From assembly GCF_003258295.1 (NCBI RefSeq), contig NZ_QKYN01000014.1, forward strand, positions 1 to 64,000: a DNA stretch of 64,000 nucleotides, given 5' to 3'. How positions within the stretch are numbered: the first letter of the stretch is position 1; each line of letters opens with the position of its first letter. Position numbers and translations under genes: made by a program. Positions 1 through 64,000 of the stretch are shown here, one piece after another. This DNA is from Streptacidiphilus pinicola (GTDB lineage Bacteria; Actinomycetota; Actinomycetes; Streptomycetales; Streptomycetaceae). The notes beneath the pieces are model-generated. The model worked only from the letters and a program-made list of their open reading frames with translations. It had not been told where the DNA came from and did no database searches.

Positions 1-89
1 GCTCCGGCATCGACGACCCGCCCGCCACGCCGCCACCACCGCCCCGCTGGGCCTGGCCTGTCTACGCGCCGGACGAGGTCTCCGTCTGA
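1..89 (+). CDS. C-terminal end of an unknown protein (partial)
   Basis: Reading from base 3 gives 28 codons ending in TGA at 87-89 (...PPPPPRWAWPVYAPDEVSV). The start lies before the window. Third positions are almost all G or C, as in the neighbouring genes. The proline run followed by an aromatic stretch does not identify a family. It is separated from the next operon by about 80 bp holding an inverted repeat. Confidence 0.5.
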   Translation, partial: SGIDDPPATPPPPPRWAWPVYAPDEVSV

Positions 90-125
90 TGACTTGACGA
101 GTCGTCGAACCTCCCACCACTATTC

Positions 126-141
126 CACTAACACATTAGTG
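126..141. promoter_or_regulatory. Inverted-repeat operator before the GntR/ABC operon
   Basis: CACTAA-CACA-TTAGTG is a perfect 6-4-6 inverted repeat 26 bp before the chosen GntR start. YtrA-type GntR regulators often repress their own ABC operon from palindromes of this kind, so it is a likely autoregulatory operator. The assignment is inferred from position. Confidence 0.55.
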
Positions 142-167
142 AAAGGGTGGAATGGGGTGGAACCGAG

Positions 168-599
168 GTGATCGAGTACCGGATCGACCGGCGCTCCGGG
201 GTGCCCACCTACCAGCAGATCGTCCAGCAGACCAAGCAGGCGCTGCGCCTCGGCGTGCTGCAGCCGGGGGACAAGCTGCCGACGGCGCGGGAGGTCGTGG
301 AGGCCACGGCGATCAATCCGAACACCGTTCTCAAGGCCTATCGGGAGCTGGAGCGCGAGGGGCTGGTCGAGCCGCGGCCCGGCCTCGGCACCTTCGTGCG
401 GCGCTCGCTCGGCAACGCGGACGCCACCGGGGACGCCGAGCTGCGGGCCGAGCTCGCCGGGTGGGTGGACCGGGCGCTGGCCGCCGGACTGGACCGCGAG
501 GACGTGACGGCGCTGATGACCGCCGTCCTCGACACACGCGAACAACGGACATCCGCCCCGACCGCTCCGGTCGGCGGCGGCAGGGAGGGAACCAGGTGA
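168..599 (+). CDS. GntR-family regulator, YtrA-like
   Basis: This 143-aa protein has an N-terminal winged-helix GntR domain (about residues 1-75: PTYQQIVQQTK, PGDKLPTAREV, INPNTVLKAYRELEREGLV) and only a short helical tail. That is the size and plan of YtrA-subfamily repressors of ABC transporters. I chose GTG 168 because its product begins IEYRIDRRSGVP, where the family usually starts; GTG 147 in the same frame is the alternative. Its stop overlaps the ATG of the ABC ATPase (TGATG), so the two are translationally coupled. The effector is unknown. Confidence 0.85.
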   Translation: MIEYRIDRRSGVPTYQQIVQQTKQALRLGVLQPGDKLPTAREVVEATAINPNTVLKAYRELEREGLVEPRPGLGTFVRRSLGNADATGDAELRAELAGWVDRALAAGLDREDVTALMTAVLDTREQRTSAPTAPVGGGREGTR

Positions 600-1513
600 T
601 GGGGGAACCACGGGTGGGGGACGACGGGACGCCGGAGGCGGCCCTCGTCGGCAGGTCGCTGGGCCGGCGGTACCGGCGCCGATGGGCGTTGCGGGACTGC
701 GACTTCGTGATACCCACCGGAGCCGTCTGCGGCCTGGTCGGCCCGAACGGCTCTGGCAAGAGCACGTTGCTGACGCTGGCCGCGGGCCTGCGGCAGCCGA
801 GCGAGGGGGAGTTGCGCGTCCTCGGCCTGCGCCCGGGCGCGGACGCGGAACTGCGCGAGCGGACCGCCTTCGTCGCCCAGGACAAGCCCCTCTACCCACG
901 CCTCACCGTCGCCGAGACCCTGCGCCTGGGCCGCGAGTTGAACCCGCGCTGGGACCAGCGGACCGCCGTCGGGATCGTGGAGCAGGGACGGCTCCCGATG
1001 GACAGCCGGATCGGCGAACTGTCGGGCGGCCAACGCACACGCGTCGCCCTGGCGTTGGCGCTCGGCAAGCGGGCGGAGCTGCTGCTGCTCGACGAGCCGA
1101 TGTCGGACCTCGATCCGCTGGCACGGCACCAGCTCATGGGAACCCTGATGGGCGAGGCGGCGGAGCACGGCACCACGGTCGTCATCTCGACGCACATCCT
1201 GAGCGAGCTCGACGGCGTCGCCGACCATCTACTCCTGGTCGACGGCGGCCGAGTGCGCCTGGCCGGCCCGACGGAGGAGATCCTCGACGCCCACCGGCTG
1301 CTACGCGGTGCCGAGGGCCTCCCGCTCGACCCGGGGACGATCGTCGAGGTCCGCCGCACCGGCCGGGCCACCACCGCGCTGGTCCGGACCAACGGCCCGG
1401 TCGCGGACGGCTGGCAGGTCGAGACCCCGAGCCTGGACGAACTCCTCCTCGCCTACCTGCGCTCGCCGGAGGCCGCCTCGCTCAACACATCCCGTTCGGA
1501 GGTCGCCGCGTGA
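599..1513 (+). CDS. ABC transporter ATP-binding protein
   Basis: This 304-aa cytoplasmic ATPase has Walker A GLVGPNGSGKST, the signature LSGGQRTRVALALAL, Walker B LLLLDEPMSDLDP and a switch His in ISTHILSEL. A C-terminal extension of about 90 residues follows the nucleotide-binding domain, as in CcmA/YtrB-type export ATPases. ATG 599 overlaps the GntR stop, and the gene's own TGA overlaps the GTG of the permease. The three genes therefore form one coupled operon, probably an exporter induced by cell-envelope stress or an antibiotic. The substrate cannot be told from sequence. Confidence 0.88.
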   Translation: MGEPRVGDDGTPEAALVGRSLGRRYRRRWALRDCDFVIPTGAVCGLVGPNGSGKSTLLTLAAGLRQPSEGELRVLGLRPGADAELRERTAFVAQDKPLYPRLTVAETLRLGRELNPRWDQRTAVGIVEQGRLPMDSRIGELSGGQRTRVALALALGKRAELLLLDEPMSDLDPLARHQLMGTLMGEAAEHGTTVVISTHILSELDGVADHLLLVDGGRVRLAGPTEEILDAHRLLRGAEGLPLDPGTIVEVRRTGRATTALVRTNGPVADGWQVETPSLDELLLAYLRSPEAASLNTSRSEVAA

Positions 1514-2457
1514 GCGCCACGGTTGTTGCCACCCGTCCGTCCCTCCGGCTCCGGGGTGTCACGTGGTTGAGCTGGCGTCAGAGTCGAGTGGGGCTGTTGG
1601 TCGTCGCGGCGCTGGTCATTGCGGGTGTTTCCCTTCTGCTGTACGAACGGCATCAACTTGAGCTCGCACATGCGCGGTGGATCGCACTGCGATGCGACTC
1701 GGGGGGTGACACAGGCCCGGCGTGTACCAATGCTGACAACGCTGCATTCGACATTCGCGGGCAGTGGAGCAATCTCGCGCTCGCGATTCTGGCCCTGCCG
1801 GGCCTGGTGGGTGCGGTGCTCGCAGCGCAGCCCCTGGCCGCAGACCTCGAGCGTGGTCGGCATCTGCTGTTGTGGAGCCAGTCGGTCTCGCCGCGCCGCT
1901 GGCTCTCCCACCGCCTGGCCTTGCCGGCCGTCGTGCTGCTCGTGCTGAGCACGGTCCTGTCGGTAGCCGTGCGCTGGGCTGCCTACTGGTCACACCCACA
2001 GCCGGAGTGGAACGAGACCTACGGTTCGCACGACTTGGTGCCTGTCTACCCGGTGCTGACCCTGGCCGCGCTCGCGCTCGGAGCCTCCGTCGGCCTGACC
2101 TTGCGCCGGGTGATCCCGGCGCTCGGTGTCACTCTGTTCCTCTACGGCGTACTGGTCTTCGTGATCGAGCAGGTGCGGCCCTACTTGATGCCTCTCCATT
2201 TCATGGTCTTGTCGGACGGGAGCGGACCTCCGCAGGGGGCCTGGGTGGAGAGCATCGGGGTCGTGCTGAATGGCAAGCCCGTTTCGTTCAGCCAGTGCTG
2301 GAACGGCGGGTGTGGCGGACACGTACCCACCTGGGTTCGGTTCCACCCGCCGTCCGAGTTCAGTCCGATGTTGTGGATCGAGACCGGGATCCTCGCCGCC
2401 CTGACCGCGGTCCTCCTCGTCCTCGCGTACCGCCGGCTGGCCGCGCTCACCCGCTGA
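1510..2457 (+). CDS. ABC transporter permease subunit
   Basis: This 315-aa membrane protein starts at GTG 1510, which overlaps the ATPase stop (GTGA). After a short cytoplasmic N-terminus there are about six hydrophobic segments: residues near 28-46, about 105-125, a run before WAAYW, a paired run in the middle, one before the long extracytoplasmic loop, and the last helix LTAVLLVLAYRRLAAL. The loop between the first two helices contains two Cys (RCDSGG, ACTNAD), which could pair outside the cell. It is the partner of the ATPase in an ABC-2-type exporter. Its 3' end abuts the convergent PL8 gene with no gap. Confidence 0.8.
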   Translation: MSATVVATRPSLRLRGVTWLSWRQSRVGLLVVAALVIAGVSLLLYERHQLELAHARWIALRCDSGGDTGPACTNADNAAFDIRGQWSNLALAILALPGLVGAVLAAQPLAADLERGRHLLLWSQSVSPRRWLSHRLALPAVVLLVLSTVLSVAVRWAAYWSHPQPEWNETYGSHDLVPVYPVLTLAALALGASVGLTLRRVIPALGVTLFLYGVLVFVIEQVRPYLMPLHFMVLSDGSGPPQGAWVESIGVVLNGKPVSFSQCWNGGCGGHVPTWVRFHPPSEFSPMLWIETGILAALTAVLLVLAYRRLAALTR

Positions 2458-4932
2458 TCAGCCGCGGCGCAGGTGCGCGGTGCGGGACGTGCCGGGGAGG
2501 GCCTGGGTGAGGTCGAGGGTGATCCGGGGTGTGCCGGTGGAGAAGTCCACCCGCACGCCCGGGTCGTCGCTGAAGCCGCGCCGGAAGCCCGGCGCGCCGG
2601 TGAGGGTGACCGTCAGGGTGGTCGAGGTGCAGGTCGGGTCGGAGGCGGCGAGTTCGAGACGGTCGCCGTCGCGGCGGAACAGGAGCGAGGCCGGGCCGTC
2701 GGCGGTGACCCCCGGCAGCGCGGCGCGGCCGGGCGCGAGGCTGCCCGCGACGAAGAAGTTCGCGGCCACCAGTTGCGCGTCCCCCACGTGGACCGCCTGC
2801 AGCGCCACGGAGTTGGCGAGCACGGTGACGCCGGGGCGCTGCGCGCGCCTGGCGGTGGCCGTGGGGGTGGCGCCGGGCAGGAGCAGGTAGCCGTAGCTCG
2901 CGGCGGTCGGGTCGACGCCGTGGTCGAGCCAGAGGGTGACGTAGGTGTTGGTGTACGGCGTGGTGGTGCCGCCGGTGCTCGGGCCGGTGTCGATGGAAGC
3001 CCAGGTGCCGGTGCGCTGCTCACGCAGCCCGCGCAGCACCGTGCCCGACGAGGTCGCGCCGTCGAGCAGCACGTAGCCGGCCACGTCCTGGAGATGGAGC
3101 CAGCCGTCTGGGGCCAGCGCGGTGCTCCACCCCGAACTGCTCGGCTGTATATTGCCGTTGACGGTCAGTGTGTTCGTGCCGGTGGCGTGCAGGTTGCGGT
3201 TCTCCAGTGTCGTCTCGACGGTGTGGCCGGAGCTGCCGGTGATGCCCGCGCCGAGGGCGACGACGCAGTCGTCCAGGCAGAACCACGACTTCCGTGCCCG
3301 CAGTGGCGAGCCGAAGGGGATCAGGTCCAGGCCGACGACCCCGTACCGGCCGCCCAGGACCGCGCCGCCCGCCCAGGGGGTCGGCGGCGTGGTGGCGTCG
3401 CCGGCGCTGTCGGCCAGGGGGAGGGCGTCGGCGGTGACGCCGGGGAGCCGGGTCGGGTCGATGGTGGGCCAGTAGGCGTCTGTGAACTGGCCGTTGTCGC
3501 TGTCGGTGTAGAGCCAGGTCGCGCCGTCGCCGACGTGCCAGCCGTGCAGGTTCTCCCCGTTGAGGGCCTCCAGCCGGGCGATCCGGTCGTTGGAGAGCCC
3601 GACAGCGAACGCCCACCCCGGTCGCCGGTGCACGGCCCGGACGACGGACGGCTGTTGCAGGTGCCCCCGGTTCTGCGGGTCGGGTTGCACCAACGCGTCC
3701 TCCAGCACGGACTTGACCAGCACCATCCGGGCGGGTGTCGCGTCGGCGGCGATCGGCGCGAAGGTGTCCCGGGTGATCCAGCCCTTGCACAGCGCCTTCC
3801 AGCGCTTCTGCTGGTCGCGCGTGCCGACCGGGATCAGCCGCAGCACCGCCTCGGTGATGTCGTGGCCGGCGTCGTGGTCGGTCTCGCCCTGCCGGGAGAG
3901 GAAGCGGCCGCGCACCGCGTCCATCACCAGGCCGTCGCGCATGAACGGCGCGAAGGTCAGGTCGACGGAGTCCAGCACGGTGGCGAACCCGGGGTCGCTG
4001 ATCGGCCAGGAGGAGCCGGCCAGCAGCAGCGAGAGCTGGCTGAGGTCGTTCAGCAGCACATAGGCGTAGTGCCCGTTGTAGGGGATGTTGCCGTGCTGGA
4101 TGTAGCCGCCGTCGCGGTAGAAGCCGTCGGAGGTGGTGACGTAAGGGAAGATGTCCGACAGTTTGTCGCGGCCGAGCGCGATCAGACCCGGGTCCTTGGC
4201 CAGGATGCCGCGCAGGATGGTGATCTGGCACTTGTCGGAGCGGTTGGCCCCGGTCGTGACGACGCTGCCCTGCTGCTGCAGCGTCGGGTCCGGCACGAAG
4301 TGCGCGACGGTGGCGAGGTAGTCGGCGAGGTCGGTGGCGGGCACCTGACTGCCCAGCACCGCACAGGCGTTGAGCAGGGCCTGCGGCGCGGCGATCTCCC
4401 AGTGGTACCAGTTGCCGACCTGCTGTGCGCCGGGGTTGTAGTACGTCGCGTGCAGCAGGGCGAGGCCCGCGACGACGCGGGCGGCGACCGCCGGGTCCTG
4501 CTGGTGCCGGGATCCGGGCGTACCCCAGGCGATGGCGGTGTCGCGCAGCCGGTAGTAGCTGAGGCTGGCGTTCTCGACGTGGGTGAGCGGCAGGTCGGTG
4601 TAGACGCCCCGCGGCGTGGCGGAGTCGTCGTAGAGCGCGATGTCCGCGTCGGCGCCGGCGTCCACGGTGGCGATGGCGTGCGCATAGTCCGGATCGCCCG
4701 GGTCCACGGCGGCCCCGCCGGTCAGGATGTCCGACCAGACGCCGCGCAGCTGGTCGTACGGGTCGCTCGGCGTCGAGGCGTCCGCGGAGTCTGTGGAAGC
4801 GGAGTTGGCGGCGGCACGGGCCTGAGGGGCCGTCAGGCCGCCCAGCAGCAGGGCGCCACCGGCGGCGGCGCCGGCGGCCAGCACCTCGCGACGGCGGGGC
4901 GAGCGGGTGGGTCGGGGCGTGGTCGCATCCAT
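2458..4932 (-). CDS. Secreted polysaccharide lyase family 8 (hyaluronate/chondroitin/xanthan lyase type)
   Basis: This 824-aa protein starts at ATG 4932 behind AAGGAC. It opens with a twin-arginine-type signal (SPRRREVLAAG, a hydrophobic run, ARA cut near residue 41). The alpha-barrel domain carries NWYHWEI (174-180) and TGANRSD. Asn230, His280 and Tyr289 reproduce the 50- and 9-residue spacings of the PL8 catalytic Asn/His/Tyr (Asn349, His399 and Tyr408 in pneumococcal hyaluronate lyase). The beta-sandwich domains fill the second half. Family enzymes beta-eliminate uronic-acid polymers outside the cell to unsaturated oligosaccharides; the exact substrate is not determined. It is divergent from the IclR gene, with a shared operator candidate. 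Confidence 0.9.
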   Translation of the reverse strand: MDATTPRPTRSPRRREVLAAGAAAGGALLLGGLTAPQARAAANSASTDSADASTPSDPYDQLRGVWSDILTGGAAVDPGDPDYAHAIATVDAGADADIALYDDSATPRGVYTDLPLTHVENASLSYYRLRDTAIAWGTPGSRHQQDPAVAARVVAGLALLHATYYNPGAQQVGNWYHWEIAAPQALLNACAVLGSQVPATDLADYLATVAHFVPDPTLQQQGSVVTTGANRSDKCQITILRGILAKDPGLIALGRDKLSDIFPYVTTSDGFYRDGGYIQHGNIPYNGHYAYVLLNDLSQLSLLLAGSSWPISDPGFATVLDSVDLTFAPFMRDGLVMDAVRGRFLSRQGETDHDAGHDITEAVLRLIPVGTRDQQKRWKALCKGWITRDTFAPIAADATPARMVLVKSVLEDALVQPDPQNRGHLQQPSVVRAVHRRPGWAFAVGLSNDRIARLEALNGENLHGWHVGDGATWLYTDSDNGQFTDAYWPTIDPTRLPGVTADALPLADSAGDATTPPTPWAGGAVLGGRYGVVGLDLIPFGSPLRARKSWFCLDDCVVALGAGITGSSGHTVETTLENRNLHATGTNTLTVNGNIQPSSSGWSTALAPDGWLHLQDVAGYVLLDGATSSGTVLRGLREQRTGTWASIDTGPSTGGTTTPYTNTYVTLWLDHGVDPTAASYGYLLLPGATPTATARRAQRPGVTVLANSVALQAVHVGDAQLVAANFFVAGSLAPGRAALPGVTADGPASLLFRRDGDRLELAASDPTCTSTTLTVTLTGAPGFRRGFSDDPGVRVDFSTGTPRITLDLTQALPGTSRTAHLRRG

Positions 4933-5041
4933 GGCGGCGTCCTTCGTTCGGCAGGGATCGGGACGGCGTGCGGTGGGGGCGTGCGCGGGAGTGAACACAT
5001 GACACGACCGAGCACATGATCGAGTCAAGAGTCAGAACATA

Positions 5042-5057
5042 GTTCATACACATGAAC
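5042..5057. promoter_or_regulatory. Putative IclR operator between PL8 and iclR
   Basis: GTTCAT-ACAC-ATGAAC is a perfect 6-4-6 inverted repeat in the divergent gap, 110 bp before the PL8 start and 97 bp before the IclR start. Related copies lie at 8061, 8121 and 12146, in the other regulatory gaps of the uronate locus. IclR proteins commonly bind palindromes of this size, so it is the best operator candidate here. Confidence 0.65.
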
Positions 5058-5153
5058 GGCGGAGGGGATCCCGAACGGGTGACGGCGGGCTATATTGAAC
5101 GCAGTCCAAATCCGTGAACGACGCCCGTGAGCCCAGCAGGAAGGGGTCGCCCG

Positions 5154-5936
5154 ATGGCGCAGACGCCGAGCCCCGCCGCACCCGTCGGCGCCAACGTCAA
5201 GTCGGCCGTCCGCACCGTCGAACTCCTCGAGTTCTTCGCCGGCCGCCCGGGGCTCCACAGCCTGGCGGAGGTCCAGGAGGCGCTCGGGTATCCCAAGAGC
5301 AGCCTCTACATGCTGCTGCGCACCCTGGTCGAGCTCGGCTGGGTCGAGACGGACGTCACCGGCACCCGCTACGGCATCGGCATGCGCGCGCTGCTGGTCG
5401 GCACCGCCTACATCGACGGCGACGAGGTCGTCGCCGCGACCCGCCCCGTCCTGGACCGGCTCTCCGACGAGACCACGGAGACCATCCACCTCGCCCGCCT
5501 CGACGGCGTCGACGTCGTCTACCTGGCGACGCGGGCGTCGCAGCACTATCTGCGCCCGTTCACCCGCGTCGGCCGCCGCTTGCCCGCGTACTCGACCTCA
5601 CTCGGCAAGGCGCTGCTCGCGACACACACGGACGAGGAGATCGAGAAGCTCCTGCCGGAGCGGCTGGAGCCGCTCACCGAGCACACCCTGACGACGCGCG
5701 CGGCGCTGCTGGAGGAACTCCACGCCATCCGCGAGCGTGGCTACGCCACAGATCGGGAGGAGAACACCCTCGGCCTGTGCTGCTTCGCGGTGGACATCCC
5801 CTACCGCACCCCGTCCCGCGACGCGGTCAGCTGCAGCGTCCCGGTGGCCCGGCTGACCCCGGGCCGCGAGCAGATGATCCGCGATGCGCTGTTCGCTGCG
5901 CGCGAGCGGCTCGCGCTTGCTACGCGTCACCTCTGA
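5154..5936 (+). CDS. IclR-family transcriptional regulator
   Basis: This 260-aa protein has an N-terminal winged helix (VKSAVRTVELLEFFAGRPG through LGYPKSSLYMLLRTLVELGW, about residues 12-70). An IclR effector domain follows (ETIHLARLDGVDVVYLATRAS, LPAYSTSLGKALLA, RGYATDREENTLGLCCFAVDI). I preferred ATG 5154 because AGGAAGGGG sits 6-8 nt before it; GTG 5127 has no such site. It is divergent from the PL8 lyase and probably controls the uronate genes in response to a uronic acid or keto-deoxy-sugar acid, as KdgR-type members do. The effector is inferred. Confidence 0.88.
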   Translation: MAQTPSPAAPVGANVKSAVRTVELLEFFAGRPGLHSLAEVQEALGYPKSSLYMLLRTLVELGWVETDVTGTRYGIGMRALLVGTAYIDGDEVVAATRPVLDRLSDETTETIHLARLDGVDVVYLATRASQHYLRPFTRVGRRLPAYSTSLGKALLATHTDEEIEKLLPERLEPLTEHTLTTRAALLEELHAIRERGYATDREENTLGLCCFAVDIPYRTPSRDAVSCSVPVARLTPGREQMIRDALFAARERLALATRHL

Positions 5937-5947
5937 GCTTGGTTGCG

Positions 5948-7078
5948 CTAGGAAGTTGCAACAACCGCTTCGCGCATGGCATCCCAGTCGGATGTCGATG
6001 CCAACCCCGGGTGGTAGAAACGGAGTTCGGTGGCCCCAGCGTCCACCAGGTCCGTGCACCACGCGGCCAGGTCCGCCCCGTTCCCGCCGAGACCCTCGAC
6101 CGCCGTCACCGTCGCGACCACCCGGCGGTCCGGTCCCGCGTACGCGCGCACAGCGTCGAGCGCCGCCTCGCTGCGAACGTTGCAGAGGAGGACCGGCGCG
6201 GACGCGGCATCGGTGGGCAGGCCCGGGGACGCGCCGCAGGCGAGCGGGTCCGGGTTGGCGTGCAGCAGCACGGGGAGGTCCGGGCGTTCGGCGTGGATCG
6301 CGGTGAGCGCGCGGGCGCGGAGGCGGGCGGCGGTGTCGATCCGCATCCGGGTGACGGCGGCCGTCTGCTCTTCGCTCAGGCGGGCGTCGGCCGCCGTGCC
6401 GGCGAAGACGGGGTCCAGCGCCGCCCGGACGTCCGCGCGCAGACGCGCGGGATCGGTGCCCGCCGCCGCGTACGCGTCCGCGCACGTGGCGCAGAAGCAG
6501 AGTGAGAAGAGCAGCTTCGCGCTCGGCGGGAGCGGGACGCCCGCGGTCTTGTCGTGGGCGTGCAGGTGGTCGAAGCCGTACCAGCCGCAGGACTCCAACT
6601 CCAGGCCCGCCAAGCCTGGTTGGCTCGCGGACTCCGCGGCCAGCGTCGCGCAGTAGCGCTGGACCGCCTCCTGGGCGATGCACAGCGCCCAGGGGAAGCG
6701 GTCGCCGTAGGCGTTGACGACGGTGGCGTCCGCGAAGCGCCCGTCGCTGTGGGCGAGGATCGTCCAGGCGTAGACCTCCAACCCGGCCTCGTTGAGCGCC
6801 GTCACCGCACGGCCGAAGGAGCGGGGGGACCAGGCGGCCTCGGCCGGACGGAGCGGTCCTGTCCAACGCGCCGTGTCCAGCGGGTAGTAGACGGCGGAGT
6901 GGTCCGCGGTGACGACCCGGTGTGCCGGGTGACGTGGCGTCAGCGCACGGACCGCGTGGTACGCCGCGGCGACGGAGGCGCGGCGGACGCCGAGCGAGGC
7001 CAGGCGTCCGGCCGCAGTCGGGTCGCCGTCGAGGTCCCAGGGGTAGACGTAGGCGCCGATCTCCGTCCGTCGGGTCAT
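5948..7078 (-). CDS. Uncharacterised TIM-barrel-like protein of the uronate locus
   Basis: I do not recognise a named family for this 376-aa protein. It has no signal peptide. It begins with a strand-like IGAYVYPWDLDGDP and has VYAWTILAHSDGRF, VNAYGDRFPWALC, GLELESCGWYGFDHLHAHDK, SLCFCATCADAY and a C-terminal ELRFYHPGLAS. Alternating strand/helix segments and conserved-looking acids at strand ends (LELES) suggest a glycoside-hydrolase-like barrel, and the CFC..C cluster may bind metal. Its start overlaps the dehydratase stop by 4 bp (ATGA), so it is in the uronate operon. It could supply one of the steps not otherwise found: unsaturated-oligosaccharide hydrolysis or aldarate dehydration. That is a guess. 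Confidence 0.6.
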   Translation of the reverse strand: MTRRTEIGAYVYPWDLDGDPTAAGRLASLGVRRASVAAAYHAVRALTPRHPAHRVVTADHSAVYYPLDTARWTGPLRPAEAAWSPRSFGRAVTALNEAGLEVYAWTILAHSDGRFADATVVNAYGDRFPWALCIAQEAVQRYCATLAAESASQPGLAGLELESCGWYGFDHLHAHDKTAGVPLPPSAKLLFSLCFCATCADAYAAAGTDPARLRADVRAALDPVFAGTAADARLSEEQTAAVTRMRIDTAARLRARALTAIHAERPDLPVLLHANPDPLACGASPGLPTDAASAPVLLCNVRSEAALDAVRAYAGPDRRVVATVTAVEGLGGNGADLAAWCTDLVDAGATELRFYHPGLASTSDWDAMREAVVATS

Positions 7079-8019
7079 GCGAGCGCCTCGCGGGTCCGCT
7101 CCAGCAGCGCGAGCAGCGTGGTGACGTGGGCCGGGTCGGGCTCGGTCAGGGGGGCGCGGACCTCGCCGACGGGGTGGCCGACGGCCCGCGTCGCGGCCTT
7201 GACCAGGGAGACGGCGTAGCCGGGCCGTTGGCGGCGCAGTTCGACGTAGGGGCGCAGGAAGGTGTCGGTGAGCACGGTGAGCGTGGCCGCGTCGCCCTTC
7301 TCCAGGGCGCGGTGGAAGGCGAGTGCGAGGTCGGGCGCGAAGCAGAAGACGGCCGAGGAGTAGAGCGGGACGCCGATCGCCCGGTAGGCCGCCTGCGTCG
7401 ACTCGGCGGTCGGCATGCCGTTGAAGAAGAGGAAGTCCCGTGCGCCTGAGGTGCGCACCGCGCTGACGATGCGCAGCATCAGGTCGAGGTCGCCGCGGCC
7501 GTCCTTGAAGCCGACGATGTTGGGCACCTCGGCGAGGCAGGCCACCGTCTCGGGGGTGAAGACCAGTTGGTCGCGCTGGTAGAGGATCAGGTCGAGGCCG
7601 GTGGACCCGGCCAGCGCCGTGTAGTGGCGCAGCAGCCCGTCCTGGTCGGCGTCGACGCCGGCCGGCGGCAGCACGAGGAGCGCGTCGGCGCCGGCGGCCT
7701 CCGCGGCGCGGGCGTACTCGCGGGCGAGCGCCGTGCCGTAACCGGTGCCGCCGACGACGGGCACGCGGCCGGCCGTGGTGGTGACGGCGGTCGCGAGGAC
7801 CTGGGCGTACTCGGCGAGGCCCAGTGCGGGGAACTCGCCGGTGCCGCAGGCGGCGAAGACGGCGCCGGGGGCGTCCGCGAGGCGGGCCTCCAGATGGGCC
7901 CGGTAGCCGCCGGCGTCGAAGCGGCCCGCCGCGTCGAACGCCGTCACGGGGAAGAACAGCAGGCCGTCGAGGCGACGGGCGAGCGGCGGGGCGGGGTGGG
8001 CCACCGGGTGTTGGGTCAC
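7075..8019 (-). CDS. kdgD: 5-dehydro-4-deoxyglucarate dehydratase (KdgD), DHDPS family
   Basis: This 314-aa protein is a class I aldolase-fold enzyme of the dihydrodipicolinate synthase superfamily. It has GLLFFPVTAFD (19-29), ACGTGEF (57-63), the proton-relay Tyr in LYQRD (148) and the Schiff-base Lys in VGFKDGRGD (172). LFFPVTAF and YQRD are the forms seen in KdgD, not in DapA or NanA. KdgD dehydrates and decarboxylates 5-dehydro-4-deoxy-D-glucarate to 2,5-dioxopentanoate, which the aldehyde dehydrogenase at 9042 can use. It is translationally coupled to the unknown gene downstream and divergent from uronate dehydrogenase. Confidence 0.83.
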   Translation of the reverse strand: MTQHPVAHPAPPLARRLDGLLFFPVTAFDAAGRFDAGGYRAHLEARLADAPGAVFAACGTGEFPALGLAEYAQVLATAVTTTAGRVPVVGGTGYGTALAREYARAAEAAGADALLVLPPAGVDADQDGLLRHYTALAGSTGLDLILYQRDQLVFTPETVACLAEVPNIVGFKDGRGDLDLMLRIVSAVRTSGARDFLFFNGMPTAESTQAAYRAIGVPLYSSAVFCFAPDLALAFHRALEKGDAATLTVLTDTFLRPYVELRRQRPGYAVSLVKAATRAVGHPVGEVRAPLTEPDPAHVTTLLALLERTREALA

Positions 8020-8060
8020 GGGCGCGATCCCTCTCTCATCAACCCATGTACGTGGATCGT

Positions 8061-8136
8061 GTGCATGGACGTGAACGCGTCGAGCCTAGGTCGGCCGCGG
8101 CGTGGTGGTCAAGGTGCAGCGTTTGTATATGTGAAC
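8061..8136. promoter_or_regulatory. Two IclR-operator-like sites in the kdgD/udh divergent gap
   Basis: GTGCATGGACGTGAAC at 8061-8076 matches the perfect copy at 5042 in 12 of 16 positions. GTTTGTATATGTGAAC at 8121-8136 matches in 11 of 16, with transitions at the rest. They are 60 bp apart, one near each divergent gene. This links both transcription units to the IclR regulator. Confidence 0.5.
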
Positions 8137-8212
8137 AAGAACCCCCCTTGTGAACGAGTCCGGGTTCTGTGAGCATGAGCCGCACACGAGCAGACACCAC
8201 GAGGGAGACTCT

Positions 8213-9049
8213 GTGTCCCGGATTCTGATCACCGGCGCGGCGGGCGGCGTCGGCACCCTGCTGCGGCCCCGGTTGGCCCGCCCCGACCGGACCCTGCGGC
8301 TGCTCGACATCGCCGAACTCGAGCCGCGCGAGGGCGAGGAGGTGCTGCGGGCCTCCGTCACCGACCTGGACGCCATGACGAAGGCCTGCGCCGACGTGGA
8401 CGCGGTCGTGCACCTCGGCGGGATCTCCGTCGAGGCGGCCTGGGCGGACATCCTGGACGTCAACATCCACGGCACCCGGACGGTCTTCGAGGCCGCCCGG
8501 CGGGCCGGCGTGCCGCGCGTCGTCTTCGCCTCCTCCAACCACGCCGTCGGTTTCCACACGCCGGACGAGTACCCGCTCGGCGCCGACACCCCGCCGCTGC
8601 CGGACACCTACTACGGCGTCTCCAAGGTCGCCGGGGAGGCGCTCGGCGCGCTCTACCACCACCGCTACGGGCTCGACGTCATCTGCATCCGCATCCTGAC
8701 CTGCTTCCCCACGCCGCCCAACCCGCGCGCCCTGTCGACCTGGCTCTCGCCGGACGACTGCGCCCGGCTGCTGGAGGCCTGCCTGGCCGCGCCCAGCCCC
8801 GGCTACCGGATCGTCCACGGCGTCTCCCGCAACACCCGCGGCGGCTGGGTCACGCTGGACGAGGCCGCCGCGCTCGGCTACGACCCGCAGGACGACGCCG
8901 AGGTGCACGCCGCCGCCGTTCTCGCCGAGCACGGCGACCCGGGCCCGGACGATCCCGTCTTCGCCCATCTCGGCGGACCCTTCACCTTCCCCGAGTTCGA
9001 CGTCGACCGGATGGACCGGACGGAGACGGGCGGTGCCGGCGATGAGTGA
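8213..9049 (+). CDS. udh: Uronate dehydrogenase (NAD-dependent, extended SDR)
   Basis: This 278-aa Rossmann protein has TGAAGGVG (7-14), LDIAE for NAD binding, HLGG (67-70), ASSNHAVGFH (106-115) and the catalytic Tyr134-x3-Lys138 (YYGVSK). The NHAVG segment is typical of uronate dehydrogenases, which oxidise glucuronate or galacturonate to the aldaro-lactone. I chose GTG 8213 because GAGGGAG is 5 nt upstream and the product begins SRILITGAAG; the frame is open back to 8150. It overlaps the next gene by 8 bp. It is the first oxidation in the proposed pathway. Confidence 0.88.
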   Translation: MSRILITGAAGGVGTLLRPRLARPDRTLRLLDIAELEPREGEEVLRASVTDLDAMTKACADVDAVVHLGGISVEAAWADILDVNIHGTRTVFEAARRAGVPRVVFASSNHAVGFHTPDEYPLGADTPPLPDTYYGVSKVAGEALGALYHHRYGLDVICIRILTCFPTPPNPRALSTWLSPDDCARLLEACLAAPSPGYRIVHGVSRNTRGGWVTLDEAAALGYDPQDDAEVHAAAVLAEHGDPGPDDPVFAHLGGPFTFPEFDVDRMDRTETGGAGDE

Positions 9050-10511
9050 GGTGGTGCAGGGCTTCGACCCGCGCACGGGCCTGCCGCTGGGCGAGCCCCT
9101 GCCCGCGACCACGCCCGAGGAGGTCGACCGGGTCTGCCGCGCGCTGGACGGGCTCGCCCACGCCTGGGCGACGACCTCCCGCGAAAGCCGGGCCCGCACG
9201 CTGGAGGCGGTGGCCGACCGGCTCGACGACCACACCGACGAGCTGGCCGCCCTCGCCGACGGCGAGACGGCGCTCGGACTGCCCCGCCTGGCCGGCGAGG
9301 TCGCCCGCACCACCGGCCAACTGCGGCTCTTCGCCGAGGTCCTGCGGGACGGCGGGTACCTCGGCTCGGTCGTCGAGCCCGCCGATCCGGGCGCGGCCCC
9401 ACCGCGTCCGGACCTGCGCCGCAGCAAGCGGCCCACCGGGCTCGTCGCCGTCTTCGCCGCGTCCAACTTCCCCTTCGCCTTCTCCGTGGCCGGTGGTGAC
9501 ACCGCGTCCGCCCTGGCGGCCGGCTGCCCGGTCGTGGTCAAGGCGCACGAGGCGCACCCGCGCACCTCCGCGCGGACCGCCGAGCTGGTCGCCGAGGCCC
9601 TGGCGGACTGCGGCGCGCCTGCGGTCTTCGCTCTCGTGCACGGCTTCGACGCGGGCGTGGCGCTGGTGCGGCACGCGGCCGTCACCGGCGTCGGGTTCAC
9701 CGGCTCCACGCGCGGCGGCCTGGCCCTGGCCGCGGAGTGCGCGCGGCGGCCCGAACCGGTCCCGTTCTTCGGCGAGCTCGGCTCGGTGAACCCCGTGGTG
9801 GTGCTGCCGGGTGCGGCCCGGGCGCGCGCCGAGGCGGTCGCGACCGGCTGGGCCGGCTCGCTCACCCTCGGCGTCGGCCAGTTCTGCACCAACCCCGGCC
9901 TGCTGTTCGTCCCCGACGATGCGGACCTGCTCGCCGCGCTCGGCGAGGCGGTGTCCGCGACCAGCGGCGCCCCGATGCTGACGGCCCGGATCCACGCCGC
10001 CCACCGCGACGCCGTGGTCGCGCTGGCCGCCCGCCCGGAGGTGACCCTGCTGGCCGAGAGCACGGCGGGGGAGGGCCCGTGGGCGGGCCGACCCGCCGCC
10101 TTCCGGGTCGACGCCGACGACTTCGAGGCCGCCTCGGACTACTTCTTCGAGGAGCGGTTCGGCCCCGTCGGCATCGTCGTCACCGGTGCGACGCCGGAGC
10201 GGGCCGCCGGCTGGATCGCCCGCGGACCTGGCCAACTGACCTGCGGCGTCCACCTCGACGAGACGGACCCGGACGACCTCGCCGCCGCGTCCCGCCTGCT
10301 CGACACGGCCGCGCGACGGGCCGGACGCGTGGTGGTCAACGGCTGGCCGACGGGCGTCGCCGTGAACCGCGCCCAGCAGCACGGCGGTCCGTTCCCGGCC
10401 ACCACCGGCCCGGCACACACCTCCGTCGGCGCGGCGGCGATCGACCGCTGGCTCGTCCCGGTCGCCTACCAGGACTGCCCGCCGGCGCTGCTGCCGCCCG
10501 AGCTGCGCTGA
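9042..10511 (+). CDS. Aldehyde dehydrogenase, 2,5-dioxovalerate (2-oxoglutarate semialdehyde) dehydrogenase type
   Basis: This 489-aa ALDH-superfamily enzyme has VFAASNFPFAF (137-147), GFTGSTRGG, the general-base Glu245 in FGELGSVNP and the nucleophile Cys282 in GQFCTNPG. FAASNFPFAF, SVAGGDTASALAAGCPVVVK and GQFCTNPG are the forms seen in the ketoglutarate-semialdehyde group that ends the oxidative uronate/aldarate pathway, giving 2-oxoglutarate. ATG 9042 overlaps the udh stop by 8 bp, so the two are co-translated. A strong hairpin follows the stop. Confidence 0.85.
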   Translation: MSEVVQGFDPRTGLPLGEPLPATTPEEVDRVCRALDGLAHAWATTSRESRARTLEAVADRLDDHTDELAALADGETALGLPRLAGEVARTTGQLRLFAEVLRDGGYLGSVVEPADPGAAPPRPDLRRSKRPTGLVAVFAASNFPFAFSVAGGDTASALAAGCPVVVKAHEAHPRTSARTAELVAEALADCGAPAVFALVHGFDAGVALVRHAAVTGVGFTGSTRGGLALAAECARRPEPVPFFGELGSVNPVVVLPGAARARAEAVATGWAGSLTLGVGQFCTNPGLLFVPDDADLLAALGEAVSATSGAPMLTARIHAAHRDAVVALAARPEVTLLAESTAGEGPWAGRPAAFRVDADDFEAASDYFFEERFGPVGIVVTGATPERAAGWIARGPGQLTCGVHLDETDPDDLAAASRLLDTAARRAGRVVVNGWPTGVAVNRAQQHGGPFPATTGPAHTSVGAAAIDRWLVPVAYQDCPPALLPPELR

Positions 10512-10527
10512 ACCCCCGACGCGAAGA

Positions 10528-10553
10528 GCCCCGGTCGGCGAACCGACCGGGGC
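10528..10553. terminator. Bidirectional terminator between the aldehyde dehydrogenase and MFS genes
   Basis: GCCCCGGTCGG, a CGAA tetraloop and CCGACCGGGGC form a perfect 11-bp stem in the 49-bp gap between two convergent genes. It can serve both strands. Confidence 0.85.
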
Positions 10554-10560
10554 CCTCGCG

Positions 10561-11943
10561 TCAGTTCCGCAGGTCCAGCTCGATCTGCTCCAGGGAACGG
10601 CCCTTGGTCTCCGGCACCAGGCGCTTGGTCAGCCCGAGCAGGACCAGGTTGACGGCGGCGAAGACGTACATGGAGTTCGCCACGCCCAGATGGTTCCTGT
10701 CGGACATGATCGGGAAGATCGCGGTGATCAGACCGGTCGCCGCCCACAGCACCACCGCGCCCACGCCCATGCCGGCGCCGCGGGCCTTGAGCGGGAAGAC
10801 CTCGGCCATCATCACCCACACCACCGCGCCCCAACCGAGCTCGTAGCCGGCCAGGTAGAGCACCAGCAGCACCACCGTCAGCGTGCCGAGGGTGCCCTTG
10901 TCGTGGACGCCGGAGATCACCACGCCGGTCAGCGCCAGCGTGACCACCATCACCACGTTGCCGATCAGCAGCAGCGGCTTGCGCCCCCAGCGGTCGACGA
11001 CGAAGACGACCCAGGCGGTGAAGGCCAGCTTGGTGACGCCGAGGACGATCGCCGACAGCAACGCGGTGTTGGCGGTGAAGCCCAGCGAGACCAGCATGGT
11101 GGGGAAGTAGGCGTTGATCGCGTTGACCCCGCTGAACTGCTGACCGATCGCCAGCAGCAGCGCCACCAGCAGCATCGGGCGCACCCACCGGGAGGTGAAC
11201 AGGTCGCGCACCCGGTAGGACTGCTCGCGGTCGAGGCGGATCACCTCGCGGATCGCCTGCAGCTCGGCGTCGATCTCGTCGGCCCGGTGGGTGGACGCGA
11301 GCACCGCCCGCGCCTCGTCCTCCCGGCCCAGGTTGACCAGCCAGCGCGGCGTCTCGGGCAGGAAGGTGAGGCCGACGACGAGGACCAGCGCTGGCACCAG
11401 GGCGCCCGCGAACATCCAGCGCCACTGGTGCGCGGGCTGCAGCCAGTAGTCGACCAGGAAGGCGATGAGGATGCCGCTGACGATGAAGATCTGGTTGAGC
11501 GAGCCCATCGCGCCGCGGATGCGCGCGGGCGCCAGCTCGGACAGGTAGGTCGGCACGGTCGCGGAGGAGAGGCCGATGCCGAGGCCCAGCAGCGTCCGGA
11601 AGACCACCAGCACGCCGAACCCGGGCGACAGCGCGCACGCGACGGTGCCGAGGATGACCACGCCGCCGGAGGCCATGATGGTCCGCCGCCGGCCGATCCG
11701 GCCGGTCAGGCGCGCGGCCAGGCCCGCTCCGATCATCGCGCCGACGGACAGCGAGGCCGTCACCAGCCCCTTGTCGAAGCCCGACAGGTTCCAGGGCTTG
11801 GCGATGACGACCAGGATCCCGGCGATGACGCCGAGGTCGTAGCCGAAGAGGATCCCGCCCAGCGCACCGAAGGCGTAGAGCGTGCCGGGATGGAGCCGGC
11901 GCAGTGTGGAGGGGGAGGGCGGGGACGCGGTGGCCTGGGCCAT
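10561..11943 (-). CDS. MFS sugar/H+ symporter
   Basis: This 460-aa protein has about 12 membrane segments and the sugar-porter signatures: GGILFGYDLGVIAG in TM1, RIGRRR after TM2, SELAPARIRGAMGSLNQ after TM4, PETPRWL before the central loop, QQFSGVNAINAYFP in TM7, DRWGRKPLLLIGN, and PETKGRSLEQIE at the end. It probably imports the monosaccharide or uronic acid released by the lyases. It is divergent from the second lyase, with an IclR-operator-like site in the 352-bp gap. Confidence 0.87.
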   Translation of the reverse strand: MAQATASPPSPSTLRRLHPGTLYAFGALGGILFGYDLGVIAGILVVIAKPWNLSGFDKGLVTASLSVGAMIGAGLAARLTGRIGRRRTIMASGGVVILGTVACALSPGFGVLVVFRTLLGLGIGLSSATVPTYLSELAPARIRGAMGSLNQIFIVSGILIAFLVDYWLQPAHQWRWMFAGALVPALVLVVGLTFLPETPRWLVNLGREDEARAVLASTHRADEIDAELQAIREVIRLDREQSYRVRDLFTSRWVRPMLLVALLLAIGQQFSGVNAINAYFPTMLVSLGFTANTALLSAIVLGVTKLAFTAWVVFVVDRWGRKPLLLIGNVVMVVTLALTGVVISGVHDKGTLGTLTVVLLVLYLAGYELGWGAVVWVMMAEVFPLKARGAGMGVGAVVLWAATGLITAIFPIMSDRNHLGVANSMYVFAAVNLVLLGLTKRLVPETKGRSLEQIELDLRN

Positions 11944-12145
11944 GAAGGATCGCCTCGTCTCGTGGAGCGGGTCCGGTGGGTGATCGGGGCGCGCTTCGCC
12001 GGTACCGCCGGGACCCCTCGAACGAGGGTGAGGTGCTTCGGGATTGAAGCGCCGAGTCGTTCGGGCGTCAAGGGCCCCCGTCCATATCCGCGATCCCTGG
12101 GCGTTCGGTATGGGAGCTTCTGATCTGATTCATCAGTGAATGCCT

Positions 12146-12161
12146 GTTCATGAACATGAAT
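12146..12161. promoter_or_regulatory. IclR-operator-like site in the MFS/lyase gap (11944-12295)
   Basis: GTTCATGAACATGAAT matches the 5042 site in 13 of 16 positions. It lies 135 bp before the lyase start and 203 bp before the MFS start. A smaller repeat (ATTCA-TCAG-TGAAT) is just upstream, near 12130. The rest of this 352-bp divergent gap is AT-richer than its surroundings and shows no gene. Confidence 0.5.
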
Positions 12162-12295
12162 CAGAAACGGCATGACGAACAACTTTGCCATTCCTTGACC
12201 GTGGGGGCGATTGCTCCGACGGCCGCCGACTCCCCACGATGAACCAACGCTTCGTCAGGAACCGTCGGGCCCCACCCCGTCATCCAAGGAGTCAG

Positions 12296-13669
12296 ATGTC
12301 CCCCACCAAAACGCCCCTCGCCCTCGTGGCTGCCGGTGCGCTGACGGCCGCCGGCGCCGTCGCGTTAGCCCTGTCCGGCCCGAGCGCCACGGCCGCCGCC
12401 GGGGCGATACCCGGCGACCTCGCCTGCGGCGCCGCCACTACGGCCACCAGCACCGCCTCCGGCAGCTCGCCCGCGGACGCCACCGACTGCGACACCGGCA
12501 CCGCCTGGAACAGCGCCGCGGCCACGCTTCAGGAGCTCAAGGTCGACCTGGGCAGCACCCAGGCCGTCGACCACGTCACCGTGGCCTGGGGCGCCGGATA
12601 CGGCACCAGCTTCAAGATCCGCACCTCGCCGGACGGCGCCACCTGGCACACCCAGACCGCCGTGACCGGCGGCACCGGCGGCACGCAGACGGTCGCCCTG
12701 CCCTCCGGCGTGGAGACCCGCTGGATCGAGATCTACGGCGAGCACTACGCGGGCGGATCCGGCTTCGCCGTCGACGAGTTCGAGGTCTTCGCGACGAACG
12801 CCACCGGCGAGCCGTCGCCCTCGCCCTCCTCCTCTTCCTCCCCCTCCGCCTCGCCGTCCGCGACCGGGACGCCCACCCCCACGGGCACGCCAACGCCGGG
12901 CGGATCTGCCGCCTGGACCGGTCAGTTCACCGGTTACGGCTCCAGCAGCTGGAAGTCTGCCTGGGGTTGGACGTCCACCGGTTCCTGGGGTTCGGGCCAG
13001 ATCCAGGAGGTCACCGACGCCAACGCGCCCGGCGACCACAGCGCCCTGGAGATCACCTACGGGGCCGGCTCCTCCGCCCACTCCTGCACCGACTGCCCGA
13101 ACCCGGGCGGCGCGCAGTTCTACACCCAGCTCGGCTCGCTCAGCGGCGGCTCCGCCCTCGCGTCCTCCACGACGCTGGACCTCAAGTACGCGCTCAAGCT
13201 CCCGGCCGGCTACGACTTCGGCAAGGCGGGCAAGCTCCCCGGCCTCTACGGCGGCGTGATCGGCCAGGAGTCCGGCGGCAACCACGGCAACGGCTGGTCC
13301 ACCCGCTACATGTGGCGCGGCGCCAACGGGGTCGCCAACAACGGCGAGGTCTACCTCTACACCCCGACCAACTCCGGCCCCACCGGCTACGGCGTGGACC
13401 TCGGCGTCGGCGACTGGAAGTGGCTCGCGGACGGCAACTGGCACACCGTCGAGCAGCTGGTGAACCGCAGCACCGGCGACGTCACCGTCTGGTACGACGG
13501 CGCCCAGGTCGCGTCCTTCAAGGGCGCCGCCTCCGGCATCGGCTCCATCCCGTTCAGCGGGGTGTTCTTCTCCACCTTCTACGGCGGACACGACACCAGC
13601 TGGGGACCGAAGACGACCACGCACGCGTACTTCGCCGACTTCTCGCTGTCGAAGACCGTGCAGCACTGA
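12296..13669 (+). CDS. Secreted polysaccharide lyase (PL14/PL20-like) with F5/8C-type carbohydrate-binding module
   Basis: This 457-aa protein starts at ATG 12296, with AAGGAG 4 nt upstream. A signal peptide (to about residue 35) is followed by a coagulation-factor-5/8-type beta-sandwich (about 38-165: DTGTAWNSAAATLQELKVDLG, ETRWIEIYGEHY). A Ser/Pro/Thr linker (about 168-200) leads to a jelly-roll domain with ALKLPAGYDFGKAGKLPGLYGG, GWSTRYMWR, DGNWHTVEQLVN and VFFSTFYGGHDTSW. The KLPGLYGG and FYGGHD blocks are those of PL14 alginate/glucuronan lyases and PL20 glucuronan lyases. It probably cleaves a glucuronan- or alginate-like polymer outside the cell. Confidence 0.78.
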   Translation: MSPTKTPLALVAAGALTAAGAVALALSGPSATAAAGAIPGDLACGAATTATSTASGSSPADATDCDTGTAWNSAAATLQELKVDLGSTQAVDHVTVAWGAGYGTSFKIRTSPDGATWHTQTAVTGGTGGTQTVALPSGVETRWIEIYGEHYAGGSGFAVDEFEVFATNATGEPSPSPSSSSSPSASPSATGTPTPTGTPTPGGSAAWTGQFTGYGSSSWKSAWGWTSTGSWGSGQIQEVTDANAPGDHSALEITYGAGSSAHSCTDCPNPGGAQFYTQLGSLSGGSALASSTTLDLKYALKLPAGYDFGKAGKLPGLYGGVIGQESGGNHGNGWSTRYMWRGANGVANNGEVYLYTPTNSGPTGYGVDLGVGDWKWLADGNWHTVEQLVNRSTGDVTVWYDGAQVASFKGAASGIGSIPFSGVFFSTFYGGHDTSWGPKTTTHAYFADFSLSKTVQH

Positions 13670-13767
13670 CGTTCTCCGGAATCGCACGCCAAAGCGACCG
13701 TGCTCACGCTGCTCACGTTTTGAGACGCTTCGTCCCGCGCCATGGATGTCCTGGCATCCTGAGCGGC

Positions 13768-14040
13768 GTGAGCACGGTCCTGGAAACCCCCGTCCCGCGC
13801 CCGGCCCGCGTCGCGACCGGGCCCACGCTGATTGCGACCGCCGTCCCCGGCGGCCGCCTGCTCGGCCGCCTCGCGGCGGTCCTGAGCGCTCACCCCGTCC
13901 AGACCCTCGCGGTCCGGACCGACCCGGCCGGCCGCGCGATCATCGAGATCACCGTCGCCGAGGCCCACCGCGCGCGGATCCGCGGCAAGCTGCTGCGCAT
14001 GGTCGACGTGCTGGACGTCGTCGACGCCACCGACGTCTGA
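13768..14040 (+). CDS. Small ACT-like hypothetical protein
   Basis: This 90-aa protein (GTG start) has no signal or membrane segment. The region LIATAVPGGRLLGRLAAVLSAH, TLAVRTDPAGRAIIEITV, HRARIRGKLLRMVDVLDVVDAT shows the beta-alpha-beta-beta-alpha-beta order and the final VxxVxD strand typical of ACT or acetolactate-synthase small-subunit domains. No catalytic partner is adjacent. It may bind an amino acid or be a stand-alone regulator; function unknown. No clear ribosome site precedes the GTG. A 12-bp inverted repeat pairs the start codon region with bases 13696-13707. Confidence 0.6.
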   Translation: MSTVLETPVPRPARVATGPTLIATAVPGGRLLGRLAAVLSAHPVQTLAVRTDPAGRAIIEITVAEAHRARIRGKLLRMVDVLDVVDATDV

Positions 14041-14101
14041 GAGGCCGCCCCGCCCCAGCGGGCGCATCCTGGAGGCAGGACCGAGGGAGGTGCCACACGT
14101 C

Positions 14102-14350
14102 ATGACTCTCTTCATGGACGTCCACCGCGGGATGGCCGGGATCACCGCCGAACAGCTGGCGGCGGCGCACCAGGCCGACCTCGCCATCGAGGCCGCCGAA
14201 CACGTCCACTTCATGCAGGCCTGGGCCGACCCCGACTCGGGCACTGTCTACTGCCTCTCCGAGGCGCCCTCCATGGACGCGGTCCAACGCGTCCACGAAA
14301 AAGCCGGCCACCGCGCCGACGAGATCCACGCGGTCCCGTTGACCGTTTAG
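14102..14350 (+). CDS. DUF4242 / SCO4226-like nickel-binding protein
   Basis: This 82-aa protein starts MTLFMDVHRGMAGITAEQLAAAHQAD and has EHVHFMQAWADPDSGTVYCLSEAPSMDAVQRVHEKAGH. That is the ferredoxin-like DUF4242 pattern exemplified by the dimeric nickel-binding S. coelicolor protein SCO4226. The His residues in MDVH and VHEKAGH are candidate ligands. ATG 14102 has GGAGG 11 nt upstream; GTG 14090 lies on that site, so I rejected it. A hairpin follows the stop. Confidence 0.75.
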   Translation: MTLFMDVHRGMAGITAEQLAAAHQADLAIEAAEHVHFMQAWADPDSGTVYCLSEAPSMDAVQRVHEKAGHRADEIHAVPLTV

Positions 14351-14362
14351 CCCCTCTATCCC

Positions 14363-14390
14363 CCGCCCCCGACCTCCCGGCCGGGGGCGG
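14363..14390 (+). terminator. Terminator after the DUF4242 gene
   Basis: CCGCCCCCG and CGGGGGCGG form a perfect 9-bp stem around a 10-nt loop, starting 13 bp after the stop. The neighbouring gene converges, so it may act on both strands. Confidence 0.7.
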
Positions 14391-14448
14391 CGGGCGTGCG
14401 AGCTCACCGGGTGTCGGTCGTGGCCACGCGGCCGGACCGGCTCCGGTC

Positions 14449-15069
14449 TTACAGGTGGATCCGGCGCAGGGGGAGGAGGGCGGGGACGCGGAGGCGGTAG
14501 GCGAGGTACTGGTCGCCGAACTCGGCGGCCATCATGTCGTCCTCGACGCGGACGCGGTGCAGCAGCCAGGGGAGGACGACGGCGGTGATGAGGACCCACA
14601 TGCCGAAGCCGAAGCCGAGCATCGCGCCCACGACCACCCCCAGGAACCCCGTGTAGATGGGGTGCCTGACGTAGCTGTAGGGACCGCTGGTGCGCAGCTC
14701 GTGGCCCTCCTGGACGAGGGGGACGCTGGCCCACATCGCGCCGAGGACCAGGCGGGCCCAGACCAGCAGGGCGGTCGAGGCCACGGCGAGGGCCGCGCCG
14801 AGGACGCCGAGGACCGGGTTCCAGTAGTGCAGGTGCTGCCAGAACGCGTTGTGCCCGCCGCCGGTCAGGAGCTGCAGCACGACGATGCAGGCCACCAGCG
14901 CGATCCGCGCGGGCAGCGAGGCCCGTAGCCCGCGCAGCCAGCTGCGGGCGCGCTCCCGGGATCCGTGCGCCACCACCCCGAAGTACAGGGCGCCCAGCAG
15001 CCAGGTGACCACGAACACCACGATGCAGCCGCTCAGCACACCGTGGACCACCGTCTCGACTCCGCTCAT
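14449..15069 (-). CDS. Isoprenylcysteine carboxyl-methyltransferase-like (ICMT) membrane protein
   Basis: This 206-aa protein has four or five membrane segments and the ICMT/PEMT signature near its C-terminus: GPYSYVRHPIYTGF, then RVEDDMMAAEFGDQYLAYR. Bacterial members methylate small lipids or other substrates with S-adenosylmethionine; the substrate here is unknown. I chose ATG 15069 because GGAGG lies just upstream and the first membrane segment follows directly. The reading frame extends upstream to 15294, but that part reads like leader DNA. Confidence 0.82.
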   Translation of the reverse strand: MSGVETVVHGVLSGCIVVFVVTWLLGALYFGVVAHGSRERARSWLRGLRASLPARIALVACIVVLQLLTGGGHNAFWQHLHYWNPVLGVLGAALAVASTALLVWARLVLGAMWASVPLVQEGHELRTSGPYSYVRHPIYTGFLGVVVGAMLGFGFGMWVLITAVVLPWLLHRVRVEDDMMAAEFGDQYLAYRLRVPALLPLRRIHL

Positions 15070-15319
15070 GCCTCCAGCCTCGCGCGCCCCCCGGGGCGCG
15101 GCCACCACCCCCGGGTGGAGGCACGGGTGGAGGCGGGTGGAGAGACACGTCACGGTCGAGCTGGAGCTGTTTGGCCCGATTCGCCCAGGTCCCGGGCACA
15201 AGGTTTCACGCCCGGCAGTTGATCCTGTCACGATCGTGCAACTATGGTTCAGCTTCGAGCCGTTGTGTAGGCGATCGTCCGACCGGACATCCACGACGGT
15301 TCCCGTCGAGTTCGTCGAG

Positions 15320-15470
15320 GATTTCCGAGACGGAGCCGGGGACCCACGTCCTCGGGGTGAATCGGCATCAGGTCGGCCGCGACGCGTGCGTGCACGCGAG
15401 GCGGCCGTGAGGTGTCGTAGGGCGAGACTTCCGGCCCGAACCCGTCAGCTCACCCGGTAGACGGCCAGGA
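15320..15470 (+). ncRNA. ydaO-type (c-di-AMP) riboswitch before the NlpC/P60 gene
   Basis: The gap 15070-15487 contains the conserved blocks of actinobacterial ydaO leaders in order: GAGCCGGGGACCCACG (15333-15348), GGGGTGAATCGG (15354-15365), GTAGGGCGAGACTTCC and CCGAACCCGTCAGCTCACCC (15436-15455). AAGGAG at 15473 and the GTG at 15488 follow. Such leaders bind c-di-AMP and control resuscitation-factor and cell-wall-hydrolase genes in actinomycetes, usually turning them off. The outer ends of the element are approximate. Confidence 0.85.
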
Positions 15471-15487
15471 AGAAGGAGCCCGCCCAG

Positions 15488-16498
15488 GTGGCGTCCCACC
15501 GCCGTCCCGTCGCGCCCAGTCGCACCACCAAGCGAATATCCGCGCTCACCGTGGTCGCCGCGACCAGCGTCGGCTTCGCCGCGCAGGCCGCGCAGGCGGC
15601 TCCGCAGCCGAGCACCTCGCAGCTGAGGTCGCAGCTCGACCAGCTGAACAACGAGGCGGACAAGGCGGTCGCGCAGTTCGACCAGGCCCAGGCGCAGCAG
15701 CAGAAGATCCAGCAGAAGGTCTCGATCCTGGAGGACGAGATCGCGCGCAGCCAGGCCAAGGCCAACGAGCTGCTGGACAGCGTCGGTGCGATCGCCCAGA
15801 GCCAGTACGCCTCCGGCATGGTCGACCCGACGGTGCAGCTGATGCTGACCAGCGACCCGGGGGAGTTCCTGCAGAAGGCCTCCTCGATGAACCAGGTGAC
15901 CAGCAACGAGGCCGCCGACCTGAACCTGCTGCAGGCTCAGGAGCAGACCCTCGCCCGCGAGAAGGCCCAGGCCGAGCAGGAGCTGCAGTCCCTGCAGGCG
16001 GTCACGCAGCAGGCGGCGGCGCTGAAGGCCGCGGCGGCGGCGAAGGTCAAGGCGACGCAGAAGCTGCTCGACTCCGCGACGGCCAGTCAGCGGGCCCTGC
16101 TGGTCGGCGGCACGGGCTCCGGCCTGAACTACGGCGGCACCGCAGGCGACTCCATCGAGGCCGCGGCGTTCCGGGCGGCGCAGTCGCGCATCGGCGACGT
16201 GTACAACTGGGGCTCGACCGGGCCCAGTGAGTTCGACTGCTCGGGCCTGATGATGTGGTCCTACGAGCAGGCGGGCTACCAGCTCGGCCGCGACACCTAC
16301 GCGCAGATGGGCGACGGCACCGTTGTCGCGTCCGTCTCCGACCTGCGCGTCGGCGACCTGATCTTCTTCAACGGCGGCGAGCACGTCGGCATGTACGCCG
16401 GCAACGGCATCGTGCTGCACGCCCCGCACACCGGCGCGGTCGTCCGCTACGAGTCCATCTCGACGATCGGCTCGATCTACGCGATGCGCCACATCTGA
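15488..16498 (+). CDS. Secreted NlpC/P60 peptidoglycan endopeptidase with coiled-coil
   Basis: This 336-aa protein starts at GTG 15488, with AAGGAG 9 nt upstream. It has a signal peptide (to about residue 38, AQAA/APQ). A long coiled coil follows (about 44-205, rich in Q, A, E and K), as in RipA-type hydrolases. The C-terminal NlpC/P60 domain (about 222-336) has catalytic Cys251 in FDCSGL, His299 in EHVGMY and His311 in VLHAPHTG. It should cleave stem peptides of peptidoglycan. The ydaO leader links its level to c-di-AMP, and thus to turgor or growth state. Confidence 0.9.
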   Translation: MASHRRPVAPSRTTKRISALTVVAATSVGFAAQAAQAAPQPSTSQLRSQLDQLNNEADKAVAQFDQAQAQQQKIQQKVSILEDEIARSQAKANELLDSVGAIAQSQYASGMVDPTVQLMLTSDPGEFLQKASSMNQVTSNEAADLNLLQAQEQTLAREKAQAEQELQSLQAVTQQAAALKAAAAAKVKATQKLLDSATASQRALLVGGTGSGLNYGGTAGDSIEAAAFRAAQSRIGDVYNWGSTGPSEFDCSGLMMWSYEQAGYQLGRDTYAQMGDGTVVASVSDLRVGDLIFFNGGEHVGMYAGNGIVLHAPHTGAVVRYESISTIGSIYAMRHI

Positions 16499-16520
16499 GT
16501 CACGGCTGCGCAGATGAGGC

Positions 16521-16551
16521 CCCTGACCAGCGGATTCACCGCTGGTCAGGG
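16521..16551 (+). terminator. Terminator after the NlpC/P60 gene
   Basis: CCCTGACCAGCG, loop GATTCAC and CGCTGGTCAGGG form a perfect 12-bp stem 22 bp after the stop codon. Confidence 0.85.
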
Positions 16552-16757
16552 TCACTCAGGCTCGATCCGCCGGCCGGGCATCCTGGGCGACTCCACCCGG
16601 GTGGAGTCCCGTCCCGGGAGGCACAAGGCGGCGGCGCGGCGTAGCGTGATCACTGAGATTCGCTGTCCGCCGTACCGCTTCACCTGCTGTTCGAGGACGC
16701 GACCAGCCCCAGGGGTACCCATGATCCGGGCGCCCCTCGTCCCGAACGGGAGACATG

Positions 16758-16961
16758 ATGGCAAGTGGCACTGTGAAGTGGTTCAACGCCGAGAAGGGCT
16801 TCGGCTTCATCGAGCAGGACGGCGGCGGGCCGGACGTGTTCGTCCACTTCTCCGCCATCTCCGGCAGCGGCTTCAAGGAGCTGCAGGAGGGCGAGAAGGT
16901 GACGTTCGACGTCACCCAGGGTCCGAAGGGTCCGCAGGCCGAGAACGTCGTCCGCGGCTGA
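16758..16961 (+). CDS. Cold-shock protein, CspA family
   Basis: This 67-aa OB-fold protein carries RNP1 (KGFGFI) and RNP2 (VFVHF), with [17 protein letters not shown] at the N-terminus and the C-terminal KGPQAENVV block. It binds single-stranded RNA/DNA and acts as an RNA chaperone. GGGAG lies 5 nt before ATG 16758; the ATG at 16755 is one codon earlier and too close to it. The 5' gap of about 200 bp after the previous terminator includes a GC-rich hairpin near 16590 and may be the long leader usual for csp genes. A strong terminator follows. Confidence 0.93.
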
Positions 16962-16972
16962 CACCAGCACGC

Positions 16973-17013
16973 AGAAGACCCCGGTCGCCCGTAACGGGCG
17001 ACCGGGGTCTTCT
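16973..17013. terminator. Terminator after the cold-shock gene
   Basis: The arms 16973-16991 and 16995-17013 pair perfectly over 19 bp around a TAA loop; the arms begin AGAAGACCCC and end GGGGTCTTCT. The next gene converges, so it probably works in both directions. Confidence 0.92.
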
Positions 17014-17037
17014 CTGTGTTCAGGTTCGTTTGTTGAC

Positions 17038-17364
17038 CTATGTGGTCGGCATCTCTGTTTCGGCTACGGCGATGGCGATGCCGAGCGCCTGCGCGATGTG
17101 CCCTGCGGCGGCCATCACGCGAGCGGTACCGATGATCGGGGCGACCGCCACCAGGACGTCTTGCAGATCTGCGCCGGACACACCCGCGTCCATGGCCGGT
17201 CCGGAGTGGGCGAGGTACGAGATGGGCGGTGCGTCCATCGCGGCGAGTGCGGCCATCCGGGTGAGGATGAGCGTCTTCTGGTCCAGGTGGCAGCGCTCGA
17301 GCGAGTCGATCGTCATGGCGGCCAGGGTGTCGAGAACGGGCGTGTCGGACGAAGCAGTGGTCAT
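17038..17364 (-). CDS. Carboxymuconolactone decarboxylase-family protein
   Basis: This 108-aa all-helical protein reads LERCHLDQKTLILTRMAALAAMDAPPISYLAHSGPAMDAGVSGADLQDVLVAVAPIIGTARVMAAAGHIAQALGI when its segments are joined, the single-domain CMD pattern. The usual AhpD CxxC is absent, so a peroxidase role is unlikely. The role is unknown; such proteins are often cofactor-free and linked to stress or detoxification. GGAGG precedes ATG 17364. The 168-bp gap upstream shows no other feature. Confidence 0.78.
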   Translation of the reverse strand: MTTASSDTPVLDTLAAMTIDSLERCHLDQKTLILTRMAALAAMDAPPISYLAHSGPAMDAGVSGADLQDVLVAVAPIIGTARVMAAAGHIAQALGIAIAVAETEMPTT

Positions 17365-17532
17365 GCCTTGCCTCCGTTGGGTGCGTGGCCGACGTGGACG
17401 GAGTGGTCCGTGGTCGGCGGTTGCCCTTCGAAGCTAGGTTCTGGCCGGGTGCGGCGCATTCCGGCGGCACCCGTACGCACACGGCGCCAGGGTGAGGCCA
17501 CCACCACTCCGCAGGAGCGATCCGGTGACCCG

Positions 17533-18288
17533 TCAGGGCTGTGGCCGCCAGTGCAGGGCCGACGCGTCGTCGTGGCGCTTGCCGCGGAAGGAGTCCGCCG
17601 CGAGCGCGAGTTCCGCCTTGCGGACGGAATCGACGAGGTGGGCCGGGCCGTCGGCGGCGAGGGTGTCCAGCAGCTCCGTCCAGGTCCAGCCGAAGCGTTC
17701 CACGAGGCGGGTGACGCCGTCGGAGACCGCGGCGGCGTCGCGGACGTGGGCGAGCGGGAAGGTTGCGGTGACGGCGTGCTCCGCCGCCTCGGGGCGGGTG
17801 GAGGCGACCCAGAAGCCGCCTGGGGCGTTGCGCAGCGCGCTGACGGACTCGCGGTCGTAGGCCGGGAGGTGGTCGATCCGGTCGTCCGCGACCACCTCGA
17901 TCCGGCCCTCGGTGGTGCGCACCACGACGGGGGAGTCCGCCAGGACCAGACAGTCGAGGCGGTCCGCGACCCGGTCCGCGCGCAGCAGCGCGACCGTACT
18001 GGAGGGGCTTTCGGGGTTGCCGTGGTCGCACTCCGGGTGCAGGTCGCGGGTGCGCAGGACCGCCTGCCGCAGCACCTCCGGCAGCGGCTCGTCGGGGTGC
18101 GTGAGCAGGAACGCGCCGAGCTGGCCGGCGAGGCGCGCCACGAACCACGGCACGTCGTGGACGCAGCCGGTGGGCAGACCGCTCGGCGTCGCGCCGTCGA
18201 GGACGAGCGCGAAGTTCGGGCCGGCGAGGACGAAGTCCTCGTTCGCGGCCGCGTCCGGGCTCGGCTCGCAGCTGTAGCGGATCTCCAC
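17533..18288 (-). CDS. PP2C-like serine/threonine phosphatase
   Basis: This 251-aa protein has a PP2C skeleton: NEDFVLAG near residue 17, VLDGAT, SSTVALLRAD, LADSPVVV, AVSDGVTRLVE and a terminal DDAS with a metal-binding Asp. The usual first motif (D-x-x-G-x-R) is weak. It could be a PP2C that dephosphorylates protein kinase targets, or a degenerate relative. I chose GTG 18288 because GAGGAG is 3-7 nt upstream; the ATG at 18342 lacks a site. It is divergent from the 18391 gene. Confidence 0.72.
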   Translation of the reverse strand: MEIRYSCEPSPDAAANEDFVLAGPNFALVLDGATPSGLPTGCVHDVPWFVARLAGQLGAFLLTHPDEPLPEVLRQAVLRTRDLHPECDHGNPESPSSTVALLRADRVADRLDCLVLADSPVVVRTTEGRIEVVADDRIDHLPAYDRESVSALRNAPGGFWVASTRPEAAEHAVTATFPLAHVRDAAAVSDGVTRLVERFGWTWTELLDTLAADGPAHLVDSVRKAELALAADSFRGKRHDDASALHWRPQP

Positions 18289-18390
18289 GGCTCTCCTCGG
18301 GGTCGGCCCTGGCAGGGGGCATATGCGATCTTCCTCGATCATGCCCCGAGTGGCCCCGGAGACGCGTGAGGCTTCTCTACGCTGGCTGTC

Positions 18391-18861
18391 ATGGACCCTC
18401 GGCCCGAGCTGACCACCGACCCCTCAGCGGATCCCCCGGCCGACCCGCACGCCGACCCGCGCCTGGACCCGCACGCCGATCTGACGGATGGTTCCGTGCC
18501 GACGCTCGGCCCGCGGCGGCTCGACCCGCCGGCCGCCGCGTCGTTGCTGCGGCTCGCCGCCCGGGTCGAGCGCGACCTGCTCGCCGCCGGCCTGAACGCC
18601 AAGCCGTACGAGGTGACCCCTTCCTCGCTGGCCGGCGTCGAGGTGGAGGTGGACGCCTTCGACGACGCCGTGGGCGGCGTCTGGCTGCACTGGCGCACCC
18701 ACCCCTCCGTGGGCCCGGAGAGCCCGCACTCCACCTCCGTCCGCGTGGTCATGGCCGAGGCCCTGGTCCGCACCCTCACCGCCCTCGGCTACCTCGCCGA
18801 GCACGGCGACGACAGCCTCCGCCCCTATGCCGTCCGCGTGGCCTCCGGCCCGGAGGAGTGA
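18391..18861 (+). CDS. Hypothetical protein with Asp-Pro-rich N-terminus
   Basis: I do not recognise this 156-aa protein. Residues 9-31 repeat the unit D-P-x-A-D-P, an acidic, probably disordered arm. The rest (about 45-150) is a small alpha/beta domain with LLRLAARVERDLLAAG, VEVEVDAFDDAVGGVWLHW and a hydrophobic helix MAEALVRTLTALGYL. ATG 18391 is preceded by TACGCT at 18378-18383, 7 nt away, and no ribosome site, which suggests a leaderless transcript. It converges on the AhpD-like gene with a 4-bp gap. Confidence 0.65.
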   Translation: MDPRPELTTDPSADPPADPHADPRLDPHADLTDGSVPTLGPRRLDPPAAASLLRLAARVERDLLAAGLNAKPYEVTPSSLAGVEVEVDAFDDAVGGVWLHWRTHPSVGPESPHSTSVRVVMAEALVRTLTALGYLAEHGDDSLRPYAVRVASGPEE

Positions 18862-18865
18862 GACG

Positions 18866-19450
18866 TCACGAGGCCGAGCCGGCCCGCGCGGCCGGGCGTG
18901 GCGGGCGCAGCTCGCAGAAGCCGTCGGAGCCGATGTTCAGCGCGTGGTTGGTGATGTTGTAGACGTGCTCGCTGGCGACCAGCCAGACCAGCTCGCAGAT
19001 CTGGCGCTCGTCGTAGTGCCGTGCCAGCCGCTCGAAGGTCTCCGGACGGACGTGCTTGTCCCGCGCCACCTCGCCCACGTAGTCGAGCGCCGCGCGCTCG
19101 GCCCCGTCGAACAGCGGGCTCGTCCCGTACGAGGACAGGGCGTCCAGGCGCTCCTCGCTGACCACCTGCTTCCGCAGCGCGTACCAACGGGTCACGTCCT
19201 GGCAGAACAGACAGCCGTTGGTGCCGGCGACCCGCTCGCGGACCAGCACGACGGTCTCGGCCGGGAGCGTGAGCTTCCGGTCGAGGCGGTTGATCTTCGT
19301 GTAGAAGCTCAGGAACGCGAACGGCATCCGCGCGCTGAAGACCGTGAACGGCGTCGGAACCTTGCCGAACTGACGGCGGCAGACGGCGAACATCAGGCGC
19401 AGCACGCGGCCGCGCGGCTTCTCGATCGGGGGCAGGAACGGTGTGGTCAT
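18866..19450 (-). CDS. AhpD-like carboxymuconolactone decarboxylase-family protein
   Basis: This 194-aa protein has the AhpD core: LPAETVVLVRERVAGTNGCLFCQDVTRW with the redox Cys pair (C-L-F-C), and AALDYVGEVARDKHV and LVWLVASEHVYNITNHALNIGSDG further on. Such proteins are alkylhydroperoxidase-like. ECF41 sigma factors are characteristically encoded next to a CMD-family or oxidoreductase gene that they transcribe; here the ECF41 gene is divergent. ATG 19450 has GAGAGAGG upstream. It probably belongs to a redox or stress response. Confidence 0.83.
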   Translation of the reverse strand: MTTPFLPPIEKPRGRVLRLMFAVCRRQFGKVPTPFTVFSARMPFAFLSFYTKINRLDRKLTLPAETVVLVRERVAGTNGCLFCQDVTRWYALRKQVVSEERLDALSSYGTSPLFDGAERAALDYVGEVARDKHVRPETFERLARHYDERQICELVWLVASEHVYNITNHALNIGSDGFCELRPPRPAARAGSAS

Positions 19451-19488
19451 GGTCGGCCGCCTCTCTCGGACCGTGGTCTCACCGCTAT

Positions 19489-19515
19489 GACACGGCTGGC
19501 GCCGCCGGTGTGACA
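19489..19515 (-). promoter_or_regulatory. ECF41-type promoter for the AhpD-like gene
   Basis: On the minus strand, TGTCACA (19515-19509), a 16-nt spacer and TGTC (19492-19489) match the ECF41 consensus TGTCACA-N16-CGTC at all but one base. It sits 39 bp before the AhpD-like start, within the gap shared with the sigma-factor gene. Confidence 0.6.
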
Positions 19516-19546
19516 GCGGCGCGGAACCGCGTGCAAGACTGGGCCG

Positions 19547-20455
19547 GTGGACGACGAGACGTGGCTCGCGGAGCGGTTCGAGGAGAACCGGGCGCGGCTG
19601 CGCGCCGTGGCCTACCGGATGCTCGGCTCCTTCGCCGACGCGGAGGACGCGTTGCAGGACGCCTGGCTGCGCATCGGCCGTTCGGACGTGCGCGCCGAGG
19701 AGGTCCGGAACCCGGCCGGCTGGCTGACCACGATCGTCGGGCGCGTCTGCCTCAACGCGCTGCGCACCCGCCGCACCCGCGCCGAGGAGCCGTGGGAGCC
19801 GTGGGAGACCTGGGACGGGCACCTGCCCGACCCGGTCGTCGCCGGGGAGGGCCCGCTCGCGCCGGAGGACGCCGCGCTGCTCTCCGACGAGGTCGGGCTC
19901 GCGCTGCAGATCGTGCTGGACACGCTCACCCCGGACGAGCGGCTTGCCTTCGTGCTGCACGACATGTTCGAGGTGCCGTTCCCCGAGATCGCCACCGTGC
20001 TGGAGCGCGAGGACGCGGCGACCCGTCAGCTCGCCAGCCGCGCACGGCGTCGCGTGTCGTCCGCGCAGGTCCCGCAGCGGGACCGGGACGTGGCGAGGCA
20101 GCGCGAGGTCGTCAACGCCTTCTTCGCCGCGGCCCGCGAGGGCGACCTCGACGCGCTGGTCTCGGTGCTGCACCCGGACGTGGTGGCGCGCGCCGACTTC
20201 GGCGCGCTGAAGCTGCCTCGGCCCGCGCTCGTGCGCGGCGCCCGGACGGTGGCCGAGAACGCCCGGATCGGCTTCGTGCCGGAGGCGGACCTGCGGCCGG
20301 TGCTCGTCAACGGCCTCGCCGCGGCGCTGGTCGTGCGCGGGGGCCGGCCGACCACGCTCATGGCCTTCACCGTCACCGACGGGGTCATCACCGCGCTGGA
20401 CATCTACGGCGACCCGGACCGGGTCCGCGCCCTGGCAGCGCCCGTGCTGTCCTGA
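19547..20455 (+). CDS. ECF41-family sigma factor (SigJ-like) with SnoaL-like tail
   Basis: This 302-aa protein has sigma region 2 (RLRAVAYRMLGSFADAEDALQDAWLRI, about 15-45) and NPAGWLTTIVGRVCLNALRTRR. Region 4 is LTPDERLAFVLHDMFEVPFPEIATVLEREDAATRQLASRARRR, quoted here in its parts. A C-terminal NTF2/SnoaL-like domain (about 183-300: VVNAFFAAAREGDLDALVSVLHPDV) follows. That fusion defines ECF41, where the tail replaces a separate anti-sigma factor. The tail lacks an obvious DGGGKV motif; the nearest piece is GVITALDIYGDPDRV. GTG 19547 follows AAGACT by 6 nt, so the transcript may be leaderless. Confidence 0.88.
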   Translation: MDDETWLAERFEENRARLRAVAYRMLGSFADAEDALQDAWLRIGRSDVRAEEVRNPAGWLTTIVGRVCLNALRTRRTRAEEPWEPWETWDGHLPDPVVAGEGPLAPEDAALLSDEVGLALQIVLDTLTPDERLAFVLHDMFEVPFPEIATVLEREDAATRQLASRARRRVSSAQVPQRDRDVARQREVVNAFFAAAREGDLDALVSVLHPDVVARADFGALKLPRPALVRGARTVAENARIGFVPEADLRPVLVNGLAAALVVRGGRPTTLMAFTVTDGVITALDIYGDPDRVRALAAPVLS

Positions 20456-20478
20456 CCGCGCCTCAGCCCGGCTGTCCC

Positions 20479-20512
20479 GGGTGGGGTGGTCCGCATGCGG
20501 GCCACCCCACCC
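20479..20512. terminator. Terminator between the ECF41 and GH18 genes
   Basis: GGGTGGGGTGG (20479-20489) pairs perfectly with CCACCCCACCC (20502-20512) around a 12-nt loop. It lies between two convergent stops. Confidence 0.8.
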
Positions 20513-20525
20513 GCCATCCGCGGCG

Positions 20526-21665
20526 TCAGTTCTGCCGCAGGGCCGGCATCGGAACCGGCACGCCGTACGTAGAGGACCCGACGCCGACGCCGCCCTGGCA
20601 GGTGTTGGGCGGGTCGGTGGTGACGCCTCTGGTCGAGGGCATCTCGGCGGCCCAGAACATGTAGCCGAGCAGTCCGGGAGTGGTGCCCGCCCCGGCGGGC
20701 GCGGCGCTCTGGACCCAGCTGCCGGTGCTGCTCTCCAGCGAGGTCGAGAAGTTCGTGCACTCGGGCCGCACCGAGGAGCCCTCCGCGATGTAGAGGCTGC
20801 CGGTGAACTTCGCGGGCGCGAGCGGCGGGATCGGCGGGCTGTAGGTGGGCTTGCCGGTCAGGTGCTCCTGCCAGTTGGACTCGGCCCCGGTCGCGCTGCT
20901 CGGCTGCTTGCTCGGCACCATCGCGTTGGCGTAGTCCAGCACGGGGTTGCTGGTGTTCAGCCAGTTCGCGGTGGCGTACTGGTCGATCCCGGTCAGCCAG
21001 CGGTCGCCGGCCGCGACGTCGATGGTCAGCCGGGCCGTCGGGTCCGCGCCGGTCGCGTCGTACGGGTGAGCGGCCCGGTAGGCGGTGACGAACGACTGCA
21101 GGCCCGTCAGGTTCGGACTGGAGGCGTTCTCGTAGTCGATCTCGACACCGACGCCCAACTGCGTCGCCAGCGCGGCGGCCTTCTGGCCGAGCAGTGTGGG
21201 GTTCTGCCCGAGCGCGGTGTCCCAGTCGCCGGCGTAGGTGATGCCGCCGATCGACAGCATCACGCGGATGCCGTGGCTGGTGAAGTAGTTGACGATCGCG
21301 CTGGTCATCCCGTTGGGGACGCCGTTCGTGTCACCGGCGTCGGTGGTGCCGTCCAGCAGCCGCAACGGGTTGACGAAGCTGAGCACCACCAGGTTCACCG
21401 AGGGGTGGCCGTCGCCCCGGTCGACGAGCCAGTGGTTCTTCTGGTCGAAGTCCGTCATGTCGCGGACCGTGGCCCAGGTGCAGGCGTCGTCGGAACAGTG
21501 CCAGGCGCCGTACACCTGGATCGGGCTCGTGGTGGCAGCAGCCGCGTGCACGGTGGCCGTCTTCGCGGCGGCTTGCCCGGGCGCGGCCCCGCCGAGTGCG
21601 ACGGCGGTCAGGGCGAGCGTCGCGGCGGCGAGCAGGGTGGGGGTTCTGCCTATGTGCATGCGCAT
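20526..21665 (-). CDS. Secreted glycoside hydrolase family 18 (chitinase-like)
   Basis: This 379-aa protein starts at ATG 21665, with GGGAGG 6 nt upstream. It has a signal peptide to about residue 35. The TIM barrel shows QVYGAWHCS on strand 1, SVNLVVLSFVNP, GIRVMLSIGGITYAG (the GH18 SxGG strand) and GVGVEIDYEN on strand 4, then LLGYMFWAAEMPS near the end. The GH18 DxxDxDxE motif is altered to V-G-V-E-I-D-Y-E; the last Asp and the catalytic Glu remain. It probably acts on chitin or a related GlcNAc polymer. A DasR-like site lies 68 bp upstream. Confidence 0.8.
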   Translation of the reverse strand: MRMHIGRTPTLLAAATLALTAVALGGAAPGQAAAKTATVHAAAATTSPIQVYGAWHCSDDACTWATVRDMTDFDQKNHWLVDRGDGHPSVNLVVLSFVNPLRLLDGTTDAGDTNGVPNGMTSAIVNYFTSHGIRVMLSIGGITYAGDWDTALGQNPTLLGQKAAALATQLGVGVEIDYENASSPNLTGLQSFVTAYRAAHPYDATGADPTARLTIDVAAGDRWLTGIDQYATANWLNTSNPVLDYANAMVPSKQPSSATGAESNWQEHLTGKPTYSPPIPPLAPAKFTGSLYIAEGSSVRPECTNFSTSLESSTGSWVQSAAPAGAGTTPGLLGYMFWAAEMPSTRGVTTDPPNTCQGGVGVGSSTYGVPVPMPALRQN

Positions 21666-21732
21666 CCATCGCCTCCCGGCGAAGAGTGCTGAATAGGTCG
21701 CCCCAAGGGTGGTGATCTGCTGATGCCCTGTC

Positions 21733-21748
21733 AATGGTCCGGACCAAT
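21733..21748. promoter_or_regulatory. DasR-responsive element (dre)-like site before the GH18 gene
   Basis: On the minus strand the site reads ATTGGTCCGGACCATT, with a perfect 12-bp palindromic core TGGTCCGGACCA. The S. coelicolor dre consensus is about ACTGGTCTAGACCACT, so 12 of 16 bases agree and one mismatch is an accepted C/T. DasR represses chitinolytic genes until amino-sugar phosphates accumulate, which fits the GH18 product. Confidence 0.6.
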
Positions 21749-21809
21749 CGGGACAATGAGCAGGCAGTCCGCCTTCTGGCGCGGTGTTGCCTACGCCTCC
21801 CGGGCCGGG

Positions 21810-21834
21810 CGGCCGCCGCTGAGGGCGGCGGCCG
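21810..21834 (-). terminator. Terminator after GAPDH
   Basis: CGGCCGCCGC, a TGAGG loop and GCGGCGGCCG form a perfect 10-bp stem starting 15 bp past the GAPDH stop. Confidence 0.7.
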
Positions 21835-21849
21835 TGGGTGGGGTGGGCG

Positions 21850-22851
21850 TCAGAGGCCGGCGGCGATGAGGTCGAGGGTGTCGACGACGCGGTTGGAGAA
21901 GCCCCACTCGTTGTCGTACCAGGCGACGACCTTGACGTGGCGGCCGTCGACCCGGGTCAGCGCCGAGTCGAAGATCGAGGAGGCCGGGTTTCCGGTGATG
22001 TCGGCGGAGACCAGCGGGTCGTCGCTGTACTCCAGGACGCCTGCGAGCGGGCCGGCGGCGGCCGCGCGGTAGGCCTCCAGGACCTCGTCGCGGGTGACGT
22101 CGCGGGCGACGGTGGTGTTCAGCTCGACGATCGAGCCGACCGGCACGGGCACGCGGATGGAGTCGCCGGAGAGCTTGCCGTCCAGCTGCGGCAGGACCAG
22201 GCCGATCGCCTTCGCCGCGCCGGTCGTGGTCGGCACGATGTTGACGGCCGCGGCGCGCGCCCGGCGGGCGTCCCGGTGCGGGCCGTCCTGGAGGTTCTGC
22301 TCCTGGGTGTACGCGTGGACGGTCGTCATGAAGCCGTGCTCGATGCCCGCGAGGTCGTCCAGCACGCCCGCCAGCGGGGCCAGCGCGTTGGTCGTGCAGG
22401 AGGCGTTCGAGATGACGGTGTGTCGCTCCGGGTCGTAGGCGTCGGAGTTGACGCCGTAGGCGAGGGTGACGTCCGCGCCGTCCGACGGCGCGCTGACCAG
22501 CACCTTGCGCGCGCCCGCGGTCAGGTGCGCGCGGGCGGCCGTGGCGGCGGTGAAGCGGCCGGTCGCCTCCAGCACCACGTCGACCCCGAGCTCGGCCCAC
22601 GGCAGCTGGGCCGGGTCGCGCTCGGCCGTGACGGTGATCCGGCGGCCGTCGACGACCAGGGCGTCGCCGTCGACGGTCACCGGACGGCCGAGGCGGCCGG
22701 CGGTGGTGTCGTAGGCGAGCAGACGGGCCAGGGTGGCCGGCTCGGTGAGGTCGTTCACGGCGACGACCTCGAGCTTGCTGTCGCGCTCCAGCAGGGCGCG
22801 CAGCACGTTGCGTCCGATGCGGCCGAATCCGTTGACGGCGATGCGGGTCAT
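21850..22851 (-). CDS. gap: Glyceraldehyde-3-phosphate dehydrogenase
   Basis: This 333-aa enzyme has NAD-binding NGFGRIGRN (7-15) and VNDLTE, where Asp34 indicates NAD preference. The nucleophile Cys152 is in SNASCTTN, the catalytic His is in TTVHAYTQEQ, and WYDNEWGFSNR lies near the C-terminus. It converts glyceraldehyde-3-phosphate to 1,3-bisphosphoglycerate in the cytosol. No pgk or tpi gene is adjacent, so this is probably a second, separately regulated copy. ATG 22851 has GGAAGG upstream. An inverted repeat at 22927 may control it. Confidence 0.93.
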   Translation of the reverse strand: MTRIAVNGFGRIGRNVLRALLERDSKLEVVAVNDLTEPATLARLLAYDTTAGRLGRPVTVDGDALVVDGRRITVTAERDPAQLPWAELGVDVVLEATGRFTAATAARAHLTAGARKVLVSAPSDGADVTLAYGVNSDAYDPERHTVISNASCTTNALAPLAGVLDDLAGIEHGFMTTVHAYTQEQNLQDGPHRDARRARAAAVNIVPTTTGAAKAIGLVLPQLDGKLSGDSIRVPVPVGSIVELNTTVARDVTRDEVLEAYRAAAAGPLAGVLEYSDDPLVSADITGNPASSIFDSALTRVDGRHVKVVAWYDNEWGFSNRVVDTLDLIAAGL

Positions 22852-22926
22852 GAGGGGTGGTCCCTTCCAGGGGTGTCCGTGCGGTGGAACACCTCTCACC
22901 CTCCCGCCCGGCGCCGGCCGTCGGCA

Positions 22927-22942
22927 GTGGCATGAGTGCCAC
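22927..22942. promoter_or_regulatory. Inverted repeat upstream of GAPDH
   Basis: GTGGCA-TGAG-TGCCAC is a perfect 6-4-6 repeat 76 bp before the GAPDH start, in the 139-bp gap after the GlxA-like gene. TGCCAC recurs twice more just upstream, near 22959 and 22969. It could be an operator, perhaps for the neighbouring AraC-type regulator; that link is inferred. Confidence 0.35.
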
Positions 22943-22990
22943 GGTTCGCAAGGATCGTGCCACCGCGTGCCACCCCGAAAGAACCGCCGC

Positions 22991-23953
22991 TCAGACGCCC
23001 TGCGTGAAGGTGCGCCGGTACTCGCTCGGCGTGGTGCCGAGCACGTGCTGGAAGTGCAGGCGCAGGTTGGCGCCGGTGCCGAGCCCGACGTCGGCGGCGA
23101 TCTGCTCGATACTCCGCTCGGAGCGCTCCAGCAGTTCCCTGGCCAGGTCGATGCGGGCGCGCATGATCCACTGCATGGGCGTGTAGCCGGTGTCCTCCGC
23201 GAAGCGCCGCGAGAAGGTCCGGGGCGAGACGGCCGCGTGCCGCGCCAGCGTGCGCACGGTCAGCGGCTCGCCGAGGCGGTGCAGGGCCCAGTCCCGGGTC
23301 GCGGCGAACCGCTCGCCCAGCGGCTCGGGCACGCTCCGCGGCACGTACTGCGCCTGACCGCCGCTGCGGTACGGCGCGGCGACCAGCCGCCGGGCGGCGT
23401 GGTTGGAGGCGGCCACGCCGAGGTCGCCTCGCAGGATGTGCAGGCACAGGTCGATCCCGGAGGCCGCACCGGCGGACGTCAGCACGCTGCCCTCGTCGAC
23501 GAACAGGACGTTCTCGTCCACCCGGACGAGCGGATGCCTGGCCGCGAGGGCCCTGGTGTAGTGCCAGTGCGTGGTGGCGCGGCGGCCGTCCAGCAAGCCG
23601 GTCGCGGCGAGTGCGAACGCGCCCGTGGAGATCGCGGCCAGCCGGGCGCCGCGCTCGTGGGCGGCGACGAGCGCGGCGACCACGGCCGGCGGCGGATCGT
23701 CCTGGTCGGGGCGGCGGTAGCCGGGCACGAAGACCAGGTCCGCCCACGCCAGCGCGTCGAGCCCGTGCGCGACGTGGTACGACAGCCCGTCGCCGCCGGT
23801 CACCAGCCCCGGGGCGGCGCCGCAGACGCGCACCTCGTAGGGCATGCTGGCCCGGGTCGTGAACACCTGCGCCGGGATGCCGACGTCGAGCGGTTTCGCG
23901 CCGTCGAGCACGAGGACGGCGACACGGCGGAGGGGCGTTTCGGACACGGACAC
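22991..23953 (-). CDS. GlxA-family regulator (DJ-1/PfpI-like domain plus AraC HTH)
   Basis: This 320-aa protein has an N-terminal class I glutamine-amidotransferase-like domain (about 7-185: RRVAVLVLDGAKPLDVGIPAQVF, DLVFVPGYR, ISTGAFALAATGLLDGRRATTHW). The usual nucleophile Cys is replaced in AISTGAF, as is normal for these sensory domains. The AraC HTH pair follows (about 215-315: LTVRTLARHAAVSPRTFSRRF, SIEQIAADVGLGTGANLRLHF). The two GTG codons at 23953 and 23947 are equally possible starts, with no strong ribosome site. Its target is unknown; GAPDH lies downstream in the same orientation. Confidence 0.87.
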   Translation of the reverse strand: MSVSETPLRRVAVLVLDGAKPLDVGIPAQVFTTRASMPYEVRVCGAAPGLVTGGDGLSYHVAHGLDALAWADLVFVPGYRRPDQDDPPPAVVAALVAAHERGARLAAISTGAFALAATGLLDGRRATTHWHYTRALAARHPLVRVDENVLFVDEGSVLTSAGAASGIDLCLHILRGDLGVAASNHAARRLVAAPYRSGGQAQYVPRSVPEPLGERFAATRDWALHRLGEPLTVRTLARHAAVSPRTFSRRFAEDTGYTPMQWIMRARIDLARELLERSERSIEQIAADVGLGTGANLRLHFQHVLGTTPSEYRRTFTQGV

Positions 23954-24024
23954 GAGCCCAGGGTAGGCATCGGACCCGCAGCTCCCCGCATCCCGCCGCT
24001 CCCCGCATCCACGCACCGGCCGGG

Positions 24025-24501
24025 CTACGGCCGGGGACCCGCCGCGGCCTGGAGGCGTTCCACCGTGGGGCGCGAGAGCCGGTGCACCTCGGGCGGGTCC
24101 GCGTGCGGGTGCCACCACTGGCACGAGCCGGGCCAGGACAGCGCACCGTCCGAGGGGACGACCACGTCGAAGGCGACCTGCAGGACCTCGGTGTCGCCGG
24201 ACGTCCGGTAGCGGGCGGCACCTGCGTACGAGGCCTGCCACTCGGCCAGGCCCAGGTGCCGGTCGCAGAGCCAGTCGAGCGCGCGCGGAACGGTGTCGGT
24301 GGGGTGCACCTCGGCCGTGGGAACGGCCCAGGTCTCGTCGCGGTGATCGATCAGCAGCACGAACTCGCGGGCGGTGCTGGGCCGGACCAGGGCCACGACC
24401 TGGAACCGGTGGACACCGTCGCGTCTGGCGGCGTCGACGGCGCGCTGCGCGTCTCGGAGGTGCGGATCGTCGGGACGGGTTCGGTGCGCGATGGTGGTCA
24501 C
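24025..24501 (-). CDS. Hypothetical cytosolic protein, possibly Nudix-like
   Basis: This 158-aa protein reads DAQRAVDAARRDGVHRFQVVALVR, FVLLIDHRDETWAVPTAEVHPTDTVPRALDWLCDRHLGL, VLQVAFDVVVP, and SWPGSCQWWHPHADP with PEVHRLSRPTVERL. The strand/helix order recalls a Nudix fold with the G-x5-E-x7-REUxEExGU box lost, so I would not predict hydrolase activity. The start is uncertain: GTG 24501 sits directly on GGAGG, and GTG 24543 is the longer option. There is a 71-bp gap from the GlxA gene. Confidence 0.55.
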   Translation of the reverse strand: MTTIAHRTRPDDPHLRDAQRAVDAARRDGVHRFQVVALVRPSTAREFVLLIDHRDETWAVPTAEVHPTDTVPRALDWLCDRHLGLAEWQASYAGAARYRTSGDTEVLQVAFDVVVPSDGALSWPGSCQWWHPHADPPEVHRLSRPTVERLQAAAGPRP

Positions 24502-24571
24502 CCTCCAAGGATGACGCCTGACCAGCGCGGACAGGATCCGCACTGGGCCGAATGCGGCGGCCGGGCGGGAC

Positions 24572-25513
24572 TCACCGAAGGGACCGGCCGCGCCAGTGGG
24601 CGAACTGCTCGACCGGATCTCCCTGCAGCGACCAGGGCCAGGCCACCACGGTGGGTCCGAGCTGCCGGAACACCGGCGCCGCCTCCGCGACGCGTCCGGC
24701 TTGGACCAGGGCGTAGGCGAGCAGGTTCAGATCGGCCGTCGCGGCGGCGTGACGCAGGAAGCCGGGCCGGGTCCACGAGGCGAGGGCGCGGTCGAGCACC
24801 GCCGAGGAGCGCGGTCGGCCCCACCACAGGTCGGCCAGGATGGCGTTGAGATCGTCCCCGGCCGTCGAGCGGTGGTAGTCCCGGACCGCGGCGGTGAGTT
24901 CGAGCGCGGCCGCGGGCGCGTCCGCCGGCATCCGCACCTGCTGGGCGTCGACGAAGTCGCGCGCCTGACCGGGCACCCCGCACTCCTCGGCGGAGAGGTA
25001 GCCGAGGATCTGCAGGTGTGCCTCGCGGTTCCACGGGTCGCGCAGCACCACGGCCTGCCAGACCTCGTTCAGCTGGTCCGAGGGGCTGCGCAGCAGCCGC
25101 AGCAGACCGAGCAGGGCCACATACGGCAGGGGGTCCTGGGGCCGGGCGTCACCGGCCTTGAGGCACCACTGCACGGCCTCGGGCAGTTCCGTCGCGGGTT
25201 CGCCGCGGCGCACCCGCACCGCCGCGACCCACGCGCCGAACAGCAGCGCGTCCGCGCTGCGTGGCCGGCGGAGCATCCAGGAGCGGTCGAAGCCGAAGTC
25301 CGCGGTCGTCTCGGCGAGGACGGAGATCCGGTGCCAGCGCCGGTCCCAGTCCGTGCCCGTGTCCTTGACCAGACGCTCCGCCGCCTCCACGTTGAAGTCC
25401 GTCATGCCGGGCATGGTGGAGGGCTTGAGCTGCTTGCGGAGCCTGCCCAAGTCGCCGTCGTCCAGCTCGGGTATCAGGCGTGGGGACGATTTGCTGCGCC
25501 CGAGAAGTGCCAT
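24572..25513 (-). CDS. Hypothetical helical-repeat protein
   Basis: I do not recognise this 313-aa protein. It begins MALLGRSKSSPRLIPEL and is mostly helical and Ala/Leu-rich. Helix pairs such as PYVALLGLLRLLRSPSDQLNEVW, DPWNREAHLQILGYLSAEECG and NLLAYALVQAGRVAEAAPVF resemble TPR-type repeats. No signal or membrane segment is seen, so a cytoplasmic scaffold role is plausible. It is divergent from the LysR gene across a 96-bp AT-richer gap (AATATAACG near 25559), a possible LysR-type target. Confidence 0.62.
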   Translation of the reverse strand: MALLGRSKSSPRLIPELDDGDLGRLRKQLKPSTMPGMTDFNVEAAERLVKDTGTDWDRRWHRISVLAETTADFGFDRSWMLRRPRSADALLFGAWVAAVRVRRGEPATELPEAVQWCLKAGDARPQDPLPYVALLGLLRLLRSPSDQLNEVWQAVVLRDPWNREAHLQILGYLSAEECGVPGQARDFVDAQQVRMPADAPAAALELTAAVRDYHRSTAGDDLNAILADLWWGRPRSSAVLDRALASWTRPGFLRHAAATADLNLLAYALVQAGRVAEAAPVFRQLGPTVVAWPWSLQGDPVEQFAHWRGRSLR

Positions 25514-25609
25514 GAGCCCGGATCCTAGCCATCCCGGGGCCTTCGGGAAGATGGTTGGGAATATAACGATTGCGACGCTTCGCTCACGTCCGGGTGCGAT
25601 GATCCACGG

Positions 25610-26470
25610 ATGGATCTGCGCCAGCTGGAGGTCGTCGTCGCCGTGGCCGAGGAGGGCGGCTTCACCGCCGCCGCCCGGCGGCTGCACGTGGTGCAGTCCG
25701 CGGTGTCCGGAACGGTCCGGGGGCTGGAGAAGGAGCTGGGCGTCCAGCTGTTCGACCGCACCACGCACCGGGTCGTGCTCACCGCGGTGGGGGAGACGTT
25801 CGTGCAGGCCGCCCGCGCCACCCTGCGGGCCGCGGAGCTGGCCCGCTCGGTCGCGGACGAGGCGCGCGGCGAGCTGCGCGGGGTGCTGACGATCGGGACG
25901 ATGCAGGGGGTGTGGCTGGGACTGGACCGGGCGCTGGCCGGGCTGCGCGCCGAGCACCCGGGGCTGGTGGTGAAGCTGCGTCAGGAGGCGGTGGCCGACA
26001 TCCGCACGGCGCTGCGGGACCGTACGGTGGACGTGGCGGTGGTCGCCTTCGACCGCCAGCAGCGGCGCGGCCTGGAGGTCCGCCTGCTGGCACGTGAGGA
26101 GATGGTGCTGGCCGCCTCGCCCGCGCGGTCCTTCGCGGAGCCCGACACCGTCACCTTCGCCGAGGTCGCCCGGTTGCCGTTCGTCGACTTCGCCCCCGGC
26201 TGGGCGATCAGGGGCGCGGTGGACCGGGCGTTCCGCGCGGCGGCCCTGGAGCGGGGCGCCGTGTTCGAGGTCAACGACATCGGGGCGGCCGTCGAGCTGG
26301 TCCGGCACGACCTGGGCGTCTGCGTCCTGCCCGAGTCGATCGCCGCCCAGTACCCCGAACTGACGCCGCGCCGGTTCCAGGGCCGCCCGCCCCGCTGGGA
26401 CGTGACGGTCGCGCGGCCCGCCGGAGAGCCGAGCCCGGCGGTCGCCGCGCTGCTGCGTCTCCTCGGCTGA
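25610..26470 (+). CDS. LysR-family transcriptional regulator
   Basis: This 286-aa protein begins MDLRQLEVVVAVAEEGGFTA and has the N-terminal winged helix AARRLHVVQSAVSGTVRGLEKELGVQLFDRTTHRVVLT (about 16-55, quoted in part). The periplasmic-binding-like effector domain follows (LTIGTMQG, ADIRTALRDRTVDVAVVAF, GVCVLPESIA). GATGAT at 25598-25603 is 6 nt before the ATG with no ribosome site, so it may be leaderless. It faces away from the helical-repeat gene and converges on an MFS exporter with a 6-bp gap; either could be its target. Confidence 0.88.
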   Translation: MDLRQLEVVVAVAEEGGFTAAARRLHVVQSAVSGTVRGLEKELGVQLFDRTTHRVVLTAVGETFVQAARATLRAAELARSVADEARGELRGVLTIGTMQGVWLGLDRALAGLRAEHPGLVVKLRQEAVADIRTALRDRTVDVAVVAFDRQQRRGLEVRLLAREEMVLAASPARSFAEPDTVTFAEVARLPFVDFAPGWAIRGAVDRAFRAAALERGAVFEVNDIGAAVELVRHDLGVCVLPESIAAQYPELTPRRFQGRPPRWDVTVARPAGEPSPAVAALLRLLG

Positions 26471-26476
26471 GGAGGC

Positions 26477-27745
26477 TCAGCTGAGCACGCCGGGGTCCGC
26501 CGCCTGCGCGGGGGTGTGGCCCGCGCGGCGCTCGGTGGTCCAGTAGAGCAGGGCGAGGACCGGCAGGGCCGTGCCGAGGGCGGAGACCGCCCACCAGCCC
26601 TGGGCGTGGTAGACGACCGTGCCGAGCTGCGAGCCCAGCGCCCCTCCGGCGAAGAAGGTGGCGATGAAGACGCTGTTCAGCCGGGCTCGCGCGCCCGGGT
26701 CGAGCTGGTAGACGACGTGCTGACCGAGGATCAGCGTGGACTGGACGGCCACGTCGAGCAGGATCGCGGCGAGCGCCAGCAGCACGATGTGGTGCCCGCC
26801 GAGGCCGGCGACGAGGGCGCCGACCGCTCCGAGCAGGAGCGCGGCCCCGGTCAGGGGACGGCCCAGACCCCGGTCGGCCCAGCGCCCGACGGCCGGGGCC
26901 ACGACCACGCCGGCGGCGCCCACCAGGGCGAAGACGCCGACCGCGGAGGCCGGGTAGCGGAAGGCCGGGCCGGTCAGCAGGAACGAGACCGTGGTCCAGA
27001 AGGCGCTGAACGTCCCGAAGAGCGCCGCCTGGTAGAGCCCGCGCCGGACCAGCGCGGGGTGGGTGCGCACCAGCCGGAGGGTGGACCGCAGCACGTGGTG
27101 GTAGGGCAGGTCGGTGGTCGGCGCGTGTGCGGGCAGGACCAGGCGCAGCACGAGGGCCAGGACCGCCATCAGCACGGCCGAGCCCAGGTACACCACCCGC
27201 CAGCCCGCCGCGTCCGCGACCAGGCTGCTGAGGGTGCGCGACAGCAGGATGCCTGTGAGCAGTCCGGCCATCACCCGCCCGACGATCCGGCCGCGGGCGT
27301 GGTCCGGGGCCAGGCTCGCGGCGAAGGGCACCAGGATCTGGGCGACGACGGAGGTCGCGCCGCTGACCAGGGAGGCGAGCACGAGCATCGGGAAGCCGGT
27401 CGCGGCGCCCGCGACGGCCATGGCGACGCTGGTCACCGCGAGCAGGACCGCGACCAGGCGGCGCTTCTCGAAGCGGTCCCCGAGCGGCACCAGAAACAGC
27501 ATCCCCAGCACGTAGCCGATCTGGGTGACCGTCACCAGGGCGCCCGCGGTGGCCGTGCCGACGCCGAACACCGGCGCGAGCGTGGAGAGCAGCGGCTGCG
27601 CGTAGTAGAGGTTCGCGACGGACAGGCCGGTGGCGACGGCGAGCACCGCCACGAGCCAGCCGGGTATGCCGTGGCCGGAGCCGGGGGAGGGGTCGCCGTC
27701 CGGGGTCGGTCGGACGGTGGGCGTGGAGCCGGACGGGTGGGTCAT
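26477..27745 (-). CDS. MFS transporter, DHA1-type efflux
   Basis: This 422-aa protein has about 12 membrane segments, starting LVAVLAVATGLSVANLYYAQPLLSTLAPVFGV. Motif A-like LVPLGDRFEKRRLVA follows TM2, a run ILVPFAASLAPDHARGRIVG comes after TM4 and a second copy VGRWADRGLGRP after TM8. It resembles YnfM/AraJ-like drug or sugar efflux carriers; the substrate is unknown. I chose ATG 27745 because GGAAGG lies just upstream; the frame runs on to 27853 without a site. The 148-bp gap to the next gene shows nothing notable. Confidence 0.82.
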   Translation of the reverse strand: MTHPSGSTPTVRPTPDGDPSPGSGHGIPGWLVAVLAVATGLSVANLYYAQPLLSTLAPVFGVGTATAGALVTVTQIGYVLGMLFLVPLGDRFEKRRLVAVLLAVTSVAMAVAGAATGFPMLVLASLVSGATSVVAQILVPFAASLAPDHARGRIVGRVMAGLLTGILLSRTLSSLVADAAGWRVVYLGSAVLMAVLALVLRLVLPAHAPTTDLPYHHVLRSTLRLVRTHPALVRRGLYQAALFGTFSAFWTTVSFLLTGPAFRYPASAVGVFALVGAAGVVVAPAVGRWADRGLGRPLTGAALLLGAVGALVAGLGGHHIVLLALAAILLDVAVQSTLILGQHVVYQLDPGARARLNSVFIATFFAGGALGSQLGTVVYHAQGWWAVSALGTALPVLALLYWTTERRAGHTPAQAADPGVLS

Positions 27746-27893
27746 GGCTGCCTTCCGAGGACGGTCGGTCTGCGGCCGGTTCGGCCGCATGCCCTCGTGA
27801 AAGCGCCGGGGGAGCTGATCCGCTTCCCGTCCTCCCGCGATGATCCCGGACAACAGTCATCTCCCGACGTGATGACCACCGGCCGCCGCCCGG

Positions 27894-30686
27894 TCACGGC
27901 AAGGGCTGCTCGGCCCAGATCACCTTTCCGCCGCCGCCGGTGTAGCGGGTGCCCCAGCGCTCCGAGAGCTGGGCGACCAGGAACAGGCCGCGCCCGCCCT
28001 CATCGGTGGTGGCCGCGTAGCGCAGATGCGGGGAGGTGCTGCTTCCGTCGGAGACCTCGACGGTGAGGACGCGGTCGTGCAGCAGGCGCACCCGGATCGG
28101 CCCGCTCCCGTAGCGGATCGCGTTGGTCGTGAGCTCGCTGATGATCAGTTCGGTGGTGAAGGCCAGCTCGTCCAGCCCCCAGGCCGCCAACTGCCCGGCC
28201 ACGTCCGCCCGGGCCCGGGCCACCGCCGCCGGGTCGGCCGGGAGCTCCCAGAGAGCCACCCGGTCGGCCGGCAGCGCCCGGGTCCGGGCCACCAGCAGGG
28301 CCACGTCGTCGGTGGGGTTGGCGGGCAGCAGCGCGTCGAGCACCGCCTGGCAGGTCTCCTCCGGGCTGCGTCCGGGCCCGGCCAGGGCGGTGCGCAGCCC
28401 GTCCAGGCCGATGTCGATGTCCCTGGTGCGGTCCTCGACCAGTCCGTCGGTGTAGAGCACCAGCCGGCTGTCCTCGGGCAGTTCCAGCTCCACCGTCTCG
28501 AAGGGCAGGCCGACCAGCCCGAGCGGAGGCCCGGCGGGCAGGTCGAGGAACTCGACCGAGCCGTCGGGGCGTACCAGCGCCGGCGGCAGGTGTCCTGCCC
28601 GGGCCATGCTGCAGCGCCGCGAGACCGGGTCGTAGATCGCGTACAGGCAGGTCGCGCCGGTGATGGAGGTCTCGCCGTCGGTGGTGGCCCGGTCCTGGTC
28701 GATCTGGTTGACCAGCACGTCGAGATGGCCGAGCAGTTCGTCCGGCGGCAGGTCCAGGCTGGAGAAGTTGTGCACCGCCGTGCGCAGGCGGCCCATCGTG
28801 GCCGCGGCGTGCAGACCGTGGCCGACCACGTCGCCGACGACCAGGGCGACCCGGGCGCCGGGCAGCGGGATGACGTCGAACCAGTCGCCGCCGACGCCCG
28901 CGTGCGCGGGCAGGTAGCGGTAGGCCACGTCCAGCGCGCTCTGCTCGGGCAGCCCGCCGGGGAGCAGGCTGTGCTGCAGGGTCACCGCCATGCGGTGCTC
29001 GCGGGTGAAGCGCCGGGCGTTGTCGATGGACACCGCGGCGCGGGCGGCCAGCTCCTCGGCGACCGAGAGGTCGTCGTGGTCGAACGGCTCGTGCTGCTCG
29101 GAGCGGTAGAAGTGCGCCACACCGAGGAGCACGCCGCGGGCCAGCAGCGGGACGGTGATCAGGGAGTGGATGCCCTGCGCGACGAGCCGGTTCGCCAGCC
29201 CCGGATCGGTCTGCTGCCAGGTGGACTTCGGGTCGGACAGGTCCGCCTCCAGGACCGGGCGTCCCTCGAGGGCCTGGGCGGGCGGCGTTCCCGGCGTCAC
29301 GGAGATCGACCTGCCGACCGGGTAGAGCGGAGTGTCCGCGTGGGTGCTGTGCAGCGCCGCCCGGCGCAGGTCCACCATCCGGCCCGGGACCGGCTCGTCG
29401 CCGTGCAGCAGCGGTTCCGCCAGGTCGACGCTGGCGAAGTCGGCGAACCTCGGGACGACGGCCTCCGTCAACTCCTCGGCGGTGCGGGTGATGTCCAGCG
29501 TGGTGCCGATGGCGGCGCTGGCCTCGTAGAGCAGCGTGAGGCGCTTGCGGGCCTGGTCGGCCTTGCCGGACAGCGCGCGCAGCTCGGTGGAGTCGCGCAG
29601 CGTGGCGACGATGCCGGGCGGCCCGCCATGGCGGTCGGTGGTGCGGATGTTGACCGCGAGCAGCCGGTCCCCGGCGCTGACCACCTCGTCGGTGACGGTG
29701 TGTCCGGAGGTGAGCAGGTCGGTCAGCCGGTGGTCCAGGCCCAGCTCGGTGACGGACCGGCCGTCAACCTGGCCGAGCGGAAGGTCGAGCAGGCGGCAGG
29801 CCTCGTCGTTGGCGAGCAGCACGCGGCGGTCGTCCCCGACGATGAGCACGCCCTCGCGCACGGAGTGCAGCACCGCGTCGTGGTGCTCGTAGACGCGCGT
29901 CATCTCGGCCGGACCGAGGCCGTGGGTCTGGCGCCGGAGCCGGCGCACCACCAGCCAGGTGCCGGCGCTGGCGAGGCCCAGCGCCAGGGCGGCGCCCAGC
30001 AGGACGACCGGCAGCTGCCGTTGCGAGGTGCTGCTGATCTTCTTGAGCGTGATGCCCGCGGAGACCGCGCCGATCACCTTGTGGGTGCTGTCGAAGACCG
30101 GCACGATCGCCTGCACCAGCGGGCCGATGGTGCCGTTGACGGTCTCGGTGACCGTCTGCCCGGCCAGCGCCGGGCCGATGTCGCCGACGAACTTCTTGCC
30201 GATCCGGTTGACGATGGGGTGGGTGTAGCGGATCCCGTGGTCGTCGGTGACCACGACGAAGTCGACCCCGGTCGCCAGGCGCACGGCCTCGGCGCGAGGC
30301 TGGAGCAGCGCGGTCGGGTGCCGCGACTCCATCGCGGCGACGATTCCGGGTGAGTCGGCGAAGGTCTGGGCCACCGCGAGGGAACGGTTGCGGGCCTCCG
30401 TCGTGGTGTCGCGCTGGGCCTGGACGAAGACGTCGATGCCCGCGGCGACCACCAGCACCAGAATGATCACGAGCTGCAGGACGAAGACCTGTCCGGCGAC
30501 GCTGCGCATGCCCAGACGGCGCATACCCGCGACGGTCCGACGGCGCGACTCGGGTCGAGACCGCCGATGCGTGCGCCCGGCGCTCTCCTCTTCCCGCCCC
30601 GGGCGCGGGCGAGCCCGGTCCGTCGGGTTCCCATCCGTGCGGCCGGAGCCCGTGGGGGCCTGGGATCGGCCCCAGAACCGGGCCAT
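27894..30686 (-). CDS. Membrane sensor with PAS, GAF, SpoIIE phosphatase and HATPase domains
   Basis: With this start the protein has 930 aa. In order it has an Arg-rich cytoplasmic N-terminus, TM1 (VFVLQLVIILVLVVAAG), a DcuS/CitA-like sCache sensor (FADSPGIVAAM to VIGAVSAGITLKKI), TM2, and PAS (VREGVLIVGDDRRVLLAND). GAF (LYEASAAIGTTLD to AAVSIDNARRF), SpoIIE/PP2C (GGDWFDVIPLPGARVALVVGDVVGHG, LVLYTDGLVE, TDDVALLV) and a GHKL ATPase of the RsbW type (LIISELTTNAIRYG, EGGRGLFLV) follow. It can both dephosphorylate an anti-anti-sigma factor and bind one, so it likely feeds a partner-switch cascade. Starts at 30722 (TTG) or 30524 are alternatives. Confidence 0.88.
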   Translation of the reverse strand: MARFWGRSQAPTGSGRTDGNPTDRARPRPGREEESAGRTHRRSRPESRRRTVAGMRRLGMRSVAGQVFVLQLVIILVLVVAAGIDVFVQAQRDTTTEARNRSLAVAQTFADSPGIVAAMESRHPTALLQPRAEAVRLATGVDFVVVTDDHGIRYTHPIVNRIGKKFVGDIGPALAGQTVTETVNGTIGPLVQAIVPVFDSTHKVIGAVSAGITLKKISSTSQRQLPVVLLGAALALGLASAGTWLVVRRLRRQTHGLGPAEMTRVYEHHDAVLHSVREGVLIVGDDRRVLLANDEACRLLDLPLGQVDGRSVTELGLDHRLTDLLTSGHTVTDEVVSAGDRLLAVNIRTTDRHGGPPGIVATLRDSTELRALSGKADQARKRLTLLYEASAAIGTTLDITRTAEELTEAVVPRFADFASVDLAEPLLHGDEPVPGRMVDLRRAALHSTHADTPLYPVGRSISVTPGTPPAQALEGRPVLEADLSDPKSTWQQTDPGLANRLVAQGIHSLITVPLLARGVLLGVAHFYRSEQHEPFDHDDLSVAEELAARAAVSIDNARRFTREHRMAVTLQHSLLPGGLPEQSALDVAYRYLPAHAGVGGDWFDVIPLPGARVALVVGDVVGHGLHAAATMGRLRTAVHNFSSLDLPPDELLGHLDVLVNQIDQDRATTDGETSITGATCLYAIYDPVSRRCSMARAGHLPPALVRPDGSVEFLDLPAGPPLGLVGLPFETVELELPEDSRLVLYTDGLVEDRTRDIDIGLDGLRTALAGPGRSPEETCQAVLDALLPANPTDDVALLVARTRALPADRVALWELPADPAAVARARADVAGQLAAWGLDELAFTTELIISELTTNAIRYGSGPIRVRLLHDRVLTVEVSDGSSTSPHLRYAATTDEGGRGLFLVAQLSERWGTRYTGGGGKVIWAEQPLP

Positions 30687-30922
30687 ATGCCTATCAAACA
30701 CTGCCCGCATCCTGGAGGCCAACCGGTCGGCGGGTCAAGACCCTGGTCGTGGTCGGTCCGCCTGGTCGTCTGGATGCTCGACCCGCGTGGTCGGCCCGCG
30801 CCGTCGATCTGGGGGCGCAGGCACCCGCGCAGGGCGCCGGTCCGTGCGCTGGTGTGCACACCTCCGAGAGCCGGTCGCGCGCCCGTGGCGAGCGGGCGCA
30901 CCGGAGGCAGACCATTCACCGC

Positions 30923-31183
30923 ATGACGACCCAGCTGGGAGACGACGCGCACTACGTGGACACCACCGCCCGGCTCTTCGGCTGGCTGGTCGACTGGCAG
31001 GAGAGCGGGCGGCTGCTGTTACGGCGCGGCGAGTGGGTCGCCCAGGTGCACTTCTCGGCGAGCAGGGCCTTCGTGCGGAGCCTGGTCCACGGGCCCGCGC
31101 GCGAATCGCGGGAGCTCGGCCTCACCGAGACGATCAAGCTGTTGGAACGCGAGGGCTTCCCCGTCCCACGGCTCGGGTCCTGA
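30923..31183 (+). CDS. Small hypothetical protein
   Basis: This 86-aa protein has an ordered-looking domain: DTTARLFGWLVDWQESGRLLLRRGEWVAQVHFSASRAF spans its first half, ending LGLTETIKLLEREGFPVPR (segments quoted in part). No signal, membrane helix or known motif is seen. ATG 30923 has GGAGG 15 nt upstream, rather far. It is divergent from the large sensor across about 235 bp in which I see no gene, and converges on the 31220 membrane gene. Confidence 0.55.
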   Translation: MTTQLGDDAHYVDTTARLFGWLVDWQESGRLLLRRGEWVAQVHFSASRAFVRSLVHGPARESRELGLTETIKLLEREGFPVPRLGS

Positions 31184-31219
31184 CCGGCCGCCAGGTGACC
31201 ACCGCCACGTGACCACCGG

Positions 31220-31951
31220 TCACCGAGCTCGGCGGGCGCTCGACGCCTTGTGCCGCTCCGTGGGCCGCCACTGCTGGGCCGCCACCATGCCGGCCAGCGC
31301 GCAGGCGCCGGTGAGGACGAAGGCGAGCGACATCCCCCAGCTGGGCAGCCAGGCCACCAGCAGGTAGAGGATCACGACCGCGCCCACGCTGACGCGTCGC
31401 GCCAGGGCGAGCCGGGTGAGGGGTGGGAACGCGGGAGCGGAGCGGCGGCGGGGGCCGCGGCCGAGGAGCGTCAGCACCAGGACGAAGACCACGACGGGCC
31501 CGGACAGCAGCAGACGCCCGTAGCGGGCGCGCGGGCTGTAGCCGTCGGTCCAGCCGAAGCGGTTCCCGCTGCTGAGCGCTATCACCAAGCCCTGCCGCAG
31601 CGTCGCCGTGACGGGCTGGGGCGGATGCGGGGCGAGGTGCAGGTACTCGGTCGGGGTGAAGTGGAGGTACCGGACCCCACCGGGCAGTCCGGACATCGTG
31701 ACCGTGTAGCCCGGTGTGGTGACGGACGTCTGGCGCAAGCGGGGGACGGGGCCGACCACCTTCTCGATCCGGGCCGGCACGCGCTGCAGGCAGACCGCGG
31801 CGGGCGCGGGGCGCGGCGGACAGGGTGGTGCGTCCAGCGGGCCGCGCGTCTCCTGCAGCAGCACGACGACCCAGTAGGCCACGAGCCCCGCCGCGAACAG
31901 CGCCACCGTCGCACTCCACACCCATACGGGCCGTGCCCGCCGCTGCCGCAT
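31220..31951 (-). CDS. Hypothetical membrane protein
   Basis: This 243-aa protein has an N-terminal helix (VWSATVALFAAGLVAYWVVVL, about 12-32). An extracytoplasmic domain of about 110 residues follows, with two Cys (PPCPP, VCLQR) and the run RYLHFTPTEYLHLAPHPP. Three further helices follow (GPVVVFVLVLTLL, VGAVVILYLLVAWLP, FVLTGACALAGMVAA), then a basic tail. No family is recognised. ATG 31951 has a G-rich site upstream. The 246-bp gap to the phosphoesterase contains a 24-bp palindrome. Confidence 0.62.
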   Translation of the reverse strand: MRQRRARPVWVWSATVALFAAGLVAYWVVVLLQETRGPLDAPPCPPRPAPAAVCLQRVPARIEKVVGPVPRLRQTSVTTPGYTVTMSGLPGGVRYLHFTPTEYLHLAPHPPQPVTATLRQGLVIALSSGNRFGWTDGYSPRARYGRLLLSGPVVVFVLVLTLLGRGPRRRSAPAFPPLTRLALARRVSVGAVVILYLLVAWLPSWGMSLAFVLTGACALAGMVAAQQWRPTERHKASSARRAR

Positions 31952-32131
31952 GAGAGCCCCCCGTCGGCCTTCGTGCTGACTGCTCGTCAGGATGGCACCG
32001 GGGCCGGGCGTCGTCGAGGGAGTGGATGTCGCAGTTCGGCGACAGACGTCCCGCGCGTTCGCCTGGCGGATACCGACTGTGCAACCGGCGGACCTGTTCC
32101 GGCTCATCCGCAGGGGACACAATCGAGTGCT

Positions 32132-32155
32132 CGCCATTGGGCTAGCCCAATGGCG
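32132..32155. promoter_or_regulatory. 24-bp perfect palindrome upstream of the phosphoesterase
   Basis: The half-site CGCCATTGGGCT is followed directly by its exact reverse complement AGCCCAATGGCG. It lies 43 bp before the phosphoesterase ATG and 181 bp before the divergent membrane-protein start. With no loop it is more likely a dimer-binding operator than a terminator. Confidence 0.6.
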
Positions 32156-32197
32156 GCGCTGTCATGCGCACCCCCCTACGTCAGAAGGACGTCCGCG

Positions 32198-34552
32198 ATG
32201 AGACGACTCGCCCCGCCGTCGCCCGCCCCCGCACGACGCGCAGCCAGGCCGCGCCCCGTGACCGTCGCCGCTGCCGCGCTGACCGCGCTGGCCGCCGTGC
32301 TCGGGCCGGCGCTCACCGGTTCGGCCCAGACCGCGCAGGCCGCCACCCAGAGCGGGAACCTGCTGCTCAACGGTGGCGCCGAGACCTCGCAGTGCAGTCC
32401 CGGCGGCTGGGAGGAGACCACCGTCCCGGGGTGGGACATCACCTCCGGCGACCCGGTGATCAACTGCTACGGCGTGCCGACCGGCGCCTCCACCAGCACG
32501 CCCGGCTCGCCGACCAAGGGCACCGCCTACTTCCAGGGCGGCTCCCGCGGCTCCTCCGAGATGACGCAGGTCACCGACGTCTCCTCGGCCGCCAGCGCGA
32601 TCGACGCGGGCGGCGTGCACGCCACCGTCTCCGGCTGGCTCGGCGGCGTCGGCTCCTACAACGACGCGGCCGCCGTCACCATCACCTACCGCAACGCCTC
32701 CGGCGCCTCGCTCGGCACGTCCACGATCGGCCCGGTGCTGGCCACCGACCGCAACAACACCACCGAGTTCGTCCAGCGCAGCACCACCGGCGCGGTGCCG
32801 ACGGGCACCCGCTCCATCCTCACCACGGTCGACTTCACCATGACCGGCACCCAGAACGACGGCATGGCCGACGACCTGTCGCTGACCCTGGACACCCCGA
32901 TCACCGCACCGACACTGACCGTCCCGGCGTCCAGCGTGCCCGGGTACGACCACGTGTTCTTCGTGATGATGGAGAACAACAACTACTCCGCCTCCTCCAA
33001 CACCAAGGACGGCGGCGCCGGCGTCATCGGCAACTCCAGCGCGCCCTACATCAACAACACCCTGGTGCCGATGGGTTCGCTGCTGACGAACTACCACGCC
33101 AACACGCACAACTCGGACCCGAACTACGAGGCGATCGCCTTCGGCAACTCCTACGGCCGCAGCGCCAACGCGGTCGGCGGCAACAACTCCAACTGCATCA
33201 CCAGCACCGCCTGCACGGCGACCAACAACGGCCTGGGCGACAACCTGGACGCGGCCGGCAAGAGCTGGAAGGAGTACATCCAGTCGCAGACAGGCAACTG
33301 CGAGACCACCAGCAGCGGCAACTACGAGAACGACGACGCGCCGTTCTACTACGCCGCGAAGATGAAGAACGACAACGCCTACTGCCAGGCCCACTGGCAG
33401 CCGCTGCCGCAGCTGCTGAACACCGACCTGGCCTCCGCGGCTACCACGCCCGCGTTCGTCTGGGCCGACGCCGACTCCTGCAACGACATGGAGGGCTGCG
33501 GCATCGCGGCCGGGGACACCTGGCTGTCGCAGACGCTGCCCACCCTCTTCAACTCCCCGGCGTGGAAGCAGCAGAAGTCGCTGCTGATCGTCTCCTGGGA
33601 CGAGGACGGCGCCAACTCGCCCGGCGGCTTCGGCCCCGGCCAGACCAACCAGGTCGCGACCATCGTCGTCGGCTCCCAGGGCACGGTGAAGGCCGGCTAC
33701 CAGGACGCCAACCGGTACGACCACTACAGCACCGCCCGCGTCATCGACAGCGCCCTCGGCCTGCCGGCCATGACCAACAACGACAAGTGGGCCTCGCCGT
33801 ACAACGAGGTCTTCACAGCCGGTCAGAGCACCGGCAACACGGTGACGGTGACCAACCCGGGAACGCAGACCTCGACCGCCGGTACCGCCGCCTCGTTGCA
33901 GTTGCAGGGCAGTGACTCGGCCTCGGGTCAGACGTTGAGCTGGAGCGCGACCGGCCTGCCGGCCGGGCTGTCGCTCAACTCCTCGACCGGGGCGGTCTCC
34001 GGGACGCCGACCACGGCCGGTACCTCGCAGGTCACGGTGACCGCCACGGACGGCACCGGAGCGTCCGGCAGCGCCAGCTTCAGCTGGACGGTCAACCCGC
34101 AGGCGGGCGGTGGCGGCGGTGTCACCAACGGCGGCTTCGAGTCCGGTGACTTCACCGGCTGGACCACCACCGGCACCACCAGCGTGGTCAACTCCGGTGC
34201 GCACTCCGGCAGCTACGCCGCGCAGCTGGGCGCGCAGACCGCGACCACCGGCGACTCGACGGCCGCGCAGACCTTCACCGCACCGAGCGGCACCTCGCAG
34301 CTGTCCTTCTGGTACGACAACGTCTGCCCCGACACGGTGCAGTACGACTGGGCGACCGCAACGCTGAAGGACAACACCGCCGGTACCACGCAGACCGTCC
34401 TGGCGAACACCTGTGTGTCCAACTCCGGGTGGACGCAGCTGACCAACGCCGTCACGGCCGGGCACAGCTACACGCTGACGCTCGTCAGCCACGACGACAA
34501 CTACCCCGGCGACCCGACGTACACCCTCTACGACGACGTGACCGTCTCCTAA
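32198..34552 (+). CDS. Secreted phosphoesterase (AcpA/phospholipase C superfamily) with putative-Ig and jelly-roll modules
   Basis: This 784-aa protein starts at ATG 32198 behind AGAAGGAC. A signal peptide (to about residue 50, AQAA) is followed by a first beta-sandwich (about 52-230: LLLNGGAETSQCSPGGW). The phosphoesterase core (about 245-545) has YDHVFFVMMENNNYSA, NTHNSDPNYEAIAFG and LLIVSWDEDGAN, the metal-binding motifs of the alkaline-phosphatase-like family. A putative-Ig repeat (about 550-640: LSWSATGLPAGLSLNSSTG) and a C-terminal jelly roll (NGGFESGDFTGWTTTG) follow. It probably releases phosphate from esters outside the cell. The end modules may bind polysaccharide or wall. Confidence 0.83.
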   Translation: MRRLAPPSPAPARRAARPRPVTVAAAALTALAAVLGPALTGSAQTAQAATQSGNLLLNGGAETSQCSPGGWEETTVPGWDITSGDPVINCYGVPTGASTSTPGSPTKGTAYFQGGSRGSSEMTQVTDVSSAASAIDAGGVHATVSGWLGGVGSYNDAAAVTITYRNASGASLGTSTIGPVLATDRNNTTEFVQRSTTGAVPTGTRSILTTVDFTMTGTQNDGMADDLSLTLDTPITAPTLTVPASSVPGYDHVFFVMMENNNYSASSNTKDGGAGVIGNSSAPYINNTLVPMGSLLTNYHANTHNSDPNYEAIAFGNSYGRSANAVGGNNSNCITSTACTATNNGLGDNLDAAGKSWKEYIQSQTGNCETTSSGNYENDDAPFYYAAKMKNDNAYCQAHWQPLPQLLNTDLASAATTPAFVWADADSCNDMEGCGIAAGDTWLSQTLPTLFNSPAWKQQKSLLIVSWDEDGANSPGGFGPGQTNQVATIVVGSQGTVKAGYQDANRYDHYSTARVIDSALGLPAMTNNDKWASPYNEVFTAGQSTGNTVTVTNPGTQTSTAGTAASLQLQGSDSASGQTLSWSATGLPAGLSLNSSTGAVSGTPTTAGTSQVTVTATDGTGASGSASFSWTVNPQAGGGGGVTNGGFESGDFTGWTTTGTTSVVNSGAHSGSYAAQLGAQTATTGDSTAAQTFTAPSGTSQLSFWYDNVCPDTVQYDWATATLKDNTAGTTQTVLANTCVSNSGWTQLTNAVTAGHSYTLTLVSHDDNYPGDPTYTLYDDVTVS

Positions 34553-34580
34553 CGGCGCTGACGTAGCGTCACCACGCCAT

Positions 34581-34609
34581 GGGCGGTGGCCTCCTGGAGG
34601 CCACCGCCC
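34581..34609. terminator. Terminator after the phosphoesterase
   Basis: GGGCGGTGGCCTC, a CTG loop and GAGGCCACCGCCC form a perfect 13-bp stem 28 bp after the stop. The next gene converges, so it may act on both strands. Confidence 0.88.
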
Positions 34610-34614
34610 GTCGG

Positions 34615-35337
34615 CTACGAACCGGCGGCCCAGCCCGGCGCCGCGGGCAGCACCTTCTCGGCGATCCGCAGCAGCGCCGCCGTGTCCGGCGTCCCGCCGT
34701 CCTGACGCCAGACGGCGAGCTCGAACGAACTGCCGTCCCGCTTGCCCGTCTTCGCGACGACCAGGTGGCGGGCGATCCCGCCGGGCCCGGAACCGCCGCC
34801 GGACTGGCCGCCGGTGAAACTGATCTCGATGGTGTGGTCGGAGTAGCTCGCCGCCGGATGTCCCAGCACGGTGGTCGGCTCGGCGGAGAGCGTGAGGCCG
34901 ACGAGGTCAGTGACAGAGATGCCCTGATGGTCGATCAGCTGCACGTTGTAGGACCCGAGCTGGACCTCGGCCGCCGCCTCGGTCTGCTTCGTGCCGTCGG
35001 CTCCGGTGAAGGTGCTGCCGGCCGAGTGGGCGAGTGAGACGTGCTCGCCGGGCACCCCGAGCAGCGTCGGCAGATCCGCGCGGTTCAGCGCCGCGCACAA
35101 CGCGGGGTACTCCGCCCCGTCCTCCGCCTTCGGCGGTTCGCACACGGCCGGCTTGCCCGCCTCCGCCGATCCGTCCGGCGTCTTGCGGAAGGTCCCCAGC
35201 CCCCACATCGCCCCGATCGCGATCGCGACCAGACCGATCGCGGCCGCGATCTGGAGTCCGACGTTTATCCTCCCCAGTTCGGGTACACGCGTCTCCGGCT
35301 CGCTGGTTTCCGGCCCGCCCGTTTCGCCGCCGCCCAT
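34615..35337 (-). CDS. Membrane-anchored hypothetical protein (DUF6215-like)
   Basis: This 240-aa protein has an acidic Thr/Pro/Glu N-terminus and one membrane helix (LQIAAAIGLVAIAIGAMWGLG, about 28-48). An outer domain follows with VCEPP, YPALCAALNRADLPTLLGVPGE and IARHLVVAKTGKRDGSSFELAVW. The C...LCAALNRxDLPTLLG stretch recalls the streptomycete DUF6215 group; I hold this loosely. Two Cys could form a disulfide outside. ATG 35337 follows a G-rich site; GTG 35355 is the alternative. It is divergent from the HTH-MurA gene. Confidence 0.6.
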   Translation of the reverse strand: MGGGETGGPETSEPETRVPELGRINVGLQIAAAIGLVAIAIGAMWGLGTFRKTPDGSAEAGKPAVCEPPKAEDGAEYPALCAALNRADLPTLLGVPGEHVSLAHSAGSTFTGADGTKQTEAAAEVQLGSYNVQLIDHQGISVTDLVGLTLSAEPTTVLGHPAASYSDHTIEISFTGGQSGGGSGPGGIARHLVVAKTGKRDGSSFELAVWRQDGGTPDTAALLRIAEKVLPAAPGWAAGS

Positions 35338-35453
35338 GCCCCATCCCCCGTTCACATTTTCTGCACATCATGCAAGCCGGGTGATCTTAGACCAGGTCAG
35401 CTTCCGTCCGCTCGGGGGTTGTCGCTCTGATGGAGGAAGCCGCCGTGCTCGAC

Positions 35454-35469
35454 ATCTCAGATCTGAGAT
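35454..35469. promoter_or_regulatory. 16-bp palindrome at the HTH-MurA promoter
   Basis: ATCTCAGATCTGAGAT is a perfect palindrome. Its last base overlaps the first T of TAGTGT (35469-35474), a -10-like box 7 nt before GTG 35482. A protein bound here would block the promoter. The HTH domain of the MurA-like gene itself is the obvious candidate. Confidence 0.6.
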
Positions 35470-35481
35470 AGTGTGACGCGC

Positions 35482-37014
35482 GTGACTGAAGATTACCTCG
35501 TGCGCATCGGCAAGCTCATCCGCACCGCTCGGCAGCACAAGGGCCTGACCCAGGCCGAACTGGCGGAGGCGCTGACCACCAGTCAGAGCGCCGTGAACCG
35601 GATGGAGCGAGGTCAGCAGAATCTCAGCCTTGAGATGATTGCCCGAATCGGCGAGGCCCTCGACAGCGAGCTCGTCTCCCTCGGCTACGCCGGTCCGATG
35701 CACCTGCGCGTCAGCGGCGGACGACGGCTCACCGGCGCCATCGAGGTCCGCAGCAGCAAGAACGCGGGCGTGGCCCTGTTGTGCGCGTCGCTGCTCACCA
35801 CCGGCCGCACGACGCTGCGCCAGGTGGCCCGCATCGAGGAGATCTACCGCATCCTCGAGGTGCTGACCAGCATCGGCGTCAAGGCCCGCTGGATCAACAA
35901 CGGCCAGGACCTCGAGCTCACCCCGCCGGCGCGGCTCGACCTCGGCGCCATGGACGCCGACGCCGCGCGGCGCACGCGCAGCGCGCTGATGCTGCTCGGC
36001 CCGCTGATGCACCTCGAGCCGCACTTCAAGCTCCCCTACGCGGGCGGCTGCGACCTCGGCACCCGCACCGTCGGCCCGCACCTGGCCGCGCTGCGCCAGT
36101 TCGGCCTGCGGGTCAACGCGACCGACGGCCACTACCACGCCGACGTCGAGCCGGGCGTCGCCCCCGCCCGCGCCATCGTGCTGACCGAGCGCGGCGACAC
36201 CGTCACCGAGAACGTGCTGCTCGCCGCCGCGCGCCACCCCGGCGTCACCGTCATCCGCAACGCCAGCCCGAACTACATGGTCCAGGACCTCTGCTTCTAC
36301 CTGGAGCGGCTCGGCGTCAAGGTCGAGGGCATCGGCACCACGACGCTGACGGTCCACGGCGTCGAGAAGATCGACTGCGACGTCGACTACGCCCCCGCGG
36401 AGGACCCGGTCGAGGCGATGAGCCTGCTGGCCGCCGCCGTCGTCACCTCCTCCGAGCTGACGATCCGGCGGGTGCCGATCGAGTTCCTGGAGATCGAGCT
36501 CTCGGTGCTCGAGGAGATGGGCCTCGACTACGACCGCAGCGAGGAGTACCTGGCCCGCAACGGCCGCACCCGCCTCACCGACCTGACGGTCCGCCCGTCC
36601 AAGCTGACCGCCCCCGCCGACAAGATCCACCCGATGCCGTTCCCCGGCATCAACATCGACAACGTGCCGTTCTTCGCCGTGATCGCCGCGGCCGCGCACG
36701 GTGACACGCTGATCCACGACTGGGTCTACGACAACCGCGCCATCTACCTCACCGAGCTCAACCGCCTCGGCGCCAACGTCAAACTCCTCGACCCCCACCG
36801 CGTCCTGGTCCAGGGCCCGACCACGCGCTGGCGCGCCGCCGAGATGATGTGCCCCCCGGCGCTGCGCCCGGCCGTGGTCGTGCTGCTGGCGATGCTCGCC
36901 GCGGAGGGCACCTCGGTGCTGCGCAACGTCTACGTCATCAACCGCGGCTACGAGGACCTCGCCGAGCGCCTCAACTCGATCGGCGCCCGGATCGAGACCT
37001 TCCGCGACATCTGA
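35482..37014 (+). CDS. MurA-like enolpyruvyl transferase with N-terminal XRE HTH
   Basis: With this start the protein has 510 aa. Residues 5-62 are an XRE/Cro helix-turn-helix (LIRTARQHKGLTQAELAEAL, SQSAVNRMERGQQNLS). Residues 73-510 are an EPSP/MurA transferase: SSKNAGVALLCASLL, LPYAGGCDLGTRTVGPHLAAL with the Cys190 equivalent to the catalytic loop Cys of E. coli MurA, and PFPGINIDNVPFFAVIAA. MurA adds enolpyruvate to UDP-GlcNAc in peptidoglycan synthesis; this fusion may act as regulator, enzyme or both. GTG 35473 is an alternative start, but 35482 fits a leaderless transcript. The palindrome at 35454 suggests autoregulation. Confidence 0.87.
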   Translation: MTEDYLVRIGKLIRTARQHKGLTQAELAEALTTSQSAVNRMERGQQNLSLEMIARIGEALDSELVSLGYAGPMHLRVSGGRRLTGAIEVRSSKNAGVALLCASLLTTGRTTLRQVARIEEIYRILEVLTSIGVKARWINNGQDLELTPPARLDLGAMDADAARRTRSALMLLGPLMHLEPHFKLPYAGGCDLGTRTVGPHLAALRQFGLRVNATDGHYHADVEPGVAPARAIVLTERGDTVTENVLLAAARHPGVTVIRNASPNYMVQDLCFYLERLGVKVEGIGTTTLTVHGVEKIDCDVDYAPAEDPVEAMSLLAAAVVTSSELTIRRVPIEFLEIELSVLEEMGLDYDRSEEYLARNGRTRLTDLTVRPSKLTAPADKIHPMPFPGINIDNVPFFAVIAAAAHGDTLIHDWVYDNRAIYLTELNRLGANVKLLDPHRVLVQGPTTRWRAAEMMCPPALRPAVVVLLAMLAAEGTSVLRNVYVINRGYEDLAERLNSIGARIETFRDI

Positions 37015-37029
37015 GCAGCCTCGGCGGGT

Positions 37030-37485
37030 TCAGGACGGTTCGGCCGCGCTCCATTCGACCGCCGGGGGCACCACCCGACCGCACACCGGGTTGCCCTTGG
37101 CGTCGGTGAGCGCGAGCCGCGCCACCAACGCGCCGCGCCGCCGCGCCTCGTCGAGCACCCCCGGCGGAACCTCGGCCAGCATCAGCTTCGCCCTGCGGAA
37201 CATCCGGGCCGTCTCCTCGTCCGGCCGCCGCCCGAGCCAGGAGAGGTAGACGAACCGCCCGCCCAAGCGGTTCTGCACGTAGGGGCCGCGCAGTTCGCCG
37301 GCGTCGGTGACGGTGCAGTCGAACGCCCAACGGGCGTCGGCGGCGTCCCCGGGCTGGGGGTCGAGCAGCTCGGCGGGCCGGTCCTTGCGCTGCACGGCCA
37401 CCTCGATCGCGCTCGCCCCGGGGAAGTCCGGTCCGGCGTGGCAGGTGCGGCCCGGCAGCGTGTTGGCCTCGATGCGCAATTGCAT
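37030..37485 (-). CDS. DUF5990-family protein
   Basis: This 151-aa protein begins MQLRIEANTLPGRTC and has VAVQRKDRPAELLDPQPGDAADARW, GPYVQNRLGGRFVYLSWLG, and MFRRAKLMLAEVP, with LALTDAKGNPVCGRVVPPAVEW at the end. That is the pattern of the DUF5990 group common in actinomycetes, as far as I can recall it. No signal or membrane helix is present. Function is unknown. It converges on HTH-MurA with a 15-bp gap. Confidence 0.7.
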   Translation of the reverse strand: MQLRIEANTLPGRTCHAGPDFPGASAIEVAVQRKDRPAELLDPQPGDAADARWAFDCTVTDAGELRGPYVQNRLGGRFVYLSWLGRRPDEETARMFRRAKLMLAEVPPGVLDEARRRGALVARLALTDAKGNPVCGRVVPPAVEWSAAEPS

Positions 37486-37539
37486 GCTGCCAGTGTGGGC
37501 GAGACGGGGGAGCGGTCGCCAGGGCTGTGGGTCCGGGCG

Positions 37540-38250
37540 TCAGTCCGCCCACAGGGGGAGGCGCAGGTCGAGGCCCTCGATGCCCGCGCCGCTGCGGGCG
37601 AGGGACTTGGCGACCGGGTCCGGGAACGGCCAGCCGCCGAGGAGTGCGCCGGTCAGCAGTGTGGTGAGGCGGTGCCAGGTCACCGCCCGCCGCACCATCG
37701 CGTGGTCGCTCCGCGGGATCACGCAGCGGGCCACCTGGGCGCCGGCCACCCGCGCCCGCGCGGCGAAGTCGAGGGACTCGGCGGCCGGGGTCACCCGGTC
37801 GTGGTCGGAGTGGACGATCAGCAGGCGGTGGTCGGCGAGCTGCGCCACCGCCTCGCCCGGTGGGCACCAGGGCGCGAGCGCGACGACCCCGGCCACGGAC
37901 GCGTGCCCGCCGATCCGCAGGGCCGCGCGCCCGCCCATGGAGTGCCCGAGCAGCACGATCGGCGTGCCGGGCCCGACCTGTGCGACCAGCTCCGTGAGCG
38001 CCTCCTCGGCGTCGACGGCCGCGTCCGCGCGCTCCCCGTTCCACCCCTGGCAGCGGTAGGCGACCTCGGCCACGCCCAGGCCGTCCCCGAGCGGCGACCG
38101 CCGCAACGCCCGCTCGAACGGCCGCAACCGCTGCAGGGGCGGGTTGACCCGCGACGGGGGATTCACTCCGTGCTCCTCCCCGCCGTGCATCACGAGCACG
38201 ACGCCTGCGGCGGGCGAGGCAGGACGGTGTCGCCAGACGAGCGAGGACAC
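37540..38250 (-). CDS. Alpha/beta hydrolase
   Basis: This 236-aa protein has VVLVMHGGEEHG with the oxyanion HG, the nucleophile Ser in LLGHSMGGRAAL (G-x-S-x-G), the acid Asp in LLIVHSDHDRVTP and the His in PRSDHAMV. No signal peptide is seen, so it probably acts in the cytosol as an esterase or dienelactone-hydrolase-like enzyme; the substrate is unknown. GTG 38250 has GGGAG upstream. It is followed by the DUF5990 gene in the same direction. Confidence 0.85.
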   Translation of the reverse strand: MSSLVWRHRPASPAAGVVLVMHGGEEHGVNPPSRVNPPLQRLRPFERALRRSPLGDGLGVAEVAYRCQGWNGERADAAVDAEEALTELVAQVGPGTPIVLLGHSMGGRAALRIGGHASVAGVVALAPWCPPGEAVAQLADHRLLIVHSDHDRVTPAAESLDFAARARVAGAQVARCVIPRSDHAMVRRAVTWHRLTTLLTGALLGGWPFPDPVAKSLARSGAGIEGLDLRLPLWAD

Positions 38251-38296
38251 GAGGCGGCTCCCTAGGTTGGGTGGGTAGAGCCTACGTGCCCCGCCG

Positions 38297-38851
38297 TCAG
38301 TCCTCGGCGAGCCGGGCCAGGACCGCCGGGCGCAGCGCTGCCACGTCGACGTCGAGGGCCATCAGGACCGCCTGGGCCGTGGTGTGTTCGGCGTCGTCGC
38401 CGCCCGCGGCGAGGAGGCCCAGCAGCATGTGCTCCGTGCCGAACCGCTCGTGTCCGAGCGCCTTTGCCTCGCGCAGCGTCTGTTCCAGCGCGAGCTTGGC
38501 GAGCGGGGTGTAGGCGGGGCGGGGGAACTGGAACGCGCCCTCGCCGAAGTTCGCGTCGGCGCGGCGCTTGATCTCGGCGACATCGATGCCGATCGACGCC
38601 AGCGCGTCGGTCGCCGGCTTGCCGCCGGTCGCGGGGACGCCCGCCTCGGTCAGCAGACGGACCGTCACCTCGCGGGCGCGGCCCAGCTCGACGCCGTGCG
38701 CGGCGAGGACGGAGCCCGCCGTGCTCTCGGGGTCGGCCGCCAGGCCGAGCAGCAGGTGTTCCGTGCCCATGAAGTCGTGGCCGAGGGCGATGGCCTCGTC
38801 CTGACCGGCGACGATGGACCGCTTGGCGCGATCGGTGAAGTATTCGAACAT
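38297..38851 (-). CDS. Stand-alone Clp N-terminal (double Clp_N) protein
   Basis: This 184-aa protein consists of two Clp_N repeats: MFEYFTDRAKRSIVAGQDEAI, then HDFMGTEHLLLGL, and later YTPLAKLALEQTLREAKALG with ERFGTEHMLLGLL. There is no AAA+ module, so it is not a ClpC unfoldase. It could act as a decoy or adaptor that binds ClpC partners or substrates. It lies 2 bp after an HTH gene, forming a two-gene unit behind tandem operator-like repeats. Confidence 0.87.
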   Translation of the reverse strand: MFEYFTDRAKRSIVAGQDEAIALGHDFMGTEHLLLGLAADPESTAGSVLAAHGVELGRAREVTVRLLTEAGVPATGGKPATDALASIGIDVAEIKRRADANFGEGAFQFPRPAYTPLAKLALEQTLREAKALGHERFGTEHMLLGLLAAGGDDAEHTTAQAVLMALDVDVAALRPAVLARLAED

Positions 38852-38853
38852 CC

Positions 38854-39132
38854 TCAGCTCTCCTTGCCCGTGGCCTTGCGCCTGCTCGCATGCTTCTCGT
38901 GGACCGACTGTCGGCTGACCTGTAGCGCCGTCGCGACGCTCTGCCAGGTCCAGCCCTGGTCGCGTGCGTTGTCGACGTGCAGGCGTTCCAACTCCTCCAG
39001 CAGCCGGCGCAGCGCGACGACAGCGCTGAGCCCGACAGCCGGGTCCCTGGCCGTGACCTGGCTCAGCAGGTCGGCGGCCGCTCCCTTGTCGGTGGACGCG
39101 TCCGAGGACGCGGATTCCTCAGGAACTCCCAT
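38854..39132 (-). CDS. HTH protein, partner of the Clp_N gene
   Basis: This 92-aa protein has a helix RRLLEELERLHVDNARDQG, then a helix-turn-helix WTWQSVATALQVSRQSVHEKHASRRK at residues about 60-85. The basic tail and small size suit a DNA-binding repressor. ATG 39132 is within 4 bp of the first of two TGTCAGG-type repeats, so it very likely represses its own operon with the Clp_N gene. The inducer is unknown; heat or protein damage is plausible given Clp_N. Confidence 0.8.
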   Translation of the reverse strand: MGVPEESASSDASTDKGAAADLLSQVTARDPAVGLSAVVALRRLLEELERLHVDNARDQGWTWQSVATALQVSRQSVHEKHASRRKATGKES

Positions 39133-39135
39133 GGC

Positions 39136-39182
39136 TGTCAGGGTAGCCTGACAAGCACGGCGCGTGTCAAGGAAACCTGACA
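39136..39182. promoter_or_regulatory. Tandem operator for the HTH/Clp_N operon
   Basis: TGTCAGGGTAGCCTGACA (39136-39153) is a perfect 7-4-7 inverted repeat. TGTCAAGGAAACCTGACA (39165-39182) is the same element with one mismatch, 29 bp away. On the minus strand TTGACA (39172-39167) and TACCCT 18 nt on (39148-39143) form a sigma70-like promoter, so both copies overlap its boxes. Confidence 0.65.
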
Positions 39183-39192
39183 CGCGCCGTGC
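39155..39192. terminator. Hairpin after the ABC permease, overlapping the operator
   Basis: GCACGGCGCGTGTCA (39155-39169) pairs perfectly over 15 bp with TGACACGCGCCGTGC (39178-39192) around an 8-nt loop. It lies 32 bp past the permease stop on the minus strand. It could terminate the exporter operon while sharing bases with the next promoter. Confidence 0.55.
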
Positions 39193-39223
39193 GGGCGAGC
39201 AGCGAGAGCGGGGGAGGGGAGAG

Positions 39224-40144
39224 CTACTTGGCCAGGCGGCCCAGCAGCAGCGAGGCGGCCGTCACGCCGAGAGTCGCGGCGACGGCGAGGACGCCGAAGT
39301 CCAGGCCCAGGTGGGCGTGGATGCCGAGCAGCAGGCCGCGCAGCGCGTCGACCTCGTAGCTGAGCGGATTGGCCTTGCTGACCGCCTGCAGCCAACCCGG
39401 CATCACGTCGACGGGGTAGAGCGCGTTGGAGCCGAAGAAGAGCGGCATGGTGATGGCCTGGCCGATGCCCATCAGCCGGTCGCGGGTCAGCACGATGCCC
39501 GCGATCGACATCGACAGGCAGGAGAAGAACGCCGAGCCCAGCACCACGACGACGGCCACGCCGAACAGGCGCAGCGGGTTCCAGGTCAGCGAGACGCCCA
39601 GCAGCGCCGCGATGACGACCACGACGAGGGCCTGGATCACCGACTTCACCCCGGCCGCGAAGGCCTTCCCGGTGACGAGGGCGGCCCGTGGCGTCGGGGT
39701 GACCAGCAGTTTGGTCAGCACGCCCGAGTCACGTTCCCAGATGATCATGATGCCGTAGAAGATGGCGATGAACATCGCGGACTGGGCGATGATGCCGGGC
39801 GCGAGGTAGTCGAGGTACGGGATCCCGCCGGTGGGGATGGCGCGTATCCGGGTGAAGGTCTCACCGAAGATCAGCAGCCAGAGGGCGGGCTGGACGGCGC
39901 GGGTGTAGAGCTCGGTGCGGTCGTGGCGCAGCTTCTGCAGCTCCACCGTGCACATCGCGCCGGCGCGGGCCAGCACGAGCCGCCAGGAGCTTCGCGGGGG
40001 CGGGGGCTTGAGCAGTAGGCGCAGCTCCACCGGGCGGGGGGCGGCCGCCAGTGTCGCGGTCCCGGTGGCGTTGCCGGGACCGGCGCCGGTGGCGGCCGCG
40101 GCCTCAGCGGAGACGGGCAGCGGTGGAACGGGTGCGGCGGACAT
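39224..40144 (-). CDS. ABC-2 permease, DrrB-like
   Basis: This 306-aa protein has a Pro/Ala-rich cytoplasmic N-terminus of about 75 residues, then six membrane segments. DrrB-type features are ELYTRAVQPALWLLIFGETFTRIRAI, YLDYLAPGIIAQSAMFIAIFYG, WERDSGVLTKLLVTPTPR (the ABC-2 cytoplasmic loop) and GSNALYPVDVMPGWLQAVSKANPLSYEVDALRG in two parts. ATG 40144 has GAGGGAGGGG upstream and lies 41 bp inside the ATPase gene, so translation is coupled. With the ATPase it forms a MarR-controlled exporter of an unknown, probably hydrophobic, compound. Confidence 0.85.
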   Translation of the reverse strand: MSAAPVPPLPVSAEAAAATGAGPGNATGTATLAAAPRPVELRLLLKPPPPRSSWRLVLARAGAMCTVELQKLRHDRTELYTRAVQPALWLLIFGETFTRIRAIPTGGIPYLDYLAPGIIAQSAMFIAIFYGIMIIWERDSGVLTKLLVTPTPRAALVTGKAFAAGVKSVIQALVVVVIAALLGVSLTWNPLRLFGVAVVVVLGSAFFSCLSMSIAGIVLTRDRLMGIGQAITMPLFFGSNALYPVDVMPGWLQAVSKANPLSYEVDALRGLLLGIHAHLGLDFGVLAVAATLGVTAASLLLGRLAK

Positions 40145-41003
40145 CGCGGAAATCCCCTCCCTCATCGGGTCGGTCGGCGCCGGCGAGACCCGCGCCGGCA
40201 TGGTGGCGGAAGACGTCCTCGAGGCTGACCCGCTCCGGGTCGGCCCCGAGCTGTGCGGCCAGTTCGGCGCGCAGCTCGCTCGGCGCGCCGACGGCCCGGA
40301 TCCGGCCGCGGTGCATGAGGGCGACGCGGCGGCAGTGCTCGTCGGCCTCGTCCATGTAGTGGGTGGTGACCAGCACCGTCATGCCGGTGCCGGCGCGGAC
40401 CTGGGCGATGCAGTCCCAGACCCCGGCGCGGGCCAGCGGGTCCAGGCCGATCGTCGGCTCGTCGAGGATCAGCAGGCGCGGCGCGCTCACCAGGGCCTGC
40501 GCCAGCTCCAACCGGCGCACCATGCCGCCGGAGTAGGTACCGGCCAACCGCCCGGCGGCGTCGGTCAGGTCGACGGCCGTCAGTGCCTCGTCCACGCGGG
40601 CCCGCCGTTCGGAGCGCGGCACGTCGAAGACGCGGGCGAACAGCTCGACGTTCTCACGGCCCGTCAGACCGCTGTCAGCGGAGAGCTGTTGGGGGACGTA
40701 GCCGAGCAGGCGGCGTACCTGCATGCGCTTGCGCGCGCAGTCCAGGCCGAAGACGGTGATCTTTCCGGCCGGGACGGGGAGCAGCGTGGTGATCGCGCGG
40801 ATCGCCGTGGTCTTGCCCGCGCCGTTCGGACCCAGCAGGCCGAAGACCTCCCCTTGGGCGACCTCCAGGTCGAGCCCGTCGACGGCCTTGGTGGCGCCGA
40901 AGGAGTAGCTCAGATCGGTGCAGCGCAGGGCGGGTTCGTCCGCGGGTTCGCCTGCGGTGGCGGCCTCGGTGCGGGCGTCGCCCGCGGCGGGTGCGGTGGT
41001 CAT
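40104..41003 (-). CDS. ABC transporter ATPase, DrrA-like
   Basis: This 299-aa ATPase has Walker A GLLGPNGAGKTT, Q-loop LGYVPQQLS, signature YSGGMVRRLELAQAL, Walker B LLILDEPTIGLDP and switch His VTTHYMDEADE. The DrrA-type C-terminal extension (GAPSELRAEL, SLEDVFRHHAG) is present. ATG 41003 overlaps the MarR stop by 4 bp. It powers the permease encoded downstream. Confidence 0.9.
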   Translation of the reverse strand: MTTAPAAGDARTEAATAGEPADEPALRCTDLSYSFGATKAVDGLDLEVAQGEVFGLLGPNGAGKTTAIRAITTLLPVPAGKITVFGLDCARKRMQVRRLLGYVPQQLSADSGLTGRENVELFARVFDVPRSERRARVDEALTAVDLTDAAGRLAGTYSGGMVRRLELAQALVSAPRLLILDEPTIGLDPLARAGVWDCIAQVRAGTGMTVLVTTHYMDEADEHCRRVALMHRGRIRAVGAPSELRAELAAQLGADPERVSLEDVFRHHAGAGLAGADRPDEGGDFRDVRRTRSTAARLR

Positions 41004-41491
41004 GGGGTGGCCTCCTCGCGCAGTCCTTCGGCCCCGCGCGGTGCCTCGGCGCGCAGTCCTTCGGCCAGGCGGCGCAGCGCGGGGAGCGCGGCGGCGAGGG
41101 CCTGGTGGTCGGCGTCGTCGAGTCGTTCGAGCTGGTCGGCGAGGAGCGCGCTGCGGCGCGCGTCCCAGTCGGCGAGGCGGGCCACGGCCTCCGGCTCGGC
41201 GTGCAGACGGGCGGCGCGTCCGTCGTCCGGGTCCGTCTCGCGGCGCAGCAGGCCCGCCTTGGTGAGCTGGTTGACCAGCGTGGAGACGGAGTTGTCGGCG
41301 AGGAACAGTTCCTGCGCCGCCTCGGAGACGCGCAGTCCCGGCTGGGCCGCGACCAGGCGCAGCAGCTCGATCTGCGCCCCGCGCAGCCGCGGCAGGGTGA
41401 GCCCGGACCGCAGCCGCCGGCGCACCAGCCGCTGGATCGCGGGCAGCAACTCCGCGAGTTCGGCAGAGGGATCGGGGTTGTCGGTGTTCAC
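41000..41491 (-). CDS. MarR-family regulator of the ABC exporter
   Basis: This 163-aa winged-helix protein has LRGAQIELLRLVAAQPGLRVSEAAQELFLADNSVSTLVNQLTKAGLLRRETDPDDGRAARL as its DNA-binding core (about 36-97, here joined from two blocks), with the wing DPDDGR. GTG 41491 has GGAGGA directly upstream, inside which the operator arm ends. As first gene of the exporter operon it is the likely drug-sensing repressor. Confidence 0.88.
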   Translation of the reverse strand: MNTDNPDPSAELAELLPAIQRLVRRRLRSGLTLPRLRGAQIELLRLVAAQPGLRVSEAAQELFLADNSVSTLVNQLTKAGLLRRETDPDDGRAARLHAEPEAVARLADWDARRSALLADQLERLDDADHQALAAALPALRRLAEGLRAEAPRGAEGLREEATP

Positions 41492-41497
41492 TCCTCC

Positions 41498-41520
41498 ATT
41501 ACCTCTCAGTGAGAGGTAAT
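41498..41520. promoter_or_regulatory. 23-bp MarR operator candidate
   Basis: ATTACCTCTCA, one central base and TGAGAGGTAAT form a perfect 11-1-11 palindrome ending 7 bp before the marR start. Its size and place suit a MarR dimer that represses the operon from the 5' end of the transcript. Confidence 0.75.
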
Positions 41521-41566
41521 AGTCCAGAGGCCCTGGCCTGGGAGATTGCTGTGAGGGGCGGGAGGC

Positions 41567-42217
41567 TCAGGCCGCCACGGCCTTGGCGCGGTCCGCGGCG
41601 ATGTGCAGCGCGAGGCCGGCGAGGACCGTGCCCATCACGTAGCGCTGGACCTTGAGCCAGGACGGGCGCCGGGAGAAGAAGGCCGCGATCGTGCCCGCGC
41701 CGAGTGCGATCAGGGCGTTGACCGTCACCGAGATGGTGACCTGGGTGAGGCCCAGCAACAGCGTCTGCTCGGCGACGTGGCCGCGCGCGGGGTCCACGAA
41801 CTGGGGGAGCAGGGAGATGTAGAGGATCGCCAGCTTTGGATTGAGCAGGCAGGTCAGCAGGCCCATGGTGTAGAGCCGACGCGGCGAGTCCGGCGGCAGC
41901 GGCTGCGGCGCGAAGACCGCGGTGCCGCCCGGCTTGACGGCCTTCCAGGCCAGCCAGAGCAGGTAGGCGGCGCCGGCCAGCTTGATCGCCGTGTAGAGCA
42001 CGGGCACGAGCGAGAAGACCGTCACGATGCCGGCCGTCACCGCGACGAGGTAGCAGAGGAACCCGGTCGCCACGCCCGCGAGGGAGACCAGTCCGGCGCG
42101 GCGGCCTTGGACGATCGTCCGGGAGACCAGGTAGATCATGTTCGGCCCGGGGGTGAGCACCATGCCCAAACCGACGGCGGCCAGACCGAGTTCTGCGTGC
42201 AGGCTGATCAGTTCCAT
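41567..42217 (-). CDS. LysE/RhtB-family amino-acid exporter
   Basis: This 216-aa protein has about six membrane segments and the LysE signature near the N-terminus (GLAAVGLGMVLTPGPNMIYLVSRT, residues about 11-34, in two parts) plus GVATGFLCYLVAV and LLTCLLNPKLAILYISLLPQFV. It should export an amino acid or derivative. It is divergent from a MocR regulator with direct-repeat operators between them, the usual MocR arrangement. Confidence 0.87.
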   Translation of the reverse strand: MELISLHAELGLAAVGLGMVLTPGPNMIYLVSRTIVQGRRAGLVSLAGVATGFLCYLVAVTAGIVTVFSLVPVLYTAIKLAGAAYLLWLAWKAVKPGGTAVFAPQPLPPDSPRRLYTMGLLTCLLNPKLAILYISLLPQFVDPARGHVAEQTLLLGLTQVTISVTVNALIALGAGTIAAFFSRRPSWLKVQRYVMGTVLAGLALHIAADRAKAVAA

Positions 42218-42243
42218 GGTTCAGAGGCTAGGGTGGCCGCAGG

Positions 42244-42277
42244 CTCGGTGCAATACTGATATTACCCTCGGTGCAAT
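42244..42277. promoter_or_regulatory. MocR direct-repeat operator in the LysE/MocR gap
   Basis: CTCGGTGCAAT occurs at 42244-42254 and 42267-42277, a 23-bp period that places both on one face of the helix. MocR/PdxR regulators are known to bind direct repeats in the gap to a divergent gene. The first copy begins 27 bp before the LysE start. Confidence 0.7.
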
Positions 42278-42322
42278 CCTGGACCATTGCGTCGAGCGGA
42301 GCGTGGAGGGAAGGGGAGATCC

Positions 42323-43774
42323 GTGGACGACTACCGCCTGCTGGCCGACGAGATCGCGGACGCCGTCGCGGCGGGCCGGCTGCGACCGGGCGAACGCCTG
42401 CCCACGCAGCGCGCGTTCGCGCGTCGGCGCGGGATCGCGGCCTCCACGGCCGGTCGCGTCTACGCGGAGCTGGTCCGGCGCGGCGTGGTCGTCGGCGAGG
42501 TCGGCCGCGGCACGTTCGTGCGCGCCACGGCCGGGCTGCCCGGAGCGGGGTTGCCGCTGACCGAACCCTCGCGGGCGCGGGTCGACCTGGAGCTCAACTA
42601 CCCCGTCGTGCCCGAGCAGTCGGCACTGCTGGCCGCCGGGCTCGCCCCGATGCTGCGTCCGGACGCGCTCGACCTCGCGCTGCGACCGAGCCGCGCCGAG
42701 GGCACACCCGCGGCGCGCGCGGCCTTCACCGCGCTGATCGCGGCGGAGGCCGCCGGCGCGGAGCGCGGCAGTGCGGGGCAGGTCGGTGCGGGGCGGGCCA
42801 CTCCGGTGCAGGGCCGAGCGGTGCCCGGCGATGCGGCCCAAGGAAGCGCGGCGCCGGGCGGTTGGGCGCCGGAGCCGGAGGCGTTGGTGTTCGCCGGCAG
42901 CGGCCGGCAGGCGATCTCCGCCGTCCTGGCCGCCCTCGTTCCGCCCGGACAGCGGCTCGGCGTCGAGGAGTTGACCTATCCCGTGGTCAAGGCCATCGCC
43001 CAGCGCCTCGGCATCGTCCTGGTCCCGATCGCCATGGATGACGACGGCCTCGACCCGGAAGCCCTCGCCGCCGCGCACCGCAGCGCGCCGCTGCGCGCCG
43101 TCTACCTCCAGCCGCGCGTCCACAACCCGCTCGGGACCACCATGCCGGCCGCCCGTCGCGAGGAGCTCGTCGAGGTGCTGTGGCGGCTCGACCTCACCGC
43201 CGTCGAGGACGCGATCTGGGCCTTCCTGCGTCCGGACGTCGCCCCGCTGGCCGCGCTCGCGCCGGAGCGGATCGTGCTGGTCGACAGCCTCTCCAAGCGG
43301 CTCGCCCCCGGTCTCAGCACCGGCTTCGCCGTCGTGCCGGAGGCGCTGCGCGAGCCCGTCACCGCCTCGTTGCGGGCCGGGAGTTGGCTTCCGGGCGGCT
43401 TCGCCCTGGAGGCGGCCGTGCGCTGGATCGGCGACGGCACGGTGGCGACCGTCGGCGCGGCCAAGCGCGCGGATGCGACGGCCCGTCAGGAGCTGGCGCG
43501 GAAAGCACTGCAGGGCGCCTCGCTGCGGAGCGACCCGGGCTCGTACTACTGCTGGTGGGAACTGCCCGCCGGATGGCACGCCGAGACCTTCGTCGCCGCC
43601 GCGGCCCGCGCGGGCATCGGTCTCACCCCGGCGGCGGCCTACGCCGTGGGCACGCGCGTCCCGCCCACCGCCGTCCGGCTCGGCCTCGCGTCCCCGCCGC
43701 TCCCCGTCCTGGCGGACACCCTGGACACCCTCGCCCGCCTGGCGCGCAGCACTCCGGAGGAGCAAGTGGCGTGA
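42323..43774 (+). CDS. MocR-family regulator (GntR HTH plus aminotransferase domain)
   Basis: This 483-aa protein has an N-terminal GntR winged helix (about 1-68: LRPGERLPTQRAFARRRGIAASTAGRVY). A fold-type I aminotransferase domain (about 90-470) follows, with YLQPRVHNPLGTTMP and the PLP-binding Lys in VDSLSKRLAPGLSTGF. A low-complexity Gly/Ala insert near 145-180 separates the two halves. GTG 42323 has AAGGGGAG 4 nt upstream. It probably senses PLP or an amino-acid aldimine and controls the divergent LysE exporter. Confidence 0.87.
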   Translation: MDDYRLLADEIADAVAAGRLRPGERLPTQRAFARRRGIAASTAGRVYAELVRRGVVVGEVGRGTFVRATAGLPGAGLPLTEPSRARVDLELNYPVVPEQSALLAAGLAPMLRPDALDLALRPSRAEGTPAARAAFTALIAAEAAGAERGSAGQVGAGRATPVQGRAVPGDAAQGSAAPGGWAPEPEALVFAGSGRQAISAVLAALVPPGQRLGVEELTYPVVKAIAQRLGIVLVPIAMDDDGLDPEALAAAHRSAPLRAVYLQPRVHNPLGTTMPAARREELVEVLWRLDLTAVEDAIWAFLRPDVAPLAALAPERIVLVDSLSKRLAPGLSTGFAVVPEALREPVTASLRAGSWLPGGFALEAAVRWIGDGTVATVGAAKRADATARQELARKALQGASLRSDPGSYYCWWELPAGWHAETFVAAAARAGIGLTPAAAYAVGTRVPPTAVRLGLASPPLPVLADTLDTLARLARSTPEEQVA

Positions 43775-43806
43775 CGTTCCGTGACATTCCTGCCTAGACT
43801 GCCGTG

Positions 43807-44901
43807 GTGACGACCTCCGACAGCGCCCGTGCCGTCGACGCCGCCCTGCAGCACCTGGACGCGGCCGTCGCGCAGGACAGCCCCGACCAACTGGAATCCG
43901 TCTACCGCGAGTTGACCGACCTGCCCGCTGCGACGCTGGACGCGCACACCACACGGCTCGGCCCGCACATCGCCCGCCAGCTGGCCCTGATGCCGGCCTG
44001 GCACGCAGCCGCCTTCGCCGATCTCGTGGGGCAGTTGGTGGACGTCGGCGCCGACGCCCTGGTCTGCGCCCCGCCGTTGCTGCGCGGCCTGCGCGAAAGC
44101 CTGTTACGGGCCCAGGAGTTCTTCGGACTCTGGTGGGACCGCTTCGGTCCGGCGGAGGAGCCCCCGGAGCCGGGCTCGGTGCCCGACCCGGACCTTCAGG
44201 CCCGCCTCGGCGACTCCTATGCCGACGTCTGGCACGCCCCCTACCTCGGCTGGCTGGCGCTGCACCGCTGGTCGACCGCGGCCGTCCCGGTGCTCGCCGA
44301 CGGCCGGGTACGGCTGCTGCTGCGCGACGGCGACGACGGCATCCCCGGCCTCGGCGCCGACGCGAACCGGCTGGCCCGGCTCGCGGAGTGGCTGCTGCCC
44401 CGCTACGAGAGCCGCTTCCTTGGCCTCGTGGTCCGCCTGCTGCGCCTGCTGGAGGACGCGCCGCTGCTCGTCGTCCACCCGGCCGCCCGCAAGGCGTTCG
44501 TGGTGCGGATAGACGGAATGACCCACCTGGCGCAGCTGCAGATGCCGCTGAGCGTCGCCCTCTATGGCGGGGGCCATCTCCCGGGCAGCTCCGACGTCGC
44601 CGCGGCGTTCGCCGGAGCGGCGGCCGAGCGGCCGTCCGTGCCCTCACGGCTCGCCCTCTACGAGGACTTCGCGTTCGCCCGCCCCGACGGGGCGCGCCTG
44701 TGGCCGTCCGTGGCCCCGGACGAGCTCCCCGTGGTGGACGGCGTGCGGAGGCTGGTCCTGCACGACCGGCAGGAGTTCGTCCCGCTGCAGTGGGGACCGT
44801 TGCTGGAGCGCCTGCCGGAACGGCTCGAAGTCCTGGCCGTCCTGGACGGGGAGGAGGCGCGGCGGGCCTGCGCCGGGGTGGCGCCGCTGCGCAAGGACTG
44901 A
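43807..44901 (+). CDS. Hypothetical protein, probably leaderless
   Basis: I do not recognise this 364-aa protein. It is helical at the N-terminus (ARAVDAALQHLDAAVAQDSPDQLESVYRELTDLPAATL, in part) and has WHAPYLGWLALHRWSTAAVPVLADGRVRLL, then RLLRLLEDAPLLVVHPAARKAFVVRIDGMTHLAQL in two parts, and a C-terminal strand-rich part with LPVVDGVRRLVLHDRQEFVPLQ. No signal or membrane helix is present. TAGACT (43795-43800) is 6 nt before GTG 43807 and there is no ribosome site. GTG 43804 is the other candidate. Confidence 0.62.
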   Translation: MTTSDSARAVDAALQHLDAAVAQDSPDQLESVYRELTDLPAATLDAHTTRLGPHIARQLALMPAWHAAAFADLVGQLVDVGADALVCAPPLLRGLRESLLRAQEFFGLWWDRFGPAEEPPEPGSVPDPDLQARLGDSYADVWHAPYLGWLALHRWSTAAVPVLADGRVRLLLRDGDDGIPGLGADANRLARLAEWLLPRYESRFLGLVVRLLRLLEDAPLLVVHPAARKAFVVRIDGMTHLAQLQMPLSVALYGGGHLPGSSDVAAAFAGAAAERPSVPSRLALYEDFAFARPDGARLWPSVAPDELPVVDGVRRLVLHDRQEFVPLQWGPLLERLPERLEVLAVLDGEEARRACAGVAPLRKD

Positions 44902-44905
44902 GCGG

Positions 44906-46114
44906 TTAGGTTGCCGAGGCCCCCGACGCCGGTGGATGGGGCGGGGTCGGCGAAGTGGCCGGGGTCCCCGAAGTCGGGGCCTTCGGCGGGGTCGCGTGGC
45001 GCGCGGCGGCCGCGCCGGCGGCCGTCGCCGCGGCGATGGAGACGAGGGCGCCGAGCAGCAGCGCCGCGGACTCGCCGGGGCGCAGCAGATGCAGTTGCGT
45101 GCCGAGTGTCGCCGCGGCCACCGGCACGCCCAACTGGGCGGAGGCCAGGACGCCGTGGGCGACCGGCTGGCCCGTCAGCCGCATCGAGACGTGAGCCAGG
45201 ACGGTCGCCGCGCCGAGCAGCAGACCCAGCAGGATCGCGGACGGGTGGCTGCCGAGCTGCCGCAGGTCCAGCGAGGAGCCGAGCCAGACGAAGAAGAGCG
45301 GTCCGAGGAAGCCCTCCGTGATCCCGAACAGCTGCCGGGCCAGTCGCCGCGGTTCGCCGATCGCGGCGACGACGAGCCCGAACGAGAAGCCCGCCAGCAT
45401 GATCGAGACGTGCGTGTGCGTCGCGAGCGCGGCGAGCGCGAAGACGATCGCCAGGCTGATCCGCAGCTCCAGCGCGAACGAGCGCCGCCGGGAGAGCCGG
45501 TGCAGTCGCCGGTGCAGGCCGCGCCGTTCGGCCTCACGCAGGATCAGGAAGAGCACCACGGCGGAGCCCAGGACCGCCAGCGCGCCCAGCGCGGCGCGCA
45601 CCGCGTGCGCGGGGTCGACGGCGAGCGGCAGCGCGACGATGCAGGCCGTGTCCGCGACCGCGACCTGCGGCAGCAGCGCGAGGATCCCTGGCCCGCCCAG
45701 CTGCAGCGAGTCGATGATCGGCAGCACCAGCGCGGCCGAGGACGACGCGAACAGCACCGCGTACATCGCGGTGTGCCCGGTGTGGAAGCCGCGCGACAGC
45801 GCGAACGCCGGGATCACGCCGACGGCCGCGACTCCGACGGCCCGCAGCAGGCCCTTGACCAGCCCGCCCCGCAGCGCCTTGTCCCGGACCGGGACATGGG
45901 CGCCCGCGACGAACATGATCAGGGCGAAGCCCATGTCGGCGAGGAACGCGAAGGTCTTGTCCCCGGCGTGCAGGTAGTCGACGAAGGTCGGCCCGAGCAG
46001 TACGCCGGCCAGCAACTCGCCGATGACGACCGGGATCCGCCAGCGCCTGGGCAGGGCCAGCAGCGGGCCGAGCATCCCGGCCACCACGATGACCGCCAGG
46101 GTCGAGAAGTCCAC
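44906..46114 (-). CDS. CPA2-family cation/proton antiporter
   Basis: This 402-aa protein has 11-12 membrane segments of the Na+/H+ exchanger type: LAVIVVAGMLGPLLA, VVIGELLAGVLLGPT, FLADMGFALIMFVAGAHV, VLFASSSAALVLPIIDSLQL, LLPQVAVADTACIVALPLA with an acid in the ion-binding helix, and GFLGPLFFVWLGSSLDLRQL. No TrkA_N domain follows, so it is not a complete Kef system. It probably exchanges Na+ or K+ for protons. It ends in an Ala/Pro/Thr tail and converges on the 43807 gene with a 4-bp gap. Confidence 0.87.
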   Translation of the reverse strand: MDFSTLAVIVVAGMLGPLLALPRRWRIPVVIGELLAGVLLGPTFVDYLHAGDKTFAFLADMGFALIMFVAGAHVPVRDKALRGGLVKGLLRAVGVAAVGVIPAFALSRGFHTGHTAMYAVLFASSSAALVLPIIDSLQLGGPGILALLPQVAVADTACIVALPLAVDPAHAVRAALGALAVLGSAVVLFLILREAERRGLHRRLHRLSRRRSFALELRISLAIVFALAALATHTHVSIMLAGFSFGLVVAAIGEPRRLARQLFGITEGFLGPLFFVWLGSSLDLRQLGSHPSAILLGLLLGAATVLAHVSMRLTGQPVAHGVLASAQLGVPVAAATLGTQLHLLRPGESAALLLGALVSIAAATAAGAAAARHATPPKAPTSGTPATSPTPPHPPASGASAT

Positions 46115-46225
46115 GCGCCGTCACCCTTCGCCGCTGCCGCGTCCCTCGTACGCCGGCGCAGGTCCGGCTCGGCGTGGAGGAAGCGTAATGCGAGGTGGGG
46201 GCTGCGGTGGTGAGGCCCCGCCGGG

Positions 46226-46612
46226 TCAGGCGCAGGCGCGGAAGACCGGGAGGTGCGTGTGCGGGGCCGGCGGGGCCAGGCGGACCCGGGTGCCCTCGGG
46301 CACGGTGCCGGGCAGGGCGTCGTCGAGGGAGGCCTGCACGGTGAAGCCCTCCTCAAGCACGACCAGGCAGATCGTCTCGCCGTCGGTGTACTGGCGGTGG
46401 CGCGGCGTCAGCAACCGGTGCACGATGCCGGAGCCGGCGCTGGCCTGCTCCTCCAGTTCGGAGGAGCCGCAGATTGGGCAGAGCAGCGCGGCGCGTCCGG
46501 TGGCGGAGCCGCACCAGCCGCAGCGGTGGTAGCGCAGGACGGGAGCGCTCTCCTCGTCGCCCGTGGGGGCGGCGGCGAGGGGAGCGACAGCGGTGAGGGT
46601 CAAGGTGGGCAT
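46226..46612 (-). CDS. Zn-ribbon/OB-fold (DUF35) protein
   Basis: This 128-aa protein has an N-terminal rubredoxin-like zinc ribbon (CGWC at 31-34 and CPIC at 45-48) and a C-terminal OB-fold with EEGFTVQASLDDALPGTVPEG. DUF35 proteins usually form complexes with thiolases or hydratases and handle acyl-CoA thioesters. ATG 46612 follows GGAGC. Two copies of the operator found before the acyl-CoA dehydrogenase also lie just upstream, so it probably shares the TetR regulator. Confidence 0.83.
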   Translation of the reverse strand: MPTLTLTAVAPLAAAPTGDEESAPVLRYHRCGWCGSATGRAALLCPICGSSELEEQASAGSGIVHRLLTPRHRQYTDGETICLVVLEEGFTVQASLDDALPGTVPEGTRVRLAPPAPHTHLPVFRACA

Positions 46613-46674
46613 GGGGGCTCCAGTGAACGGGGTGGTGGGGTCGTTCAGCGGCGCAAGTGCCGAATCGACTGTAT

Positions 46675-46709
46675 GGCACTCAGTGCCCCACGTAAAGGCA
46701 CTCAGTGCC
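46675..46709. promoter_or_regulatory. Paired TetR operator before the DUF35 gene
   Basis: GGCACTCAGTGCC occurs at 46675-46687 and 46697-46709, two perfect 6-1-6 palindromes 22 bp apart. They lie between the TetR stop and the DUF35 start. Close variants sit before the acyl-CoA dehydrogenase at 47553 and 47576. Confidence 0.72.
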
Positions 46710-46761
46710 CTCACTCTCCGAGGTGCGCCCCGGAGCCCGTCCTGCGAGCCTCCCCGGCGGG

Positions 46762-47508
46762 CTACTGCCCGAGCGCGCCCTCGACGTCCCGCACGACCTG
46801 CCACAGCGGGGCCCCCTTGCGGGCGACCAGCACCACGACCTGCTCGTCCGGGTCCTGCCGCGGGTGCGCGCCGTCCGCCGGGACGGCGGAGGCGGGGGCG
46901 GCGGACGGCCCGGCGGGGGAGAAGGCGCGGGCGACATAGCCGAGCGCCTCGTCCATCGCGGCGTCCACGTCGCCCTCGCCGCCCGCGCGCAGCCAGGAGC
47001 GCAGGGCGTGGTTGTGGGCGGCGACCACGGCCGCCGCCACCACGTCCGCGCGCAGCGCGCCGTCGCTGCGGTCCGCGCCACGCTCACGCAGGTGCTCGGC
47101 GAGCGCGCGCTCGTAGCGCCACACCACGGACAGCTCGTGCGCGCGCAGGCCCGGGACCTCACGGGTCAGCCGGTAGCGCTGCACGGAGAAGAGGGGATCG
47201 GCGGCGTACATCGCCAGCACGAGCCGGGATGCGTCGCAGGCCTGGGCGACCGGGTCGCCGTCGGCGGGGGCCTCGCGCAGGAACGCGGTCATCCCCTGCA
47301 GGGCGCCCTCGTGGTCCGGGAAGACCACGTCCTCCTTGGAGGGGAAGTAGCGGAAGAAGGAGCGCCGTCCGACGCCGGCCAGCGAGACGATGTCGTCGAT
47401 CGTGGTCTGCTCGAAGCCGCGCTCCAGGAAGAGCTGGAACGCGGCGCGGACCAGGGACTCCCGCATGGTCGGCTTGCTCTCGTTCCCGGTGCTCACAGCT
47501 GCTGCCAT
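46762..47508 (-). CDS. TetR-family regulator of acyl-CoA metabolism
   Basis: This 248-aa protein has an N-terminal HTH (MRESLVRAAFQLFLERGFEQTTIDDIVSLAGVGRRSFFRYFPSKEDVV, about 15-62, in part) and a helical ligand domain. It ends with a disordered Ala/Pro stretch and QVVVLVARKGAPLWQVVRDVEGAL. It is divergent from the acyl-CoA dehydrogenase with operator-like palindromes between, and upstream of DUF35 with the same palindromes. An acyl-CoA or related acid is the likely ligand. ATG 47508 lacks a good ribosome site; GTG 47496 is possible. Confidence 0.87.
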   Translation of the reverse strand: MAAAVSTGNESKPTMRESLVRAAFQLFLERGFEQTTIDDIVSLAGVGRRSFFRYFPSKEDVVFPDHEGALQGMTAFLREAPADGDPVAQACDASRLVLAMYAADPLFSVQRYRLTREVPGLRAHELSVVWRYERALAEHLRERGADRSDGALRADVVAAAVVAAHNHALRSWLRAGGEGDVDAAMDEALGYVARAFSPAGPSAAPASAVPADGAHPRQDPDEQVVVLVARKGAPLWQVVRDVEGALGQ

Positions 47509-47552
47509 GTGCAGAACGTAACACCAGATCGGGGTCCGGAGCTCCCCATGAT

Positions 47553-47588
47553 GGCACTGAGTGTGCATAATCGAGGGTACTGAGTGCC
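47553..47588. promoter_or_regulatory. TetR operator pair in the tetR/acyl-CoA dehydrogenase gap
   Basis: GGCACTGAGTGTG (47553-47565) and GGTACTGAGTGCC (47576-47588) are variants of the 13-bp palindrome seen before DUF35, here 23 bp apart. They lie 45-80 bp before both divergent starts. Confidence 0.65.
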
Positions 47589-47631
47589 ATATGGGTGCCC
47601 ACGGGGGCGCCGACAGATCTCGGGAGCGACC

Positions 47632-48783
47632 GTGAGCGCAGATTTCGACCTGTACCAGATCTCGGAGGAGCACCAGATGCTCCGGGAGACGGTCCGGGGC
47701 CTGGCCGAGGCGAAGATCGCCCCGTTCGCCACCGAGGTGGACGAGCAGGCCCGCTTCCCGCAGGAGGCGCTCGACGCGCTCGTCGCCTCCGAGCTGCACG
47801 CCGTCCACGTCCCCGAGGAGTACGGCGGCGCCGGCGCCGACGCGCTCGCCACCGTGATCGTCATCGAGGAGGTGGCCCGCGTCTGCGTGTCCTCCTCGCT
47901 GATCCCCGCGGTCAACAAGCTCGGCTCGCTCCCGGTGATCCTCTCCGGTTCCGAGGAGCTGAAGGCCAAGTACCTGGCCCCGCTCGCGGCCGGCGACGCG
48001 ATGTTCTCCTACTGCCTCTCCGAGCCCGACGCGGGCTCCGACGCGGCCGGCATGAAGACCCGCGCGGTGCGCGACGGCGACGACTACGTCCTGAACGGCG
48101 TCAAGCGCTGGATCACCAACGCGGGCGTCTCCGAGTACTACACGGTCATGGCGGTGACCGACCCGGAGAAGCGCTCCAAGGGCATCTCCGCGTTCGTCGT
48201 GGAGAAGGGCGACGAGGGTGTCTCCTTCGGCGCGCCGGAGAAGAAGCTCGGCATCAAGGGCTCCCCGACCCGTGAGGTCTACTTCGACAACGTCCGCATC
48301 CCCGCCTCGCGGATGATCGGCGCCGAGGGCACCGGCTTCGCCACCGCGATGAAGACCCTCGACCACACCCGCATCACCATCGCCGCCCAGGCGCTGGGTG
48401 TCGCCCAGGGCGCGCTGGACTACGCCAAGGGCTACGTCCACGAGCGCAAGCAGTTCGGCAAGGCCATCGCCGAGTTCCAGGGCATCCAGTTCATGCTCGC
48501 CGACATGGCCATGAAGCTGGAGGCCGCCCGCCAGCTCACCTACGCCGCCGCGGCCAAGTCCCAGCGCGTCGACTCCGACCTGACCTTCTTCGGCGCCGCG
48601 GCCAAGTGCTTCGCCTCCGACGTCGCCATGGAGGTCACCACCGACGCCGTCCAGCTCCTCGGCGGCTACGGCTACACCCGTGACTACCCGCTGGAGCGCA
48701 TGATGCGCGACGCGAAGATCACCCAGATCTACGAGGGCACCAACCAGGTCCAGCGCATCGTCATGGCGCGCAACCTGCCGTAG
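47632..48783 (+). CDS. Acyl-CoA dehydrogenase, short/branched-chain type
   Basis: This 383-aa flavoprotein has the FAD and substrate motifs of the family: MFSYCLSEPDAGSDAAGMKTRAV, WITNAGVSEYYTVMAV, HERKQFGKAIAEFQGIQF and the catalytic Glu in QIYEGTNQVQRIVMARNL. The length and motifs suit butyryl- or branched-chain acyl-CoA dehydrogenases (AcdH-like) that make the 2-enoyl-CoA and pass electrons to ETF. I chose GTG 47632 because GGGAGC lies 4 nt upstream. A terminator follows. Confidence 0.92.
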   Translation: MSADFDLYQISEEHQMLRETVRGLAEAKIAPFATEVDEQARFPQEALDALVASELHAVHVPEEYGGAGADALATVIVIEEVARVCVSSSLIPAVNKLGSLPVILSGSEELKAKYLAPLAAGDAMFSYCLSEPDAGSDAAGMKTRAVRDGDDYVLNGVKRWITNAGVSEYYTVMAVTDPEKRSKGISAFVVEKGDEGVSFGAPEKKLGIKGSPTREVYFDNVRIPASRMIGAEGTGFATAMKTLDHTRITIAAQALGVAQGALDYAKGYVHERKQFGKAIAEFQGIQFMLADMAMKLEAARQLTYAAAAKSQRVDSDLTFFGAAAKCFASDVAMEVTTDAVQLLGGYGYTRDYPLERMMRDAKITQIYEGTNQVQRIVMARNLP

Positions 48784-48826
48784 GGATAAAAGCGCAGGTC
48801 AAGTGCCTGGTCGTCGGTGCCGAACG

Positions 48827-48854
48827 GGCGCCCTTCCGTATCCGGAAGGGCGCC
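48827..48854 (+). terminator. Terminator after the acyl-CoA dehydrogenase
   Basis: GGCGCCCTTCCG, a TATC loop and CGGAAGGGCGCC form a perfect 12-bp stem 43 bp after the stop. It marks the left edge of the decayed stretch. Confidence 0.85.
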
Positions 48855-48911
48855 TGCCTGCATAGATGTTCCGGTGTCTCGGCCTGTTGAGCATCAGGAC
48901 GTCGTGCAGCA

Positions 48912-49001
48912 GCCGAGGACCCGCATCGTGGTGACATCGACCTCGGCTTCCCGCAGCTTGGCCGCGTATGCCTCGCCCTCATCGCGCAGCGGGTCGGCTT
49001 C
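48912..49001 (-). pseudogene. Remnant of an alpha/beta-hydrolase (fold-3 esterase) C-terminal part
   Basis: Thirty codons read EADPLRDEGEAYAAKLREAE then VDVTTMRV, the block around the catalytic Asp of acetyl-hydrolase/lipase-type esterases. The Asp-Pro-Leu-Arg-Asp-Glu-Gly core is intact, but the Ser motif upstream and the catalytic His downstream are both missing. The rest of the gap 48855-49159 reads as unrelated sequence. It is the debris of a larger gene. Confidence 0.6.
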
Positions 49002-49159
49002 ATCGCGAAGTGTCACCTGACAGCAGCCGGCCGAACTGGGCTCTCGCTTGGTTCGAGGGAACCTCGTGGATCCGCGGATGCGGGCCGGATTCCTCGGCCG
49101 ATCGCATGGGTAGGGCACAAGCCTGTTCCCTTCCACAGAACCAGAACCTTGTCGCTCGA

Positions 49160-49564
49160 TCAGGCCCTCGTAATGGTCCTGCCTGGCATCGGCTCCGCGA
49201 GTTTGGTTCGCCATTCGGGCGCGCCGAAGGCGTCGGCGAAGTACTGGGTCTCGTGGACAACATGCTCGTGGTCGAATTCCATGATGCTTACCGAATAACT
49301 GGGCACACCGTCGTACGTGATCAGGCACTCGCTCACCCACAGACTCCCGCCGCCGGTGATTCGCCGAACCGTGAAATGGCGATTCGCGGGGTGTCCGCCG
49401 CGCTGGGCCGAAATCGCCGGACGGCCTCGGAATCGCTCGCCCGACTGCGGGTAGTCGAGGATCGCGTCAGCGGCGTATACAGCGTGTTCGGCTTCGGTGT
49501 CCCCACGTTCCGATGCTCGCCAGTGTTCTTCGACAGCGGCTCTGGTACGGGCGTCCGGATCCAT
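49160..49564 (-). CDS. SnoaL-like / NTF2-fold protein
   Basis: This 134-aa protein reads ARTRAAVEEHWRASERGDTEAEHAVYAADAILDYPQSGERFRGRPAI across its first half (joined here), then EFDHEHVVHETQYFADAFGAPEWR. This is the cone-shaped SnoaL fold with the VYAxDAxLDYPQSGERFRG pattern of DUF-type nuclear-transport-factor-2 proteins. It may be a small-molecule isomerase or hydrolase, or may bind a ligand. ATG 49564 has GAGAGAGG 7 nt upstream. It stands alone between remnants. Confidence 0.72.
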   Translation of the reverse strand: MDPDARTRAAVEEHWRASERGDTEAEHAVYAADAILDYPQSGERFRGRPAISAQRGGHPANRHFTVRRITGGGSLWVSECLITYDGVPSYSVSIMEFDHEHVVHETQYFADAFGAPEWRTKLAEPMPGRTITRA

Positions 49565-50231
49565 CAAGGCGCCTCTCTCCTGAACTTCCGAGGTTCCACG
49601 GCAACCGCCCAGATTTCATCGTAGGCGTGCGCGCAATCATGTGCATCGGGACGGTGTCCCGTTGTGGTCGCAGCGCCTTCCATGGACGAGTTGCCTGATC
49701 TGAAGCTCGGTATGTCGTGGTCGTCTTCACGGGCGCTCCTCGGTGATCGAGCAAGATCCCGGCCGACGTTCAGGCTGGGCGGGAGGCACATCGGGGGAGC
49801 CTTTTCATCCAACGTCATCGTGTTGTCCCGTCGGCGATCCATGGGCGCCGATCCCGAGGGCACGGAGCCGGTTCATTCCGAGAACCCAGAACTCGAAGCG
49901 ACGAGATCTTCGTACTATGGGACACCTGTTTGTTTCGTACTTCCGCGAGCCAGGCGATGGACGAGGAGGCCGGCGCAGGCGTCGCGCGCTGCGCCTTCTC
50001 GCGCCCGTCACCGTCCCGCGTCCGGCTCGGGAGGAGTGCGACTCGGACGTGTGGCTTGTACGCAACGTCTGGTGCGGAGCCTGTTGTGATCTTCGACCGA
50101 GGGGAAGCGGCCGGGCTTGAGGACGGGGATCGGACGTCGGCACCGCGCCGACAGGAGCGGACGGCGAGGCCGCCCGAACGGGTAGCAGACCGAGACAACC
50201 GGGATGCCGGGCGCCGCGCGGTGGTGAGCTG
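49565..50231. other. 667-bp stretch with no recognisable gene
   Basis: Open frames on both strands here lack the GC-rich third-position pattern, contain many Arg/Ser runs and match nothing I know. Local GC is visibly lower than in the neighbouring genes (for example around 49900-49940). A promoter for the SnoaL gene must lie near its left end. It is probably decayed coding DNA. Confidence 0.5.
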
Positions 50232-50951
50232 TCAGTGGCCCGCGCTCTGGCCACCGTCCACGTGCAGGATCTCGCCGGTGACGAACGGCGCGTTCTCCAG
50301 GAACACCACCGCGTCGACCACATCACGGATCTCGCCCATGCGGCCGAGCGGATGGAGCCGCGCCAGAGCCTCGCGGTCGGCATCGACGTTCGGGAACGTG
50401 TCGATCACCCCGAGCGAGACGGCGTTGGCGCGGATGCCTTGCGCCGCGTACTCAATGGCCAGGCCCTTGGTGGCGGCTTGCAGACCGCCCTTGGTGAGCG
50501 AGGCCAGCAATGCCGGGGCTGCGGACTGCGCGTGGTCCACGAGGCTCGTTGTGACCTGGACGATGTGGCCGCCGCCCTGGGCGATCATGTGCGGGACCGA
50601 GAGCTGGGTGATGTGGAAGAAGCCGCCGATGTTGACGGCGGTGACCACCTCGTAGTCGTCCTCGGTGTAGTCGCTGAAGGGCTTCCCGATGAAGCGGCCG
50701 GCGTTGTTGACCAGGGTGTCGATCCGGCCGTAGCGGTCGAGTGCGGCCGCGACGACGCGTTCGGCGGCCTTCCGATGGGCGACATCGCCCTGGACCGTCA
50801 GCAGATCGGCCTCGTCGGAGGAGGCGATGGTGCGTGAGGTGGCGACGACGGCGTACCCGAGTCGGCGATAGGCCTCGACCAGACCTGCGCCGATGCCTTG
50901 CGAGGCGCCCGTCACGATGGCGACTTTGGGGAACTCCTCGCCCTTATCCAT
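50232..50951 (-). CDS. Short-chain dehydrogenase/reductase lacking the catalytic Tyr
   Basis: This 239-aa Rossmann protein has VTGASQGIG (13-21), GDVAHRK, TLVNNAGRFIGKPF and the C-terminal FVTGEILHVDGGQSAGH. The segment that should hold Tyr-x3-Lys reads PALLASLTKGGL, keeping the Lys but with Ala in place of Tyr. A similar ASLTKGGL segment occurs in one actinobacterial SDR subfamily, as far as I recall. It may bind NAD(P) without classic catalysis, or use another acid. ATG 50951 starts behind CAGGAC. Confidence 0.8.
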   Translation of the reverse strand: MDKGEEFPKVAIVTGASQGIGAGLVEAYRRLGYAVVATSRTIASSDEADLLTVQGDVAHRKAAERVVAAALDRYGRIDTLVNNAGRFIGKPFSDYTEDDYEVVTAVNIGGFFHITQLSVPHMIAQGGGHIVQVTTSLVDHAQSAAPALLASLTKGGLQAATKGLAIEYAAQGIRANAVSLGVIDTFPNVDADREALARLHPLGRMGEIRDVVDAVVFLENAPFVTGEILHVDGGQSAGH

Positions 50952-51108
50952 GTCCTGAAGCTATCAACATGCAAGGAAGCCACAACTCGAACAGGACTGG
51001 TGGACCTTGCGCCGGCGCAAGCGGGAGGCCGGATGTGACCCGAGCCCTTCTCTCCGGCAGGTTTCACCATGACCGAGCACATTCAGTCTTGCGCCGCTTG
51101 TCGCCCCG

Positions 51109-51441
51109 CGGCCGTCCGAGCCGGACAACGCCTACGAATCCGTTCGGATTACGACCGAGCACGCCTTCAACGACGCCTGGTCCGGGACCGATTACCTCGA
51201 CCTTGCGCACGCACGCGCTGGGCTCCGCCACCATCACGGCGAGCCTGGGCATTCTGGAGCCGCTCCGCGGCCAGCAGCGGTTCGCCCTGCGGACTGGCGT
51301 GCCAAGGAGGAGATCGTCGAGGCCTTCATTCAGATGGCTGTCCAAGTGGGCGTCGCCCGTTCGTTCGACAGCTACGCGGTGGCGCGCGAGGTCTTCACGA
51401 AGTCCGACGCGGCGCGTGGCGCCGCCAGCGACCAGGGTTGA
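51109..51441 (+). pseudogene. Frameshifted carboxymuconolactone decarboxylase-family gene
   Basis: Three frames together give one CMD-like protein. The frame ending at TGA 51439 starts with NAYESVRITTEHAFNDAWSG. A +1-shifted part near 51203-51300 reads LRTHALGSATITASLGIL then EPLRGQQRFALRTGV. The original frame resumes as KEEIVEAFIQMAVQVGVARS then FDSYAVAREVF. The order matches a complete single-domain CMD protein. Shifts near 51200 and 51302 break it, with no start signal. The rest of the gap 50952-51551 shows nothing. Confidence 0.65.
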
Positions 51442-51551
51442 CGCCCAGTCGGCGCTGTCAGAGGTCGAGGAGCATTCGCACTCGACGCCGGGGTCCGGGA
51501 TCGACGAACAACGTCTAGGCCCAATCGGACCCCAGAGTGCTGACCGCGCCG

Positions 51552-52679
51552 TCACCGGAAAGCCGGCACCGTGGCGGGCAGGCCCATCAGCACCGCGCCC
51601 GCCGCGTCGTACATCATCGGACTGAGGAACGCGTGCGACTGTGGCACGAGGGCATCGCCGAGCAGTTCCTGCAGGGGGTGGCCGGTGAAGATCGGCGCGG
51701 TGCCGGACAGGCCGACCACCTTCGCGACCACCTCCGCGGAAGTGCGGGCGAGATGGGCCGCCGAGAGCCTCAGGTGGGCGTTGAGGTCGTCCCGCACGGC
51801 CGCCCCGTCGGACACGCTGTCCCACGCCTCCTCCGCGGCCTCGAAGAAGTAGGCGCGCGCGGATCGCAGCATCGCCTCAGCCTCGGCGACGCCCGCGCGG
51901 TAGTACGCCCGGTCGGCGAGCCGGGGCGCAGCGGTGATACCAACACGCCCGGCACCGGTCTCCTCGGCGAAGTCGAGCGCGGCCCGTGCGACACCGGCGG
52001 AGACGACGGACAGCGCTTGGGCCGCGTAGGCGATCGCGGGGTAGCGGTAGACCGGCTCGTCGATGGTCGGCGCGCCGCCCCTGATGAAGGTGCGCCGCTC
52101 CAGCACCGGCACCTCGTCGAGGACCAGGTCGAAGGAGCCCGTCGCCCTCATGCCGATGACGTCCCAGTCCTCCACGATGGTGACGTCCGCGGGCCGCACC
52201 ACTGCCCCCCGCGGCTTGCCGTCCGTCGAGTCGTCGCCGGGGATGCCGACACAGAGCACCCCGGCGGCCTTGCAGCCGCTGCCGAACTTCCACCGTCCGC
52301 TGACGGAGAAGCCGTCGGGCGTCCTGCGGGCCTCCTGCACGGGATACAGCGCGCCGGCGAAGACGACGTCCGGGCCGTCAGCGTAGATCTCCTCGAGCGA
52401 CTCCAGCGGCAGCGACCCGAGGTAGGTGGTCTGGCAGCCGAAGGCGGCAACCCAGCCGGCCGACCCGTCGACCGTGGAGATCCGCTCGATCAGGCGCAGG
52501 AAGTCGGCAGGCCGCATCGGGTCGCCACCGAAGCGCCGCGGCGTCGCTGCCCGGTAGACGCCGATCTCCTTCAGCCGGGCGACGAAGTCGGCCGACACGA
52601 ACCGCTGCTCGTGGAACTCGGCTCGGCGCCGCCGCAGTTCGTCGAGGACGTCGCCGACGGTGGTCCTGGCGTGGGTCAT
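51552..52679 (-). CDS. Acyl-CoA-dehydrogenase-fold flavoprotein monooxygenase (HsaA/group D type)
   Basis: This 375-aa protein has the ACAD fold but the motifs of two-component monooxygenases: RRFGGDPMRPADFLRLIERIS, DGSAGWVAAFGCQ, GFSVSGRWKFGSGC, DWDVIGMRATGSFDLVLDEV and a C-terminal GLSGTAPIFTGHPLQELLGDALV (in part). The catalytic Glu of dehydrogenases is missing. It would need a flavin reductase, and none is nearby. ATG 52679 has GGGGAG 8 nt upstream. The substrate, probably aromatic, is unknown. Confidence 0.78.
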   Translation of the reverse strand: MTHARTTVGDVLDELRRRRAEFHEQRFVSADFVARLKEIGVYRAATPRRFGGDPMRPADFLRLIERISTVDGSAGWVAAFGCQTTYLGSLPLESLEEIYADGPDVVFAGALYPVQEARRTPDGFSVSGRWKFGSGCKAAGVLCVGIPGDDSTDGKPRGAVVRPADVTIVEDWDVIGMRATGSFDLVLDEVPVLERRTFIRGGAPTIDEPVYRYPAIAYAAQALSVVSAGVARAALDFAEETGAGRVGITAAPRLADRAYYRAGVAEAEAMLRSARAYFFEAAEEAWDSVSDGAAVRDDLNAHLRLSAAHLARTSAEVVAKVVGLSGTAPIFTGHPLQELLGDALVPQSHAFLSPMMYDAAGAVLMGLPATVPAFR

Positions 52680-52809
52680 CGGTGCGCTCCCCGGATCGTA
52701 GGCAGTTCTTCGACCATAGAAGGTGAGCGACGGCGACGAGATCGCCACTCCGCCAAAGGGGAGCAAACTCCGGGCCGGCGTGGTCGAGACGGGTGTGACC
52801 GTGAGCCCC

Positions 52810-52912
52810 GCCCGGCGCCCATTGAGCGCCGGGCCTCAGGCGGTGATCACGTGCCCTTCTTGCGGTCCCTTTGCGCCCTCATCGACCTCGCACGACACGC
52901 GCGGGGGTCCCA
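52810..52912 (-). pseudogene. Possible 3' end of a lost cold-shock gene with its terminator
   Basis: On the minus strand, codons ending at TGA 52838-52836 read RVSCEVDEGAKGPQEGHVIT, resembling the last strand of a cold-shock protein ([16 protein letters not shown]). Directly after the stop, GCCCGGCGC and GCGCCGGGC form a perfect 9-bp hairpin (52834-52810). The N-terminal RNP motifs are absent. The rest of 52680-53086 has no recognisable gene. The identification rests on about 20 residues. Confidence 0.3.
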
Positions 52913-53086
52913 GGCGAGCGAGGGCGGATGCTGCGCGGCGGAGCCTTCTGGGGACTGTTGCGGCTCGTGACCGCCGAGGCGCGGCGCGATCTTCTGGAGT
53001 GCCTAGGCCCAGAACCCCTCGTGCACGCTGGCAATCTGCCTGCTCCAGGCTGCGACTGGGTCGATCGCCGTCGTCTCAGGCTTGCT

Positions 53087-53107
53087 GTCCGCACTTAAGA
53101 TGCGGAC
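53087..53107. promoter_or_regulatory. Inverted repeat at the leaderless start of the methyltransferase
   Basis: GTCCGCA (53087-53093) and TGCGGAC (53101-53107) are perfect arms around CTTAAGA. The repeat ends on the base before the ATG and encloses TAAGAT (53096-53101), a -10-like box 6 nt before the start. A bound repressor would cover the promoter and start codon at once. Confidence 0.6.
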
Positions 53108-54361
<1,254 letters not shown>

Positions 54362-54399
54362 CGGGTCTTTCTGGTGTGAGAGGCAGGCAGGGTGGTGGC

Positions 54400-54633
54400 T
54401 CAGGTGGCGGGCTGGAGTTCCGCGAGGAGTCCGGTGACGCGTCCGGCGATCTCGTCGCGGATCACGCGGGCCACCTCCACGGGGGCGGTGGCCGGGTTGG
54501 CGACGGGCCAGTCCAGGTAGCGGTGGCCGAGCGAGACGGGGTCGCCGCAGCCCATGGGGACCTCGACGAGTTCCAGGTGGGGATCGGACGTGGGCATCGC
54601 GGGCTCCACGGGTGCAGGGTAGGGACGGGCCAA
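54400..54633 (-). pseudogene. C-terminal fragment of a second ArsC-like protein
   Basis: The 77-codon frame reads LELVEVPMGCGDPVSLGHRY and LDWPVANPATAPVEVARVIR, equivalent to ArsC from about residue 84 to the end. The P-loop Cys-x5-Arg is absent, and the second redox Cys of the GCGDxC motif is replaced. It lies just upstream of arsC in the same direction. It could still make a small protein, but not an arsenate reductase. Confidence 0.65.
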
Positions 54634-54651
54634 AGCTCCGTCCGGGCTGGT

Positions 54652-54667
54652 ATCAGCCCCAACTGAT
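54652..54667. promoter_or_regulatory. ArsR operator candidate
   Basis: ATCAG-CCCCAA-CTGAT is a 5-6-5 inverted repeat, close to the ATCAA-N6-TTGAT form bound by ArsR/SmtB proteins. It lies 16 bp before the arsR start, between that gene and the divergent arsC fragment. Another ATCAG follows at 54676. Confidence 0.6.
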
Positions 54668-54683
54668 GTGAGATTATCAGTCC

Positions 54684-54998
54684 ATGCTGACGTCAGTCGA
54701 TACTGATCTGGTCCGGGTGCTGGCCGACCCGCTGCGCATGCAGATCGTGAGCCTGCTCGCGCGGGAGACGCTGTGCACGACGCACCTGGTGGAGGAGACC
54801 GGCGCGAAGCAGACCAACCTGTCCAACCACCTGAAGGTGCTGCGTGACGCCGGGGTGGTGGAGACCGAGCCGTGCGGCCGGTTCACCTATTACCGGCTGC
54901 GGCCGGAGGTGCTGGACCAGCTCGCCGAGCAGTTCACCCGTCTCGCCTCCCTCGCCCGCGTGAACGACGCGGCCAACTCCAAAAGAGCCTGCCCGTGA
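54684..54998 (+). CDS. arsR: ArsR-family repressor
   Basis: This 104-aa winged-helix protein has LADPLRMQIVSLLARETLCTTHLVEETGAKQTNLSNHLKVLRDAGVVETEPCGRFTYYRL as its core (joined). Cys sits in ETLC on the helix used for As(III) sensing, with others in EPCGR and the tail (RACP). The classic ELCVCDL pair is reduced to one Cys, so the metal site must be of another ArsR type. It overlaps the aquaporin gene by 4 bp and should repress this operon until arsenite binds. Confidence 0.88.
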   Translation: MLTSVDTDLVRVLADPLRMQIVSLLARETLCTTHLVEETGAKQTNLSNHLKVLRDAGVVETEPCGRFTYYRLRPEVLDQLAEQFTRLASLARVNDAANSKRACP

Positions 54999-55786
54999 CC
55001 AGCACCGACGCCCCCGAGGTCATAGTGGATCAGCCCGCCGCGCACGTGGACCCTGCGTTGCCGCCCGGTCCCGCGGTCGCCCACCGGCCGCCGCTGTTCC
55101 AGCGGGTCGCCGCCGAGTTCGTCGGCACCGCCCTGCTGGTCGCCGTCGTGGTCGGCTCCGGCATCCAGGCCACCGAGCTCACCCCCGATGTCGGCCTGGA
55201 GCTGCTGGCCAACTCCCTGGCCACGGTCTTCGGCCTGGGCATCCTGATCCTGCTGCTCGGCCCCGTGTCCGGCGCGCACTTCAACCCGGTCGTCACCCTC
55301 GCCGATTGGTGGACCGGCCGCCGCACCGAGGGCGGACTCGCCGCCCGGGACATCGCCGCCTACGTGCCCGCGCAGGTCGGCGGCGCCATCGCGGGCGCGG
55401 TGCTCGCGGACGCGATGTTCGGCAAACAGCTGGTGCAGTGGTCCACCCACGACCGCTCCGCCGGGCACCTGCTGCTCGGCGAGGTCGTCGCCACCGCCGG
55501 ACTCGTGTTCCTGATCTTCGGCCTCGCGAAGAAGGACCAACTGCGCTTCGCGCCCGTCGCGGTTGCCTCCTACATCGGCGCGGCGTACTGGTTCACCTCC
55601 TCCACCTCCTTTGCCAACCCGGCCGTGGCGATCGGCCGCGCCTTCACGAACACCTTCGCCGGGATCAAGCCTTCGAGCCTGCCGGGCTTCATTGGCATGG
55701 AGCTCGTCGGCGGCGTCGTCGGCCTGGCCCTGGTGGCGCTCGTCTTCGGGTACCGCAGCAACAACGGCGAGGCCGGGCGGGAGTGA
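54995..55786 (+). CDS. MIP-family aquaglyceroporin (AqpS-like)
   Basis: This 263-aa protein has six membrane helices and the two aquaporin boxes, the first altered to HFNPVVTL (NPV) and the second FANPAVAIGR (NPA). GTG 54995 overlaps the arsR stop. Aquaglyceroporins of this kind inside ars operons (AqpS in Sinorhizobium) let As(III) leave the cell down its gradient after arsenate reduction. That is the likely role here, since no ArsB or ACR3 is visible. Confidence 0.88.
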   Translation: MTSTDAPEVIVDQPAAHVDPALPPGPAVAHRPPLFQRVAAEFVGTALLVAVVVGSGIQATELTPDVGLELLANSLATVFGLGILILLLGPVSGAHFNPVVTLADWWTGRRTEGGLAARDIAAYVPAQVGGAIAGAVLADAMFGKQLVQWSTHDRSAGHLLLGEVVATAGLVFLIFGLAKKDQLRFAPVAVASYIGAAYWFTSSTSFANPAVAIGRAFTNTFAGIKPSSLPGFIGMELVGGVVGLALVALVFGYRSNNGEAGRE

Positions 55787-56031
55787 ACTGCCTGGACTGC
55801 GACCGCAAGGACATGACGGCCCCCGCACTGGGCATCTGCACCAACTGCGGGGCCGGCGTCTGCGGCGCCCACCTCCGCGTCACCGAACAGGCCCTGGCCT
55901 GCCGCACCCGCGAGGGCGAGACGCGCGAGGTGGCTCCGTCCGCGCGCCGGATCCTGTGCCCGACCTGCGACCAGGCCCGACATGCTTACGGCCGCTGCTG
56001 CCCCGACCCGACCGCCGCCCGTACCGGCTGA
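55783..56031 (+). CDS. DUF2180-type zinc-ribbon protein
   Basis: This 82-aa protein has paired Cys sites (NCLDC, CTNCGAGVCGAH, CPTC and a terminal CC) and reads VNCLDCDRKDMTAPALGICT then NCGAGVCGAHLRVTEQALAC. This is the DUF2180 pattern seen in streptomycete ars operons. It probably binds Zn and may touch As(III). GTG 55783 overlaps the aquaporin stop by 4 bp. Function unknown. Confidence 0.75.
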   Translation: MNCLDCDRKDMTAPALGICTNCGAGVCGAHLRVTEQALACRTREGETREVAPSARRILCPTCDQARHAYGRCCPDPTAARTG

Positions 56032-56047
56032 ACCGCCGAGGAGAGAC

Positions 56048-57145
56048 GTGACGATCACCGGCACCCCCACCACGCCCACCGCGCCGCACCAGACCCCAGC
56101 GCGGCGACGGGTGCAGGTGCTCGTCATCGGCGGCGGGCAGGCCGGACTCGCGGCGGGCTATTACCTGCGCCGCGCGGGGCTCGACTTCGCCGTCCTCGAC
56201 AACGCCGAGGCGCCGGGCGGCGCGTGGCAGGACTACTGGGAGAGCCTGCGCCTGTTCTCCCCGGCCGCCTACTCCTCCCTGCCCGGCCGCCCGATGCCGA
56301 ATCAGCCGGGCCATGACGCCCCCGACGCCGCCCATGTCGTCGACTACCTGACCGAGTACGAGAAGCGCTACGAGCTCCCCGTCCACCGCCCGGTCCAGGT
56401 CCACGCCGTCCACGACACCGACGACGGCGGCCTGCTCGTGCACACCGACGACGGCACCTGGCACACCCGGGCGTTGATCAGCGCCACCGGCAACTGGACC
56501 CGCCCCTTCGTACCCGCTGTCCCCGGCCAGCAGTTGTTCGGCGGGCGGCAGATCCACACCCGCGGCTACCGGCGCCCCGAGGACTTCACCGGGCAGCGCG
56601 TGGTGGTCGTCGGTGGCGGCAACTCCGGCGCCCAGATCGCCGCCGACCTCCTTGGCCTCGCGGACTCGGTCCGCTGGGTGACCCGCCGTCCTGCGCGCCT
56701 GCTCCCGGACGAGATCGACGGCCGCGCGCTGTTCGAGATCGCCACCCGTCGCGTCCAGGACGACGGCCCCCGGATCTCCGACCTCGGCGACATCGTCGCC
56801 GTCCCACCAGTCCGCGCCGCCCGAGCAGCGGGTCTACTCGACGACCAGCCGATGTTCGACGCCCTCACCCCGGTCGGCCCCCGCTTCCGGGACGGGAGCA
56901 TCTGGCCGGCGGACGCAGTCATCTGGTGCACCGGCTTCCGGCCAGCACTCGCGCATCTCGCGCCGCTCGGCCTGCGCACCGGTGAACGCGACCGGATCGC
57001 CACCGCCGGTACCCGCGCCCAGAGCGACCCGCGGATCCATCTGCTCGGCTACGGCGACTGGACCGGCCCCGCCTCCGCCACCCTCATCGGCGTCGGCCGC
57101 ACCGCCCGCCAGGCCGTCGCCGAGATCACCGAACTGCTGCGCTGA
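56048..57145 (+). CDS. arsO: ArsO-family flavin-dependent monooxygenase
   Basis: This 365-aa protein has an N-terminal FAD site LVIGGGQAGLAAGYYL (about 25-40), the ArsO-like ESLRLFSPAAYSSLPGRPMP and VISATGNW-type ISATGNWTRPFVP. An NADPH site VVVVGGGNSGAQIAADL and a C-terminal GYGDWTGPASATLIGVGR follow. GTG 56048 has GAGGAGA 4 nt upstream and continues the arsR-aqpS operon. ArsO is a frequent ars-operon member thought to oxidise an arsenical; its reaction is not settled. Confidence 0.82.
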   Translation: MTITGTPTTPTAPHQTPARRRVQVLVIGGGQAGLAAGYYLRRAGLDFAVLDNAEAPGGAWQDYWESLRLFSPAAYSSLPGRPMPNQPGHDAPDAAHVVDYLTEYEKRYELPVHRPVQVHAVHDTDDGGLLVHTDDGTWHTRALISATGNWTRPFVPAVPGQQLFGGRQIHTRGYRRPEDFTGQRVVVVGGGNSGAQIAADLLGLADSVRWVTRRPARLLPDEIDGRALFEIATRRVQDDGPRISDLGDIVAVPPVRAARAAGLLDDQPMFDALTPVGPRFRDGSIWPADAVIWCTGFRPALAHLAPLGLRTGERDRIATAGTRAQSDPRIHLLGYGDWTGPASATLIGVGRTARQAVAEITELLR

Positions 57146-57152
57146 CCGGACC

Positions 57153-57650
57153 TCAGTCCACCAGCGGACTGCGGCGCTCGATGAGGACGACGTCGCGCCA
57201 GCGGCCGTGGTGGCGGCCGATGCGCTCACGCGTACCAATGACCCGGAACCTGGCACGCTGGTGGAGGGCGAGGCTGGCGGTGTTCTCGGGGAAGATCCCG
57301 GACTGGATCGTCCACACGCCTGCCCTCTCGGTCGAGGCGATGAGCGCGTCGAGGAGCATGCGCGCGATGCCCCGCCCGCGCGCGTCGGGGTGGACGTAGA
57401 CGGAGTGCTCGACCACGCCGGCATACGCGCACCGGTCGGAGACCTTGCTCGCCGCGACCCAGCCGAGCACGCGGCCGTCCTGGTCGACGGCGACGAACCG
57501 GTGCTCGGCCAGCTTGGCGGCGTCGAAGTGCTCCCAGGCGGGGGCCTGGGTCTCGAAGGTGGCATTTCCCTCGTCGATGCCAGCCTGGTAGATCGCCAGC
57601 ACCTCGGCGGCGTGCTCGGCGGTCATCGCGACGACGGTGTCACGGTCCAT
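57153..57650 (-). CDS. arsN1: GNAT acetyltransferase, ArsN1/phosphinothricin type
   Basis: This 165-aa protein has IYQAGIDEGNATFETQAPAWEHFD, then GWVAASKVSDRCAYAGVVEHSVYVHPDARGRGIARMLLDAL (joined), with the acetyl-CoA site RGRGIARMLL, and SGIFPENTASLALHQRARF. This is the phosphinothricin-acetyltransferase group. In ars operons ArsN1 acetylates arsinothricin, an organoarsenical antibiotic, so that activity is likely. ATG 57650 has GGAAGGAC 8 nt upstream. It is encoded just after an ArsR gene, overlapping by 11 bp. Confidence 0.82.
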   Translation of the reverse strand: MDRDTVVAMTAEHAAEVLAIYQAGIDEGNATFETQAPAWEHFDAAKLAEHRFVAVDQDGRVLGWVAASKVSDRCAYAGVVEHSVYVHPDARGRGIARMLLDALIASTERAGVWTIQSGIFPENTASLALHQRARFRVIGTRERIGRHHGRWRDVVLIERRSPLVD

Positions 57651-57984
57651 CGCACTGTCCTTCCACGGGTTCGGCGAGGATCGCACGCAGCGCGGCCGGG
57701 AAAACCGTCAGGCAGCGGCTGTTGATGACATACCAGGTGGAGGTGCCGCGTCGCTCGGCCAGCACGAATCGCACCTCGGCCAGGACCTTCAGGTGGTGCG
57801 ACACGGTCGACTGCCCGACCGGGGCCTGTTCGACGATCTCGCCCACGCTCATCGGACGGCCGACACGGGCCAGCAGGTGGACCAGCTGGATCCGGGTCGG
57901 GTCCGCGAGTGCCTTGAACCAGGACGCGTAGGTCTCCGCGGAGTCCGCGTCGACCAGAGGCGCCGGGATGCTTGTCTCTTCCAT
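57640..57984 (-). CDS. ArsR-family regulator (second copy)
   Basis: This 114-aa winged-helix protein has WFKALADPTRIQLVHLLARVGRPMSVGEIVEQAPVGQSTVSHHLKVLAEVRFVLAERRGTSTWYVI as core (joined). There is no Cys in the alpha-3 position; the only Cys is in NSRCLTVF near the C-terminus, so sensing differs from the 54684 protein. It is co-transcribed with arsN1 and is the likely regulator of it. ATG 57984 begins behind a short site, and the gap to the divergent DinB gene is 72 bp. Confidence 0.82.
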   Translation of the reverse strand: MEETSIPAPLVDADSAETYASWFKALADPTRIQLVHLLARVGRPMSVGEIVEQAPVGQSTVSHHLKVLAEVRFVLAERRGTSTWYVINSRCLTVFPAALRAILAEPVEGQCDGP

Positions 57985-58056
57985 CGACAATCGACGATAG
58001 TAGATGAAAGGCGTGTGGCCAAGGGCGGCCATGACGCCGAGGCGAGGGAGCGGGCA

Positions 58057-58590
58057 GTGGTCAGCACGCCGGATTTCGACCCCGAGGTGGTCCACGCCGA
58101 GCTGGAGCGCGTTCGAGCCGACTTCCACGACCTCCTTGGCGCCGCTGACGCGGAGGCGCTCGCACGCCGCACTGACGGGACACGGTGGACCAACGAGGAA
58201 CTGCTGTTCCACATGCTCTTCGGCTACCTGATCGTCCGCAGCCTGCTGCCCCTGGTCCGCCTGTTCTCACGTCTGCCCGCCAGGGTGGGGCGGTCCTACT
58301 CCCGCCTGCTCGACGTCGCGACATGGCCGTTCGACCAGGCCAACTACTTCGGCTCCGTCGCCGGCTCACGCGTGTTCGACCACCGGCGGATGGCCGCGAA
58401 GATGGACCGCACCGTGGCTGCGCTGCACCGGTCGCTCGATCGCGAGACCGAGCAGTCCCTGAACGCGGCGATGCACTTCCCCGCCCGCTGGGATCCCTTC
58501 TTCCGCGCCACGATGACCGTCGGAGAGGTGTATCGGTACGCAACACAGCACTACGACTTCCACCACAACCAGCTCACCCTCGGCGACTGA
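58057..58590 (+). CDS. DinB-like hypothetical protein
   Basis: This 177-aa helical protein has AELERVRADFHDLLGAADAEALARRTDGTRWTNEELLFHMLFGYLI in its first half (joined) and ends VGEVYRYATQHYDFHHNQLTLGD. The pattern of a four-helix bundle with His in ELLFHMLFG and in HYDFHHNQL is that of the DinB/YfiT fold, which binds a metal with three His. Members transfer thiols such as mycothiol. Its place between two ArsR genes suggests a thiol role in arsenic handling, which is inference. GTG 58057 has GAGGGAG 6 nt upstream. Confidence 0.72.
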   Translation: MVSTPDFDPEVVHAELERVRADFHDLLGAADAEALARRTDGTRWTNEELLFHMLFGYLIVRSLLPLVRLFSRLPARVGRSYSRLLDVATWPFDQANYFGSVAGSRVFDHRRMAAKMDRTVAALHRSLDRETEQSLNAAMHFPARWDPFFRATMTVGEVYRYATQHYDFHHNQLTLGD

Positions 58591-58611
58591 TCGTCCGGAG
58601 CCGGGATGCGG

Positions 58612-58980
58612 TCAGTGGCGCAGGTCAAGCAGGGCGGACATCGCCGCCACGACCTCGGGCGCGACCTTGTAGTAGACCCACGTGGCACGCCGCTCGGAGG
58701 TCAGCAGCCCGGCCTCCCTCAGCTTCTTCAAGTGGTGCGACACAGTCGGCTGTGACACGCCGACGTCGGAGATGTCGCACACGCACGCCTCGCCGCCCTC
58801 GTGCGAGGCGATCAGCGAGAACAGTCGAAGCCGCACCGGGTCGCCCAGCGCCTTGAACATCACCGCTGTGCGTTCGGCCTCCTCGGCCGACAACGGGCGC
58901 TCGGTCAGCGGGGGGCAGCACGGCGCCACCGTCTCCTCGGGCTGGAGGACCGGCAGCTCTCGCACGCTCAGATTCGACAT
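58612..58980 (-). CDS. ArsR-family regulator with vicinal Cys (third copy)
   Basis: This 122-aa winged-helix protein has an N-terminal extension with APCCPP, then MFKALGDPVRLRLFSLIASHEGGEACVCDISDVGVSQPTVSHHLKKLREAGLL (joined). The ACVCD pair is the classic As(III) site of ArsR (ELCVCDL type), and the N-terminal CC could add a third ligand. A palindrome lies 2 bp upstream of the start, in the gap to arsM. It is the best candidate to repress arsM. Confidence 0.87.
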   Translation of the reverse strand: MSNLSVRELPVLQPEETVAPCCPPLTERPLSAEEAERTAVMFKALGDPVRLRLFSLIASHEGGEACVCDISDVGVSQPTVSHHLKKLREAGLLTSERRATWVYYKVAPEVVAAMSALLDLRH

Positions 58981-58982
58981 GC

Positions 58983-58994
58983 GTCAATATTGAC
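58983..58994. promoter_or_regulatory. ArsR-type palindrome before the third arsR and arsM
   Basis: GTCAATATTGAC is a perfect 12-bp palindrome 2 bp before the third arsR start and 93 bp before arsM. Its AT-rich core differs from the rest of the region and matches the style of ArsR/SmtB operators. Confidence 0.6.
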
Positions 58995-59087
58995 ATCCGT
59001 CGAGGCAGGCGGCAAGCTCGGCTGTATCGACAGGCGTCAAATCAGGCTGGGTGGTCTCGCCGCGCAGCCCGGAGCAGGGAGGCAGCC

Positions 59088-59981
59088 ATGGCAGACACCC
59101 AGCAGGATCTGCGGGACCGGGTGCGCGCCGACTACGCGGCAGCCGCCCGCAAGGTGATCGACGGCGGGACCGGCTGCTGTTCCGGCACCGGGATCGAGGT
59201 CGACGCCTCCTTCGGGGCCGGCCTCTACCAGCCCGAAGACCATGAGGAGCTGCCGGCTCAAGCCCTGGCCGCCTCACTCGGCTGCGGCAACCCGACCGCG
59301 GTCGCCGAACTGCGCGCGGGGGAGCGGGTGCTGGACCTCGGGTCGGGCGGCGGCATCGACGTGCTGCTCTCCGCCCGGCGGGTCGGACCGACCGGCAAGG
59401 CGTACGGCCTGGACATGACCGAGGAGATGCTCGCGCTCGCCCGCACGAACGCCGCCAAGGCGGGGGCGTCGAACGTGGAGTTCCTCAAGGGCACGATCGA
59501 GGCGGTCCCGCTGCCCGCCGACAGCGTCGACGTGACCATCTCCAACTGCGTCATCAACCTGTCCACCGACAAGCCCGCCGTCTTCGCCGAGGCCTTCCGC
59601 ACGCTGGTCCCCGGCGGGCGCCTGGGCATCAGCGACGTCGTCGCCGACGACACCCTCACTCCCGCCGAGCGCGCCGAACGCGGCGGCTACGCCGCCTGCA
59701 TCGCCGGCGCCCTCTCCTTCGCCGAGTACCGCGGGGGACTGGAGGCCGCGGGCTTCACGGCCATCGACATCACCCCCACGCACGCCATCGCCGACGGCCT
59801 GCATGCCGCGATCATCAAGGCCACCAAACCCACCAGCGCCGTCTCGCCCGCCCCGCCGGCCGCCACACCGACAGCCGCGACGCCGTGCTGCGGCACCGGG
59901 CAGGCCGCCGAGGCAGCGGGCAGTTGCTGCGACCCGGCGGCAAAGGCGGACGCCGTCGCCGCCGGAACCGGCTGCTGCTGA
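59088..59981 (+). CDS. arsM: Arsenite S-adenosylmethyltransferase
   Basis: This 297-aa methyltransferase has SAM motif I VLDLGSGGGIDVLL (82-95), FGAGLYQPED and the three As-binding Cys of ArsM: Cys66 in SLGCGNPT, Cys154 in ISNCVINLS and Cys204 in YAACIAGAL. It methylates As(III) to mono- and dimethyl arsenicals. Beyond about residue 255 a Pro/Thr/Ala tail ends with CCGTG, SCCD and GTGCC, extra vicinal Cys that could carry arsenite. It is divergent from the third arsR and followed by the Cys-tailed oxidoreductase. Confidence 0.92.
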   Translation: MADTQQDLRDRVRADYAAAARKVIDGGTGCCSGTGIEVDASFGAGLYQPEDHEELPAQALAASLGCGNPTAVAELRAGERVLDLGSGGGIDVLLSARRVGPTGKAYGLDMTEEMLALARTNAAKAGASNVEFLKGTIEAVPLPADSVDVTISNCVINLSTDKPAVFAEAFRTLVPGGRLGISDVVADDTLTPAERAERGGYAACIAGALSFAEYRGGLEAAGFTAIDITPTHAIADGLHAAIIKATKPTSAVSPAPPAATPTAATPCCGTGQAAEAAGSCCDPAAKADAVAAGTGCC

Positions 59982-60047
59982 CCCGATCAGCCATCCCGTC
60001 CCACCGCTCACCCGTTCACGCATCCGAACCACCCGGAGACAACAGCC

Positions 60048-61373
60048 ATGAGCATGAGCACCACCGCGCAGCTTCCCGTCGCCGTGATCGGAGCGGGTCC
60101 GGTCGGCTTGGCCGCCGCCGCGCACCTGCTCGAACGCGGCTTGAACCCCCTGGTCCTGGAGGCCGGCCCGAGCGCGGGAACCGCCGTGCGCTCCTGGGGC
60201 CATGTGCGCCTGTTCTCCGCCTGGTCCGAACTGGTCGACCCGGCCGCCGCCCGTCTGCTGGAGCCCACTGGCTGGACCCACCCCGACCCCGGCCGCTACC
60301 CCACTGGCGCCGAATGGGCCGAGCTCTACCTGCAGCCCCTCGCCGCCGCCCTCGCCGACCGCGTCCGCTACAACACCACCGTGACCGGCACCGCCCGAGC
60401 CGGACGAGACCGCGTCGTCGACACCGATCGCGAGACCCAGCCCTTCACCGTCCACCTCCGCTCCGCCGACGGCCGCCAGGAGCGACTCCAGGCGCGCGCG
60501 GTCATCGACGCCTCCGGTACCTACAGCACTCCCAATCCGCTCGGCGCCGACGGCCTGCCCGCGCTCGGCGAGGACACCCACGCCGACCGGATCAGCTACC
60601 GGGTCCCGGACCTGACGGAGCCCCAGGTCCGCGCCCGCTTCGCAGGCAAGACCACGGCCGTTGTCGGCACCGGAGCCTCCGCCTTCACCGCCCTTGCGGC
60701 ACTCGCCGACCTGGCCGGGCAGGAGCCCGGCACCCGCGCGGTGTGGATCCTGCGCCGCGGCATCACCGGCAACACCTACGGCGGGGGAGACGCCGACCAA
60801 CTCCCGGAGCGCGGCGCGCTCGGCCAGAAGGCCAAGGCCGCCGTCGACGCCGGCCATGCCAGCGCGCTCACCGGATTCCGCACCGCCGCCATCGAACCCG
60901 CGGAGAGCGACCGACTGGTGCTCGTTGGCGAGGACGGCACCCGCACCCCGCCCGTCGACCAGATCATCGCGCTCACCGGCATGCGCCCCGACCTCTCCTT
61001 CCTGTCCGAGCTGCGCCTCGGCCTGGACGAGCGGTTGCAGGCCCCGATCAAGCTCGCCCCGCTGATCGACCCCAACCAGCACTCCTGCGGCACCGTCTAC
61101 CCCCACGGTGCGCTCGAACTCGCGCACCCGGAGGAGGGCGTGTACCTGGCCGGGATGAAGTCCTACGGTCGCGCCCCGACGTTCCTCGCACTGACCGGCT
61201 TCGAACAGGTCCGCTCCATCGCCGCCGCCCTCGCCGGCGACCACGAGGCCGCCGCCCGCGTCGAACTCACCCTCCCCGAGACCGGCGTCTGCAGCGGGGG
61301 CGGACTGGCCGCCGAGCCGGACGACACCACCGACACAACCGGTGGTTGCTGCAGCGTCCCCGCGCTGGGCTAG
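60048..61373 (+). CDS. FAD-dependent oxidoreductase with C-terminal Cys tail (ars-associated)
   Basis: This 441-aa flavoprotein has the FAD site VAVIGAGPVGLAAAAHLLERG (about 11-31, in two parts), RSWGHVRLFSAWSELVDP and a second nucleotide site TAVVGTGASAFTALAAL. FAD-binding EEGVYLAGMKSYGRAPTFLALTGFEQVRS (two parts) precedes the tail. The tail holds GVCSGGG and TGGCCSVPALG. It follows arsM by 66 bp with GGAGAC before the ATG. It probably oxidises or reduces an arsenical with NAD(P)H; the reaction is unknown. Confidence 0.8.
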   Translation: MSMSTTAQLPVAVIGAGPVGLAAAAHLLERGLNPLVLEAGPSAGTAVRSWGHVRLFSAWSELVDPAAARLLEPTGWTHPDPGRYPTGAEWAELYLQPLAAALADRVRYNTTVTGTARAGRDRVVDTDRETQPFTVHLRSADGRQERLQARAVIDASGTYSTPNPLGADGLPALGEDTHADRISYRVPDLTEPQVRARFAGKTTAVVGTGASAFTALAALADLAGQEPGTRAVWILRRGITGNTYGGGDADQLPERGALGQKAKAAVDAGHASALTGFRTAAIEPAESDRLVLVGEDGTRTPPVDQIIALTGMRPDLSFLSELRLGLDERLQAPIKLAPLIDPNQHSCGTVYPHGALELAHPEEGVYLAGMKSYGRAPTFLALTGFEQVRSIAAALAGDHEAAARVELTLPETGVCSGGGLAAEPDDTTDTTGGCCSVPALG

Positions 61374-61567
61374 GTTCGGCCCGGGAGAAACGCAGTATCG
61401 CTGCAGGTGGCGGGACATCTAGCCTGCGGTGCGTGCATCAGCCTCGAAGGCGCTGACAGCGATGCTTGGCCGCCCCGCTGTGAGCCTCAGCGGCATCCTC
61501 GCCGCTGACTGGCCACGGTCCGTACGGTCCTTGTCGCCTGAGCCAAGTGCCGTATCGAGCACGGAAA

Positions 61568-64000
61568 TCAGCCCTCCCATGCGGGCAGGTCGAGGACCAT
61601 CGTCAAGCCACCGCCCGGGGTGTCCTCCGGCGTGAGGGTGGCCCCCATGCATTCGGCGAAGCCGTGTGCGAGGGCGAGGTGCAGGGTGGTGCCCGCGCGG
61701 GAGCGGCCCTCGAAGGAGGGCACGGTGGGTTCGAACAGGCGGCCCGCCTCGCCCTCGCGGAGGCTGGGGCCGTGGTCGACCACGCGGAGTTCGACGCGCT
61801 CGCCGAGGGTGCTGCCGGAGACGACGACGTCCGAGCCGTCGGGGCAGTGGTCGATGGCGTCGGCGACGAGGTTGGCTAGGACGCGTTCGAGCAGGGCGGG
61901 GTCGGCCTCGACGGGAGGGATGTCGTCGAGGCTGCGCTGGCGCAGCAGTACCGGTCCGGGCAGCTCCTCGCGCACCGCGGCAAAGGTCGCGGACGGCTCG
62001 ACACGATCCGGACGCGGGACCAGGGTGCCGGCGTGCAGGCGGCTCAGGTCGTGGAGGTCCTCGGCGAGTTGGGCGAGTCGTTCGAGCGAATCCTCGGCGA
62101 TGTCGAGCAGCTGAGCCTGCCGGGCGGAGAGCGGGTCCTCGTCCTCACTGCGCAGGGCGCCGACGGCGGTGAGCGCCGCGGCGAGGGGGTCGCGCAGGTC
62201 GTGGCTGACGGCTGCGAGAAGCGCTGCGCGGGTGCGGTGGCTCTCCTGGGCGGGGACGGCCTCGGCGGCGGCGTGGGCAAGGCGGTCGCGGTCGAGCGCG
62301 GCGCGGACGTGGGCGGCGAAGGCGGTGAGGACCCGCCGGTCGGCGGCGGGCAGCGGGCGGCCACGAAGGACGAGCGCGGTGTCGTCGGTGACGGCCACCT
62401 CCTCGTCGGTCGCGCCGTGACGGGCGGAGCCGGCGGATGTGCCGGTCAGCGTGTCCGTGGCCAGGACGGTCTCGGCGCCGGACTGGTCGCGGGTGATCAG
62501 GGCGACGCGGTCCATGCCGAAAGTCTCACGCAGCCGGGTCAGCAGCGCCGGGATGGTCTCCTCGCCGCCGAGGACGTCGTGGGTGAGCACCGAGAGTGTC
62601 TCGGCCTCGGCGGTCGCCCGGGCCGCCCGTTGGGCCAGGAGCGTCGCGCGGTCGACGACCATGGCCACCACCAGCGCGACCGCGACGAAGGCGATCAGCG
62701 CCAGCACGTTGTTCGGCTCGGCGACGGTGAAGCGGTGGATCGGCGGGATGAAGTAGTAGTTGAGCAGTAGCGAGGCGGCGACCGAGGCCAGCAGCGCGGA
62801 GAGGATGCCGCCGAGCAGCGAGACGCCGACCACGACCGCGAGGAAGAGCAGGGTGTCGCTGGTCAGGTTGAGGCTGTGCCGGGCCTGGGTGAGCAGCAGC
62901 GTCATCAGCACCGGACCGGCCACCGCCGCGACGGGAGCGGCGAGTCGGCGTGCTCTTCGACGGGAGGACAGCAGGCGGGCCGCGTCACGGCCGCGTCCGG
63001 CCGCCTCGTGGGTGACCATGTGGACGTCGATGTCGCCGGACAGGGCGACTGTCGTCTCACCGATCCCCGTCCCGGTGAGGGTGCGACTGAGCCGTCCCCG
63101 GCGGCTGGTGCCGAGCACCAGCTGCGTGGCGTTCTCCGCGCGGGCGAAGTCCAACAGGGCGGTGGGGATGTGGTCGCCGACGACGAAGTGGTAGCTGCCG
63201 CCGATGCTCTCCACCAGTTGCCGTTGCGCGGCGAGCGCAGCCGGGGAAGCCTCCGTCAGCCCGTCCGTACGCGCGACGTGGACGGCGAGCAGTTCCCCGC
63301 CCGCCGAGCGCGCGGCGATGCGGGCGGCACGGCGGATCAGCGTCTCACCCTCGGGTCCGCCCGTGAGCGCGACGACGACGCGTTCCTTGGTCTCCCACAC
63401 GCCGCCGATGCCGTGCTCGGCGCGGTAGCGCTGCAGGCCCTCGTCGACGCGGCCGGCGACCCAGAGCAGTGCGAGTTCCCGCAGCGCGGTCAGGTTGCCG
63501 ACGCGGAAGTAGTTCGACAGCGCGGCGTCGACCTTCTCCGGCCCGTAGACGTTGCCGTGGACCATGCGGCGGCGCAGGCCCTCCGGGGGCATGTCGACGA
63601 GCTCGATCTGGTCGGCTCGGCGCACGACCTCGTCGGGGACGGTCTCGCGCTGAGGCACGCCGGTGATCTTCTGGACGACGTCGTTGAGTGACTCCAGGTG
63701 CTGCACGTTGACCGTGGTGAGCACGTCGATGCCGGCCGCGAGCAGCTCCTCGACGTCCTGCCAGCGCTTGGCGTGTCTGCCGCCGGGGATGTTGGTGTGC
63801 GCGAGCTCGTCGATGACGGCGACCTCGGGTCGGCGGGCGAGGATTGCGTCGGTGTCCATTTCGGTGAAGTGCGAGCCCCGGTACTCGCGTTCGAGGCGCG
63901 GCACGGCCTCCAGGCCGGTCAGCCGCTCCTCCGTGCGGGCGCGGCCGTGGGACTCGACCAGACCGACGACCACGGCCGTGCCGCGTGCGGCGCGGCGGTG
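61568..64000 (-). CDS. kdpD: KdpD-like osmosensitive histidine kinase (N-terminus beyond window)
   Basis: The gene continues past base 64000. Seen in order are the KdpD N-terminal domain with VVVGLVESHGR, VAVIDELAHTNIPGGRHAKRWQDV and NVQHLESLND; a USP-like domain (VVVALTGGPEGETLIRR); a DUF4118 membrane region of about four helices; a GAF-like domain; and HisKA with AAVSHDLRDPLAA. The ATPase part is unusual: the N-box reads NLVADAIDH with Asp for the second Asn, G1 is DHGPSL and G2 is GTTLHL where GxGLGL is expected. It may bind ATP poorly. No kdpE follows; the FAD gene converges across 194 bp with nothing visible. Confidence 0.87.
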   Translation of the reverse strand, partial: HRRAARGTAVVVGLVESHGRARTEERLTGLEAVPRLEREYRGSHFTEMDTDAILARRPEVAVIDELAHTNIPGGRHAKRWQDVEELLAAGIDVLTTVNVQHLESLNDVVQKITGVPQRETVPDEVVRRADQIELVDMPPEGLRRRMVHGNVYGPEKVDAALSNYFRVGNLTALRELALLWVAGRVDEGLQRYRAEHGIGGVWETKERVVVALTGGPEGETLIRRAARIAARSAGGELLAVHVARTDGLTEASPAALAAQRQLVESIGGSYHFVVGDHIPTALLDFARAENATQLVLGTSRRGRLSRTLTGTGIGETTVALSGDIDVHMVTHEAAGRGRDAARLLSSRRRARRLAAPVAAVAGPVLMTLLLTQARHSLNLTSDTLLFLAVVVGVSLLGGILSALLASVAASLLLNYYFIPPIHRFTVAEPNNVLALIAFVAVALVVAMVVDRATLLAQRAARATAEAETLSVLTHDVLGGEETIPALLTRLRETFGMDRVALITRDQSGAETVLATDTLTGTSAGSARHGATDEEVAVTDDTALVLRGRPLPAADRRVLTAFAAHVRAALDRDRLAHAAAEAVPAQESHRTRAALLAAVSHDLRDPLAAALTAVGALRSEDEDPLSARQAQLLDIAEDSLERLAQLAEDLHDLSRLHAGTLVPRPDRVEPSATFAAVREELPGPVLLRQRSLDDIPPVEADPALLERVLANLVADAIDHCPDGSDVVVSGSTLGERVELRVVDHGPSLREGEAGRLFEPTVPSFEGRSRAGTTLHLALAHGFAECMGATLTPEDTPGGGLTMVLDLPAWEG

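Follow-up and report, generated by a model that had tools for sequence, protein, structure and literature searches.

A 376-residue protein encoded at positions 5948..7078 (minus strand) of the window, the 64,000-nucleotide stretch of Streptacidiphilus pinicola DNA analysed here, belongs to a conserved, unannotated, glycoside-hydrolase (GH)-like family with a clear association with the uronate pathway. The gene for this protein, hereafter Q, starts with an ATG that shares 4 bp, as ATGA, with the TGA of kdgD (7075..8019, minus strand), which encodes a 5-dehydro-4-deoxyglucarate dehydratase of the DHDPS family; the coding strand reads ...CTCGCATGACC... We compared 39 non-redundant loci with a homologue: 34 have kdgD upstream of Q in the same orientation, and the overlap measures exactly 4 bp in 23. 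The pairing of the two genes is thus kept in Streptomycetaceae at large, in line with the translational coupling that the original prediction had proposed. KdgD itself scored above the PRK03620 subfamily cut-off and below the TIGR03249 KdgD equivalog cut-off (301 versus 374 bits). For Q, Pfam returned nothing above 16.3 bits, a value reached by Bd3614-deaminase (16.3 versus 38.5 bits), whose HxxxH/CxxC motif we judged to be matched by chance. There was no match to NCBIfam or, with either the single sequence or a profile, to PDB sequences, and none in Q to GHL10 (PF02638, at E ≤ 1), MR_MLE_N/MR_MLE_C (PF13378/PF02746), SMP-30 (PF08450), GH88/GH105 (PF07470) or, by Pfam, an amidohydrolase family. 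Assigning this protein, which has a strong homologue in ∼65% of sampled Streptomycetaceae and is named by no family library searched, would close a gap in our picture of how soil actinomycetes break down uronic acids, and a new GH family with an unusual active site could result.

The barrel-like character read earlier from the sequence was borne out by an AlphaFold2 model computed from an alignment of 12 sequences (pLDDT 84.8, pTM 0.87), which forms one single (β/α)8 barrel without an N-terminal capping domain. The top structural match to the model was the GH domain of PgaB (VIA Z 24.4, 306 residues, 3.6 Å, 13% identity), alongside the GHL10 protein Cwp19 (Z 24.0), the fucosidase 6tvk (Z 23.0) and GH42 (Z 22; identity 9–13%). 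Foldseek likewise gave Cwp19 (2.5e-9) and PgaB (4e-9), with D-tagatose 3-epimerases at 7.6e-5. No amidohydrolases were among the best 50 structures listed, an absence that carries no weight against a barrel of that type. Profile–profile comparison with GHL10 gave a probability of 94.5% for a match spanning strands 3–4. Of the two barrel types named for comparison in the original prediction, the modelled fold is GH-like, not enolase-like.

Two further sequence features noted at the outset, an acidic LELES strand end and a CFC..C cluster, both contain invariant residues. LELES comprises residues 159–163 at the C-end of strand 4, and its Glu162 (codon 6593..6595, minus strand) is invariant in an alignment of 55 sequences (40 udh-linked and 15 distant homologues), as are His110 on strand 3 (codon 6749..6751, minus strand), His41, His175, Trp105, Tyr355 and four cysteines, namely Cys133 (codon 6680..6682, minus strand) and Cys194, Cys196 and Cys199 of CFCATC (6482..6499, minus strand). 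His175 falls within a loop of pLDDT <50 in the model, and the basic residues His50, His273 and His356 are fixed in the udh-linked clade only. At residues 318–335 (strand 7), no conserved acid was found in the 55 sequences. The GH42 C...CxCxxC cluster is a structural zinc site, and the cysteines of Q (C133...C194-F-C196-xx-C199) follow its order and spacing; a GH42 protein in one of the loci examined (L110) reads GFCPSSP...CFCDTS, in the same order as Q. Judged by this motif, the cluster of Q is a putative GH42-like zinc site.

Glu162 occupies the catalytic-acid position of GHL10, PgaB and GH42 and aligns with the DD pair of GHL10. By profile–profile alignment and published Cwp19 numbering, Trp105, His110 and Glu162 fall on Trp127, Arg132 and the strand-4 acid of Cwp19, Asp196, whose reported counterparts in PgaB and GH42 are acids of importance there (PMC5765458). 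Like Q, GHL10 as represented by Cwp19 has a single (β/α)8 barrel, a strand-3 Trp, a strand-4 acid and, according to PMC5765458, no Glu on strand 7. However, Q has no PF02638 match, replaces Arg132 by His110 in all 55 family sequences, carries the four-Cys cluster and lacks the wall-binding domains of Cwp19. Distant Q homologues scored 22.3 and 20.4 bits against PF02638 (E 8e-5 and 3e-4), below the gathering score of 27.9; weak GHL10 matches in five other loci (L106–L110) turned out to be unrelated to Q. The C-terminal GH domain of PgaB has the highest Z and the strand-4 acid, but PgaB is a biofilm polysaccharide enzyme and retains a strand-7 Glu607 (PMC5765458). GH42 β-galactosidases share with Q the strand-4 acid and a C...CxC(xxC) cluster in unchanged order, whereas their strand-7 nucleophile Glu and further GH42 domains are missing in Q. 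The enolase-superfamily dehydratases (GudD, Gci) have MR_MLE domains and a capping domain that Q lacks, and the β-propeller of SMP-30 lactonases and the (α/α)6 barrel of GH88/GH105 unsaturated uronyl hydrolases both differ from its β/α barrel. Gci belongs to the enolase superfamily and Gli to the amidohydrolases. The Agrobacterium Udh-Gli-Gci-KdgD set resembles the Q locus in that udh and kdgD serve a common route, which includes an enzyme handling the lactone (PMC6353982), but Q is of neither Gci nor Gli type by Pfam, and a GudD-like dehydratase, described below, belongs to the Q regulon.

The neighbouring genes encode a uronate dehydrogenase of the SDR type (udh, 8150..9049, plus strand; by homologues, the GTG at 8213 is likely the true start), an aldehyde dehydrogenase that is a candidate α-ketoglutarate semialdehyde dehydrogenase (9042..10511, plus strand), an MFS sugar porter (10561..11943, minus strand), an IclR-family regulator (5154..5936, plus strand) and two lyases, a polysaccharide lyase family 8 (PL8) protein (2458..5028, minus strand) and a protein with an F5/8-type C domain and a polysaccharide lyase 14 (PL14) domain (12296..13669, plus strand). 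PL8 and PL14 lyases give rise to unsaturated uronyl products. No GH88/GH105 hydrolase was found above cut-off in the S. pinicola genome, a weak GH88 match (22 versus 26.6 bits) not being accepted. The window udh is ∼50% identical to the udh of the Streptomyces udh-kdgD-Q trio and stands in the same trio arrangement. The Streptomyces trio gene is a biochemically characterized uronate dehydrogenase: the primers used for cloning the S. viridochromogenes enzyme, UdhSv, which prefers glucuronate (PMC4476818), match both of its ends, in several species with at most a few mismatches.

A GTTC-N8-GAAC palindrome occupies the kdgD–udh intergenic region in the window and in related loci. Here it is present as GTTCACATATACAAAC between kdgD-Q and udh (8121..8136, minus strand) and as GTTCATACACATGAAC between the PL8 gene and iclR (5042..5057, plus strand), and a weaker operator-like site (12146..12161, plus strand; score 16.9) precedes the PL14 gene. 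The IclR protein is the presumed reader of this operator. Our position weight matrix was built from nine kdgD–udh-type sites and gave no score above 16 in 2 Mb of simulated sequence. A similar palindrome at 60014–60029 (score 16.9), before a flavin monooxygenase-like gene at 60048, lies in a different, apparently arsenic-resistance locus and was taken as probably a chance match.

The original prediction had seen neither a glucarate/galactarate dehydratase nor a lactonase at this locus. For the window this stands, with no such dehydratase or SMP-30 lactonase in its first 24 kb or the rest, but candidates of both kinds lie elsewhere in the genome. On another contig, a GudD-like gene (L091:9685-10950) has the operator 17–33 bp before its start (score 18.9), and in three related genomes the operator scores 23.0 at ∼68 bp before the matched gudD start; in several other genomes with gudD elsewhere, no operator was found before it. 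Scanning 325 kb of other contigs of the same genome revealed no strong new member (best score 16.7). GudD-like genes also lie near Q in six loci (L007, L009, L012, L013, L069 and L078). The relatives in L007 and L009 scored 268.9 and 282.3 bits against the glucarate dehydratase model TIGR03247, missing its equivalog cut-off of 828.7, and it is from operator and operon context that we infer a glucarate dehydratase. With a GudD-like gene elsewhere in the genome under the same operator, the idea that Q supplies the missing dehydratase was not upheld. What was upheld is that Q represents a TIM-barrel family without annotation, closely linked to udh and kdgD and plausibly a pathway enzyme. The genome also holds two SMP-30 genes, with no operator within the 10–18 kb scanned around each. 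Of the two genes whose presence elsewhere under the same operator would count against the original prediction, only the dehydratase-like one was found.

A survey of homologues for co-occurrence with kdgD and udh, as first suggested, found the trio nearly always together in the loci inspected, Q nearly always adjoining uronate dehydrogenase. Eleven Q homologues from a collection of species genomes have a udh-like SDR, an IclR regulator and kdgD nearby in nearly all cases. Ordinary Streptomyces carry the same trio, with udh facing kdgD-Q, without lyases; ABC sugar importers are found near these loci. A 12-sequence profile matched 318 of 395 sampled Streptomycetaceae, 258 of them strongly, and 16 of 396 genomes in a phylum-wide sample. 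A second match in the S. pinicola genome fell on an unrelated gene. Distant relatives (21–27% identity) reside on plasmids of Rhizobium, haloarchaea and Alicyclobacillus, next to sugar ABC importers, MR/MLE enzymes, SDRs, RidA, creatininase or amino-sugar genes. This distribution and these neighbourhoods indicate a broad, carbohydrate-linked family of which one clade alone is tied to udh and kdgD. Across the 395 genomes, strong Q and a GudD-like gene occurred together in 217, Q alone in 41, GudD alone in 15 and neither in 122 (Fisher p 4e-48), and strong Q was present in only 1 of 29 genomes without an MR/MLE dehydratase (p 4e-13), both p-values being inflated by kinship of the genomes. This phylogenetic profile does not support Q as a dehydratase substitute and makes such a role improbable as a general rule.

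Two steps have no gene in the regulon, the release of uronate monomers from oligosaccharides and the opening of the aldarolactone. As its fold is that of glycan-cleaving enzymes, monomer release suits Q better than lactone opening, and we tentatively propose, at a little short of an even chance, that Q is a cytoplasmic uronide hydrolase feeding Udh. In this scheme, in which substrate, reaction, zinc and catalytic roles are all inferred, the secreted PL8 and PL14 lyases would act first and uptake would proceed by the MFS porter or a CUT1-type ABC importer. Q, whose unnamed family is akin to GHL10, PgaB and GH42 in its fold and in the arrangement of its active site, would then hydrolyse the uronic-acid-bearing oligosaccharides taken up, whether saturated glucuronides or unsaturated ones made by the lyases, to free uronate. 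Udh would convert this to the aldarolactone, to be opened spontaneously or by a further enzyme; the GudD-like dehydratase, encoded elsewhere under the same operator, and KdgD would follow, and the aldehyde dehydrogenase would act last to give 2-oxoglutarate. As Q has no counterpart to the nucleophile that clan GH-A carries on strand 7, catalysis would rely on Glu162 as general acid together with His110.

In favour of the hydrolase, besides the structural and profile matches, PL8 and PL14 adjoin the locus with operator sites, the genome has no GH88/GH105 enzyme above cut-off, and distant homologues are found with sugar ABC importers, nagZ, DUF1343 and GH18. The ABC sugar importers near Streptomyces trio loci, the GudD-like gene in the regulon, the characterized udh and the basic residues fixed in the udh-linked clade only also fit this reading. 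Against it, the linkage of Q with kdgD and udh is as tight as one would expect of a central enzyme of the route, and it holds even beside an existing GH67 α-glucuronidase (L009). A second catalytic acid on strand 7 is missing, and most Streptomyces trio loci have no adjoining polysaccharide lyase. Moreover, Cwp19, the GHL10 member of known activity, acts on peptidoglycan, not on uronides.

The main rival reading, which we consider unlikely yet worth serious weight, is that Q opens the aldarolactone, hydrolysing or isomerizing the glucaro- or galactaro-1,5-lactone made by Udh into the substrate of the GudD-like dehydratase. Two loci (L009 and L078) hold Q together with dehydrogenase, GudD-like, KdgD and semialdehyde dehydrogenase candidates, leaving lactone opening as the sole remaining step; co-occurrence with GudD-like genes (217 of 258), the lack of an operator near the SMP-30 genes in the stretches scanned and a haloarchaeal homologue beside an SDR dehydrogenase and an MR/MLE dehydratase point the same way. 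Dedicated lactone-handling enzymes do exist (PMC6353982, PMC9007349), but rearrangement of the lactone in solution appears to be at least partly spontaneous (PMC6353982), a close GudD is missing in 41 of the 258 Q-bearing genomes, and the fold of Q does not appear to be that of a known lactonase family, SMP-30 being a propeller and amidohydrolases being absent from the best 50 structures listed.

It is rather improbable that Q acts on some other sugar metabolite, as an epimerase, isomerase or metal-dependent hydrolase using His41, His110, Glu162 and His175, with the udh-kdgD link a side branch. The several invariant histidines, the Foldseek matches to D-tagatose 3-epimerases and distant homologues located with creatininase, RidA, amidohydrolase and deaminase genes would fit such a role, but the best structural and profile matches are glycan-cleaving enzymes and His175 sits in the poorly predicted loop. 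Slightly less probable again is a bolder form of the hydrolase proposal, in which Q would found a new GH family of unsaturated-uronyl hydrolases with a GHL10/GH42-like barrel, working through a single carboxylate together with a histidine. Udh could then oxidize the 4-deoxy-5-ketouronate released by Q straight to the substrate of KdgD, so that neither the opening of a lactone nor a dehydration would be needed. Least probable is direct conversion of the aldarolactone or uronate to the keto-deoxy acid, with Q a non-homologous stand-in for galactarolactone cycloisomerase or dehydratase and udh-Q-kdgD a complete three-enzyme route; the trio parallels Udh-Gci-KdgD of A. tumefaciens (PMC6353982), and the Kitasatospora results given next, with one Q-bearing genome in which no MR/MLE or GarD-type dehydratase was found, would fit, but the rarity of strong Q where MR/MLE dehydratases are missing, the frequent presence of GudD-like genes in the same operon or regulon and a GH-like barrel without the enolase capping domain all argue against it. 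The genome of Kitasatospora aureofaciens CPD02 (G572; L006 and L073) contains the udh-kdgD-Q trio, but neither an MR/MLE dehydratase (at 1e-20) nor one of the GarD type was found in it, and a GudD-like match at 1e-10 is missing in five of six Kitasatospora genomes tested.

Several neighbourhoods hint at additional pathways. The flanks of Streptomyces trio loci (L058:3232-5885 and alike) contain a conserved IlvD/Edd dehydratase, a DHDPS-family aldolase, a GntR-like regulator and ABC sugar importers, which probably make up a further pathway for sugar acids. Rhizobium homologues (L080:10007-18281 and L088:8995-17298) adjoin RidA, a D-serine-dehydratase-like deaminase, an amidohydrolase, an aspartoacylase-like deacylase and a sugar ABC importer, which suggests a nitrogen-containing substrate. 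On Haloarcula and Haloferax plasmids (L082:3860-12642 and L083:3791-12656), the homologue lies in a sugar ABC importer cluster that also encodes creatininase, an MR/MLE dehydratase, an SDR and RidA, apparently an uncharacterized sugar-acid pathway. In Halorussus (L087:4497-13111), the homologue is accompanied by nagZ, anhydro-MurNAc kinase, DUF1343, a peptidoglycan-recognition protein and GH18, a combination one would not expect in an archaeon.

Follow-up and report, generated by a model that had tools for sequence, protein, structure and literature searches.

A likely two-gene counterpart of mycobacterial ClpC2 in Streptacidiphilus, with tandem operators and a residue-base code in its HTH family

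The closest described relative of the gene pair reported here is ClpC2 (Rv2667), a single protein in which a four-helix dimer domain precedes a cyclomarin-binding double Clp_N domain (PMC10030653). ClpC2 represses itself at CGTCAAC-N5-GTTGACG sites that in many species are doubled over the -35 and -10 elements with the start codon right behind, and cyclomarin relieves the repression, surplus ClpC2 then acting as a sponge for the drug that shields ClpC1 (PMC10030653). The dimer contains a D46-R57 salt bridge, and the authors propose that the Clp_N part contacts DNA, as the R185A/R189A protein binds less well; in M. smegmatis clpC2 mRNA rises 2.0-fold in the equivalent arginine double mutant and 4.6-fold in the dimer mutant R57A (PMC10030653). 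A 2026 study again describes ClpC2 as autoregulated and finds it raised by desoxycyclomarin and not by ecumicin or ilamycin (PMC12913811). The second related system is RelS-RelI (Rv2663-Rv2664), in which RelI is a member of the HTH family of the protein described below but is partnered by an rRNA-cleaving toxin rather than by Clp_N. That ClpC2 contains an HTH is already known, the RelI authors having earlier pointed out the similarity of RelI to an HTH region of ClpC2 (PMC13284704).

The gene pair studied here (pair A) lies in a 64,000-nucleotide stretch of Streptacidiphilus pinicola DNA (contig NZ_QKYN01000014.1), hereafter the window. Its leading gene (38854..39132, minus strand; ATG 39132-39130) encodes a 92-residue HTH protein, a putative repressor, and is followed 2 nt past its stop codon by the start of a gene (38297..38851, minus strand) for a 184-residue stand-alone double Clp_N protein; with so short a gap the two genes look co-transcribed. 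Both reading frames proposed in the initial annotation are confirmed. The second product contains two Clp_N repeats (Pfam E 3.5e-21) and matches the ClpC1 N-domain chain with E 4.8e-25 and the ClpC2 chain 8ad9 with E 4e-11, while the first matches HTH_23 in Pfam with E 1.1e-4, its 22.4 bits falling below the cut-off of 24.6. A GTG at 39183, at the edge of the distal palindrome, offers an alternative start for the HTH gene; the ATG is preferred because the distance from operator to ATG is conserved in relatives. The recognition helix reads S73-R74-Q75-S76-V77-H78-E79-K80-H81. A route to the HTH through its fold was set aside: the AlphaFold2 model, from an alignment of the window protein and 8 close relatives, had a mediocre pLDDT of 72.6 and a helix at 63-88 without a turn, and a Foldseek search with it found no relative (best match E 5.0). 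The co-directional upstream neighbour, an ABC-2 permease of a DrrB-like exporter (39224..40201, minus strand), stands outside the system.

Two operators precede the pair. The proximal one (TGTCAGGCTACCCTGACA, 39136..39153, minus strand) is a perfect TGTCAGG-N4-CCTGACA palindrome that ends 3 nt ahead of the HTH ATG, and the distal one (TGTCAGGTTTCCTTGACA, 39165..39182, minus strand), whose start is 29 bp from that of the proximal palindrome, departs from symmetry once. These are the two near-identical 18-bp repeats previously placed ahead of the operon, and they bear out that claim, since a search for TGTCARG with at most one mismatch yields only these two sites in the window (4 strand matches) and none in 100 shuffles. 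A looser search allowing three mismatches was dropped as evidence in favor of stricter ones, its 3 hits being no excess over the 2.98 expected by chance. Across the 8.4 Mb genome the search with at most one mismatch adds one more place to the pair A sites, and its 5 strand matches do not exceed the 6 of a reversed-pattern control, so that the tandem placing of the sites, not their number, is what stands out.

The right half of the distal palindrome is also a possible -35 element (TTGACA, 39170-39165), which accounts for its one flaw, and the proximal palindrome contains a possible -10 element (TACCCT, 39145-39140). The strict promoter scan of the window calls no promoter at pair A because the spacer between these hexamers is 19 nt; a second HTH-Clp_N pair in the same genome (pair B, below) has TTGACA-N17-TACATT in the corresponding places. 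The sigma70-like promoter suggested under the repeats is thus plausible, its elements lying inside both sites, but not ideal. With 7 nt between the end of TACCCT and the ATG, the transcript is probably leaderless. A 17-bp hairpin surrounds the distal operator (39155..39192, minus strand), and the 68-nt stretch spanning both palindromes folds with a z of -8.1. The initial annotation described a 15-bp terminator hairpin of the upstream exporter sharing bases with the distal repeat; a hairpin is present and does overlap the distal operator, but it has 17 bp, lacks a T-run and is not called by the terminator scan of the window. As 4 of its 17 pairs are altered on both sides (compensatory) among five genomes of the genus, selection probably maintains the hairpin, which may act as an insulator or as a terminator lacking the U-run. 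The exporter lies upstream in 5 of the 13 type-A loci tested, all from one genus, and the extended hairpin occurs in those five exporter-bearing loci; an exporter terminator is therefore incidental to the system.

The HTH protein is homologous to the N-terminal domain of ClpC2. A profile of the HTH protein and its relatives aligns with one built from the N-domains of 14 fused ClpC2-type proteins with an hhalign probability of 96.9 (E 1.6e-10) over 49 columns covering the HTH. The ClpC2 salt bridge D46-R57 falls on E46 and R57, neither of which varies among 17 HTHs. Against the 8ADA chain itself the match has an E of 0.22; that solved fragment (residues 4-72) ends at residue 72 with '...KSMGV', just ahead of the recognition helix, which reads TKQAAQKRF in relatives. 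The profile also finds fused HTH-Clp_N proteins in a family (f4) that we take to be Mycobacteriaceae: in 13 of 19 new loci (L188-L200) the double Clp_N lies in the same ORF as the HTH, and each of these 13 carries a pair of CGTCAAC-N5-GTTGACG-type sites with the ATG 1-3 nt past the second. Pair A and ClpC2 share an HTH-bearing N-terminal dimer domain, a double Clp_N with homology to the N-domain of ClpC1, and palindromes, often two, over the -35 and -10 with the start codon directly after. They differ in that ClpC2 is a single polypeptide whereas the window has two ORFs 2 nt apart, in their sites (GTCAAC-N5-GTTGAC against GTCAGG-N4-CCTGAC), in the residues that correspond to Ser76 and Glu79 of the window protein (Ala and Lys in ClpC2), and in an extra D-P-x-x-G-L loop of the window HTH. 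In a 56-row Clp_N tree, whose alignment excludes L043 (the stretch held a stop) and L025 (the ORF runs on to 499 residues), type A occupies one clade and its split proteins do not group with fused ClpC2, while the Clp_N of L023, counted under pair B, groups elsewhere; the deep branching order is not settled by this tree, and we make no claim as to whether the split or the fused form is older. Neither the two-gene form nor a residue-base code is described in a title or abstract among the literature matches listed, although the 2023 Cell work on ClpC2/ClpC3 might mention them.

Tandem operators are a trait of the HTH family. A single site finder detects them, 24-32 bp apart, upstream of 149 of 185 HTH-family loci, leaving 36 without a detected pair, but in 0 of 1801 control windows of equal length from other parts of these loci and in 0 of 925 shuffles; the 185 include HTH branches without Clp_N as well as species repeats (L036-L039 repeat L005-L008, and L172 repeats L019). 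Where Clp_N lies behind the HTH the tandem sites are found in 130 of 153 loci. The finder requires a GTCA core, which is accordingly not itself a result, and leaves bases 6 and 7 free apart from an arm symmetry of at least 5/7. Among 169 distinct HTHs with sites the spacing, tallied within 24-32 bp, is 27 bp in 67, 28 bp in 76, 29 bp in 25 and 26 bp in 1.

The two free bases covary with two residues of the recognition helix. With half-sites numbered N-G-T-C-A-6-7 and 196 distinct HTHs compared, residue 76 ranks first of 52 HTH positions for base 6 and residue 79 first of 52 for base 7, and both ranks hold in all four redundancy sets (196, 71, 42 and 21 sequences). The counts that follow pool training and fresh loci, deliberately exclude the distal-right half-site, which coincides with the -35, and pass over the rare Gly76, Tyr79 and Met79 (one core each). 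Ser or Thr76 is matched by G at base 6 in 101 of 109 half-sites and Ala76 by A in 420 of 444. At base 7, Glu79 goes with G in 49 of 49 half-sites, Lys79 with C in 304 of 367 (61 of the remainder being T), Arg79 with C in 33 of 40, and Ala, Thr or Asn79 with T in 36 of 45. Gln79 is mixed and predicts poorly; the rule 'not C' proposed for it in advance failed, 13 of 49 half-sites having C. The chemistry fits, as Lys or Arg79 would contact the G and Glu79 the C on the opposite strand. The excluded half-site differs from the other three: base 6 is G in the distal-left, proximal-left and proximal-right halves of 29, 27 and 30 of the 31 Ser/Thr76 loci, respectively, and A in the distal-right half of 28 of them. 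Half-sites with A at base 6 number 34 in these loci, and 28 of them are the distal-right half with its TTGACA -35.

The rule was fixed before fresh loci were fetched. The 79 fresh HTH matches gave 51 scored loci after removal of 8 from the own genome, 2 with a core identical to training, 1 duplicate and 17 with fewer than two half-sites. On the 13 informative loci, those not of the common type, the rule is right for base 7 in 27 of 33 half-sites, against 14 for always guessing C, and for base 6 in 30 of 41, against 22 for always guessing A. Over all 51 loci the rule improves little on these guesses (165 of 186 against 157 for base 6; 139 of 178 against 126 for base 7) because most belong to the common type. 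The code thus beats a simple guess on informative fresh loci, imperfectly. One fresh combination missing from the training table, Ala76 with Glu79 (L232), has GTCAAG in 4 of 4 half-sites.

This covariation bears on how ClpC2 itself contacts DNA, since it favours the N-terminal HTH as the part that reads the bases. The Clp_N arginines may add affinity, and both parts may touch DNA. On our reading of the alignment, the window Clp_N keeps the R185 equivalent (R127), as does ClpC1, and has alanine in place of R189.

The nearest named relatives of the window Clp_N are those of Streptacidiphilus anmyonensis, S. melanogenes and S. neutrinimicus (84-86% identity) and S. jiangxiensis (81%), and pair A also occurs in four Streptomyces (62-72%). 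Within the genus, the window HTH is present in 9 of the 14 genomes searched, in 8 of them with Clp_N, and pair B in 12 of 14. Loci were drawn mainly from the strongest matches, so that pair counts are not unbiased frequencies. One locus (L012, 1467-1758) has the HTH and both operators intact, with no Clp_N found behind the HTH. At E <=0.001, and with branches lacking Clp_N included, the HTH family is matched in 260 of 393 genomes from the class and in 130 of 396 from the phylum. Other branches without Clp_N are the group C HTH proteins (L016, L026-L032) and proteins in which the HTH is joined to DUF3887; one of the latter is encoded in the same genome as pair A (L272, 1135-1764, contig C85) behind sites of the form TGTAAAG...TTGACA, the left half of which deviates from the GTCA core. 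Cyanobacteria have stand-alone double Clp_N genes (L044-L052) that are 30-35% identical to the window Clp_N, and tblastn of the window HTH against these loci gave no match.

The genome of pair A holds further Clp_N copies. Pair B (contig C229; L019/L172) has the same gene order, 2-nt gap and tandem sites (TGTCAACCATGGTTGACA and TGTCAACCTACATTGACA) as pair A but differs in its HTH, which is 55% identical, and its operator, GTCAAC; a search of the genome with this operator found nothing beyond its own two sites. A fused ClpC2-type gene (L274, 1230-1931, contig C188, 233 residues) has a third type of operator, CGTCAAT/C ... CTTGACG with N5 (CGTCAATTTCATCTTGACG and CGTCAACTTACTCTTGACG), and a start codon 1 nt behind. 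A further gene (L273, 1237-1989, contig C146) encodes 250 residues in which a CcdA/RHH-like N-terminus is fused to a double Clp_N; the N-terminus matches Pfam CcdA just under the cut-off (E 3.7e-4), so that by sequence a different type of DNA-binding domain is here joined to a ClpC decoy.

We consider it likely that pair A is a two-gene counterpart of ClpC2, that is, an autorepressed sensor and sponge for ClpC1-binding peptides or unfolded protein. That the HTH protein binds DNA is strongly indicated, and it is very probably the repressor acting at the palindromes. As a dimer it would place the recognition helix of each subunit on one GTCA-GG half-site, Ser76 specifying base 6 and Glu79 base 7, and two dimers on sites 29 bp apart would cover the -35 and -10 and close the leaderless promoter. 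The Clp_N protein would be a decoy copy of the ClpC1 N-domain, to which substrates and drugs bind. It probably tunes the repressor: a ClpC1-directed peptide antibiotic or an unfolded protein occupying Clp_N would cause the repressor complex to release the DNA, both proteins would be made, and the surplus Clp_N would soak up the ligand and shield ClpC1. Eighteen positions that we selected around the ligand groove, three of them corresponding to published ClpC2 contacts, were compared with ClpC1 of the same genome; pair B Clp_N is identical at 17 and pair A Clp_N at 11, the changes including F80 to Y and H77 to R. Pair B could thus bind the same ligands as ClpC1, whereas the ligand of pair A may have shifted. 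Those three positions are the cyclomarin contacts named for ClpC2, F96, F172 and E181 (PMC10030653), which in our own mapping correspond to F2, Y114 (for F) and E123 of the window Clp_N.

An autorepressor without coupling, in which the HTH senses a signal of its own and Clp_N is simply the output, as a sponge or as a competitor for ClpC1 substrates or adaptors, would suit both the separation of the two genes and the locus L012, which lacks a detected Clp_N behind an intact HTH and operators. We nevertheless think it unlikely, as the ligand of ClpC2 is bound by the Clp_N part (PMC10030653), and as a loop of the HTH is distributed as a docking element would be: at least three of the four residues of D30-P31-x-x-G34-L35 occur in 167 of 170 HTHs followed by Clp_N, in 0 of 17 fused ClpC2 proteins and in 18 of 41 others. 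This loop could dock Clp_N in trans and perhaps make the contact between the two proteins, or it could just reflect shared ancestry.

A stress switch that works by proteolysis, with the HTH protein a ClpC1P substrate and Clp_N competing with or assisting its degradation, appears improbable. Clp_N is a substrate-receptor domain and clpC2 is mildly heat-induced (PMC10030653), both in keeping with such a switch, but the ClpC2 repressor is described as released by its ligand and not degraded (PMC10030653). The initial annotation suggested that Clp_N may link proteolysis to repression; its repressor side, with Clp_N tuning, stands in the graded form given above, while regulated degradation is less supported, the relative ClpC2 being a ligand-sensing repressor and sponge. 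A toxin-antitoxin-like pair with the HTH as a RelI-type antitoxin is very hard to credit even though RelI (PDB 9sdc) is the best sequence match among solved structures (profile E 1.6e-4) and its authors link it to the HTH region of ClpC2 (PMC13284704), since the partner here is Clp_N and not a RelE-type toxin.

The same HTH family is also joined to another Clp receptor. In L033 (1282-1659) and L292-L306 a stand-alone ClpX zinc finger is fused to the HTH, and 14 of 16 loci have GTCAGG/GTCAAG palindromes with N5 upstream, 13 of them two. All half-sites listed have G at base 7, as Glu79 predicts, and base 6 follows Ser76 with one exception and is mixed A/G in the four Ala76 rows with sites. By sequence these proteins look like a ClpX analogue of ClpC2, in which the ClpX zinc finger would act as sensor in place of Clp_N. 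CtsR, HspR and ClgR also regulate clp-type genes, but through other operators and folds.

The widespread family, the fused form, the second copy in the same genome and the readable DNA code went unnoticed in the initial annotation. It is quite possible, though we propose it tentatively, that Actinobacteria have a general class of decoy-receptor switches. In these, receptor domains copied from Clp unfoldases (the N-domain of ClpC, either fused or in trans, a fused zinc finger of ClpX, and one RHH-like-Clp_N fusion) would be linked to repressors, most of which belong to a single HTH family with a two-residue, two-base code. Several insulated copies could then operate alongside each other in one genome, each protecting the Clp machinery from a peptide or proteotoxic load of its own. 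As a corollary of that proposal, ClpC2 would read bases through its N-terminal HTH and not through a Clp_N helix. The code makes the DNA-reading part of ClpC2 testable by two substitutions and allows operators to be predicted for uncharacterised members of the HTH family. ClpC1 is a target for antituberculosis drugs, and mycobacteria are known to blunt one of these by means of ClpC2; Streptacidiphilus and Streptomyces are relatives of the producers of ClpC1-directed drugs. Should the two-gene form act in the same way, Streptacidiphilus and Streptomyces would possess this defence too, sometimes in several copies with different operators.
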